This document shows, one piece after another, positions 1-38,466 of a DNA stretch of 38,466 nucleotides. Positions within the stretch are counted from its first letter, which is position 1. Each line of letters begins with the position of its first letter. The stretch is from NCBI RefSeq assembly GCF_001647275.1, contig NZ_LRMM01000053.1, forward strand, positions 1-38,466, in the 5' to 3' direction. This DNA is from Rufibacter ruber. GTDB taxonomy: Bacteria > Bacteroidota > Bacteroidia > Cytophagales > Hymenobacteraceae. The position numbers and the translations under genes were made by a program. The notes under the pieces were generated by a model. It was not told the origin of the DNA. It saw only the letters and a list, made by a program, of their open reading frames with translations, and ran no database searches.

Positions 1-62
1 CCCGGGTTTCCGGGCTTTGGTTTTTCGGACCAAAATCGAGACGAAACGGCACGGGAAGCATA

Positions 63-949
63 TTACCAGTCAGGGGAGCCATCGTCTTTTTTGGGGGCTC
101 TGCGACGGGGGAGCTGCTGCAGGTACTGGGTTTCCTCCTGGCGCATGGCATCCAGGAGCTGACGGGCTTTCTCAGGGCTGAGGTTGATTTTCTGGAGGCG
201 CTCGTAACGGGTCTGCAGCAGGGCGTCGTTCTGGCCGCCGGGCCGGTTGCCGCCGCTGCGCCTGCGCCAGCACCATTCCCCTGGTTCTGGGTTTGTCCGC
301 GTTGGGTGCCGGGAGTGTCTCCCTGGGCCCGTTGCTGATCTTGTCCGGTGGGGCCGTTGTTGGCAGAAGCGGTCTTGCCACCCCCTTGCTCCTGGCCGCT
401 ACCGCCCGCCTGTGTCTGGCCTTGTGAGGTGCCAGTAGAGGGGCTTCCGCTCTGCCCGCCTTTGCCGTTTTTGTTCCGCGGAGGCGGCAGCTGCTCCCCT
501 TTTTCTGGGTGCAGCAACAGGTATTTCTGTAGGAGCTCATAATTGAAGCGGGCCTCCTGGTTCAGTTCATCGGCAATGAGGGCTTGTTTGCTGAAGGCCA
601 GCGCCTTGGTGTAGTTCCCCTCTTCAGCCTCAATGACCGCCAGCTGGTTGGCCACCATAGATTTCAAACCCGGGTCTGAGGCGCTTTTAAGTAAGGCGCG
701 GTAGAGGGGGGAGGCTTTGCTGAAATTGTGCAGCTGGAAATAACTGTGGGCAAGGTTCAACCGGACAGGAAGGAGCGGTGCATCCCCTTCGGCCTTGGCC
801 ACTTTCTCATACAGGGCCGCCGCCTGCAGGTAATTTTTTCTTTGGAAGGCTGCCTCTGCCTGCCGGGCATACTGATTGCGGAGCGCAATGCGCTGCAGCC
901 CCTCCAGCGGGGAGAAGGCGAGAAGCAGAACCAACCACCAGTAGCTCAT
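63..949 (-). CDS. Bat-type TPR protein (BatC-like), apparent frameshift near the 3' end
   Basis: The ATG at 949 overlaps the TGA of the upstream VWA gene (ATGA), so the two are translationally coupled. The N-terminal frame reads MSYWWLVLLLAFSPLEGLQR, a signal or anchor helix, then TPR-like helices (about residues 25-150, e.g. NYLQAAALYEKVAKAEGD) and a Gly/Gln/Ser/Ala-rich tail. Around 240-290 the sensible reading moves by one base. The alternative frame gives LLQTRYERLQKINLSPEKAR and ends DDGSPDW at the stop at 63-65, a typical acidic/basic Bat TPR ending. The total becomes a multiple of three (295 aa) if one base is restored. Without the shift the frame stays open past the window edge. BatC-type proteins form periplasmic complexes with BatA/BatB VWA proteins and are linked to envelope stress or aerotolerance. 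The family call is good; the reality of the shift is inference. Confidence 0.65.
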
Positions 950-1914
950 ATTTTAAGTACTTGTAACGTCCATAACACATCAACCACAATCAGGAACAGA
1001 GCCACCAGCAACGGGTACAGGTATTTGTTGGCCGCCACTTCTACCACCTTGGTCTGGCGCAGTTCGCTCTGGACGGCATTGACCGCACTGACCAGCCTGG
1101 GCAGCTCACTGATGCTCTGGTTGATCTCATAGTAGCTGCCGTTGGTTCGCTGGGCTATTTCCTGGAGCGCCTCGGGCACCAGCCTGGTGACCACGGTGTT
1201 CCCGTCCTGGTCCTGCTTAAATCCCCGCCCTTCGGGAATTTTGCCGCCTTCATAGGTGCCCGTCCCTACCGTGAACACATGTATTCCCTGGTTCACCAGG
1301 GGAGCGGTAGCCGCTTTCGTGTTTTCGCCAAAGGTTTCCCCATCTGTAAAAATGACCAGAATCTTAGACCTTTCTGTGCTCCTGCCGGTATCTGATTCCC
1401 TGAACTTTTGCGCGGCCAACTCCAGGGCCGGGGTGAGCCGGGCAGCCTCTGGGGGGGCCAGCGGCGTGCGCAGTGACTGCACAAACAGTTCCAGGGCGCT
1501 GTTGTCATAGGTAAACGGGGTGACCATGAAAGCTTCTGAGGAAAACCCGATCAGCCCCACCCGGTCAGCGTTGGACTGCACCAGAAACTCCCTTATTTCC
1601 TGTTTGACTTTCTCCAGCCGGGAGGGGGGCACGTCTGTGGCGTTCATAGACGGTGAAAGGTCTACGGCAATCAGCACATCTTTGCCGTTGGTTCTGATTT
1701 CTTTGGTCATGGCCCCAAACGAAGGGCCCAGCAAGGCCACTATCAGCAACCCCATGTACAGGGTTCTGAGAACCGTCTTTACCCACAGCGCATTCGCCTT
1801 CTGGTGAAACTGGTGCGCCAGCCGTTTGATTCTGTAAAGATAGCCGCCATAGAGCACCACAAAGAAGAGGAGCAGGAAGAACTCTACAGAAGTAAACGGC
1901 AGGTACCAGGTCAT
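946..1914 (-). CDS. Bat-type membrane-anchored VWA domain protein (BatA/BatB-like)
   Basis: A 322-residue protein with the standard Bat layout: two N-terminal membrane helices (about 9-26 and 48-63), a von Willebrand factor A domain (about 78-285) and a C-terminal membrane helix (about 299-317). The MIDAS metal site is visible as D85-L-S87-P-S89 (DLSPSM), with the later TDGE at 190-193. The VWA domain should face the periplasm and bind a divalent metal and protein partners. Bat clusters usually carry two VWA genes (batA, batB) after moxR and DUF58 genes. Here only one is present, and directly upstream lie about 300 bases of non-coding DNA and a tRNA gene. The next gene is the TPR protein, as expected for BatB-BatC. 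The family is certain; BatA versus BatB is not resolved. Confidence 0.88.
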   Translation of the reverse strand: MTWYLPFTSVEFFLLLFFVVLYGGYLYRIKRLAHQFHQKANALWVKTVLRTLYMGLLIVALLGPSFGAMTKEIRTNGKDVLIAVDLSPSMNATDVPPSRLEKVKQEIREFLVQSNADRVGLIGFSSEAFMVTPFTYDNSALELFVQSLRTPLAPPEAARLTPALELAAQKFRESDTGRSTERSKILVIFTDGETFGENTKAATAPLVNQGIHVFTVGTGTYEGGKIPEGRGFKQDQDGNTVVTRLVPEALQEIAQRTNGSYYEINQSISELPRLVSAVNAVQSELRQTKVVEVAANKYLYPLLVALFLIVVDVLWTLQVLKI

Positions 1915-2168
1915 TGGCGAAACGGTGGCAAACGTGAAGTACCGGGCTACCCGGGTAAGGGGCAGCTACGGTAAGAACCGGCAAGTTAAAAAGAAACCAG
2001 CTAACACAGCGCCCCGTTTGGCCCGGTATGCCGCCCGCAGGTGCTTTGGAGGTAAAACGGCAGGGGGGAAGGATTATTTTGCAAAAATAATTGAGCAGGT
2101 AAGCCCCTGGTAAAGAACAAAATGCTGGGGAAACGGGGCGGCGAGTATAAATTTTTTTGGCGGCGGCC
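1915..2168. other. Intergenic leader of the Bat pair with an AT-rich dyad
   Basis: No coding frame of quality is seen here. The notable element is a perfect dyad at 2073-2091, ATTATTTT-GCA-AAAATAAT. It overlaps TATTTTTG read on the minus strand (2082-2089), which matches the Bacteroidota -7 motif TAnnTTTG. No clear -33 TTG lies at the right distance. It may be the promoter/operator of the Bat genes. Confidence 0.35.
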
Positions 2169-2200
2169 TTGTTAAAGTGAAGCGGGTTCACCTATATTTG
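2169..2200 (+). promoter_or_regulatory. Bacteroidota-type promoter for tRNA-Ser
   Basis: TTG at 2169-2171 and TATATTTG at 2193-2200 fit the -33 / -7 (TAnnTTTG) pattern of the Bacteroidota primary sigma factor, with a 21-base gap. The -7 box ends 27 bases before the tRNA. Confidence 0.6.
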
Positions 2201-2227
2201 CACACTCTTTAACCGAAAGAGCTGCCC

Positions 2228-2316
<89 letters not shown>

Positions 2317-2337
2317 GAAATTTTCCTGAAAATTTAT

Positions 2338-2368
2338 TTTGACAAGAGAATTTCATTTCATATCTTTG
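2338..2368 (+). promoter_or_regulatory. Bacteroidota-type promoter for tRNA-Pro/tRNA-Arg
   Basis: TTTG at 2338-2341, a 19-base spacer, then TATCTTTG at 2361-2368 is a near-ideal match to the phylum consensus. The leader between it and tRNA-Pro can pair (GCAATT at 2373-2378 with AATTGC at 2418-2423). Confidence 0.7.
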
Positions 2369-2429
2369 CACCGCAATTCATCAGAAAGGTTAGGGTTAGG
2401 TTAGTTGGTTAACTGGTAATTGCAGGTTT

Positions 2430-2503
2430 CGGGGTGTAGCGTAGCCCGGTATCGCGCCACATTTGGGATGTGGAGGTCGTAGGTTCGAATCCTGCCACCC
2501 CGA
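2430..2503 (+). tRNA. tRNA-Pro (anticodon TGG)
   Basis: The acceptor arms CGGGGTG and CACCCCG pair, the D-arm is GCGTAGCCCGGTATCGCGC, the anticodon loop TTTGGGA carries TGG, and the T-arm is TAGGTTCGAATCCTG. Discriminator A. The length of 74 bases is normal. Confidence 0.95.
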
Positions 2504-2512
2504 CGAAAAAAG

Positions 2513-2556
2513 ATGAGTAATGTTGGATGTAGAAACATTCTCCATTACTCATTTTT
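2513..2556 (+). terminator. Hairpin between tRNA-Pro and tRNA-Arg
   Basis: ATGAGTAATG (2513-2522) pairs perfectly with CATTACTCAT (2543-2552) and is followed by TTTTTG. It could be an intrinsic terminator that partly uncouples tRNA-Arg, or a processing structure. Confidence 0.6.
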
Positions 2557-2564
2557 GTTTCGAT

Positions 2565-2638
2565 GGTCTCATAGCTCAGCTGGATAGAGCAACTGCCTTC
2601 TAAGCAGTAGGTCTTTGGTTCGAATCCAAATGGGATCA
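2565..2638 (+). tRNA. tRNA-Arg (anticodon TCT)
   Basis: The acceptor arms GGTCTCA and TGGGATC pair with two wobbles, the D-arm is GCTCAGCTGGATAGAGC, the anticodon stem-loop ACTGC-CTTCTAA-GCAGT carries TCT (reads AGA/AGG), and the T-arm is TTTGGTTCGAATCCAAA. Confidence 0.94.
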
Positions 2639-2649
2639 CACCGGTTTAT

Positions 2650-2686
2650 AAAAAAGCCTCTTCACAAGATGTGGAGAGGCTTTTTT
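2650..2686 (+). terminator. Intrinsic terminator of the tRNA cluster
   Basis: AAAAAAGCCTCT (2650-2661) pairs with AGAGGCTTTTTT (2675-2686), with further pairing inside the loop (TCACA/TGTGG). It ends in a T run directly after tRNA-Arg. Confidence 0.85.
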
Positions 2687-2741
2687 GTTTTTTGACTCCT
2701 TGAATTAAACGTTTCTAACCGCTATTCAAATCCTGTTCTGG

Positions 2742-2771
2742 GGTTTGCCCAAGCTTAGAAGTTGGGCAACC
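2742..2771. other. Stem-loop 3' of cysM
   Basis: GG-TTTGCCCAA and TTGGGCAA-CC form a compact hairpin about 40 bases beyond the cysM stop on the minus strand. No T run follows on either strand, so it is a possible transcript-end stabiliser rather than a clear terminator. Confidence 0.4.
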
Positions 2772-2812
2772 GCACCTCCCTTCTAAAATGGCTAATTTAT
2801 TCCCGTAAACCT

Positions 2813-3697
2813 TTACCCGAACAGGGAGGAGCTCAAATACCGGTCTCCGCGGTCACAGACAATGAACACAATGAGCCCTTCCTCCAGTTCTTGCGCCAGC
2901 TGACAGGCCGCGTGCAAAGCCCCCCCGCTGCTCATGCCCGCCAGAATCCCTTCTTCTTTGGCCAGCCGCCGGGTCATGGTGACTGCTTCTGATTCGCTGA
3001 TGTCCAGAAGCCGGTCTACGCGGGAAGGTTCATAGATCTGGGGCAGGTACTCTGGTGACCAGCGCCTGATTCCCGGTATGTTGGAACCCTCAGAGGGTTG
3101 CGTGCCCACAATCTGCACCTCAGGATTCTGTTCTTTCAGGTACCTGGACACGCCCATGATGGTTCCGGTGGTGCCCATGGCTGATACAAAATGGGTGACC
3201 TTCCCGTGGGTGTCCCGCCAGATCTCGGGGCCCGTGCTGGTATAGTGGGCCTGGTAATTATCTGGGTTGCTAAACTGGTTGAGCATATAATAGCCTCCTC
3301 GGGCGGCCATGTCTTCGGCAACCTCCCGGGAGTATTCAATGGTTTTGGCGGCAGGGGTTAAAATGAGGTTCGCCCCGTACGCCTCCATAGCCTTAACCCG
3401 TTCAGCCGTGGAGTTGTCTGGCATGATCAGCGTGATGTGCAGCCCCAACGTTTGTGCCACCATGGCCAGGGCAATGCCGGTGTTCCCGCTGGTGGCCTCT
3501 ACCAGCTGGTCCCCCGGCTTGATCTCCCCGCGCGCCAGCGCATTCTTGATCATGGCATAGGCGGGACGGTCTTTTACGCTTCCGGCGGGGTTCTGGCCTT
3601 CCAGTTTCCCCAGGATCTTTACCTTGGGGTTGGGGTTTACCTGGCTTATGTCTACCAGCGGTGTGTTCCCTATGAGGTCAAATATATTCATCGTCAA
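2813..3697 (-). CDS. cysM: Cysteine synthase B (O-acetylserine sulfhydrylase)
   Basis: This is a PLP-dependent enzyme making L-cysteine from O-acetylserine and sulfide (or thiosulfate) in the cytoplasm. Its 294 residues match CysM length. The PLP lysine is K42 in NPAGSVKDR, the substrate loop is ATSGNTG at 67-73, the phosphate-binding loop GTTGT is at 174-178, and SSGG is at 255-258. CysM rather than CysK is indicated by PGIRRW (207-212), EYLPQIY and the C-terminal CDRGDRYLSS (280-289). A second in-frame ATG at 3691 (MNIFD) is an equally good start. It stands alone, with the tRNA cluster downstream and a long non-coding gap upstream. Confidence 0.93.
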   Translation of the reverse strand: MTMNIFDLIGNTPLVDISQVNPNPKVKILGKLEGQNPAGSVKDRPAYAMIKNALARGEIKPGDQLVEATSGNTGIALAMVAQTLGLHITLIMPDNSTAERVKAMEAYGANLILTPAAKTIEYSREVAEDMAARGGYYMLNQFSNPDNYQAHYTSTGPEIWRDTHGKVTHFVSAMGTTGTIMGVSRYLKEQNPEVQIVGTQPSEGSNIPGIRRWSPEYLPQIYEPSRVDRLLDISESEAVTMTRRLAKEEGILAGMSSGGALHAACQLAQELEEGLIVFIVCDRGDRYLSSSLFG

Positions 3698-4060
3698 AAA
3701 TGTTTAGGTTACCGGCTGCGCCCATGGGGCGAAACTCATACATACCGTACAATAAACCAAAAGTTGGGTGGTAACGGTTGAGAAACTGGGTGGGTTTGCA
3801 AGGCGCAGGGCTTCAAAGACTACTATTTAAGTTAGCTGAAGTTTTAAAACAACTTCAAAAGGGATTTTAGCGGCTGGTAAGCGGCTGCCCAACGAGGCTG
3901 GAGACCCAACCATTTTATGTTACAAGTCCACAGTCCCGCACCAGCATTACCCTTATTGCCAAAAGATAACCTGAGTAAGGCAGATGACAGAAAGATGCTG
4001 ATTGATGTTTTTGAAACTGGCAGGTAAAGGCTGCCGGATAAGGTTTTTTCCAGCCAGTGG

Positions 4061-4107
4061 TTTCTGTTTCCGGGCTATTTTTCTGAAATCAGCCCTAAAA
4101 CAGAAAT
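4061..4107. repeat. CTGTTTT/AAAACAG palindromic repeat, copy A
   Basis: TTTCTGTTT on the left and AAAACAGAAA on the right enclose a decayed inner arm (CGGGCTATTTTT / AAATCAGCCC). It lies in a divergent region, not at a gene end. Confidence 0.7.
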
Positions 4108-4405
4108 TAGAATCTTTGCCAGATACTGTTCTATTATAACACTAAACAGCCTCTTACTGTGTAAATGTCATTTGCATAGCACTGGCATGAGTTTTCAAAC
4201 TCGTGCTACAGGATTGATTCAGTCTCCAGGCTCCATGAAACGTTACCAGGTTCTTCATCAGCATGCGCCATAATCAGAGGCTAACGGTAGATGATTGCGG
4301 GCGAGAAATTTCCTGGCTGAAATGATGCTGCTCTTCAGGAAAAACTGCCGGATCAGGTGCCGTTATACCAATGGCTGCCGTTTTTTTTGTAACGTTGTAA
4401 AATGC

Positions 4406-4441
4406 GTTTTTGGCCTGTTTTTCTAAAAGTAAGCCAAAAAC
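4406..4441. repeat. CTGTTTT/AAAACAG palindromic repeat, copy B (AAGTAAGCC subtype)
   Basis: GTTTTTGGC (4406-4414) pairs with GCCAAAAAC (4433-4441). The right inner arm is AAAAGTAAGCC instead of AAAACAGGCC, a variant shared with the copies at 15049 and 27804. It sits about 65 bases before the M1 peptidase start. Confidence 0.65.
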
Positions 4442-4506
4442 AGAAACAAGGGTTTTGGGGGCAAACGGATGTGTGCTTGTTCCTGTATTTTTTAAATAGA
4501 TGCAAT

Positions 4507-6161
4507 ATGATTACCCGTTCCGCCTGTTATGCCGCAGGGGTTTTCTGCTGGCTGCTGGTCTGTAGCACCAGTGCGTTTTCACAAAAAAACCGCACCTTCA
4601 CCCGCCAGGACACCCTGCGCGGTTCCATCACCCCAGAGCGGGCGTGGTGGGATCTGGTACATTATGACCTGCGCATCAAAGTGAACCCCCAGGACAGTTC
4701 CATGCACGGGACCAACCTGGTGCGGTACAAAGTGCTAAAAGCACAGCAGGTCATGCAGCTGGACCTGCAGCCCCCCATGCGCATTACCCAGGTCACCCAG
4801 AACGGGCAGCAGCTGGCGGTAAAACAGGACGGAAACGCCTGGTACATCACCCTGCCCGGGAAGCAGGCGGTGGGGGCTTTGCATGCGGTGGAGGTGCAGT
4901 TCGGCGGCAAGCCCAAAGTGAGCCGGAACCCGCCCTGGAGCGCGGGGTAACCTGGAAGAAAGACCCCGCCGGAAACCCTTTTATTGCCACTTCGGTGCAG
5001 GGGGAGGGGGCCAGCCTGTTCTGGCCTAACAAAGACCACATGTATGATGAGCCCGACAGCATGATGATCAGGGTGACGGTGCCCAAGAACCTGATGGATG
5101 TCTCCAACGGACGCCTGCGCCAGGTAGAAAACCACCCCGACGGCTCCAGAACCTTTCACTGGGCAGTGACCAACCCCATCAACAACTACGGGGTGAATGT
5201 GAACGTGGGGGATTACGTGCATTTCTCTGAGGTCTACCCCGGCGAAAAGGGCAACCTGGACTGTGACTATTATGTGCTGCGAGACAATCTGGACAAGGCC
5301 AAAGCGCAGTTCAAAGATGTACCGCGTATGCTCAAAGCCTTTGAGCACTGGTTTGGGCCGTACCCCTTCTATGAAGACGGCTTCAAGCTGGTAGAGGTGC
5401 CGTACCTGGGCATGGAGCACCAGAGCTCAGTCACCTACGGAAACAAATACCGCAACGGCTACCTGGGGCGCGACCTGAGCGGCTCTGGCTGGGGGCTTAA
5501 GTTTGACTACATCATCATCCATGAGAGTGGCCATGAGTGGTTCGCCAACAACATCACCTACAAAGACATTGCAGATATGTGGGTGCATGAGAGCTTCACC
5601 ACGTATTCTGAGCCAATTTTTGTAGAATACCACTACGGCAAGCAGGCGGGGAGCGAGTACGCCATTGGGCTACGGCGAAACATTGCCAATGACAAACCTA
5701 TTATTGGCCCCTACCACGTGAATGCCAGCGGCTCTGGAGACATGTACCCCAAAGGGGCGAACATGCTGCACACGCTCAGGCAGGTGGTACGGGATGACGA
5801 GAAATGGCGGAAGATCCTGCGCGGGCTGAACCAGGAGTTCTACCACCAGACCGTGACCTCTGCCCAGATTGAAAACTACCTGAGCCGGCAGATTGGCCGT
5901 GACCTGAACCCTTTCTTTGACCAGTACCTGCGTGATGTGCGCATTCCGGTGCTGGAGTACAGGCTGGAAGGCAACAGGCTCAGCTACCGCTGGACCAATA
6001 CCGTGTCCGGGTTCAACCTGCCGGTGAAAGTGCAGGCCGGGGAGAAGGAGCTATGGCTGGAGCCGGTAACCACCAAATGGAAAACCACCAAAACCAAAGC
6101 GGCCGTCACAGACATAAAGGTAGACCCTAACTTTTATGTGAGTCAGAAAAAGGCAGAGTAG
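4507..6161 (+). pseudogene. Secreted M1 family metallopeptidase, split by a one-base frameshift
   Basis: The start ATG at 4507 gives a clear signal peptide (MITRSACYAAGVFCWLLVCS..AFSQ); the open frame upstream of it is repeat DNA. The first frame stops at 4948-4950 after VSRNPPWSAG. Restoring one G in the GGGG run at 4944-4947 continues as VTWKKDPAGNPFIATSVQ and gives about 551 residues. The second part holds the zinc motif HESGH followed 18 residues later by the third ligand in WVHESF, and GMEHQSS in place of GAMEN, as in a bacteroidete M1 subgroup. It ends at the stop 6159-6161. The role would be an aminopeptidase acting on peptides in the periplasm or outside. It may be a real lesion or a homopolymer miscall. 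If translated separately, neither half would be active. Confidence 0.85.
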
Positions 6162-6180
6162 CTACCTGCTAACTATTGAT

Positions 6181-6232
6181 TAATGCCCCTGTTAGCTGTT
6201 TTTCTGAAAACAGCCCTAAAACAGGGGCATTA
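6181..6232. repeat. Palindromic repeat, copy C, overlapping a stop codon
   Basis: A 13-bp outer stem, TAATGCCCCTGTT (6181-6193) with AACAGGGGCATTA (6220-6232), encloses CTGTTTTTCTGAAAACAG. It includes the stop codon of the histidine kinase and lies between convergent genes, so it probably serves as a two-way transcript end. Confidence 0.85.
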
Positions 6233-7585
6233 TATTTTGGCAGCCGGGCGTGAGGGTTCAGCAACAGATAGCGCCTTGGCTGCCAGCGGCAGCTGCACCA
6301 CAAATGTGACCCCAGAGGAGGGATGGAGCTCAAACCAGATCTTTCCTTGTTGGGCCTCCACAAATTCCCGGCAAAGCACAAGGCCCAGGCCCACGCCTTT
6401 CTCCCTGCTGGTGCCGTAGGTTATTTTTCCGGAGAGCTTAAAAACGTCTGGGGAAAGCTGCAGCGGTTTGCCGTTGCCAGAATCTGTGACCCGCAGCAGG
6501 CAGGAACCTTTTTCTTCCGTGGCCGTGACCTGTACCGTGCCCCCGGGCAGAGTAAATTTAATGGCATTGTTTATCAGGTTGCGTACCACCAGCTGCACCA
6601 TGTCAGTGTCTGCCATGACCACCAGGTGAGGGGCCAGGGAAGAGTGAAGGCTAATCCCCTTCCCAAGGGCAATGTCCCGGAAAAGGTCTACGGTAGGGGG
6701 GAGCAGGGAGGAGAGGGGCAACGGGGAAACCGCTATAGACACGCCCTCCATCTGGTTTTTAGACCAGGACAGCAGGTTAGTGAGCATTTCAAGGGTGTTC
6801 TGGGTGTTTCTGAGCAACTGGGCCTGAACCTCCCTGCGGGTATCCTGGGGCAGGTCCATCTGAAACAGGAACTGCAGGTAACCCTGAATATTGGCCAATG
6901 GGGCCCTGAGGTCATGGGAGATGATGGAGAAAAGCTTGTTCTTCTCCTGGTTCAGCACCAGCAGATCAGCGGCGGCCTGCTCAGAGGCTACCCGGGCGGC
7001 ATTGTAGCTTTTCACCAGAGACACCGTGCAGACTCTGACCAGTATGAAAACCATGATGTAGGAAGAGGCCACATCAATAAACTGCCTTTCACGGGTGGCA
7101 TAATGGCCGGAGATGCTGGCGGGGAAGAAGTATTCCCAGCAGAGCAGCCCCGCCAGCAAAGTCAGGTTGAGCATAGACCAGGCCCATCCCTGCCGCATGG
7201 GAGCCACCGCAATAATAGGAAAGTAAGAAAGGGCCAGCAGCAGCAGCGTGGGGCCGTTAATCCCGGCATTGAAAAAATAATTCACCCCAAAGACCACCTG
7301 CACCGTGATGGCAGCAACGGTAAAACTGACCTGGTGCCGGTTTCTGAAGCGGGAGAGGTAGTAGGCAAAAGACAGCACCACCACCATGAACAGTGACAGG
7401 AAGGAGGACCAGTACAAGCCCACCGCGTAATTAAACGGTATGTTATAGGTGACGGCCAGTAGGGTGATCAGGCAGAACGTGTTGTAAATACGCTGCTCCA
7501 GCGAGAATTGGGCAGGAGACCCCACCAATTCCAGCCAAAAATCCTGTATCTGTGCCTTGAATGATTTGAAAAAACCTCCCAGCAT
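6230..7585 (-). CDS. Membrane-bound sensor histidine kinase
   Basis: A 451-residue protein. The N-terminal half has about six hydrophobic segments between residues 35 and 190 and no recognisable extracellular sensor domain. It is followed by a short coil (RVASEQAAADLLVLNQEKNK), a HisKA domain with phospho-acceptor H224 (FSIISHDLRAPLANIQGY) and a HATPase_c domain with N-box N336/N340 (RNLINNAIKF), G1 box DSGNG at 368-372 and G2 box KGVGLGL at 396-402. It would sense a membrane or small-molecule signal, autophosphorylate and pass phosphate to a response regulator. No regulator gene is nearby, so it is an orphan kinase. Its stop codon lies inside a palindromic repeat. Confidence 0.9.
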   Translation of the reverse strand: MLGGFFKSFKAQIQDFWLELVGSPAQFSLEQRIYNTFCLITLLAVTYNIPFNYAVGLYWSSFLSLFMVVVLSFAYYLSRFRNRHQVSFTVAAITVQVVFGVNYFFNAGINGPTLLLLALSYFPIIAVAPMRQGWAWSMLNLTLLAGLLCWEYFFPASISGHYATRERQFIDVASSYIMVFILVRVCTVSLVKSYNAARVASEQAAADLLVLNQEKNKLFSIISHDLRAPLANIQGYLQFLFQMDLPQDTRREVQAQLLRNTQNTLEMLTNLLSWSKNQMEGVSIAVSPLPLSSLLPPTVDLFRDIALGKGISLHSSLAPHLVVMADTDMVQLVVRNLINNAIKFTLPGGTVQVTATEEKGSCLLRVTDSGNGKPLQLSPDVFKLSGKITYGTSREKGVGLGLVLCREFVEAQQGKIWFELHPSSGVTFVVQLPLAAKALSVAEPSRPAAKI

Positions 7586-7708
7586 GCGTGCCAGCTTTCT
7601 CTCTGTATATGGTCAGTAGTAACTTCTTGAGGGGTAGTGGGGGCTACAGAAAGTAAAGATACGGTTGAATCCAGAGAAAAAGGAAGAATGACGGGGCCGG
7701 GGCAAAGA

Positions 7709-7752
7709 TTTCTGTTTTCGGTGTTTTTCAAAAAACAGCCCGAAAACAGAAA
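7709..7752. repeat. Palindromic repeat, copy D
   Basis: TTTCTGTTTTCGG on the left pairs with CCCGAAAACAGAAA on the right, with inner TGTTTTT / AAAAAACAG. It lies in the gap between the thioesterase 3' end and the kinase 5' end, both on the minus strand. Confidence 0.8.
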
Positions 7753-7829
7753 CCTGGCAGGAGGGGAAGGGTTTCACCGTGAAGTAGGACAACCTCTGTC
7801 AGGCAGGAACCCAGTGGTTAAGCCAGTGT

Positions 7830-8267
7830 TTAGGCCGCCTCTTCCTCAAAGTCATCGGCTTTGGGCAGGGTCAGGAACTGGCGGGCCAGGTCTTCTGGCA
7901 GGGCCGTCAGTTTCCGCTTTGCCACATCCATCCAGGCGCCGTCAACGTTGATGATGGCCGCTTTCACCCCATCTGACCGGTAGAGTTCATGCCTGATAGA
8001 CCAGCGGGAGCCGTCTTTCCTGGTTTTGACCAGTAGCGAGTGAATTTTGACGGTGTCATTGATGCCTACCTCCCGCAGGTACTGCAGCTCTTCCCTAAAT
8101 AAAATGGGGCCAAGCTGCAGCCGCTTGAGCGCCGAAAAATCCAGCCCCAGATCATTCAGCATGGCAATACGGGCCTGGGCGGCAAAGTCTGCGTAAGCAG
8201 AGTGGCGCAGGTGCATGTTGGCGTCTACCTGGGCCCAGATCACGTGCCCCTCATATACAGTACTCAT
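7830..8267 (-). CDS. 4HBT-fold acyl-CoA thioesterase (YbgC/FadM type)
   Basis: A 145-residue single hotdog-fold protein, the usual family length. The catalytic Asp is probably D15 in the signature VDANMHLRHSAYADFAAQAR; the usual N of HxxN is replaced by H22. Members hydrolyse acyl-CoA thioesters in the cytoplasm and often serve fatty-acid or phospholipid metabolism; the substrate cannot be told from sequence. The Met codon at 8267 follows a 300-base divergent region shared with the glycogen synthase gene. The C-terminus is acidic (KADDFEEEAA). Confidence 0.82.
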   Translation of the reverse strand: MSTVYEGHVIWAQVDANMHLRHSAYADFAAQARIAMLNDLGLDFSALKRLQLGPILFREELQYLREVGINDTVKIHSLLVKTRKDGSRWSIRHELYRSDGVKAAIINVDGAWMDVAKRKLTALPEDLARQFLTLPKADDFEEEAA

Positions 8268-8567
8268 AGTTTTTCCTTTGCAGATGAATTGATTCCCGCT
8301 TGCCTCTTTTTTAAGGGCAGGCGTGCCCGTGAATATACTGCGAAAATAGAAATCTGTTCAGAGACGCGCCGCCGCAAAGGGAGCAGGTGGGGCTGTGGCA
8401 AAAAAAAACATCGGCTGCGCCGGAATATTTTTGCTTCAAAACCCCCTGAGCGTGAAGAGCAAAGAACATCAGGGGGCCTTTTTGCGTTGAGAAATCTAAA
8501 AATAAACGGCACAAACTATATCCGTTTAACGCTATATTGAGTAAAATACCACAAAAAATTCCATCCC
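8268..8567. other. Divergent intergenic region with a hairpin-terminated segment
   Basis: There is no credible gene between the thioesterase and glycogen synthase starts. CCCCCTGA (8442-8449) pairs perfectly with TCAGGGGG (8469-8476), followed by CCTTTTTG, which is terminator-like on the plus strand. Just upstream GCAAAAA...CGGC-TGC-GCCG...TTTTTGC (about 8398-8433) can also fold. Together 8355-8485 could be a small RNA or an attenuator of the glycogen synthase gene; this is inference. Confidence 0.4.
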
Positions 8568-10364
8568 ATGCCTCAATCCACTTCTGCCTCTCCTTATCTG
8601 CTTGAAATTGCCTGGGAAGCCTGCAACCAAGTTGGAGGTATTTATACGGTCATCAGATCTAAAGTACCCGCCATGATGGAATACTGGGGAGACCAGTATT
8701 GTCTGATTGGGCCTTATTTCCCTAGCCAGGCAGCGGCCGAGTTTGAGCCTACAGATGACTACTCAGACATTTACGGGCAGGCGGTGCTGGAACTGAGAGC
8801 CCAGGGGGTGGAGGTTTATTACGGCACCTGGCTGGTGACCGGCCGGCCGCGCATTGTGCTGATCAATCCGTACAGCGCGTTCAGTGACATTCCGGCTATC
8901 AAATATTTCCTGTGGGAGCACCACCGCATTCCTACCTCTAATGAAGACCTGTTGCACCAGGTGCTGGCCTTTGGCAGTATGGTGAAGCGGTACGTGTCTT
9001 TGCTGTCAAAGAAAACGAAGAAGCTGGTGGCGCATTTCCATGAATGGATGGTGGGTTCCTGCATTCCAGACTTGCGGCGGGAGCAGGTGCCGGTGAAGAT
9101 TGTATTTACCACCCACGCCACGCTGCTTGGGCGCTACCTGGCCATGAACGACCCCAACTTCTATGACCAGCTCACCTCAGTTGACTGGCAGCAGGAGGCG
9201 CGGCATTTCAACATTGAGCCGGCCGTCTCCATTGAGCGGGCGGCGGCGCATGGGGCGCATGTGTTTACCACCGTGAGCGAGGTGACGGTGCGGGAATGTA
9301 TCTACCTGCTGGACCGGATTCCGGATACCGTGCTGCCCAATGGATTGAATATCAGAAGGTTCACCGCCTTGCATGAATTCCAGAACCTGCATTTGACGTA
9401 CAAGAAGAAGATTCACCGGTTTGTGATGGGGCATTTTTTCCAGAGCTTTCCGTTCAACCTGGACAAAACCCTTTATTTCTTCACCTCAGGGCGTTACGAG
9501 TACCGGAACAAAGGCTTTGACCTTACCCTGGAAGCCCTGGCCCGCCTGAACTACCGCCTCAAAAAAGCCAAGTCAGACATGACCGTGGTGATGTTCTTTA
9601 TCACCAAACGGCCTTTCCACTCTATCAACCCGCAGGTGTTGCACTCACGGGCACTCATGGAGGAGATACAGGAGACCTGCGAGTCTATCACGGAGCAGGT
9701 GGGGGAGCGGTTGTTTTATGAGGCGGCCGCCAGCAATGAGCACAAGGTGCCGGACCTGAACTCATTTGTTGAAGACTACTGGAAACTGCGCTACCGCCGT
9801 ACCGTGCAATCCTGGAAAACCCACCAGTTGCCGCCGGTGGTAACCCACAACCTGGTAGAAGACCAGACAGATGACATTCTGCACTTTCTGCGCGCCTCCA
9901 ACCTGGTGAACAATGCAGATGACCGGGTTAAGATTGTGTACCACCCAGATTTCGTCTCCCCGGCTAACCCGCTGTTCGGGATGGAGTATGGGCAGTTTGT
10001 GCGGGGCTGTCACCTGGGGGTTTTCCCAAGCTATTACGAGCCGTGGGGCTATACCCCGCTGGAGTGTGTGGCCAGCGGGATTCCGGCCGTGACCAGTGAT
10101 TTGTCCGGCTTTGGTGATTATGTGAAGAAGCACGTGAAGAAGTACACTGAAAAAGGGATTTACGTGATTGACCGCCATGAAAAAGGCTTTAGTGAGTCAG
10201 CAGAGCAGTTGACCAATCACTTAATGGAGATTGTGGAGCTCAGCCGCAGAGAGCGCATTAACCAGCGTAACAAAGTGGAGAGTTCCTCTGAGATGTTTGA
10301 CTGGAAAAAGCTGCTGGTGCATTACGAGCGGGCGTACCAGTTGGCGCTCAGTTCAAATATATAG
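8568..10364 (+). CDS. Glycogen synthase, GT3 family (eukaryote-like)
   Basis: A 598-residue enzyme of the fungal/animal glycogen synthase family rather than bacterial GlgA (GT5). It would elongate alpha-1,4-glucan from a nucleotide-glucose donor in the cytoplasm. GT3 signatures include WEACNQVGGIYTVIRSK (16-32), HFHEWMVG (156-163), TTHATLLGRY (181-190) and the Rossmann-domain E-x7-E pair E491/E499 in YYEPWGYTPLECVASGIP. Near the C-terminus SRRERINQRNKVE (559-571) aligns with the arginine-rich helix through which eukaryotic enzymes bind glucose-6-phosphate. The regulatory N-terminal extension of eukaryotes is absent. It is followed by a very strong terminator and shares the island with branching and debranching-type enzymes. 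Confidence 0.93.
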   Translation: MPQSTSASPYLLEIAWEACNQVGGIYTVIRSKVPAMMEYWGDQYCLIGPYFPSQAAAEFEPTDDYSDIYGQAVLELRAQGVEVYYGTWLVTGRPRIVLINPYSAFSDIPAIKYFLWEHHRIPTSNEDLLHQVLAFGSMVKRYVSLLSKKTKKLVAHFHEWMVGSCIPDLRREQVPVKIVFTTHATLLGRYLAMNDPNFYDQLTSVDWQQEARHFNIEPAVSIERAAAHGAHVFTTVSEVTVRECIYLLDRIPDTVLPNGLNIRRFTALHEFQNLHLTYKKKIHRFVMGHFFQSFPFNLDKTLYFFTSGRYEYRNKGFDLTLEALARLNYRLKKAKSDMTVVMFFITKRPFHSINPQVLHSRALMEEIQETCESITEQVGERLFYEAAASNEHKVPDLNSFVEDYWKLRYRRTVQSWKTHQLPPVVTHNLVEDQTDDILHFLRASNLVNNADDRVKIVYHPDFVSPANPLFGMEYGQFVRGCHLGVFPSYYEPWGYTPLECVASGIPAVTSDLSGFGDYVKKHVKKYTEKGIYVIDRHEKGFSESAEQLTNHLMEIVELSRRERINQRNKVESSSEMFDWKKLLVHYERAYQLALSSNI

Positions 10365-10374
10365 CACCCTGAAA

Positions 10375-10438
10375 CAGGTTCTGAAAACAAGCAAGAGGGG
10401 TCCCATCTGGGGCCCCTCTTGCTTGTTTTCAGAACCTG
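10375..10438 (+). terminator. Very long perfect hairpin after the glycogen synthase gene
   Basis: The 26-base arm at 10375-10400 (starting CAGGTTCTGAAAACAAGC, ending GAGGGG) is the exact complement of 10413-10438, with a 12-base loop that itself pairs partly (TCCC/GGGG). It begins 10 bases after the stop. There is no T run, so it may act as a mRNA 3' stabiliser or two-way barrier. Confidence 0.75.
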
Positions 10439-10578
10439 CTCATACGTTACCCTTCCGGCAGCGGCCTGCCATTTTTTTCTATTAAAATTTCCCTTAGGAA
10501 TAGAAATGGGAGAAGGCTGATTCTTGAAATTGTCAGCATTTTTATCTTTCCGGCCAATGCGTCTGCCCATATCTCAGG

Positions 10579-10626
10579 GCTTCTGTTTTTTTGCTGTTTT
10601 TCAGAAAACAGCCCAAAAACAGAAGC
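10579..10626. repeat. Palindromic repeat, copy E
   Basis: A perfect 12-bp outer stem, GCTTCTGTTTTT with AAAAACAGAAGC, and the inner GCTGTTTTTCAGAAAACAGC. Convergent position. Confidence 0.85.
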
Positions 10627-10812
10627 GCTGAAAGGCCCTTGTCCCAGTCATACATTCACAGGAGAAGAAAAGGGAAAACACGTATTTTGTTCTGGGGGGA
10701 GGTTGGTGAGTGCAGGTTCTGACTGCCCAGGGCAAGCTCTGTCTACCGCGTTGCGCCTCCCCTTTGTTCAAAAGAATGGTAGCAGGCTCTTTGGGGTTGC
10801 GCAGCGGTGGCA

Positions 10813-10851
10813 TAAAAAACGCCCCATCAGACGTTTGCTGATAGGGCGTTG
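10813..10851 (-). terminator. Intrinsic terminator of the GH31 gene
   Basis: Read on the minus strand, AACGCCCTATCAG pairs with CTGATGGGGCGTT (one mismatch) and is followed by a T run (the AAAAAA at 10814-10819 on the plus strand). It lies about 50 bases beyond the GH31 stop, behind palindrome copy F. Confidence 0.75.
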
Positions 10852-10854
10852 GGC

Positions 10855-10890
10855 GTTTTAGGGCTGTTTTCTGAAAAACAGCCCTAAAAC
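10855..10890. repeat. Palindromic repeat, copy F (perfect 16-bp stem)
   Basis: GTTTTAGGGCTGTTTT (10855-10870) and AAAACAGCCCTAAAAC (10875-10890) are exact complements around CTGA. It ends seven bases from the GH31 stop codon. Confidence 0.88.
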
Positions 10891-10897
10891 AGGAAAT

Positions 10898-13336
10898 TTA
10901 GGCAATACCGGTTACCGAGTGCAGGCTTATCTGGGTGAACCCGCTGGGGACGGTGACCACCAGCACACGTTGGTCAGCAGAGGCCTCCCAGACGGTTTCT
11001 TCGTTGTCTACCAGCACGGAGGCGGTAGGGGCAGGCAAACCGTGTATGATGATTCTGTAGCGTGGGTACGCGGCCGCCCCGCTGCCTTCTATCTGCTGGG
11101 AAATTGAGAAGGAGGCGGCAGAGGGTTCGGTCTGGAAAGTTTTGAGCTGGTAAGCCCCTTCAGTGTAGCCATAGCCCTCGCCGCCGTCTTCATACAGCGT
11201 GCTGATGTAGGGGAACTCACTGTAGTACACATGCAGGGTGGCTTCCTGAATCTCCAGCTCCCCCACATACTGCTGTACCGGGTACATGGGCAGCACCGCC
11301 CCCGCCCGCACAAACATGGGAATCCGGTCCAGCGGGGCATCTGCCCAAACCTCCTGGCGGCCAAAGACCACCTCGTCTGACCAGAAGTTGTACCACTGCC
11401 CGTGGGGCAGGTAAAGGTTTCTTCCCTCCACACCCGGGGCCGTGATGGGGCACACCAGAAGATGGTCTCCCAGGCAGAATTCAGCCATGCGGTGGTAGCA
11501 CTCAGGGTCATGCTGGTCCTGCAGAGACAGCGGCCTCAGCATGGGCGTACCCTGGGTGGCATATTGCCAGAAGGTGGTGTAAATGTAGGGCAGCAACTGG
11601 TAGCGCAACTCAATGAACTTGCGGGCCAGGCTGGTGAACGGCTCCCCAAACGACCAGGGCTCCTGATCACCGTGGTCACCAGAGGAGTGGGTGCGGCAGA
11701 ACGGGTGGAACACGGCTAACTGGAGCCACCTGATGTACAGTTCGCCGTCTGGGGTCTCAATGAAACCGCCAATGTCTGAGCCCACAAATGAAATCCCGGA
11801 GATGCTCAAGCGCTGGCACTGGATGTTGGCCAGCCAGAGGTGATCCCAGGAGGCAATGTTGTCTCCCGTCCAGGCAGAGGCGAACCGTTGCACACCGGCA
11901 TACCCTGACCTGGTAATGGTGAACGGGCGGTCTGGGTAGGAGAACTGCTTCACCCCCTCATACGTGGCGCGGGCCATCTGCATGCCATACACGTTGTGGC
12001 CTTTGCGGTGGCTGCCGGGTTCCCCGTCCATGTGCAGGCGCACATCATTGGGGAACGTGCCAATCTCAAACACCGCCGGTTCGTTCATGTCATTCCAGAC
12101 CCCTTTCACACCTACGTCCTGTATCAGACCTTTAAACAGGCCAGACCACCAGGTGCGTACATCTTGGCGGGTGAAATCCGGGAAGTGGCAGAGGCCGGGC
12201 CAGACTGTTCCCTTGTAGAGCGGGCCATCAGCGCGCCGGCAGAAATAATCATTTTGCACCCCTTCCTGGTAAACCCAGTAGTCATGGTCAATCTTAATAC
12301 CGGGGTCAATGATAACCACGGTTTTAAACCCGTCTTCTTTGAGCTCCCGCACCATGCGGGCGGGTTTTGGAAAGTGCTCATTGCTCCAGGTGAAACACCG
12401 GAAGCCCTCCATGTAGTCAATATCCAGGTACAGCGCATCACAGGGAATCTGGCGTTCCCTGAACCCCTGGGCCAGGTTTTTCACCACAGACTCTGGGTAG
12501 TAGCTCCATTTGCACTGGTGGTACCCCAAGGCCCACAGTGGGGGCAGCTCTGGGGTGCCGGTGAGCAGGGTGTAGCGCTGAATGACCTGGGTAAGCGTGG
12601 GGCCATAGATGAAGTAATAATCCATGCTTCCGCCCTGCGCCCAGAAGCTGGCCACCGTGTCGCGCTCCATGCCAAAGTCATAGAAATTCCGGAACGTGTT
12701 GTCAAAGAAGATCCCGTAGGCGTTGCGGTTGTGCAGGCCCATAAAAAAGTTGATGTTCTTGTAGAGCGGGTCTGTGCCTTTTGTATAGCCGTAGGTGTCA
12801 GTGCCCCAGTTCTCAAAGCGGCGGCCGCGCAGGTTCATGTTCTCGGCTTTGTCGCCCAGGCCATAGAAATATTCCCGTGGCTGCGCGCGCTTGCTCATCT
12901 TGACAATCTCCCCGCCGTACTCTTTGTGGTCTTCCCAGTGAAAGCCCTTCTCATCTTCATTGAGCAGGTTGCCAGATTTGTCCAGAATGCGGGTAAGCAG
13001 GCCCTTTTTTGAGATGGTGCAGATTAATTCTTTGGTGGTAAGGCGGTAATGATCAGAAAGTGCCTTAACTTTCAGCTTTACCGGGGTGGAGGCGTTGTTG
13101 GGGGCAATGGCGTAAGAAAAATCCCGGCCAAAGGTGCCGTCTGGCGCAAATCTAAAGCGTAAGATGGTCGCAGAAACAGCCTCTACCCGCAGGGCCACCC
13201 GGTTGTCACAGAGAAAGGTAGCGTAGCTGTTGTGGGTATCAACCTGAATGACAGAACCCGGAAAGAACTCTTCCCGTTTTGCCCCCAGGTCATTGATCAT
13301 GTAATTAGTATCCTGAACTGAATTATCCATGCACAA
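10898..13336 (-). CDS. GH31 family alpha-glucosidase
   Basis: An 812-residue glycoside hydrolase that should release glucose from alpha-glucans or malto-oligosaccharides. The order is an N-terminal beta-sandwich (about 30-250, with YFYGLGDKAENMNLRGRR), a catalytic barrel (about 265-600) and C-terminal beta domains. The nucleophile is D416 in WNDMNEP (414-420) and the acid/base is D492 in WTGDN (489-493); PLWALGYHQCKWSYY (266-280) is also typical. No signal peptide is visible, so it is probably cytoplasmic and acts on stored or imported glucan. The start may be the ATG at 13336 or the third codon at 13330 (MDNSVQ). It is divergent from the GT4-like gene, with a shared regulatory gap. Confidence 0.93.
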   Translation of the reverse strand: MCMDNSVQDTNYMINDLGAKREEFFPGSVIQVDTHNSYATFLCDNRVALRVEAVSATILRFRFAPDGTFGRDFSYAIAPNNASTPVKLKVKALSDHYRLTTKELICTISKKGLLTRILDKSGNLLNEDEKGFHWEDHKEYGGEIVKMSKRAQPREYFYGLGDKAENMNLRGRRFENWGTDTYGYTKGTDPLYKNINFFMGLHNRNAYGIFFDNTFRNFYDFGMERDTVASFWAQGGSMDYYFIYGPTLTQVIQRYTLLTGTPELPPLWALGYHQCKWSYYPESVVKNLAQGFRERQIPCDALYLDIDYMEGFRCFTWSNEHFPKPARMVRELKEDGFKTVVIIDPGIKIDHDYWVYQEGVQNDYFCRRADGPLYKGTVWPGLCHFPDFTRQDVRTWWSGLFKGLIQDVGVKGVWNDMNEPAVFEIGTFPNDVRLHMDGEPGSHRKGHNVYGMQMARATYEGVKQFSYPDRPFTITRSGYAGVQRFASAWTGDNIASWDHLWLANIQCQRLSISGISFVGSDIGGFIETPDGELYIRWLQLAVFHPFCRTHSSGDHGDQEPWSFGEPFTSLARKFIELRYQLLPYIYTTFWQYATQGTPMLRPLSLQDQHDPECYHRMAEFCLGDHLLVCPITAPGVEGRNLYLPHGQWYNFWSDEVVFGRQEVWADAPLDRIPMFVRAGAVLPMYPVQQYVGELEIQEATLHVYYSEFPYISTLYEDGGEGYGYTEGAYQLKTFQTEPSAASFSISQQIEGSGAAAYPRYRIIIHGLPAPTASVLVDNEETVWEASADQRVLVVTVPSGFTQISLHSVTGIA

Positions 13337-13434
13337 AAGTAAATGATAAAGAAGAACGCACTACTGTAACTTTAAGTGTTTGTTCACCATATAAGCTGCA
13401 TAAATACGGAAAGTTTAGTTCTTCTTATTTCTTA

Positions 13435-13449
13435 TTGATAAAGTATCAA
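13435..13449. promoter_or_regulatory. Dyad TTGATA-AAG-TATCAA, candidate operator
   Basis: A perfect 6-bp inverted repeat with a 3-base centre in the gap between divergent GH31 and GT4-like genes, 23 bases before the TATCTTTG box. It is placed where a repressor could act on both genes. The regulator is not identified. Confidence 0.45.
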
Positions 13450-13471
13450 AAATAAATGGATTTACTTCGCC

Positions 13472-13479
13472 TATCTTTG
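13472..13479 (+). promoter_or_regulatory. Promoter -7 box TATCTTTG for the GT4-like gene
   Basis: Exact TAnnTTTG match, 67 bases before the chosen ATG at 13547. A -33 TTG at the usual distance is not evident, which may mean an activator is needed. Confidence 0.45.
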
Positions 13480-13546
13480 TGAAGGCGAGTAGCGCTTTTG
13501 GTAATCTATACCTTTGGCCCCTGATAAAGTTGATTACGAGTTAAAA

Positions 13547-14896
13547 ATGAAGAAACTGCGCGTACTAATGTTGGGCTGGGAAGATCAGCCTGTCTTAAAT
13601 GGAGGTTTGGGGAAAGCCTGCTTTCATTTAGCTGAAGCGTTGGCAAAAGATGTTGAATTGACCATGATTGTTCCCCAGGCAGAAGAACAAGTGCTGGAGG
13701 AACAGGCGGAAGTGTTGGGGTTGGGATCATTGGACCTGTCATCTATTAAACAAGCCCCCGTTGAAAGATCTTTTGAACGCTTTGCGGATACGCACAGAGT
13801 TCCAGCTAATTTGTTCCCCTACAGTGAGTCTCTGGATCTGGAAGGGCAGGAGTACCAGCCTGAAGGGGAGGAGGAAGGAGAAGGAGTCACCGCCGCCGCC
13901 GCCGCCGCCGCCCCGGTGGCAGAGGTAACCCCAGAAGAGGCCCCCAGGCAGCAACCAGAGATTAAATATGTGGCCGGCCCTAAAGGCACCCTGAATTTTG
14001 AAGTGATCCAGTTCGCCCGTTTTGCCGCGCGTCTGGCCTCGCACAAAGAGTTTGACGTGGTGTACGCCCATGACTGGATGACGTTCCTGGCCGGAATTGA
14101 AATCAAGACCCAGCGCAAAGTTCCGTTGGTGCTACACGTGCACAGCCTGTCTTTTGACCGCCAGATTGGGCACCCGTGGGGGTGGATCTACGAGCTGGAG
14201 GTGAAAGCATTGCAGGCGGCAGATTTAGTGATTGCCGTGAGTGAGCGTACCGCCCAGATGATGATCAAACGCTACGGCATCAGCCCTAAGAAAATTCGGG
14301 TGGTGTACAACGGCTTTTCGGGCCGGTTTATTCCCGTGTCTTCTGCTGAACCTAAAAAACAAGTAACGTTCCTGGGCCGCCTGGTGGCGCAGAAGGGGAC
14401 TCTCCAGTTCCTGAAAGTGGCCAAAGAGGTGATGAAGCAGGACCCGGAAGTGAAGTTTGTGGTGGCAGGGCACGGCCCGCAGTTAGAGGAAGCCAAACAC
14501 CAGGTCCAGAAATTAGGCATTGCCGAATCTGTTACGTTTACCGGCTTCCTTGATTCAGACGCGGCCGTAGATTTACTGAGAACCTCAGGGGTGTTCTGCC
14601 TCCCTGCCGTATCTGAGCCGTTTGGTTTAGCGGCGCTGGAGGCTACCCAGGCCGGGCTTCCGGTAGTATTGTCCAGCCAGACCGGGGCCGGAGAGGTCTT
14701 GCCCAAAGCCAGTATCAGTGACCCCAATGATGTGGCCGGCATGGCTGAACACATTCTGGAGCTTCTGAGGGATAATGCCTTGCGCCAGGAGATGGTGGAG
14801 GCCAACCAGGAAGCCATTCAGGAACTCACCTGGGAGGCGACCGCTGCCCAGGTGTATGAGGCCTTAACAGCTGTGCTCAAGGTGAAAGAAGACTAA
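13547..14896 (+). CDS. Glycosyltransferase, GT4/GT5-like (glycogen/starch synthase fold)
   Basis: I chose the ATG at 13547 (MKKLRVLMLGWEDQPVLNGGLGK); an upstream TTG at 13514 is less likely. The N-terminal NGGLGK loop resembles the ADP-glucose-binding K-x-GG-L of GT5 starch synthases. HDWM (175-178) is in the acceptor cleft. The C-terminal Rossmann domain has FLGRLVAQKG and the E-x7-E pair E357/E365 (SEPFGLAALEATQAG). The 449 residues include an insert at about 95-140 that is acidic and poly-alanine, coded by seven GCC repeats. Its place among glucan genes suggests a role in alpha-glucan or maltosyl transfer. Donor and acceptor are unknown, and it may instead make another polysaccharide. Confidence 0.85.
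   Translation: MKKLRVLMLGWEDQPVLNGGLGKACFHLAEALAKDVELTMIVPQAEEQVLEEQAEVLGLGSLDLSSIKQAPVERSFERFADTHRVPANLFPYSESLDLEGQEYQPEGEEEGEGVTAAAAAAAPVAEVTPEEAPRQQPEIKYVAGPKGTLNFEVIQFARFAARLASHKEFDVVYAHDWMTFLAGIEIKTQRKVPLVLHVHSLSFDRQIGHPWGWIYELEVKALQAADLVIAVSERTAQMMIKRYGISPKKIRVVYNGFSGRFIPVSSAEPKKQVTFLGRLVAQKGTLQFLKVAKEVMKQDPEVKFVVAGHGPQLEEAKHQVQKLGIAESVTFTGFLDSDAAVDLLRTSGVFCLPAVSEPFGLAALEATQAGLPVVLSSQTGAGEVLPKASISDPNDVAGMAEHILELLRDNALRQEMVEANQEAIQELTWEATAAQVYEALTAVLKVKED
13889..13914 (+). repeat. GCC trinucleotide microsatellite coding poly-alanine
   Basis: ACC followed by seven GCC codons (13892-13912) and CCG, in a low-complexity linker of the glycosyltransferase. Slippage here would change linker length without shifting frame. 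Confidence 0.85.
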
Positions 14897-14919
14897 CACT
14901 TACGGACCAATTTTTAGTT

Positions 14920-14964
14920 TTAAAAGGCAGAGGCCTCCATTTATTGGAGGCCTCTGCCTTTTAA
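14920..14964 (+). terminator. Strong bidirectional terminator of the GT4-like gene
   Basis: TTAAAAGGCAGAGGCCTCCA (14920-14939) pairs perfectly with 14945-14964 over 20 bp around TTTAT. The A/T ends allow function on either strand. It lies 24 bases after the stop. Confidence 0.88.
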
Positions 14965-15048
14965 ATTCTGTGCAGGTTGTTCAGCCTTCTGGAATAGACT
15001 AAGCCTGCGCCAGAAGGATACCCCTTTGTTTAACTGGAGAGAATAGCC

Positions 15049-15095
15049 TGCCTCTGGTTTGGGGTTGTTTTCAGAAAACTAAGCCAGAAACAGCA
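15049..15095. repeat. Palindromic repeat, copy G (AACTAAGCC subtype)
   Basis: Decayed copy: CTCTGGTTTGGGGTTGTTTT then CAGAAAACTAAGCC and AGAAACAG. It shares the TAAGCC variant with the copies at 4406 and 27804. Confidence 0.55.
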
Positions 15096-15202
15096 GTGGG
15101 TCCAAAAAATGCCTGAGCCCTAAAAGTACGTTCAGCTCTGAGTAGGGGAAAGTGAAGCCGGTGCCAACCTGCCTTTGCTAGTACCTGACATGGCGTTTGG
15201 TG

Positions 15203-15245
15203 TTCCTGTTTTGGTGTTTTGACCAAAACAGCCCGAAAACAGGAA
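15203..15245. repeat. Palindromic repeat, copy H
   Basis: TTCCTGTTTT (15203-15212) pairs perfectly with AAAACAGGAA (15236-15245); the inner arm GGTGTTTTGACCAAAACAGCC is partly decayed. It ends four bases from the branching-enzyme stop. Confidence 0.82.
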
Positions 15246-15249
15246 GATG

Positions 15250-17277
15250 TTAGTCTACCCGCCGTAACACCAGGGCTGTGCGGTTGGGGAGGTAAATGCT
15301 TAACCTGGGGCCGTAGGTGGTGGGTTGGGTGAAATATTTGATGCGGGTATCTACGCGGTCATGGCCGCCTGTCTCCGGGCTGTCAGAAGACAGCAGGATC
15401 TCATAGCTGCCGGCGTTTTGTACCGGGAACAGATAATCAGGCACTGAGTTCTGGACATGGAAATTGAAAAGGAAGATCAGCCCGGCCCGTTCAAAGATCA
15501 GTACGTTGTTGAAGTTGTCCTGATGCAGCTTATGGGCTTGCCCCTGCTCCAGTAGGTGGTTTTCCTTGGCCAGGGCCAGCATCTCTTTTTCAAATTGCCA
15601 CATGTGCCGGTAGCGCAACTGCTCGTTGTCTACCAGAGACCACTGCCGGCGGGCATACTGGTAACTCCAGTTATTGCCTTCCCGCGGGAAATCTACCCAT
15701 TCAGGGTGCCCAAACTCATTGCCCATGAAGGTGAGGTACGCCTCGCCACCCAGGGCCATGGTAATAAGCCTGATCATTTTGTGGAGCGCAACGCCGCGGT
15801 CAATCACGGGGCTCTGGTCTGTGGTGCGCATGTGAAAGTACATGTCTTTGTCCATGAGCCAGAAGGCCAGGGTTTTGTCGCCCACCAGAGACTGGTCATG
15901 AGATTCAGCGTAGGCCACTGTTTTCTCCTGGGGGCGGCGGTTGGTGAGCTCGTGCCAGATTTCGTCCAGGTTCCAGTCCTCGTCGCGCTTGTGTTTGAGG
16001 GTTTTGATCCAGTAGTCTGGGGTGCCCATGGCCAAACGGAAGTCAAACCCAATGCCGCCTTCTTTTATGGGGCGGCAGAGGCCGGGCATGCCGCTCATGT
16101 CCTCGGCAATGGAGATGCTGCCTTTTCTCACGGCATGGCTGAGCTCATTGGCCAGCTGCAGATACAGAATGGCATCTTCATCTACCCAGGAGTCAAAGTA
16201 GCGGTCATAATGCCCAAAGGCTACGCCTTCGCCGTGGTGGTGGTACAGAATAGAGGTGACGCCGTCAAACCGGAAGCCGTCAATATGGAACTCTTCCAGC
16301 CAGTAGCGCACGTTTGACAACAGGAACTGCCGCACTTCTGGCACCCCGTAATTGAAAAGCTTGGAATCCCACCCGGGGTGGTGCCCGCGTTTACCTTTAT
16401 GGAAGAACTGCCCCCCGGAGCCGTCAAAGTCTGCCAGTCCCTCTGCCACGTTCTTGACCGCATGGGCGTGAATGAGATCCATCACCACGGCAATGCCCAT
16501 GCCATGCGCCTCGTTGACCAGGTACTTTAAGTCTTCGGGTGTGCCGAAACGGGAGGTAGGGGCAAAGAAGTTGGAGACGTGGTACCCAAAAGAACCGTAG
16601 TAGGGGTGCTCTGCCAACGCCATCAACTGAAGGCAGTTATAGCCCGTCTCTTTGATGCGGGGCAGAATTTGCTCTGCAAACTCCCGGTACGTACCCACCC
16701 CGTGCTTTTCCTGGGCCATGCCTACGTGGCATTCGTAGATAAGCGGTTCGGTGACCTCTGTGGGTTTAAAGTTCTTGTCCGTCCACTTGAACTTCTTGTC
16801 AGGGCACCATACCTGACCCGAGAAGTCATAGCTTTCAGGGTCCTGGACGGACCGGAAGGCGAAGGGGGAGATTCGGTCCCGGGCAGAGCCGTCGGCGCCT
16901 ACCACGTGCACCTTGTACCGCTGCCCGTGCTGGATCTGGCACTCAGAAGCCGGAATGAATGCTTCCCAGTTTCCGTTCTCCTGCCGCCGGAGGGGGTGGC
17001 GCTGTCTGTCCCAGCCGTTGAAATCACCTATCAGAAAGAGGGCCTGGGCCGCCGGGGCCCATTCCCGGTACCGCCAGCCGTTGTTCTCCTTTTCATAGTG
17101 AAGGCCCATGTCGCGGTGCCAGTTGGCATAATTGGCCAGCGTTCCGGCAGACCTTTTAATAGCGGCTGTTTCTTCCTGAAAGCGTTCTAAGCGTTTGGTG
17201 AGCTGGGGGGCATACGGCGTGAGCCAGGGGTCTAGCTTAACAAGCGGTAATGAAGGGGGTACCTTTGGCATAATCAT
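15250..17277 (-). CDS. glgB: 1,4-alpha-glucan branching enzyme, eukaryote-like GH13_8 type
   Basis: A 675-residue cytoplasmic enzyme that cuts alpha-1,4 chains and rejoins them by alpha-1,6 branches. It has a CBM48 domain (about 55-160, REWAPAAQALFLIGDFNGW), then a GH13 barrel. The nucleophile is D338 in DGFRFDGVTSILYHHHG (333-349), the acid/base E392 in IAEDMSGMPG and the stabiliser D461 in AESHDQSLVGDK. The HHHG signature, VGTYREFAEQILPRIK and SHDQSLVGDK follow the animal/fungal/plant branching enzyme pattern rather than E. coli GlgB. It pairs naturally with the GT3 synthase 5 kb away. The ATG at 17271 (MPKVPP) is an alternative start. It is divergent from the secreted amylase gene. Confidence 0.93.
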   Translation of the reverse strand: MIMPKVPPSLPLVKLDPWLTPYAPQLTKRLERFQEETAAIKRSAGTLANYANWHRDMGLHYEKENNGWRYREWAPAAQALFLIGDFNGWDRQRHPLRRQENGNWEAFIPASECQIQHGQRYKVHVVGADGSARDRISPFAFRSVQDPESYDFSGQVWCPDKKFKWTDKNFKPTEVTEPLIYECHVGMAQEKHGVGTYREFAEQILPRIKETGYNCLQLMALAEHPYYGSFGYHVSNFFAPTSRFGTPEDLKYLVNEAHGMGIAVVMDLIHAHAVKNVAEGLADFDGSGGQFFHKGKRGHHPGWDSKLFNYGVPEVRQFLLSNVRYWLEEFHIDGFRFDGVTSILYHHHGEGVAFGHYDRYFDSWVDEDAILYLQLANELSHAVRKGSISIAEDMSGMPGLCRPIKEGGIGFDFRLAMGTPDYWIKTLKHKRDEDWNLDEIWHELTNRRPQEKTVAYAESHDQSLVGDKTLAFWLMDKDMYFHMRTTDQSPVIDRGVALHKMIRLITMALGGEAYLTFMGNEFGHPEWVDFPREGNNWSYQYARRQWSLVDNEQLRYRHMWQFEKEMLALAKENHLLEQGQAHKLHQDNFNNVLIFERAGLIFLFNFHVQNSVPDYLFPVQNAGSYEILLSSDSPETGGHDRVDTRIKYFTQPTTYGPRLSIYLPNRTALVLRRVD

Positions 17278-17401
17278 TCAGTTGGACAGGCTTAAACTAC
17301 ATCTTCTTAGCTGAAGAAGCAATTTCAGGCCCCGTGGAATCTTCTTGTGTTGAAAGTTGATAAAAACACTAGGTATTTGACAGAAAGTTTTGATAATTTA
17401 G

Positions 17402-17421
17402 CAAGGAAATCGTTTTCCTTG
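17402..17421. promoter_or_regulatory. 20-bp dyad CAAGGAAA-TCGT-TTTCCTTG, candidate operator
   Basis: Perfect 8-bp arms in the divergent gap between branching enzyme (start 17277) and amylase (start 17473). Its size and symmetry suit a LacI-type or other dimeric sugar-responsive regulator. The binder is unknown. Confidence 0.5.
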
Positions 17422-17472
17422 ATGCAGGGTCATCTTGATCTTTCCATCATCATAACTCTTAAAGCCTATTGC

Positions 17473-20301
17473 ATGAAAACTACGTTCCGAATACTTGGCT
17501 TGTTGCTGCTACTGTTGGCGTATACGGCAAAAGCACAGGTTGTGACTTGGTCACCCGCCTATCCCACCCACAATGAAGCGGTCACCATCACGTTTGACGC
17601 CTCTAAAGGGACTGGCGGGCTGGCCGGTTTTACCGGTGACGTCTACGCCCACACCGGCGTACTGACCAACCTCAGCACCTCAGTGGGCGACTGGCGCTAT
17701 GTGAAAGCCGGGTGGACCACCAACCTGGCTGCGGCCAAAATGCAGCCTCTGGGGAACAACCGGTACCAGATTACCCTCACCCCGCGCACTTACTACAACG
17801 TGCCGGCCAGCGAGGAAATCAAAGCCCTTATGTTTGTGTTCAGGAGCCCAGATGGCTCCCGTGAAGGAAAAGACACGGGGGCCAAAGACATACAGGTCCC
17901 TATTTATGCTGCGGGGAGCCTGAATGTGACCTTCAACCAACCTGTGTTGGGGAGCAACGGGCTTTTTGTAGATCAAAACCAGACCGTTCAGGTGAGTGGT
18001 ACTGCGTCATTAACGGCTGACCTGGCGCTGTATGTGAATGGGGTGAAAATCAAAGAGGAGGCCCAGGCTACCACTATTTCAGCCTCATTTAATGGTACTA
18101 CAGCCGGGCCAAACACCGTGAAACTGGTAGCCGTGAGTGGGGCCACCACTGCTGAGACCTCTTTCAATTTTGTGGTGCGCCCCCCTGTGCAGACGCAGGA
18201 ACTCCCCGCCAATGCCAAAGACGGGGTTACGTACCTGAGCCCCACCAGTGTGCTCCTGAACCTGTATGCCCCCGGTAAGCAGAATGTGTATGCCATTGGT
18301 GACTTTAACAACTGGCAGGTAGGGGCCACCCCTATGAAACGTACACCAGACGGCACCAGGTATTGGGTGCAGCTAGATAACCTCACCCCTAAGCAGGAAT
18401 ATGCGTACCAGTACCTGGTTGATGAAAGCATTAGAATAGGGGACCCGTACACCCAGAAGGTGTTAGACCCCAATGAAGACCGCTTTATCAGTGCAGAGAC
18501 CTATCCTAACCTGAAGCCTTACCCAACCGGGAAAACCAGCGGCATGGTGTCTGTCTTTCAGACAGACCAGACCCCGTATGTGTGGCAGGTGCAGAATTTC
18601 CAGAAGCCCAAGAAAACAGATCTGGTGGTGTATGAGCTGCTGGTGCGTGACTTTATTGAGAAGCATGACTACCAGACCCTCACAGATACGCTGGCTTATT
18701 TAAGCAGGCTGGGGGTGAACGCTATTGAGCTGCTGCCCATTCAGGAGTATGAAGGCAACCTGAGCTGGGGCTACAACTCAGTGTATTATTTCGCGCCAGA
18801 TAAATACTACGGGTCAAGAGAAATGCTGAAACGGTTCATTGATGCCGCCCACGCGCGGGGAATGGCCGTGATCCTGGATATTGCCCTGAACCACTCCTTC
18901 GGGCAGTCACCCATGGTACAGCTGTATTATAACCAGGCTACCGGAAAAACCACGCCTAACAGCCCCTGGTTTAACCCTGATCCCACCCATGACTACAACG
19001 TGGGGCATGACTTTAACCATGAGAGTGCCGCCACCAAATATTTTGTAGACCGCGTGACAGAGTTCTGGCTACGGGAGTACAACATTGACGGGTACCGCTT
19101 TGACCTCTCCAAGGGGTTCACCCAGAGACAGACCCTGGGCAATGTGAATGCTTGGGGGCAGTATGACCAGAGCCGCGTAGACATTCTCAAGCGTATGGCA
19201 GACCATGTCTGGAGCGTGAAGAATGATGCCTATGTCATCTTGGAGCATTTGGCAGACAACAGTGAAGAAACCGTGCTGGCCAATTACGGCATGATGCTCT
19301 GGGGCAACCTGCATTACAATTACAAACAGGCGGCGTTAGGGTATACCAGCAATGGCAACTTCAACTGGATCTCCTACAAGCAGCGGGGCTGGAACAGTCC
19401 GCACGTGGTGGGGTACATGGAAAGCCATGATGAGGAGCGGCTCATGTATGAGGCGCTGACCAACGGGAACAGGGTGAGCACCGCGCCGGGTGCTTACAGC
19501 ATTAGAAACACCAATACCGCCCTGCAGCGTATGGAACTGGCCGCGGCGTTCTTCTTTACCGTTCCGGGCCCTAAAATGCTCTGGCAGTTTGGCGAAGTGG
19601 GGTATGATATCTCCATCAACCAGAATGGCCGCACCGGGAACAAGCCCATCTTGTGGAACTACTACTCGGTGGCCGAACGGCGGGAGCTCTACAACGTTTA
19701 TGCCGGACTGATCAAGCTGAAAATCAACCAGCCGGTGTTTGAGACAGAAAACTTCACCCTGAACCTGGGAGACAACCTGAAGACCATCCATTTGCAGGAT
19801 GCCAACATGAAAGTAGCCGTTCTGGGCAATTTCGGGATAACAGCGGGAACCATTGATCCAAGGTTTCAGCAGACAGGCACCTGGTATGACTACATTACCG
19901 GCGAAGCCCTGAATGTGACCAACGTCAACCAGGCTATTACGCTACAGCCCGGCGAATACCGCTTGTACACCTCCAGCCGGTTGAACAGCAACGGTATTCT
20001 CCTGAGTGTGAAGGAAGATGTTGGGGCCGTGGCCCAGCGACTAAACGCTTTCCCTAACCCGGTAGCCACCAACCAGATCACCCTGCAGTACGAGCTGAAA
20101 AGCGCCACAGACGTGCGGGTACAGCTGTATGACCAGGTGGGTAAATTGGTGAAAGAGAAACATCTGGGGAAACAGGCCGCCGGAAGCCAACAGATCAGCC
20201 ATTCTTTAGCTGACAAGGGCGGGCGCTTGGCACCCGGGCTTTACCTGATCAGGCTGATCACGGGGGCCACCGCTTCTACTGCGCAGCTGATAGTGAAGTA
20301 A
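17473..20301 (+). CDS. Secreted GH13 alpha-amylase family enzyme with T9SS sorting domain
   Basis: The ATG at 17473 opens with a signal peptide (MKTTFRILGLLLLLLAYTAKAQ), so it is preferred to an upstream TTG at 17347. The 942 residues comprise an N-terminal beta domain (about 22-145), an Ig/CBM-like domain (about 148-238), a CBM48-like domain (about 250-345, VYAIGDFNNW) and a GH13 barrel (about 380-770). The nucleophile is D544 in GYRFDLSKG, the acid/base E591 in VILEHLADN and the stabiliser D653 in MESHDEER. The last 85 residues are a type IX C-terminal sorting domain (FPNPVATNQ..VQLYDQVGKLV..GLYLIRL). It should hydrolyse starch or pullulan-like glucans at the cell surface or outside; exact bond specificity is unknown. 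A terminator follows within 20 bases. Confidence 0.93.
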   Translation: MKTTFRILGLLLLLLAYTAKAQVVTWSPAYPTHNEAVTITFDASKGTGGLAGFTGDVYAHTGVLTNLSTSVGDWRYVKAGWTTNLAAAKMQPLGNNRYQITLTPRTYYNVPASEEIKALMFVFRSPDGSREGKDTGAKDIQVPIYAAGSLNVTFNQPVLGSNGLFVDQNQTVQVSGTASLTADLALYVNGVKIKEEAQATTISASFNGTTAGPNTVKLVAVSGATTAETSFNFVVRPPVQTQELPANAKDGVTYLSPTSVLLNLYAPGKQNVYAIGDFNNWQVGATPMKRTPDGTRYWVQLDNLTPKQEYAYQYLVDESIRIGDPYTQKVLDPNEDRFISAETYPNLKPYPTGKTSGMVSVFQTDQTPYVWQVQNFQKPKKTDLVVYELLVRDFIEKHDYQTLTDTLAYLSRLGVNAIELLPIQEYEGNLSWGYNSVYYFAPDKYYGSREMLKRFIDAAHARGMAVILDIALNHSFGQSPMVQLYYNQATGKTTPNSPWFNPDPTHDYNVGHDFNHESAATKYFVDRVTEFWLREYNIDGYRFDLSKGFTQRQTLGNVNAWGQYDQSRVDILKRMADHVWSVKNDAYVILEHLADNSEETVLANYGMMLWGNLHYNYKQAALGYTSNGNFNWISYKQRGWNSPHVVGYMESHDEERLMYEALTNGNRVSTAPGAYSIRNTNTALQRMELAAAFFFTVPGPKMLWQFGEVGYDISINQNGRTGNKPILWNYYSVAERRELYNVYAGLIKLKINQPVFETENFTLNLGDNLKTIHLQDANMKVAVLGNFGITAGTIDPRFQQTGTWYDYITGEALNVTNVNQAITLQPGEYRLYTSSRLNSNGILLSVKEDVGAVAQRLNAFPNPVATNQITLQYELKSATDVRVQLYDQVGKLVKEKHLGKQAAGSQQISHSLADKGGRLAPGLYLIRLITGATASTAQLIVK

Positions 20302-20320
20302 AAAGGAAGAAGTTTTTTAG

Positions 20321-20379
20321 GCAGGAATCCGTTTTCGGGCTGTTTTCTCAAAAACAACAACGGATTCCTGCTTTTTTTA
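20321..20379 (+). terminator. Palindromic repeat, copy I, acting as amylase terminator
   Basis: GCAGGAATCCGTT (20321-20333) pairs with AACGGATTCCTGC (20359-20371), with the family core GGGCTGTTTTCTCAAAAACA inside and a TTTTTTT run after it. This copy has a clear intrinsic-terminator form. Confidence 0.85.
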
Positions 20380-20405
20380 TAGCAATGAGAGCTTCAGAAG
20401 AGATT

Positions 20406-21152
20406 TTATTTCTGCAACACGTACTGGATGCCTCCTAACAGGTGCCGGAGGAAAAGAGGGTCCTGAAAACTTTCATTTGTATGGCCGCCGGCAGTGTAAA
20501 AAGCTCTGCCCCCGTCAAAGGCATGGCACCAGGCGACAGGGTGGTAGCCATTGGTGCCTCCCTTGTAACTTTTCTCATCAAGGGTAGCCAAAATCTGGAG
20601 CCCCGGCTGCAGGTTCTTGAAGTTGTACCATTCATCCCGGCGCTGCCAACGGTGTGGTAAGAAATGAGTGGCGGGGTGGTTTTTATCTACCACGTCAATG
20701 ATGGCGGTCTGCACAGCGGGGTGGCTCTCAAAGTAGGCTCCTACCAACTGGTTATACCAGGGCCATTGGTACTCAGTATCTGTAGCCGCATGAATGCCCA
20801 CAAAACCGTTTCCAGCTTTTATATACTGCTCAAAGGCCGTTTGCTGGGCGGGGTTCAGAACGTCTTGGGTGGTGCTCAGGAAAACCACGGCCTGGTATTT
20901 CTTCAGATTCTTCTGGGTAAACAGGGCTGCATTGTTGGTGGTGTCTACTGAAAAGCCATTTTCCTGCCCCAGCTTCTGCAGGGCCGCCAACCCCGCCGGA
21001 ATGGATTTGTGGTAAAACCCGGCTGTTTTGTAAAATACCAGCAGATGTGCTTTGCGTGTAGCAAAAGGAGCGGCAGAGTGAGACGGGCTGCATTGGAAGA
21101 CAATTCCACAGATGAATATCAACCCCCAAACGGCAGTAAAATTCTTGAACAT
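20406..21152 (-). CDS. ThuA-like domain protein, secreted
   Basis: The ATG at 21152 starts a signal peptide (MFKNFTAVWGLIFICGIVFQ then CSPSH, a weak lipobox). The 248 residues are almost entirely a ThuA (trehalose-utilisation) class-I glutamine-amidotransferase-like fold: HLLVFYKTAGFYHKSIPAG, AVVFLSTTQDVL, GNGFVGIHAATDTEY and the C-terminal GRAFYTAGGHTNESFQDPLF. In Bacteroidota such domains are often attached to sugar dehydrogenases or carbohydrate loci; the biochemical activity is not settled. Its position next to the amylase suggests a sugar-related role, which is inference. Confidence 0.85.
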   Translation of the reverse strand: MFKNFTAVWGLIFICGIVFQCSPSHSAAPFATRKAHLLVFYKTAGFYHKSIPAGLAALQKLGQENGFSVDTTNNAALFTQKNLKKYQAVVFLSTTQDVLNPAQQTAFEQYIKAGNGFVGIHAATDTEYQWPWYNQLVGAYFESHPAVQTAIIDVVDKNHPATHFLPHRWQRRDEWYNFKNLQPGLQILATLDEKSYKGGTNGYHPVAWCHAFDGGRAFYTAGGHTNESFQDPLFLRHLLGGIQYVLQK

Positions 21153-21230
21153 GGCACCAGTTGTTTCAGGGAAAGTTACTGGAAATTCTTTTCTAGCAGC
21201 GATCTCACCACAAGAATGCCTGAAAACTCT

Positions 21231-21275
21231 GTTCTGTTTTTGACCTGCTTTCCCCAAAACAGCCCCAAAACAGAC
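21231..21275. repeat. Palindromic repeat, copy J
   Basis: GTTCTGTTTTTG with CCAAAACAGAC (one mismatch), inner ACCTGCTTTCCCCAAAACAGCC decayed. It lies between msrA and the ThuA gene, both on the minus strand. Confidence 0.7.
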
Positions 21276-21420
21276 GCTGTCTTAAATGGCGCCCACAGAC
21301 GCTTGCGCCGGTAATTAAAAAGAAAACGCTAAACAGCTTCTTCCCTTTTAGAGAGGTCTTTGGTAATGAATAAATGTTCTCCACCCCTCCTTCATGAGCG
21401 GGAATGGGAATGGAGTCAGT

Positions 21421-22113
21421 TCAGGAGACAGCACATGGCGAGCCCCCTTGGTGCAGGAAGAGGGTGAGCAACTTGTTTTGCAGGGGGTAGGAAAGCCCCA
21501 GAATAGGAAGCTCCTCTAGCAGCACCTCTTGCCTGCCTGAACCGCTGAGGAAGCCGTTCACCCTGGTCACCGCGGTAGACTGGTTAAAATCCCCAAAGTT
21601 TGGGTAAAACTTCTGTAACGCCAGCATGAACTCAGGTGCCCGCCGGAGCTTCCACTTCTGGTGCCGCTCTTCGGCGTCATAAAAAGTCTGGTAGGGGAGG
21701 AGCTCCGTCAGCACAGGCAGGGCAAAGGTGGTTTCGGCCTGGGCCAGGGCTTTCTCCATCTGCTCCTTCTGCTGTTCAGAATGAAAGAAAAGGGCTGATG
21801 TGTACTGCCTTTTACGGGGAGGTTTGGTGGGAGTATGGTGAGCGAAGAAAACCTCCAGCAGCTGCCCCAAAGCAATCACCTCAGAGTCAAACGTAACCTG
21901 AACCGACTCTATATGGTCTGCCAGTTGGCGGTAGGTAGGGGCTGGCGTGGTGCCACCGGCATAGCCCACCTTGGTACGTATAACTCCCTCAAGGGCGCCA
22001 AACAGGCTTTCTGCGCCCCAGAAGCAGCCCATGCCCAGGGTAAACGTTTGGGTGGCGGCGCTGGGGTTCAAATCAATCTCCGGTAAATTTTGGTTCAGTA
22101 GCGGCTGCATCAT
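21421..22113 (-). CDS. msrA: Peptide methionine sulfoxide reductase A, divergent
   Basis: A 230-residue MsrA, which reduces methionine-S-sulfoxide in proteins. The catalytic motif GCFWGAES has Cys30; KVGYAGGTTPAPTY (48-61) and IESVQVTF keep the family pattern, with the catalytic Glu in IESV. The usual GHAE is replaced by DHIE, and the HDPT..NRQG.D.G.QYRS block is reduced to HHTPTKPPRKRQYTS, so the active-site Asp and most of that loop are changed while the Tyr remains. The only other Cys is near the C-terminus (SPCAVS) and could be the resolving Cys. Activity is likely but may have altered substrate preference. A second Met (MQPLL) is also possible as start. Confidence 0.82.
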   Translation of the reverse strand: MMQPLLNQNLPEIDLNPSAATQTFTLGMGCFWGAESLFGALEGVIRTKVGYAGGTTPAPTYRQLADHIESVQVTFDSEVIALGQLLEVFFAHHTPTKPPRKRQYTSALFFHSEQQKEQMEKALAQAETTFALPVLTELLPYQTFYDAEERHQKWKLRRAPEFMLALQKFYPNFGDFNQSTAVTRVNGFLSGSGRQEVLLEELPILGLSYPLQNKLLTLFLHQGGSPCAVS

Positions 22114-22275
22114 CCAGGTAGAGGAAGGTTGTAGAAAATGGGTTGAAAGGGGGAAAACAGAAACTATCTGCGCAAAGGTGCACCCCCCAGATGAGGGCTT
22201 GGTGGCGTTTGGCGGGAGCAGTAGGTTTTTGCCAGCCCTCTCCTATATGACATTACCTGCTGCCTCCTGATCTGG

Positions 22276-22321
22276 TTTCTGTTTCTGGCCTGTTTTTCCA
22301 AAAACAGGCCAGAAACAGAAA
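22276..22321. repeat. Palindromic repeat, copy K, a perfect 46-base palindrome
   Basis: The 22-base arm at 22276-22297 (TTTCTGTTTCTGGCCTG then five T) is the exact complement of 22300-22321 around CC. It is the most intact member and shows the two nested CTGTTT units. Confidence 0.92.
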
Positions 22322-22613
22322 TCCGTTTAGATGGGGAGACGCTTGCACGTTCCTGCCACCTTCCTTCGGCGCAGCGAAAGGGGACGTTAGGTTTCTGATG
22401 AGGGGCTATTTCTTCTCCAGCCCGGGTCATGATTATATTTCAGGTTTGAAGAGGTGGACTTCATAAACTAATCCAAGGTTTCCGTGCATTCAGCTTAAAG
22501 CCACCCTGTTGCATACCTGAGGGAATAAAATGCCCAGGGCAGCTTTTGCTGCTGGCGTTTGCAGCGTACGGGCACCATAAAACGTGAGAAAAGGACGCCC
22601 CAGACCGGTACTG

Positions 22614-22656
22614 GTTTGGGCGTGTTTTGGGAAAAACAGCCCGGAAACACCCAAAA
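22614..22656. repeat. Palindromic repeat, copy L (GTGTTT variant)
   Basis: TTTGGGCGTGTTT pairs with AAACACCCAAA; the outer unit has changed from CTGTTT to GTGTTT and AAACAC on both sides together. The inner part is TTTTGGGAAAAACAGCCC. Confidence 0.75.
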
Positions 22657-22780
22657 TAGGGAGAGCGGTTCTCACTGCATAGCTTGCCTAATTAAAGTAG
22701 TACCCTTCTGGCGAACCTGCCGCCGCTTTAGGTGTTAGAGCCCGCGCCAGCGTCACAAAAAAATAATTTTCAGGAAGCCC

Positions 22781-22810
22781 TTGCAGAAGTGGAGATGGTT
22801 AGTACATTTG
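22781..22810 (+). promoter_or_regulatory. Promoter of the ABC-GntR operon
   Basis: TTG at 22781-22783, a 19-base spacer and TACATTTG at 22803-22810 match the Bacteroidota consensus exactly. The start would lie about 30 bases before the ABC gene. Confidence 0.75.
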
Positions 22811-22833
22811 TAGTGTACTATATAACTAATACA
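22800..22833. promoter_or_regulatory. Tandem inverted half-sites, candidate GntR operator
   Basis: TAGTACA (22800-22806) and TGTACTA (22814-22820) are perfect inverted arms; TGTACTA and TAATACA (22827-22833) form a second, near-perfect pair. They overlap the -7 box and start region of an operon that encodes its own YtrA-type GntR regulator. Autoregulation is the obvious reading. Confidence 0.65.
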
Positions 22834-22846
22834 GTAAAAGAGGGCT

Positions 22847-23701
22847 ATGATTCAAATCAACAATCTGAGCTTCGGGTACCGGAAAAAGAACCTGCTTTTC
22901 CAGAACCTGAACCTGTCGCTCTCCAGGGGGCACATCTACGGGCTTCTGGGAAAGAACGGGGCCGGCAAGTCTACGCTGCTGAAAAACATGATCGGGTTGG
23001 CGTACCCCACCGCCGGCACCTGTACCATAGACGGTGCCGATGCCTCCAAAAGGTGGCCGCAGGTGCTGCAGAACCTATATTTCCTGCCAGAGGAGATCTA
23101 CGTTCCCGCCCTCACCACCACGCAGTATGTTTCCCGCACCGCGTGCTTCTACCCCAGGTTCAGCGAGCAGGAGTTTTACCAGTTCCTGGCGGAGTTTGAG
23201 GTACCCCGGGAGGCGGTGCTGGACAAGCTTTCTTTTGGGCAGCAGAAAAAAATGATGATTGCCTTTGGTCTGGCCACCAACACAGACCTGCTGGTCATGG
23301 ATGAGCCTACCAATGGCCTGGACATTCCCTCAAAGGTGCAGTTCAGGAAAATTATTGCCTCGGCTTTGACAGAAGAGCGCTGTGTCATCATCTCTACCCA
23401 CCAGGTGCGTGATCTGGAAAGCCTCATTGATACGCTGGTGGTGGTGCACAACCGCGAGATTGTGGTGAACCAGGAGCTGGACCAGATCTCTGAGAAACTG
23501 CTGTTTACCACGGTGCCTTCCGCGCAAGACCATCAGGTGCTGTATGCAGAAGAGTCATTGAGAGGGGTAAATGTGATTTTGCCCAACCCAGAGGGTGTGT
23601 ACAGCAAAGTAGACATGGAGCTCTTCTTCAACGCCATCATTAGCGGCAACCCGGTTATTCTCCAATTGTTAAACTCAAACCATCTGCAAAATGCAATTTA
23701 A
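22847..23701 (+). CDS. ABC transporter ATP-binding protein
   Basis: A 284-residue ATPase of a drug/bacitracin-type exporter. The Walker A is GKNGAGKST (35-43), the signature LSFGQQKK (128-135; Q follows where many have GM or GE), Walker B LLVMDEPTNGLD (148-159) and the H-loop STHQ (183-186). The C-terminal 70 residues are an accessory region. It is the first gene of a four-gene operon; its 3' end overlaps the permease start by 11 bases. The partnership with a YtrA-type GntR regulator resembles Ytr-like systems that respond to envelope stress in other bacteria. The substrate is unknown. Confidence 0.9.
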   Translation: MIQINNLSFGYRKKNLLFQNLNLSLSRGHIYGLLGKNGAGKSTLLKNMIGLAYPTAGTCTIDGADASKRWPQVLQNLYFLPEEIYVPALTTTQYVSRTACFYPRFSEQEFYQFLAEFEVPREAVLDKLSFGQQKKMMIAFGLATNTDLLVMDEPTNGLDIPSKVQFRKIIASALTEERCVIISTHQVRDLESLIDTLVVVHNREIVVNQELDQISEKLLFTTVPSAQDHQVLYAEESLRGVNVILPNPEGVYSKVDMELFFNAIISGNPVILQLLNSNHLQNAI

Positions 23702-24461
23702 CCTGACCCGTTTCTGGCGGCTGTTCATGAAACATACCGCTGAGCATTACAAATATTACCTCATGGCTACTGCCGTGCTGATTGGTTTCGTTGCCTTGAT
23801 CATGGGGTTTGTGATGTATGCCATGAGCGGACCTTTTTCATTACAGGGGCAGTCTGTTATGTTCTCCCTGGTCATGATCATAGCGGGAACAATTTTCACC
23901 AGCACCGTTTTTGCAGATCTGGGCGATAAGAAAAAGGCCATTGCCACCCTCACGCTGCCTGCCTCCCATTTAGAGAAATACCTGGTAGGGTGGGTGTACT
24001 CGTTCCTCATATTCCAGGTGGTGTATAGTGCCTGCTTTTACCTGGTGCTGTACTCTGTGCTGCCGTTAGATGACTGGGGCACCCAGGAGCCAGAGTACCT
24101 GCCGCTGTTCTCAGGGGATTATGACAAACTGGTATTCCTCATGCTCTTTCTATTTCTGCACGCCGTCTCGTTCTGGGGCTCCATCTTCTTTGCCAAATGG
24201 CATTTCATTAAAACGGCCTTCCTCTTTTTTGTGATTGCCGGTGTTCTCATGTTCCTGAACAAGCTTTTCATGGAACAGTTGCTGGGGGTGGAGTTAGAGA
24301 ATGCCTCCCCCTTCTCCAACCTGGGGATCATGGAAGGCGAGCAGTATTATAAGGTGCTCTACCCAGAGGAGAAAGAAGGTTGGCTGGCCATTGTGCCCCT
24401 GGGCCTGGGTTTGCTCCTGTGGGCAACGGCCTACTTCAGGCTGAAAGAAAAAGATATTTAA
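23691..24461 (+). CDS. ABC transporter permease, six membrane segments
   Basis: A 256-residue membrane protein with about six hydrophobic helices (about 24-44, 56-78, 100-124, 148-166, 174-192, 230-248). After the second helix it has FADLGDKKKAIATLTLPASHLEK, a pattern common in Bacteroidota ABC-2-type permeases paired with GntR regulators. It overlaps the ATPase gene by 11 bases, so they are co-translated. It should form the membrane dimer of the transporter. No close named family can be given. Confidence 0.82.
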   Translation: MQFNLTRFWRLFMKHTAEHYKYYLMATAVLIGFVALIMGFVMYAMSGPFSLQGQSVMFSLVMIIAGTIFTSTVFADLGDKKKAIATLTLPASHLEKYLVGWVYSFLIFQVVYSACFYLVLYSVLPLDDWGTQEPEYLPLFSGDYDKLVFLMLFLFLHAVSFWGSIFFAKWHFIKTAFLFFVIAGVLMFLNKLFMEQLLGVELENASPFSNLGIMEGEQYYKVLYPEEKEGWLAIVPLGLGLLLWATAYFRLKEKDI

Positions 24462-24465
24462 GACC

Positions 24466-24471
24466 AGGAGG
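24466..24471 (+). promoter_or_regulatory. Shine-Dalgarno AGGAGG before the GntR gene
   Basis: A full AGGAGG with a 7-base spacer to the ATG at 24479. It is unusual here because most genes in the window lack one, and it fixes the start. Confidence 0.7.
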
Positions 24472-24478
24472 CGTTTCT

Positions 24479-24856
24479 ATGGAATTTAAGAATAATGAAG
24501 CCATTTACCTGCAGATTGCCGCCTATGTGAGCGACCACATTCTGCTGGGCAAGTGGCCGCCAGATGACAAGATACCGTCTGTCAGGGAGCTGGCAGTTGA
24601 GCTGCAGGTAAACCCGAACACGGTCATGCGCACCTATGAGTACCTGCAGAACCAGGAAGTGATCTACAACAAACGGGGGATTGGCTTCTTTGTGGCGCCA
24701 GACGCGGTGAAGAAAGTGAAGAAGCACCGCCGGGAGCGGTTCCTGCAGCAGGACCTCCCCGAGTTCTTCCGGAACATTTTCCTGCTGGAGATTCCGCTAG
24801 AGGAGCTGCAGGAACGCTATGAGCATTTTAAGACTGAGAATTTCACTTCAAAATAA
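24479..24856 (+). CDS. GntR family transcriptional regulator, YtrA subfamily
   Basis: A short 125-residue regulator: an N-terminal winged helix-turn-helix (about 8-73, IYLQIAAYVSDHILLGKWPP, then DKIPSVRELAVELQVNPNTV and MRTYEYL) and only a brief helical tail (LPEFFRNIFLLEIPLEELQERYEHF), which defines the YtrA subfamily. Such proteins are usually encoded with an ABC transporter and repress their own operon. Matching half-sites overlap the operon promoter at 22800-22833. The start is set by AGGAGG at 24466; the open frame upstream is inside the permease gene. Confidence 0.9.
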   Translation: MEFKNNEAIYLQIAAYVSDHILLGKWPPDDKIPSVRELAVELQVNPNTVMRTYEYLQNQEVIYNKRGIGFFVAPDAVKKVKKHRRERFLQQDLPEFFRNIFLLEIPLEELQERYEHFKTENFTSK

Positions 24857-24862
24857 GAGACC

Positions 24863-25588
24863 ATGAAGAAAAGTAATATGCTGCTGGGGGTGGCCGCGGT
24901 GTTTTTCCTCACCTGCCTGCTGGCCTTTAATTTCGCCCTGAAGGCGGAATACGAAAGCGGTGCCTACAAAGACCGTTTCAAAGACTACATCTCCCTGAAC
25001 TACCAGGGGTTTGAGGCTGTAAAGGTGAACGGGGCCACTAGCATCAGCGTTGACATCACCTCTGGGCCCTATGGTGTGCGGGTGCACAAAGACGCGCCTG
25101 CGTATTTAAGGTTCAGGGTGGAGAAGGACACCCTGGTGGTGGAGGTAGACCAGAAGAACGAGGAGGTGCGGTTTCAGGGCGAAGTTCTGATTTCGCTCCC
25201 GCGCCTGACCTGCCTCACCACTTCCTCTAACCATACCCTGGCGGGAAAACCGGAGAGCAGGGTGTACTCCAAGTACTATTATAATGAGGTGGAGGTAAAA
25301 GGTTTCCGACAAGACAGTTTACAACTGGTTTTGGACCACGCCAGTGCTGTCAATTTAGCCAACAACCACCTCAACACGTTAAACGTGGTAGCGGGTGCCA
25401 CCCCCGGGAGTAGTCCCAAGCTGTCTCTCTGGAAGTCAAACACTATTAAGAAGGCAAGCTTTGATATGCGAAATAGAAGCAATCTGGTTCTGAGCCATGT
25501 GGTGATCCCGAGTGTTCGCTACCATTTCTCAGACAGCGCCCAGGCCGAACTGTCTGGAGCCTCTCTGCAGTTGATGGGTGAAAAATAA
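24863..25588 (+). CDS. Membrane-anchored/secreted protein with GIN-like beta-helix (DUF2807-like)
   Basis: The start lies six bases after the GntR stop, so it is the fourth gene of the operon. It has 241 residues with an N-terminal signal/anchor (LLGVAAVFFLTCLLAFNFAL). The remainder has repeated short beta strands with hydrophobic/asparagine ladders (FEAVKVNGATSISVDITSGP, LTTSSNHTL, VLDHASAVNLANNHLNTLNV, FDMRNRSNLVLSHVVI). These resemble GIN/DUF2807 domains common in Bacteroidota envelope proteins. It may be a partner or sensor for the transporter; function unknown. Confidence 0.65.
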   Translation: MKKSNMLLGVAAVFFLTCLLAFNFALKAEYESGAYKDRFKDYISLNYQGFEAVKVNGATSISVDITSGPYGVRVHKDAPAYLRFRVEKDTLVVEVDQKNEEVRFQGEVLISLPRLTCLTTSSNHTLAGKPESRVYSKYYYNEVEVKGFRQDSLQLVLDHASAVNLANNHLNTLNVVAGATPGSSPKLSLWKSNTIKKASFDMRNRSNLVLSHVVIPSVRYHFSDSAQAELSGASLQLMGEK

Positions 25589-25654
25589 ACCAGGGGCTGC
25601 AGAAGAACGGCGATTTTTGCTTTTCCTGTCTTCTTCCTGCCAGTTGTAAGCCGT

Positions 25655-25695
25655 TGCGTTTTAGGGCTGTTTTTACAAAAACACGCCATACACAA
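25655..25695. repeat. Palindromic repeat, copy M (degenerate)
   Basis: TTGCGTTTTAGGGCTGTTTTTACAAAAACACGCC keeps the core GGGCTGTTTTT / AAAAACACGCC but the outer arm has largely decayed. It lies between the GIN-like gene and the flavoreductase gene. Confidence 0.5.
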
Positions 25696-25779
25696 GGCTT
25701 CTCTGTTACCGGAGAAGTTGCGCCTTAACCCTATACCTGCGTTCTTGCGTTAAAAAGCCATCACCTTTACCCCTGCCGC

Positions 25780-26820
25780 ATGAACACCCAGTTCCAGCCC
25801 TTGACCATTACCAACATCCGGGAGGAAGCGCCTGGGGTGAAGACGTTTGAGTTTGGGGCAGGTGATGGAAAAAAAATTACGTATGAACCCGGCCAGTTTT
25901 TGACGCTGGTCTTTTGGGAGGGTGGGCAGGAGGTGCGGCGGTCTTATTCTATCACCTCTGCGCCGGCACTGGGGGAGCCGCTGACCATTGGGGTGAAGCG
26001 TATTGCCAACGGGTTGGTTTCCCGTAAGTTGATTGACCAGGCCACCGTTGGGGAGCAGCTATTAACGGCCGGGGCTTCCGGTTTCTTTACCCTGCCTGCT
26101 AATTTCTCTCATTACCGACAGGTGTACTTTTGGGCCGCCGGGAGCGGGATTACCCCCATTTTTTCCCTGCTTAAAACGCTGCTCTTTACAGCCCCAGAAA
26201 TATCAGTGGTGTTGGTGTACAGCAATCAGTCTCCTGAGGTGGCCTTGTTCCGGCAGGAGCTGGAGCAGCTGCATCAGCAGCATGGGGAGCGGTTTACGCT
26301 CATTCTGTTATTCAGCAATGCCCGCCGGTTAGACCAGGCGCGTCTGCACCGGGACCTGCTCAAGAAGCTGGTGCGGCAAACGCTGAAAGTGTCTGTAGCT
26401 GAAATATTATGTTATGTTTGTGGCCCGCTAGACTACCGCAGGCTGTGCCTGTACGGGCTGCGGGAACTGCAGGTGCCGCTGGAGAATATAAAGCAGGAAG
26501 TGTTTACCCCGCTAAGGGTGGCGTCTGTGTTGGCTCCCCCAGACACCCAGGCCCATGAGGTGACGCTCCGGGTGCGGGGGCAGACCCACCAGTTCCTGGT
26601 GCAGTACCCGGAAACCATCTTACAGGCCGCCCGCCGGTTTGGGGTGGCCATGCCTTTCAGCTGCGAAGCCGGCATATGCGGGAACTGCTCTGCCCTCTGC
26701 GAGCAGGGCGAGGTCTGGATGGCGAACAATGAAGTGCTCACACAGCGGCAGCTGGCTCAGGGAAAGGTGCTCACCTGCGTAGGGTACCCGGTGGGCGGGC
26801 CGGTGGTTTTGAGCATGTAA
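25780..26820 (+). CDS. PaaE/Hcr-like NAD(P)H flavoreductase with 2Fe-2S domain
   Basis: 346 residues in three domains: an FAD-binding FR-type barrel (about 5-105, RRSYSITSAP at 53-62), an NAD(P)-binding domain (about 112-235, AAGSGITPIFSLLK and CGPLDY) and a C-terminal plant-type ferredoxin (about 258-346). The cluster ligands are C295, C300, C303 and C333 (CEAGICGNC...LTC), with an extra C307. Such enzymes pass electrons from NAD(P)H to an oxygenase, desaturase or hydroxylase partner. No partner gene is adjacent, so the acceptor is unknown. It appears to be a single-gene unit. Confidence 0.88.
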   Translation: MNTQFQPLTITNIREEAPGVKTFEFGAGDGKKITYEPGQFLTLVFWEGGQEVRRSYSITSAPALGEPLTIGVKRIANGLVSRKLIDQATVGEQLLTAGASGFFTLPANFSHYRQVYFWAAGSGITPIFSLLKTLLFTAPEISVVLVYSNQSPEVALFRQELEQLHQQHGERFTLILLFSNARRLDQARLHRDLLKKLVRQTLKVSVAEILCYVCGPLDYRRLCLYGLRELQVPLENIKQEVFTPLRVASVLAPPDTQAHEVTLRVRGQTHQFLVQYPETILQAARRFGVAMPFSCEAGICGNCSALCEQGEVWMANNEVLTQRQLAQGKVLTCVGYPVGGPVVLSM

Positions 26821-26940
26821 GTGCGGGGTAGGAGCCACCGGTACGTTAAATTTACACAGATCTCCCGTGCATCTTTGCTATACAGGAGAATCTATCCCAA
26901 TTTGCACGCGTATCTCTCAAAAACTCTTTACCTCATTCTT

Positions 26941-27525
26941 ATGAAAAAACTAGTACTTCTCTTAGTGGTCATATTGACAACGGGAGCCCTGGCGCAGGCC
27001 CAAATGTTTACGTTAGGTGTAAAGGCGGGACTCAGCTCGTCTAGCGTGGATTTTAAAGACATCAAAGGCACCACTTCTGATTTCAAAGAAGGCGACAACA
27101 TCACAGGTTTCCATGCCGGCGCCTTTGCCCGGGTGAGTGTGATGGGTTTTCTGGTGCAGCCAGAGATGGTGTTTTCCTCTTCAGGCGGAAAGATTGAGAG
27201 TGCCGGAGATGTGCAGGATGTGAACTTCTCCCACCTGGATGTGCCTGTGCTTCTGGGGTACAGCTTCTTTAAAATTGCTCGGGTGTACGCCGGTCCGGTT
27301 GCCTCTATCTTGATTAACAGCGAGTTTGGCAATGAAAAAGCCAGCAAATATTTAGATACCGCAGACTGGGGCTTCCAGGTGGGGGCTGGGGTAGATATTT
27401 CGCGCCTAACCGCAGATCTCCGGTATGAGCGCCTCACCCGGTCCTATGCCAACTCAGGCGAAAGCTATGACATTACCGGCCAGCAAGTGATTTTCAGCCT
27501 GGGCTATAAATTCATAGGTAAATAA
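26941..27525 (+). CDS. Outer-membrane beta-barrel protein (PorT-like family)
   Basis: The ATG at 26941 starts a signal peptide (MKKLVLLLVVILTTGALAQAQ). The mature part of 194 residues total is an eight-strand-like barrel with alternating hydrophobic strands: MFTLGVKAGLSSSSVDF, FHAGAFARVSVMGFLVQPEMVF, LDVPVLLGYSFFKIARVYAGPV, WGFQVGAGVDISRLTADLRYER and a terminal VIFSLGYKFIGK. This is the common outer-membrane protein beta-barrel family of Bacteroidota. A specific function cannot be assigned. A terminator follows. Confidence 0.8.
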   Translation: MKKLVLLLVVILTTGALAQAQMFTLGVKAGLSSSSVDFKDIKGTTSDFKEGDNITGFHAGAFARVSVMGFLVQPEMVFSSSGGKIESAGDVQDVNFSHLDVPVLLGYSFFKIARVYAGPVASILINSEFGNEKASKYLDTADWGFQVGAGVDISRLTADLRYERLTRSYANSGESYDITGQQVIFSLGYKFIGK

Positions 27526-27560
27526 ACTGTCCCGTATTTTCGGTCAACGGCCGAAGAAGA

Positions 27561-27607
27561 GGTGCCTGTTTCTCTTTCACTGGAGGAAACGGGCACCTTT
27601 TTTTATG
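27561..27607 (+). terminator. Intrinsic terminator of the barrel gene
   Basis: GGTGCCTGTTTC pairs with GAAACGGGCACC (one wobble) and runs into TTTTTTT. It lies 35 bases after the stop. Confidence 0.85.
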
Positions 27608-27803
27608 AGCGGAAAAGTGGCATTGGGTGCTGCAAAGGACGTTTGCCAGAACCGGCCTTCACCGGTTCCCCGCCCCGGTTGCGCTGCTTAAGGTTCAATC
27701 TGGCAGGGCCAAAAAACCTGCACTGGCCCTTTTCAGGAGCAACTCCAGAAGCTATCCCTGTCAGGCCTTATTAAATCTTAGTGTTTACTTGGGAAGAGAT
27801 TCC

Positions 27804-27846
27804 CCCTGTTTTCGGCCTGTTTTTGAGAAAGTAAGCCAAAAACAGG
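27804..27846. repeat. Palindromic repeat, copy N (AAGTAAGCC subtype)
   Basis: CCTGTTTTCGGCCTGTTTTT followed by GAGAAAGTAAGCC and AAAAACAGG. The outer arm CCTGTTTT/AAAACAGG is intact; the right inner arm carries the TAAGCC variant. Confidence 0.72.
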
Positions 27847-27905
27847 ATAGAGTTTTTATTCATGCTCTGCATGAGAGAGCTTCTAGTAAGTGAAGCTGGC
27901 TCTTA

Positions 27906-27946
27906 GCTGTTTTCGCCTGTTTTTCAGAAAACAGGCCGAAAACAGA
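27906..27946. repeat. Palindromic repeat, copy O
   Basis: CTGTTTTCG-CCTGTTTTTC then AGAAAACAGG-CCGAAAACAG. Both nested arms are intact apart from one missing G on the left. Confidence 0.82.
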
Positions 27947-28201
27947 AATCAAGGTCCCCCATGTTTCTGAAAGGCAACTCTTTAACAGCAGATTTAAGGG
28001 AGTTCTCTAATAAATAGTTACTTTTGTTCTTCATGCTTTGCTGGTGTGTCAGGGAAAAGTGTTCACTCTCTGGCGGTTTTGTTCCCCCGCTAAACTGGCC
28101 AGCTTCAAATGTACCTTTATCAATATTAGTGACTTTTCCCCGCCGCCCACCACAGGGCTGGAGTGGGAAGCCACTGGTATGGCTGTCTTTTAACTTCCCA
28201 C

Positions 28202-29290
28202 ATGATACGAATTCTACTTTTCACTTTTGTCTGCCTGTTGAAGATAGGCCAGACAGTCGCGCAGGAGGTGCCGGTGGCGCCCGTACCCGTTGTGCCAGAC
28301 AGTGCCGCGGCCGCCAAAGCCGCAGAGATAAAGATTCTGGCTGAAAAGATGTTCCAAAGCGGGCTGGTGCAGCTTGCCCAGAAAGACTACCGCGCCGCCT
28401 TGGCTGACCTTGATTCTGCCATTGCGGTGAAACCTGACTTTGAGCAGGCCTTGATGGGAAGGGCAACTGCCTGGCTGGAGTTGAAGGAGGTAGACCGCGC
28501 CATCACTGACTATGACAAAGTCATCAGCCTGAACAGTGCCCATGCCCAGGCCTACTTTCAGCGGGGCAGGGCTAAAGTGTTGTTGAAAGATAAAAAAGGG
28601 GCCGCCCAGGATTTCACCCAGACCATTGCCACAGACGCCAATCACTACCAGGCTTATTACCAGAGAGGCGGCCTGCGGTTTGAAGACGCAGATTATAAAG
28701 GAGCCATTGACGACTTTTCGGCGGTGGTGAAGATCAATCCGCGCAACGGGTATGCCTACCATGACCGCGGCAGTGCCAAACGGCAGCTGAATGACCTGGA
28801 GGGAGCCCTGGCCGATTACAGGAAGGCTGTTGAGGTGAACCCTGATATTGCCGTGGCTTATGTGAACCTGGGGAGTCTTAAGCAGGGCAAAGGAGACTGG
28901 ACGGGAGCCATTGAGGAATATTCAAGGGCCATTGAACGCAAGAAAGACTATTATCTTGCCTACAATAACCGGGGCCGGGCCAAGTTTGAAAAGGGCGATT
29001 TTGATGGTGCCCTGGCTGATTTTACCAAAAGTATCCAGCTGAACCCCCAGTACGCCTTTGCCTTCAACAACCGGGCCGCCGCCAAATACAAACTGAAAGA
29101 CTTTAAAGGCGCGGTAGAAGACTGCAACTTTGCCCTGCAGATTGATAGCGGCTATGGCTATGCCTACTTCAACCGGGGAAATGCCAAAGAAATGCTGCGT
29201 GACGCCACTGCCTGTCAGGATTGGGAAAAGGCCGCCGCCCTCCATGTGCCTGCCGCCAAAGCCTACCTTACCCATTGTCAGGAAAAATAA
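28202..29290 (+). CDS. Secreted tetratricopeptide repeat protein
   Basis: The ATG at 28202 opens a signal peptide (MIRILLFTFVCLLKIGQTVAQ). The 362 residues are nearly all TPR units, about eight of 34 residues from residue 45 on, with the classic pattern of W/Y..G.A....DY..A..D...A....P (e.g. NPRNGYAYHDRGSAKRQLND, NPQYAFAFNNRAAAKYKLKD). It probably acts as a periplasmic scaffold. The next gene, a PorE-like protein that also has TPRs, starts 27 bases after it, so the two are likely co-transcribed and may act together at the outer membrane. Confidence 0.88.
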   Translation: MIRILLFTFVCLLKIGQTVAQEVPVAPVPVVPDSAAAAKAAEIKILAEKMFQSGLVQLAQKDYRAALADLDSAIAVKPDFEQALMGRATAWLELKEVDRAITDYDKVISLNSAHAQAYFQRGRAKVLLKDKKGAAQDFTQTIATDANHYQAYYQRGGLRFEDADYKGAIDDFSAVVKINPRNGYAYHDRGSAKRQLNDLEGALADYRKAVEVNPDIAVAYVNLGSLKQGKGDWTGAIEEYSRAIERKKDYYLAYNNRGRAKFEKGDFDGALADFTKSIQLNPQYAFAFNNRAAAKYKLKDFKGAVEDCNFALQIDSGYGYAYFNRGNAKEMLRDATACQDWEKAAALHVPAAKAYLTHCQEK

Positions 29291-29317
29291 CCCTGGATCA
29301 GTCTATCCCTTTCAGAT

Positions 29318-31357
29318 ATGAAAAAACACGCATTGTTATTGATCCTGTCCTGCGCCCTGGGGCAGGCAGTGGCCCAGAACGTTGATTTCAACAAAGACAA
29401 CTTCAAGCAAGACAAAGACGGTTTCAGGGAGGCCAAGAAAAAACTGGATGCCGGTGATGACATCTTTGCCGCCACGTCAAAGAAAACAGATGATTCCTAC
29501 CGGAAGAAGAATTACCGCAACGCCATAGCGCCCTATGTAGACGCCTATAAATTCAACCCCAACAGCGCCCAGCTTAATTATCGGCTGGGGGTAGCGTATC
29601 TTTTCTCTGATGAGAAGGACAAAGCGCTTCCCTATCTGGAGAAGGCGTTAAAACTGAACCCAGCCGTTGACCCAGAACTTGGTTTCTATTTAGGCAGAGC
29701 CTATCAGGTAAAGCTGGAGTGGCAGAAGGCCGTGACCGAGTACAGAAAGTACCTGGCCACCTTGCCTTCGGGCAACCATAAAACCAGAATGGAGGTGGTC
29801 AATAAGAGCATCAGGGAATGCCTTTCAGGGGAGAAACTGGAGAAAAAGCCTTTACGGGTATTCTTTGACAACGCCGGGGAGCAGATTAACAGCAAGTACG
29901 CAGACCTGCAGCCAGTCATTTCAGCAGATGAGACGGTCATGGTTTTTACTTCCCGCCGGCCCGCCGACCAGGAAGCCAAGGCGAAGGTAGACAAGGAGCC
30001 TAATGATGATGTGTACATCTCCTACAAGGTGAACGGCAAATGGTCAACGGCGAAGCAACTGCCTGAGGGGATCAACACAGAAAAGAACGAGGCGGCCATG
30101 GCGCTGTCAGCAGACGGCCAGCGTCTGATTTTTTCACGTGATGAGAACGGGGGCAACCTCTTTGAAACCGTGTTGAAGGGGAACGAATGGTCTAAGCCGG
30201 AGGAACTGGGCAGCGAAATCAATACCAAAGACCGGGAGTCTTCGGCCGCGTATTCATATGACGGCAAAACCCTCTTCTTTGTGAGTGACCGGCCTAACGG
30301 CATTGGTAAAGGCGATATCTATTTCTCCACCCTGGACAGCAAAGGCAACTGGGGCAAAGCCATAAATGCCGGCCCTAAGCTTAACACCGTCTATGAGGAA
30401 GGCCATGTGTTTATGATGCCAGACGGCAAAACCCTTTACTTCACATCAGAAGGGCACAGCTCTATGGGTGGGTTTGATATTTTCAAAAGCGTTTTGAAAA
30501 ACGGCCAGTGGTCAGAGCCTGAAAATGTAGGGTACCCGTTGAACACGCCAGATGATGACAGCTTTATCTCCTTGAGCGCCAATGGGCGTTACGGGTACAT
30601 TGCCTCCAGCAGAAACGAGGGGGGTAAAATAGACCAGGACATAGTGCGCGTCACTTTTATTGGAGATGAAAAACCGGTGATCCTGAGTGCAGAAGATGAC
30701 CTGGTGGCCTTTGCAGAAACGCGGGTGGCCCAGCCTGTGGCCATGCCGGTCATTGAATCTAAAACACCTAAAACCATTTTGGTGCAAGGCGTGGTGCTGG
30801 ATGCCAGAACCCAGAAACCCCTGGAGGCGAAGGTGGAGTTGATTGACAATGTGAAAAAGGAGGTGATTGCCACGGTGACGTCTAACAGTGTGACCGGTAA
30901 GTATTTGAATGCCTTGCCCGCCGGGAAAAATTACAGTGTGTCTGTGCAAAAGAATGATTTTCTGGTGCACAGCCAGAACTTCAACCTGCCTGCCAATACC
31001 GCCTTCACCAAAATTGAGAAAGTAGTGAAACTCCAACCCCTGGATGCCGGGAGTGTCTGGGCCCTGCAGAATGTCTTCTTTGCAGAAGGGCAGGCGGTGC
31101 TGCTGCCAGAGTCTATGTATGAGCTGGAAACCCTGGTGGAGGTTCTAAAAGACAAAAAAAGCCTGAAGGCTGAAATGATAGGCTACACCAGTGAGCAGGC
31201 AGATCAACTTTTAGCGGGGAGCAGGGCCAAAGCCGTCGCAGATTTTCTGGCTTCCAGGGGAATAAACGCCAAGCGGCTTTCGTCAAAAGCCACCGAGGCT
31301 ACCAGTACCAACGCCCTTTCCCAAGGTCTGGTTGAATTAAAACTGACCGGTAAATAA
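29318..31357 (+). CDS. PorE-like T9SS-associated protein: TPR, PD40 propeller, CarboxypepD_reg, OmpA-like
   Basis: 679 residues with signal peptide MKKHALLLILSCALGQAVAQ. The domain order is TPR (about 55-170), a PD40/WD40-like propeller (about 190-450; repeats such as PVISADETVMVFTSRR, AMALSADGQRLIFSRD, AYSYDGKTLFFVSDRP, VFMMPDGKTLYFTSEG), a carboxypeptidase-regulatory-like domain (about 486-572) and an OmpA-like end (about 580-679). This is the layout of PorE, a type IX secretion component tethering the machine to peptidoglycan. In the OmpA part the GHTD peptidoglycan motif reads GYTS (622-625), so the ligand Asp is absent, while R636 is kept. Many Bacteroidota encode several paralogues, so PorE itself is not proven. 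Confidence 0.85.
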   Translation: MKKHALLLILSCALGQAVAQNVDFNKDNFKQDKDGFREAKKKLDAGDDIFAATSKKTDDSYRKKNYRNAIAPYVDAYKFNPNSAQLNYRLGVAYLFSDEKDKALPYLEKALKLNPAVDPELGFYLGRAYQVKLEWQKAVTEYRKYLATLPSGNHKTRMEVVNKSIRECLSGEKLEKKPLRVFFDNAGEQINSKYADLQPVISADETVMVFTSRRPADQEAKAKVDKEPNDDVYISYKVNGKWSTAKQLPEGINTEKNEAAMALSADGQRLIFSRDENGGNLFETVLKGNEWSKPEELGSEINTKDRESSAAYSYDGKTLFFVSDRPNGIGKGDIYFSTLDSKGNWGKAINAGPKLNTVYEEGHVFMMPDGKTLYFTSEGHSSMGGFDIFKSVLKNGQWSEPENVGYPLNTPDDDSFISLSANGRYGYIASSRNEGGKIDQDIVRVTFIGDEKPVILSAEDDLVAFAETRVAQPVAMPVIESKTPKTILVQGVVLDARTQKPLEAKVELIDNVKKEVIATVTSNSVTGKYLNALPAGKNYSVSVQKNDFLVHSQNFNLPANTAFTKIEKVVKLQPLDAGSVWALQNVFFAEGQAVLLPESMYELETLVEVLKDKKSLKAEMIGYTSEQADQLLAGSRAKAVADFLASRGINAKRLSSKATEATSTNALSQGLVELKLTGK

Positions 31358-31442
31358 GAGCGGCCTGCCAGGCGCAGCGTCATGCCTGCCCTGGTAGTTT
31401 ATCTGCTGCTGGGAACGTCTTCTGCCTTAGGGCATAATCCTC

Positions 31443-31460
31443 ATTTAGATTCGTCTAAAT
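31443..31460. promoter_or_regulatory. Dyad ATTTAGA-TTCG-TCTAAAT, candidate operator
   Basis: Perfect 7-bp arms in the 250-base gap before the monooxygenase/B12-protein operon, next to the AT-rich ATATAAAATG. The TTAG/CTAA half-sites recall DtxR/MntR-type metal-regulator boxes, but this is only a resemblance. Confidence 0.5.
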
Positions 31461-31528
31461 ATATAAAATGCAGATTTTTCTTGACCATGTTCAGCCAGCC
31501 GGGTATCTTAGCTAAATCTACCCCCTGT

Positions 31529-31555
31529 TTTCAGGCAGAAAACCACTGCCTGAAA
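31529..31555. other. Hairpin TTTCAGGCAG/CTGCCTGAAA
   Basis: A perfect 10-bp stem with a 7-base loop, 54 bases before the monooxygenase start. It may be a decayed member of the palindrome family (CCTGTTTTCAGGCAG) or a leader structure. Confidence 0.45.
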
Positions 31556-31608
31556 GTGCTATTGGTGCTTAACTATTGGGTGTAGCAGATGAAAAACCAG
31601 ACAACCCT

Positions 31609-31908
31609 ATGTTTATTGCGCTTAGTACCTTTACCATTGCCAATGATATGGCACCTGCTGTAAAAGAGGCATTTATGAACCGTCCCGGTTTAGTGAACAA
31701 TGCCCCGGGCTTTGTGAGGCTGCAGGTAATCTCACCCACAGACAACCCGCAGGAGATTTGGTTGATCACACAGTGGGTAGATGAGGAAAGCTACAAAACC
31801 TGGCACCACAGCCACCTCTACCATGAGTCACATGAAGGCATTCCCAAGGGGCTGAAACTGGTGCCCCGCTCGGCAAAAGTCAGGTTCTTTGAACACATTT
31901 GCGAGTAG
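31609..31908 (+). CDS. ABM-fold monooxygenase (antibiotic biosynthesis monooxygenase/heme-oxygenase-like)
   Basis: The ATG at 31609 gives MFIALSTFTIANDMAPAVKE, a typical first strand; an upstream TTG is less likely. The 99 residues cover one ABM domain: NAPGFVRLQVISPTDNPQEIWLITQW, then ESYKTWHHSHLYHESH. The WLITQWxDEESYKTWHHS segment is shared with HmoA/IsdG-like heme-degrading members, where N and H residues shape the heme pocket. The substrate is not certain. It is the first gene of the operon with the B12-binding protein, nine bases downstream. Confidence 0.82.
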   Translation: MFIALSTFTIANDMAPAVKEAFMNRPGLVNNAPGFVRLQVISPTDNPQEIWLITQWVDEESYKTWHHSHLYHESHEGIPKGLKLVPRSAKVRFFEHICE

Positions 31909-31913
31909 GGAGG
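31908..31913 (+). promoter_or_regulatory. Shine-Dalgarno GGGAGG before the cobalamin protein
   Basis: GGGAGG lies four bases before the ATG at 31918 and partly inside the end of the preceding gene, suiting coupled translation. Confidence 0.55.
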
Positions 31914-31917
31914 CGGT

Positions 31918-32976
31918 ATGGCAGAAATCAGGAGAAAAACCGCCGCGCTGCTAAAACGCATGAGTGCTGAGCTGGCGCAGGAAACCACCCAGAAGTTCTT
32001 CCATCTTCACCCGGAGTTGGAGGAGAAGTACGGTGCCATGGGCCGTGAGAAATGCCGCCAAGACGCCCAGTACCACCTCTCGTACCTGATAGAAGCGGTG
32101 GGGGCGGGCTCCATGACCCTGTTCAGTGACTACGTGCTCTGGACGCAGGAGGTCCTGGAAACCCGTAAAGTTCCGGTGAAGGACCTGCATGAACACCTCA
32201 TTATCCTGAAAGACGTCATTGCCCTGCACCTGCCCATTGACCAGTATGTGCGGGTGGCCAACCACTTGAACAACGCCCTGCAATTGCTGGAAGAGAAGAA
32301 CGGCCTGGAACCGCAACCCGAGGAACCGTTGGAACCGCTGGCCCAGACCTATCTGGAGCTTCTTCTGGCAGGCAAGCGCAAAGAGGCCAATGATATGATT
32401 CTGCAGGAGGTGGCCCAGGGAATGGAGGTGAAGGAACTTTATCTCACCGTGTTTCAGCCGGTCCAGCACCGGGTGGGGAGGCTGTGGCAGACCAATAAAA
32501 TCACCGTGGCCCAGGAGCACTTCTGCACGGCCATCACCCAGAGCATCATGTCGCAGCTATACCCGTACATCTTTGGGTCAGAGCGCAACGGGTATAAATT
32601 GCTAGCCTCTTGCGTGGCCGGTGACTTGCACGAGCTGGGGCTGAGAATGGTGAGTGATTTCTTTGAGATGGAAGGCTGGGATACCTATTATCTGGGGGCC
32701 AATGTGCCCACGGCCAGCATCCTCAGTTCCCTGAGGGAGCATCAGCCAGACCTGCTTTTATTGTCTGCCACCATGACCTTTCACGTACAAGCCTTAAAAG
32801 ACATCATCAGGGCGGTGCGGGCAGCAGAAGATCTGCAGGAGATTAAAATAATGGTAGGCGGCTATCCGTTTAACCTGGAAGAGGAGCTTTGGAGGGAAGT
32901 TGGGGCAGACGGCTATGGTGCCAATGCCAAGGAAGCCATGGAATTAGCATTGGGGTTGGTATCTGTGAGGAAGTAA
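31918..32976 (+). CDS. CarH-like cobalamin-binding protein without a DNA-binding domain
   Basis: 352 residues. The C-terminal two thirds are a B12-binding module: a helical cap (about 140-220) with W190-x9-E200-H201 (LWQTNKITVAQEH), the W-x9-EH signature of CarH/LitR adenosylcobalamin photoreceptors, then a Rossmann domain with D236-L-H238-E-L-G241 (DxHxxG, lower-ligand His) and GG at 314-315. In place of the MerR helix-turn-helix of CarH, the first 130 residues are an all-helical domain (KCRQDAQYHLSYLIEAVGAG) resembling sensor domains of RsbRD-like proteins. TtCarH has a His directly after the Trp; here it is Q191. It probably senses light or cobalamin state and signals by protein contacts, perhaps with the next gene product. 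Family certain; function inferred. Confidence 0.87.
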   Translation: MAEIRRKTAALLKRMSAELAQETTQKFFHLHPELEEKYGAMGREKCRQDAQYHLSYLIEAVGAGSMTLFSDYVLWTQEVLETRKVPVKDLHEHLIILKDVIALHLPIDQYVRVANHLNNALQLLEEKNGLEPQPEEPLEPLAQTYLELLLAGKRKEANDMILQEVAQGMEVKELYLTVFQPVQHRVGRLWQTNKITVAQEHFCTAITQSIMSQLYPYIFGSERNGYKLLASCVAGDLHELGLRMVSDFFEMEGWDTYYLGANVPTASILSSLREHQPDLLLLSATMTFHVQALKDIIRAVRAAEDLQEIKIMVGGYPFNLEEELWREVGADGYGANAKEAMELALGLVSVRK

Positions 32977-32980
32977 AAAA

Positions 32981-32986
32981 AGGAGG
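32981..32986 (+). promoter_or_regulatory. Shine-Dalgarno AGGAGG before the PAS-like gene
   Basis: AGGAGG with four bases to a TTG at 32991 supports initiation there; the ATG at 33012 has only AAAGGA next to it. Confidence 0.5.
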
Positions 32987-32990
32987 AAGC

Positions 32991-33491
32991 TTGGAGGCAG
33001 TAAGCAAAGGAATGGTTTGGCGGTGTGACCGCCGCGGTATTGTGCTGGAGGTGATCAGTTCAGATTTCCCTGAAATCAGCCACGCAGCCCTGGGGCAACC
33101 GTTTTCTTCTGTCTTAGAGGAGGCCGGCCAGGAACTGGCTGAGGAGTGGCTTCAACAAGTATCAAAGGACTCCCGCCTGCTGGCCAACCTTACAATCAAA
33201 CAAAACCTTTCACCCCAACCTCTATCTTTAGGCGGAATCAGAAGCAGTGGCGAGTACTGGCTTTTCTGGACTACTGGCCGCGTAGGGCCCGCCTCTAATC
33301 TACCACAAATCGAAAAGGGGGAGAGTACTGAGTCTGCCCAGGTCTGGGAGCCAGATGCGCAACACGTAGAACTGCTGGAGGAACTCAGCCGGGTGAACAA
33401 TGAACTGGTCAACGCCCGCCGCGAACTCATCAGGCAGAACATTGAACTGCACCGTGCGCATCAGAAGCTGACCAATGCCGGAGTCATGTGA
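32991..33491 (+). CDS. PAS-like sensor with C-terminal coiled coil
   Basis: 166 residues from TTG 32991 (or 159 from ATG 33012). The N-terminal part (VWRCDRRGIVLEVISSDFPE, HAALGQPFSSVLEEAG, EYWLFWTTGR) has the strand-helix pattern of a PAS domain. The end (QHVELLEELSRVNNELVNAR, then RELIRQNIELHRAHQKL) is a heptad coiled coil like those that join PAS domains to kinase or phosphatase output domains. No output domain follows; the frame stops at 33489-33491 and a palindromic repeat begins at once. It starts 14 bases after the cobalamin gene, so they are co-transcribed. It may be a stand-alone relay protein or a truncated kinase. Confidence 0.65.
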   Translation: MEAVSKGMVWRCDRRGIVLEVISSDFPEISHAALGQPFSSVLEEAGQELAEEWLQQVSKDSRLLANLTIKQNLSPQPLSLGGIRSSGEYWLFWTTGRVGPASNLPQIEKGESTESAQVWEPDAQHVELLEELSRVNNELVNARRELIRQNIELHRAHQKLTNAGVM

Positions 33492-33493
33492 TA

Positions 33494-33537
33494 AGCTGTT
33501 TTAGACCTGTTTTTCTGAAAACAGGCCCAAAACAGCT
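33494..33537. repeat. Palindromic repeat, copy P
   Basis: AGCTGTTTT (33494-33502) pairs with AAAACAGCT (33529-33537), inner CCTGTTTTTCTGAAAACAGG. It starts three bases after the PAS-like stop, between convergent genes. Confidence 0.88.
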
Positions 33538-33575
33538 CTTTGTATGTTCTTTAGCGGGAGGGAGAACCAGGCGCC

Positions 33576-34034
33576 TTAAATGCCGCGCTCTCGCATAATG
33601 GCCACAATTTTTTGGCGGGTGGTAAACAGCCGGGCCCCCATCACCCCCAGCAGAATGCAGAAGCTGAACGCGGTCAACACCGCCCCGTGCAGCCAAAACC
33701 CAAACAACCATTTCTTAGAGAAGGTAAAGACCAGGTAGCAGGCCAGCGTAATGAGGCTCACTTTGTCCATGGGGGCCACAATCAGATCCCTTTCATGGTG
33801 CCATTCCAGCTGGGAAAGCCGGCCCACCAGTAACCCTACCGCCAACCCAAACGCTACCCCAGAAAAAGCCAGGGCCATGCCAATATGGTGCGTCCAGAGG
33901 TTGTACCCCAGCAGCAGCAGCATACTGGTGGTGGCCATGCTGAACATGAACAGCCGTACCATGAGTTTCAGCTCTAAGTGCCGCCCCACGGGGAGCTGCA
34001 TCTTTAACTGGTCAAGTCTGCGTTGAATATCCAC
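33576..34034 (-). CDS. Hypothetical four-helix membrane protein
   Basis: 152 residues with about four membrane segments (about 27-44, 50-70, 90-107, 112-132), a basic amphipathic N-terminus (MDIQRRLDQLKMQLPVGRHL) and a basic C-terminus (TTRQKIVAIMRERGI). No family is recognised. It is a lone minus-strand gene convergent with the cobalamin operon, separated from it by the palindrome at 33494-33537. Confidence 0.7.
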   Translation of the reverse strand: MDIQRRLDQLKMQLPVGRHLELKLMVRLFMFSMATTSMLLLLGYNLWTHHIGMALAFSGVAFGLAVGLLVGRLSQLEWHHERDLIVAPMDKVSLITLACYLVFTFSKKWLFGFWLHGAVLTAFSFCILLGVMGARLFTTRQKIVAIMRERGI

Positions 34035-34171
34035 TTCCTGTCAAAAGAGTTTTCGTGATAGATCAGGGGCCAGGAACCTCCTTCTTCCTGTAAAAAGCAC
34101 CGGGGTAGCGGTGGCTTCTCCTGCAAAATTGCAAAACCATCTGTTGTGAAACGATGACCAATGGCAATTGG

Positions 34172-34263
34172 TGCCCCCTTGGGCTAGGGGGGCAGACCCC
34201 AAAAAGATGATTCTTGTCATTTTTGGAATCCTGGGGCGAAAATTTGCCCAGAAATTCCAAAAA
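34172..34263. other. Two hairpins in the gap before the small TPR gene's 3' end
   Basis: GCCCCC (34172-) pairs with GGGGGGC (to 34193). TTTTTGGAAT (34220-34229) pairs with ATTCCAAAAA (34254-34263), enclosing a second stem CTGGGGC/GCCCAG. The latter lies 22 bases beyond the TPR-gene stop. It lacks a trailing T run but probably marks its transcript end. Confidence 0.5.
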
Positions 34264-34285
34264 TAGTATGCATGCCAACTAATTT

Positions 34286-34624
34286 TTACTCATCTTCGTA
34301 ATCTAAACCCATGAACTTGTTGTAAGCTTGCTGCAGCTCAGCAAAGGCATGTTGCTGACCTTGCTGCCTACTTACCTGCATGCCTTTCTGGTAAGCCTGC
34401 TTCGCCAGTTCGGGTTCGTCTAACTGCACATAGAGGCTGGCCGCGTGGTAGTACGTACCCACGTAGTCAGGGTGCTCTGCCAACAGCTTTTCATAGAAAA
34501 AGCGGGCTTTTTCTACCTGGGTAGCCCTATATTCCGTAGCAATGGCGTATAAGGTGAACGGGTCTGTTGGGTCCTCCTGGTAGAAGGCCAGGAGTTGGGT
34601 CAATCTGCTGTTAGGCGTTTCCAT
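34286..34624 (-). CDS. Small TPR protein
   Basis: 112 residues made of about two and a half TPR units (DPTDPFTLYAIATEYRATQV, KARFFYEKLLAEHPDYVGTY, YHAASLYVQLDEPELAKQAY). No signal peptide, so cytoplasmic, and probably a protein-protein adaptor. It is divergent from etfB with a 61-base gap. The minus-strand box TAATTTTG (complement of 34652-34659) could be its -7 element, about 28 bases before the ATG. Confidence 0.8.
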   Translation of the reverse strand: METPNSRLTQLLAFYQEDPTDPFTLYAIATEYRATQVEKARFFYEKLLAEHPDYVGTYYHAASLYVQLDEPELAKQAYQKGMQVSRQQGQQHAFAELQQAYNKFMGLDYEDE

Positions 34625-34685
34625 TTGTTCAATTATTCTTTAACTTGCCCACAAAATTAGTCTAAATCCGCTAACCCTAAGTCAC

Positions 34686-35423
34686 ATGAAGATCTTAGTT
34701 TGTATTAGCAACGTGCCTGATACCACCACCAAAATCACCTTTACCCCTGATGGCAAAGAGTTTAACACCGCCGGGGTACAGTTTGTGATCAACCCATATG
34801 ACGAGTACGCCCTGACCCGCGCCATTGAGCTGAAAGAAGCCCAGGGCGGAACGGTGACCGTTCTGAACGTGGGGGAGGCAGATACTGAGCCAAATATCAG
34901 AAAGGCGCTGGCCATTGGCGCCGATGACGCCATCCGCGTAAATATAAAACCCACAGATGCCTTTTTGGTGTCTCAACAGATTGCCCACTACGCCAAAGAG
35001 GGCGGTTATGACCTGATCCTGATGGGCCGTGAGTCTATTGACTACAACGGTTTCCAGGTGCACGGTATGGTGGGTGAACTGCTGGGAATCCCCACCATTG
35101 CGCCAGCCATCAAATTAGACGTGAACGGATCTACCGCCACGGTAGAGCGCGAGATTGAAGGCGGAAAGGAAATCATTGACGTTGCCCTGCCGCTGGTAGC
35201 CAGTGCGCAGCAGCCCATGACCGAGCCCCGCATCCCTAACATGCGCGGCATCATGACCGCCCGCACCAAACCCCTGAAAGTAGTGGAACCGGTAGGGCAG
35301 GAGGCCAAAACCAGCGTGCAGCACTATGAATTGCCGCCAGCCAAGTCTGGCGTGAAAATGATAGACGCTGAGAACGCCGGTGACCTGATTAAATTATTAC
35401 GTAACGAAGCTAAAGTTCTATAA
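34686..35423 (+). CDS. etfB: Electron transfer flavoprotein subunit beta
   Basis: 245 residues of the EtfB/FixA family. MKILVCISNVPDTTTKITFTP, NPYDEYALTRAIELKEAQGG, LILMGRESIDYNGFQVHGMVGELLGIPT and the conserved PRIPNMRGIMTARTKPL are all typical. It binds AMP and, with EtfA, carries electrons from acyl-CoA and other dehydrogenases to the quinone pool through ETF-quinone oxidoreductase. It lies two bases from etfA. Confidence 0.95.
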   Translation: MKILVCISNVPDTTTKITFTPDGKEFNTAGVQFVINPYDEYALTRAIELKEAQGGTVTVLNVGEADTEPNIRKALAIGADDAIRVNIKPTDAFLVSQQIAHYAKEGGYDLILMGRESIDYNGFQVHGMVGELLGIPTIAPAIKLDVNGSTATVEREIEGGKEIIDVALPLVASAQQPMTEPRIPNMRGIMTARTKPLKVVEPVGQEAKTSVQHYELPPAKSGVKMIDAENAGDLIKLLRNEAKVL

Positions 35424-35425
35424 GC

Positions 35426-36394
35426 ATGTCAGTATTAGTAGTGATAGAATGCGCGAACGGCGAAGTGAAGAAATCCTCTCTGGAGGCAGCCTCGTACGGG
35501 AGCAAGGTGGCGGCGGCCCTGGGTACCTCTGCTACCGCCGTGGCCATAGGTGATGTACAAGCCAACGCCCTCTCTTCTCTGGGGGAGCAAGGGGTTAGCA
35601 AAGTGTTGCTAGACAATGACGCCCGCCTGCATGATTTTGTGGGAGCCGCTTATGTGAAGGTGATTGCCAAGGCCGCTGAGCAGGAAAACTCCAGCGTGAT
35701 TGTGCTCTCAAACTCCAACATTGGGGCAGCCATTGGTTCCCGCCTGGCGGTGAAAATGGGGGCCTCCCTGGCCACCAACGTGGTGTCTCTGCCAGAAATT
35801 TCCGGCGCTTCTTTCAAAGTGCGCCGCGGGGTGTTCTCCGGCAAAGCGTTCTCTGATGTGGAGCTCACCTCTGATAAAAAAATCATAGCCGTTAAGAAAA
35901 ACGCACTGGACATTGAGACCTCTGCCGGGGCTACCGCTACAGTAGAGAACTTCTCAGCAGACCTGTCTGACGCTGACTTCAGCACGGCCCCCAAAGAAAC
36001 CATTAAACAATCTGGTGACATTCTGCTGACCGAGGCTGATCTGGTGGTTTCTGGCGGAAGAGGCTTGAAAGGGCCTGAAAACTGGCATTTAATTGAAGAT
36101 TTGGCTAAAGCGCTGGGCGCCGCCACTGCCTGTTCAAAGCCTGTTGCTGACATTGGTTGGAGACCTCACCACGAGCACGTAGGCCAGACCGGCATCACCG
36201 TGAGCCCTAACCTGTACATTGCCGTGGGTATCTCCGGAGCCATTCAGCATTTGGCAGGGGTCAACTCTTCTAAAGTAATTGTCGTTATCAATAAAGACCC
36301 GGAGGCGCCGTTCTTCAAAGCCGCAGATTACGGCATTGTGGGTGATGCGCTGGAGGTTGTTCCTAAATTGATAGAAGCCGCTAAAGCTTTATAG
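35426..36394 (+). CDS. etfA: Electron transfer flavoprotein subunit alpha
   Basis: 322 residues. The C-terminal FAD domain shows SGGRGLKGPENW (209-220), WRPHHEHVGQTGITVSPNLY (245-264; R246 and the GQTG loop contact FAD), GISGAIQHLAGV and INKDPEAPFFKAADYGIVGD. The N-terminal half is the EtfAB-interacting domain. It forms the heterodimer with the etfB product, encoded two bases upstream. A 18-base gap separates it from the BFN gene, probably in the same operon. Confidence 0.95.
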   Translation: MSVLVVIECANGEVKKSSLEAASYGSKVAAALGTSATAVAIGDVQANALSSLGEQGVSKVLLDNDARLHDFVGAAYVKVIAKAAEQENSSVIVLSNSNIGAAIGSRLAVKMGASLATNVVSLPEISGASFKVRRGVFSGKAFSDVELTSDKKIIAVKKNALDIETSAGATATVENFSADLSDADFSTAPKETIKQSGDILLTEADLVVSGGRGLKGPENWHLIEDLAKALGAATACSKPVADIGWRPHHEHVGQTGITVSPNLYIAVGISGAIQHLAGVNSSKVIVVINKDPEAPFFKAADYGIVGDALEVVPKLIEAAKAL

Positions 36395-36412
36395 ACGAAT
36401 AGAAGAGAAATT

Positions 36413-37027
36413 GTGAAGAAAATTGAGCTAGAGATTCTGGGTTTGTCCTCCAGTCAGTCGCAGTCCGGTTCTTTTGCCCTGGTTTTGGGGGAGAAGGACG
36501 GTAGCAGAAGGTTGCCTATTATCATTGGCATGTTTGAGGCGCAGTCCATTGCCATCCAGATTGAGAAGATCAACCCTACCCGCCCGTTAACGCATGACTT
36601 GTTCAAGTCATTTGCGCAGCAGATGAGCGTGAGCGTGCAGGAGATTATGATTTCAGACCTGAAGGAAGGAGTTTTCTTCTCCAAGATTGTCTGCACAGAC
36701 GGGGAGAAGGAGTTTGAGTTGGACGCTAGACCCTCAGACGCCATTGCCATTGGCCTCAGGTTTGGGGTTCCTATCTACACGGTGGAGTCAGTGCTCTCAG
36801 AAGCCGGTATTATCCTGAGCGATCTGGATGAGGAAGAGGCAGATGAGGAGACAGATGAAATTCCCACCTCTACCGGCAGCAGCGCCGGCGCGGCCGCGTC
36901 ATCGGGCAAAAGCAACCTCAAGGAGGTGTCTGTAGAGGAGTTGAACACCATGTTGAATGAGGCCCTGGAGAAGGAGGACTATGAGCGGGCGGCCAAAATC
37001 AGAGACGAGCTGAACAAACGGGAGTAA
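36413..37027 (+). CDS. Bifunctional nuclease (BFN/DUF151) domain protein with UVR motif
   Basis: 204 residues starting at a GTG (MKKIELEILGLSSSQSQSGS). Residues 1-135 are a BFN/DUF151 domain: LVLGEKDGSRRLPIIIGMFEAQSIAI, THDLFKSFAQ, ELDARPSDAIAIGLRFGVPIY. An acidic then Ser/Gly/Ala-rich linker (about 138-168) leads to a UvrB/UvrC (UVR) motif (EELNTMLNEALEKEDYERAA, KIRDELNKRE). BFN proteins have been linked to nuclease activity and stress responses in plants and bacteria; the role in Bacteroidota is not defined. It ends the etf operon, ahead of a terminator. Confidence 0.88.
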   Translation: MKKIELEILGLSSSQSQSGSFALVLGEKDGSRRLPIIIGMFEAQSIAIQIEKINPTRPLTHDLFKSFAQQMSVSVQEIMISDLKEGVFFSKIVCTDGEKEFELDARPSDAIAIGLRFGVPIYTVESVLSEAGIILSDLDEEEADEETDEIPTSTGSSAGAAASSGKSNLKEVSVEELNTMLNEALEKEDYERAAKIRDELNKRE

Positions 37028-37050
37028 GCTTAATTTTTAATATTTACGGG

Positions 37051-37078
37051 AAAGTCTTGGGGGAACCCAAGACTTTTT
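37051..37078 (+). terminator. Intrinsic terminator of the etf-BFN operon
   Basis: AAAGTCTTGGG (37051-37061) pairs perfectly with CCCAAGACTTT (37066-37076) around GGAA and runs into TTTTTC. It shows that the transporter gene has its own promoter and that an upstream TTG start at 37057 is false. Confidence 0.9.
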
Positions 37079-37099
37079 CTTTTTCAGTAGAATTTGGCT

Positions 37100-37119
37100 T
37101 ATTTTTGACAAATTTGTCA
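37100..37119 (+). promoter_or_regulatory. Transporter promoter box and 14-bp palindrome TGACAAATTTGTCA
   Basis: TATTTTTG (37100-37107) fits TAnnTTTG and is overlapped by the perfect palindrome TGACAAATTTGTCA (37106-37119), which ends three bases before the ATG at 37123. A bound regulator here would block initiation or translation of the nucleoside transporter. Confidence 0.55.
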
Positions 37120-37122
37120 TCT

Positions 37123-38403
37123 ATGTTATCTGTGTTCCAAGGCCTTCTCGGCTATATTATCCTGATTGGAATTGCCATTCTCTTCTCTGTGAACCGCAAA
37201 GCCATCAGCTGGAAGCTGGTGGGGGCCGGAATCCTGATCCAAATCGTGTTCGGGTTTCTGGTAACTGAGGTGGAAGTTGTAAAAAGAGGCTTTGAGGTGG
37301 TGAGTGAGGGCTTTGTGAAACTGCTGAGCTTCTCCAGTGCCGGAGCCTCTTTCCTGTTTGGGGAGTTGGCCAACCCCGCCTCTAAGACCGGGGTAGGGTA
37401 TATCTTCGCCTTCAATGTACTCCCTACTGTTATTTTCTTCTCTACCGTTACCGCCGGGCTTTACTATCTGGGGGTACTGCAGAAGATCGTGTTCGGGATT
37501 GCCTGGATCATGTCAAAGAGTATGCGGTTATCTGGGGCAGAAAGCCTTTCTGCGGCCGGTAACATCTTCTTAGGGCAGACCGAGGCGCCCCTGCTGGTGC
37601 GTCCGTTCATTCAAACCATGACCCGCTCTGAGCTCATGTGCCTCATGACAGGCGGGGTGCTGGCCGCCTATGTGGCTTTTCTGGGCGGCGGTGACCCGGC
37701 CCAGCAGGCAATTTTTGCCGCCCACCTCTTAACGGCTTCTATCATGAACGCGCCCGCCGGTATTGTGATGGCCAAGATTCTGGTGCCCGAAACCGAGGAA
37801 GACAAGATCAACACCCAGCTGAGTGTAAACAAAGAGTCACTGGGGGTGAACGTGATAGACGCCATGTCTACCGGCGCCGCAGACGGCTTGAAGCTGGCCC
37901 TGAACATTGGGGGCATGCTGTTGGCCTTTATTGCGGTAATTGCCCTGTTAAACTCCATCCTGCTCTGGATGGGAGGGTTAACTGGTTTAAATGAAATGAT
38001 TGTGAGCTCCACAGACGGCCGGTTTGAAGGGCTCAATTTTCAGTACATTCTGGGGCAGATCTTCCGGGTGTTTGCCTTCCTGATGGGTTGCCCATGGCAG
38101 GACACCCTGCAGGTGGGGAGCTTGCTGGGCCAGAAAACCGCAGTTAATGAATTTGTGGCCTATCTGGATCTGGCAAATATGAAAGCCCAAGGCACCTTAT
38201 CGCCTAAGTCAATTGTGCTGGCCACGTATGCCCTGTGCGGCTTCTCTAACTTCAGCTCCATTGCTATCCAGATTGGCGGTATTGGCGGTATGGCCCCAGC
38301 CCAGCAGGGTAATCTGTCTAAACTGGGGCTGAGGGCACTGCTTGGCGCATCTATAGCGTGTATGATGACGGCAACCATTGCCGGTATCTTATTTGAATTG
38401 TAG
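37123..38403 (+). CDS. Concentrative nucleoside transporter (CNT/NupC family)
   Basis: The ATG at 37123 gives MLSVFQGLLGYIILIGIAIL; the longer frame begins inside a terminator. The 426 residues contain about ten membrane segments and CNT signatures: GVGYIFAFNVLPTVIFFST, the LSAAGNIFLGQTEAPLLVRP loop (substrate/sodium site), MTGGVLAAYVAFLGGGDP, ASIMNAPAGIVMAKILVPET, and near the end ALCGFSNFSSIAIQIGGIGG. It imports nucleosides by sodium or proton symport across the inner membrane. It is a single-gene unit with its own promoter. Confidence 0.93.
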   Translation: MLSVFQGLLGYIILIGIAILFSVNRKAISWKLVGAGILIQIVFGFLVTEVEVVKRGFEVVSEGFVKLLSFSSAGASFLFGELANPASKTGVGYIFAFNVLPTVIFFSTVTAGLYYLGVLQKIVFGIAWIMSKSMRLSGAESLSAAGNIFLGQTEAPLLVRPFIQTMTRSELMCLMTGGVLAAYVAFLGGGDPAQQAIFAAHLLTASIMNAPAGIVMAKILVPETEEDKINTQLSVNKESLGVNVIDAMSTGAADGLKLALNIGGMLLAFIAVIALLNSILLWMGGLTGLNEMIVSSTDGRFEGLNFQYILGQIFRVFAFLMGCPWQDTLQVGSLLGQKTAVNEFVAYLDLANMKAQGTLSPKSIVLATYALCGFSNFSSIAIQIGGIGGMAPAQQGNLSKLGLRALLGASIACMMTATIAGILFEL

Positions 38404-38428
38404 GCAGTTAAAAATAGTAAAAGCGCCC

Positions 38429-38466
38429 TTCCTGTTTTTGGCCTGTTTTTGAGAAAAAACAGGCCA
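38429..38466. repeat. Palindromic repeat, copy Q, cut by the window edge
   Basis: TTCCTGTTTTTGGCCTG then five T, GAG, and AAAAAACAGGCCA before the end of the window. The inner arm GGCCTGTTTTT/AAAAACAGGCC is perfect. It lies 26 bases after the nucleoside transporter stop, in a terminator position. Confidence 0.82.

Follow-up and report, generated by a model that had tools for sequence, protein, structure and literature searches.

Photocobilins, light receptors that combine a B12 module with a phycobiliprotein-like globin domain, are a class already known from work of 2022-2024. Schneider et al. (2022) reportedly treated photoglobin-B12 proteins, in a paper whose title names signal-transduction systems. 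According to the available portions of a photocobilin study (PMC10979010), green light, or red light acting via the bilin, breaks the Co-C bond of SasPcob and alters its oligomeric or domain state, with a light state that is ligated by water or hydroxide and is not bis-His. The same portions describe red-light sensitisation through the bilin as demonstrated for the published photocobilins, and regulation by protein contact in vitro for stand-alone photocobilins with a cyclase domain. The BBAG-2 clusters also link a bilin-binding globin, a B12 domain and a heme-cleaving enzyme (PMC10151467, available portions), as the locus described here appears to do. There, however, the globin and the B12 domain lie on separate proteins, whereas our locus has them on one, and a heme oxygenase and a bilin reductase occur where our locus has an ABM-fold enzyme.

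This locus lies in a window of 38,466 nucleotides (the whole stretch of DNA analysed) from Rufibacter ruber. We estimate a probability of roughly 0.66 that it is a dual-chromophore light receptor operon with its own chromophore supply. Its features, in window coordinates, are as follows.

31609..31908, + strand: gene 1, ABM-fold enzyme, 99 aa
31908..31913, + strand: RBS-like GGGAGG ahead of gene 2, read from the sequence
31918..32976, + strand: gene 2, predicted photocobilin, 352 aa, globin domain then B12 domain
31918..32298, + strand: phycobiliprotein/photoglobin-like bilin domain of gene 2, residues 1-127
32053..32064, + strand: C46-R47-Q48-D49, CXQD bilin motif, aligned to CXRD of phycobiliproteins
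32335..32571, + strand: B12-binding helical bundle (PF02607)
32485-32487, + strand: W190, aligned to SasPcob W61
32515-32520, + strand: E200-H201, aligned to SasPcob E71 and H72
32584..32955, + strand: B12-binding Rossmann domain (PF02310)
32623-32625, + strand: D236, in the Rossmann domain
32629-32631, + strand: predicted lower-ligand H238, aligned to SasPcob His108
32981..32986, + strand: RBS-like AGGAGG ahead of gene 3, read from the sequence
32991..33491, + strand: gene 3, kinase-less partner, 166 aa, with a PAS-like domain (about residues 3-100), a coiled-coil helix (123-165) and the VNNELVNARREL signature

The three genes are co-directional, with gaps of 9 bp between genes 1 and 2 and 14 bp between genes 2 and 3. 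A sequence-only reading of this DNA had placed the ABM enzyme in one operon with gene 2, which is borne out, and had found the three-gene layout unfamiliar. That layout recurs widely across relatives, with the third place normally held by a histidine kinase, and judged by these relatives the window holds a local form of a wider operon. Unlike the published photocobilins, the window's operon adds an ABM enzyme and a kinase-less partner; a term search of the main texts of PMC10979010 and PMC10151467 found neither monooxygenases nor histidine kinases mentioned. Literature searches, whose scope lay outside the gene neighbours of the 2022 photoglobin paper, turned up nothing that connects ABM enzymes with phytochromes or photoglobins. 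The chromophore-supply enzyme and the output variant are apparently new.

Every B12-signature residue that the sequence-only reading had named is found in gene 2, within a CarH-type B12 module carrying the W-EH and E/DxH motifs, and we are very confident that the encoded protein is a type of B12 photoreceptor. When named genomes of bacteria and archaea were scanned, 315 relatives were confirmed, the best 80 of which were analysed, a set that leans towards the query. Among these 80, W190, E200 and H201 are conserved in all, H238 in 79, D49 in 77 and C46 in 38; the hosts include Rufibacter, Adhaeribacter, Pontibacter, Azospirillum, Heliobacterium, Paenibacillus, many MAGs and one Lokiarchaeota MAG. 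Seven of the 80 loci (L082-L086, L089 and L134) duplicate genomes of our family set and were left out of the tree of 99 proteins, and they are kept in all counts out of 80. The window's genome also encodes an adenosyltransferase for making AdoCbl (PF01923).

Alternatively, gene 2 might be a metabolic corrinoid protein with a methyltransferase partner, as weak NCBIfam corrinoid matches could suggest. The best of these, MtgC, reaches 74 bits against a cut-off of 370, and no MtgC, MtbC or MtaC model passes its cut-off. Gene 2 instead has the Trp and Glu-His adenosyl clamp of CarH and photocobilins, its closest solved relatives are photocobilins, and a sensor kinase adjoins its counterpart in many relatives. 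Orthologues beside corrinoid methyltransferases, the arrangement that by the sequence-only reading would refute its proposal, were not seen in the neighbourhoods listed, as judged by inspection. We therefore reject the corrinoid explanation as extremely unlikely.

The earlier description of gene 2 as CarH-like is right about a CarH-type light-sensing B12 module in a protein without a DNA-binding domain, but the protein itself is best read as a photocobilin and not as a CarH variant. Pfam finds no MerR DNA-binding domain in it; a globin domain stands there instead, and the genome has its own MerR-B12 protein of the CarH type (L175 1016-1999, G000:C146; 327 aa). What had been called a helical sensor domain is a phycobiliprotein-like bilin domain, identified by a PF00502 match and by alignments, and this is why we assign gene 2 to the photocobilins. 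Unlike gene 2, AerR and the AppA SCHIC proteins are not known to have a globin domain. Gln191, which follows Trp190 and had been flagged against the His of Thermus CarH, is no anomaly, as SasPcob also has Gln there; the His of CarH and LitR at this position (bis-His light state) is absent from gene 2. Gene 2 has in common with SasPcob and AbDPcob a B12 module bearing W..EH and DxH, together with a phycobiliprotein-like globin. It differs from them in having the globin ahead of the B12 module, a domain order mentioned among the photocobilin groups (PMC10979010, available portions). As a separate observation, the MerR-B12 gene is adjoined by a 152-aa hydroxylase-like gene, by its look likely of carotenoid metabolism.

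Within the globin domain, D49 pairs with the bilin-contacting Asp270 of SasPcob, in a weak stretch of alignment whose numbering was converted by hand, and a second alignment, of CXQD with the CXRD of phycobiliproteins, also gives this placement. We predict that gene 2 binds a bilin, and we regard this as highly likely. The CXQD motif of photoglobins has already been published (PMC10151467). At the Cys position, three residues before the Asp, SasPcob has Thr; it holds biliverdin non-covalently without a Cys, which counts against a covalent attachment at Cys46 (PMC10979010, available portions).

An orthologue of gene 1 adjoins the photocobilin in 31/80 loci from 8 phyla (phmmer E 3.7e-22 to 6.5e-61), four of the 31 belonging to the window's own family. 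It lies upstream on the same strand in 30 of them, with a gap of -14 to +55 bp in 29, and on the opposite strand in L106. A canonical heme oxygenase is found close upstream of the photocobilin in at least five of the 80 loci (four divergent, one on the same strand; PF01126 confirmed in 5/5), a lower bound, because the scan had effectively two seed proteins (L056 and L057; L058 is without a usable frame and that of L059 is doubtful). None of the 80 loci has both enzymes. In 44 neither occurs in the examined flank, some flanks being very short, and where almost no upstream sequence is present (for example L108 and L147) the absence of an ABM gene is uninformative.

The two enzymes are likewise distributed without overlap across 150 genomes of the family, 70 of which have an ABM orthologue (interrupted by an internal stop in G013) and 47 a PF01126 heme oxygenase (with scores close to the cut-off in g6), a split that largely tracks genus. 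In at least 46 of the 47 heme oxygenase genomes that gene is no more than 3 kb from a phytochrome PHY domain, and in at least 39 of the 70 ABM genomes ABM is within 6 kb of one; among the matches listed, the other 31 have no PHY within 6 kb of ABM. The 129 PHY-bearing genomes comprise 68 with ABM, 47 with heme oxygenase and 14 with neither. Of the 21 PHY-less genomes (G143 was placed here by elimination from the PHY match table), 19 have neither, and the two with ABM are Adhaeribacter genomes (G001 and G007) that both carry the operon, have no PHY or PF01126 matches and hold ABM solely in that operon. The window's genome has two PHY matches, a single orthologue of the operon-type ABM, namely gene 1, and no match to PF01126. 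A HugZ-type heme oxygenase was considered there and rejected, no DUF2470 match being found. The genome has one further gene with an ABM domain, distinct from gene 1, at C98.

Of the 71 ABM places in the family, 20 were read, two more are other copies in genomes already read and eight are the operon itself. Six of the 20 lie beside a 741-760-aa bacteriophytochrome-like protein, two beside a 518-535-aa phytochrome-like protein and four beside a protein of about 1370 aa that we take, by its look, to be CheB-like, with a PHY domain about 4.5-4.8 kb from ABM at those four places; six are at the etfBA locus and two elsewhere. The ABM gene thus occupies a position like that of BphO beside BphP, from which we infer a heme-cleaving role, although its fold is unrelated to BphO and, unlike BphO, it also adjoins a photocobilin. 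The lack of overlap with heme oxygenase, the adjacency to photocobilins and PHY domains and the window genome's lack of a heme oxygenase all point to ABM as the bilin maker, as do the two PHY-less ABM genomes, both operon carriers, and the nearest NCBIfam model discussed below. We consider it probable that ABM makes the bilin. Separately, in six g3 (Pontibacter-type) genomes (L065, L066, L070, L071, L077 and L080) ABM stands at etfBA without a photocobilin, at a spot that holds the photocobilin operon in their relatives, as if the photocobilin had been lost there and ABM had stayed in place.

The nature of gene 1 itself complicates the question of its product. The encoded protein matches PF03992 (ABM fold, 49.6 bits), and its PDB relatives are HmoB, IsdI and MhuD. 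The nearest NCBIfam model is HmuQ (35.2 bits against a cut-off of 130), whose product is biliverdin. With IsdG, IsdI, MhuD, HmoB and HmuQ it shares the fold and the conserved positions of the Trp and the axial-ligand His; unlike them, it has Ser for the catalytic Asn, an IPKGLKL-like motif and bilin-photoreceptor neighbours. Against the IsdG triad of Asn7, Trp67 and His77 (PMC6018153, available portions), Trp65 and His75 match and Asn is replaced by Ser6. The Ser is present in 31/31 operon-linked orthologues and in 20/20 read in other contexts, and all 31 linked orthologues retain the Trp and the His. Ser6, Arg25, Trp65 and His75, together with the IPKGLKL-like motif, mark the subfamily. Given the Ser at the Asn position, we do not class gene 1 as IsdG proper; by its context, it would work like a heme oxygenase.

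The altered site and the products of the IsdG-type enzymes described in the literature found, which make staphylobilin, mycobilin or other non-biliverdin pigments (PMC9393634, available portions), count against ABM as the bilin maker. They also raise the potential that ABM yields a pigment other than biliverdin (staphylobilin- or mycobilin-like, or otherwise cleaved) that the photocobilin and the phytochromes use. We find this rather unlikely, as ABM stands where sister genera keep a canonical, biliverdin-making heme oxygenase beside their phytochromes, which argues for the same product, and HmuQ, the nearest model, is a biliverdin maker. The gene 1 subfamily may make biliverdin through its altered site; if it does not, these photoreceptors would depend on a different bilin.

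Strong relatives of gene 2 (E 3.8e-54 or better) occur in 26 of the 150 family genomes; all but one of the rest have weak B12-domain matches only (best E 2.4e-13), and the one such match read is the MerR-B12 protein of the window's genome. All 26 family photocobilins were read. Eight have both C46 and D49 and are flanked by both ABM and the third gene, five being of the window's genus (the window included) and three named Adhaeribacter. In the other 18, residue 49 is Gly, Glu, Gln, Ser, Leu, Ala or His, and sequence searches, complemented for 13 of them by a list of the neighbouring genes, found no orthologous ABM and no partner gene adjacent to them. In two of these loci, L036 and L038, remote ABM-like genes (23-25% identity) occur at 2-4 kb from the photocobilin. 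Ten of the 18 are in PHY-less genomes, none of which has ABM or heme oxygenase, and seven of the remaining eight are in genomes with one or the other elsewhere. The 15 D49-less photocobilins from g5 and g6 are without C46 as well, and in them the Trp is followed by His; they may sense through B12 only, their globin domain being a relic. These g5 and g6 loci (L031-L040 and L169-L173), probably Hymenobacter and kin, thereby resemble CarH at the residue after the Trp.

These patterns bear on another possibility, that the globin is merely structural, sensing depends on AdoCbl and green light alone, and ABM is a heme or quinone housekeeping enzyme present by chance or for iron recycling. AbDPcob binds biliverdin weakly and responds to light nonetheless (PMC10979010, available portions), 18 of the 26 family photocobilins have neither D49 nor an adjacent orthologous ABM, and only eight of the 70 ABM-bearing family genomes have ABM beside a photocobilin. 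However, D49 is retained in exactly the eight with an ABM neighbour, the adjacency recurs in 8 phyla, and the two genomes without PHY or PF01126 matches have ABM in the operon only. We consider a purely structural globin quite improbable. The association of D49 with ABM is suggestive and statistically non-independent: the tree shows just two losses of D49, so the link comes from few independent events and a sign test cannot reach significance, the ABM label itself changing nine times on the best tree (five changes forced by well-supported branches). Cys46 was also considered as a mark of ABM-linked photocobilins, being present in 20/31 linked against 18/49 others (Fisher p 0.02, relatedness ignored). 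As independent tree pairs were not significant, we do not claim this link.

Gene 3 matches no Pfam or NCBIfam model. Its PAS-like domain is assigned from a predicted structure model, and the Pfam PAS domain is unmatched both in gene 3 and in the four partners scanned. Its N-terminal region and LNNEL coiled coil are shared with the photocobilin-linked histidine kinases; in 49/80 relatives the photocobilin is followed by a partner that has this conserved coil and is in most cases a histidine kinase. HisKA and HATPase domains, present in 4/4 partners scanned, are absent from gene 3. The sequence-only reading had noted a protein without an output domain, and this holds, making signalling by protein contact the likely route. 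We judge a direct partnership of genes 2 and 3 to be likely.

Gene 3 has lost its kinase entirely, together with most of the first NNEQ segment, and it also evolves faster than its neighbours (51% identity between the window and L021, where gene 2 reaches 65% and gene 1 91%), as would be expected if it were a decaying, functionless remnant of the partner kinase. Yet orthologues with intact frames occur in eight of the 150 family genomes, in three genera, at a near-constant 164-173 aa in seven of the eight (L022 has 189 aa from an upstream start). The coil signature is retained, and estimated dN/dS is 0.10-0.32 where finite (6/8 pairs; dS is near saturation). The search with gene 3 spanned 0.55-1.75 times its length, so that full-length kinases were outside its reach. 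We regard decay as improbable and conclude that in the window's lineage the partner has lost its kinase, leaving a conserved PAS-plus-coil protein that probably serves as an adaptor.

A displaced kinase core was considered and rejected. Querying the window's genome with the partner kinase of a relative gave 59 matches, all of which begin at query residue 89 or later; the match within the operon is the coil of gene 3, and none of the 59 covers the PAS-like N-terminus, so no single kinase can be named as a trans partner. Whether gene 3 acts in trans through another kinase is, in our estimation, an even bet.

The mechanism that we propose would start with gene 1, an IsdG-fold enzyme that, on the genome comparisons, would convert heme to a linear tetrapyrrole. 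The globin of gene 2 would hold this bilin via Asp49, and perhaps covalently at Cys46 by homology to SasPcob and the phycobiliproteins, while its residues and fold predict that the C-terminal module holds AdoCbl with His238 as its lower ligand and with Trp190 and Glu200-His201 packed against the adenosyl group. Green light, or red light via the bilin, would then break the Co-C bond and alter the oligomeric or domain state. The signal would pass to gene 3, the putative cognate partner given the conserved adjacency. In what is the weakest step, gene 3 would most likely bind the photocobilin and relay in trans to another protein, for example one of the many histidine kinases of the cell.

A broader joint reading, which we put forward tentatively at somewhat short of even odds, is that the Ser6-Trp-His/IPKGLKL ABM subfamily comprises undescribed photoreceptor-chromophore synthases that replace heme oxygenase, and that in the window's lineage the partner kinase has been reduced to an adaptor. 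ABM enzymes would supply bilin to photocobilins in at least 8 phyla and to bacteriophytochromes in Rufibacter- and Pontibacter-type bacteria, the photocobilin would perhaps be charged covalently at its Cys, and the PAS-coil adaptor would regulate other kinases in trans. In the literature found, heme-cleaving ABM enzymes are described for iron acquisition or heme turnover and none as a source of photoreceptor chromophore. Should this subfamily produce the pigment of red-light receptors, a chromophore source would be in hand for bacterial bilin photoreceptors in which no heme oxygenase is recognisable, the way in which phycobiliprotein-like globins obtain their bilin could be put to the test, and optogenetics would gain a 99-residue chromophore enzyme paired with its sensor. 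The kinase-less partner would provide an example from nature of a two-component sensor that has apparently become an adaptor.

Several minor observations concern neighbouring genes and genomes. A phytochrome of the window's genome (L176 2893-4476, G000:C1:239904; 527 aa) has a PHY domain and seemingly ends without a kinase, making it a second receptor there without an evident output domain. In L106, from a Thiotrichaceae MAG, the photocobilin continues into an open frame of 819 aa, which may represent a fusion with a signalling domain. In Adhaeribacter terrigena (L025, G001) a 486-aa gene that we take by its look to be KaiC-like lies on the same strand about 0.5 kb downstream of the partner gene. 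Two Pontibacter loci (L028 and L029) have, divergently upstream of a stand-alone photocobilin, a gene that by its look is presumably photolyase-like, and also a short-chain-dehydrogenase-like gene. Elsewhere in the window, positions 8568-20301 hold an ordinary glycogen/alpha-glucan cluster with a glycogen synthase, a GH31 enzyme, a glycosyltransferase and two amylase-family genes.
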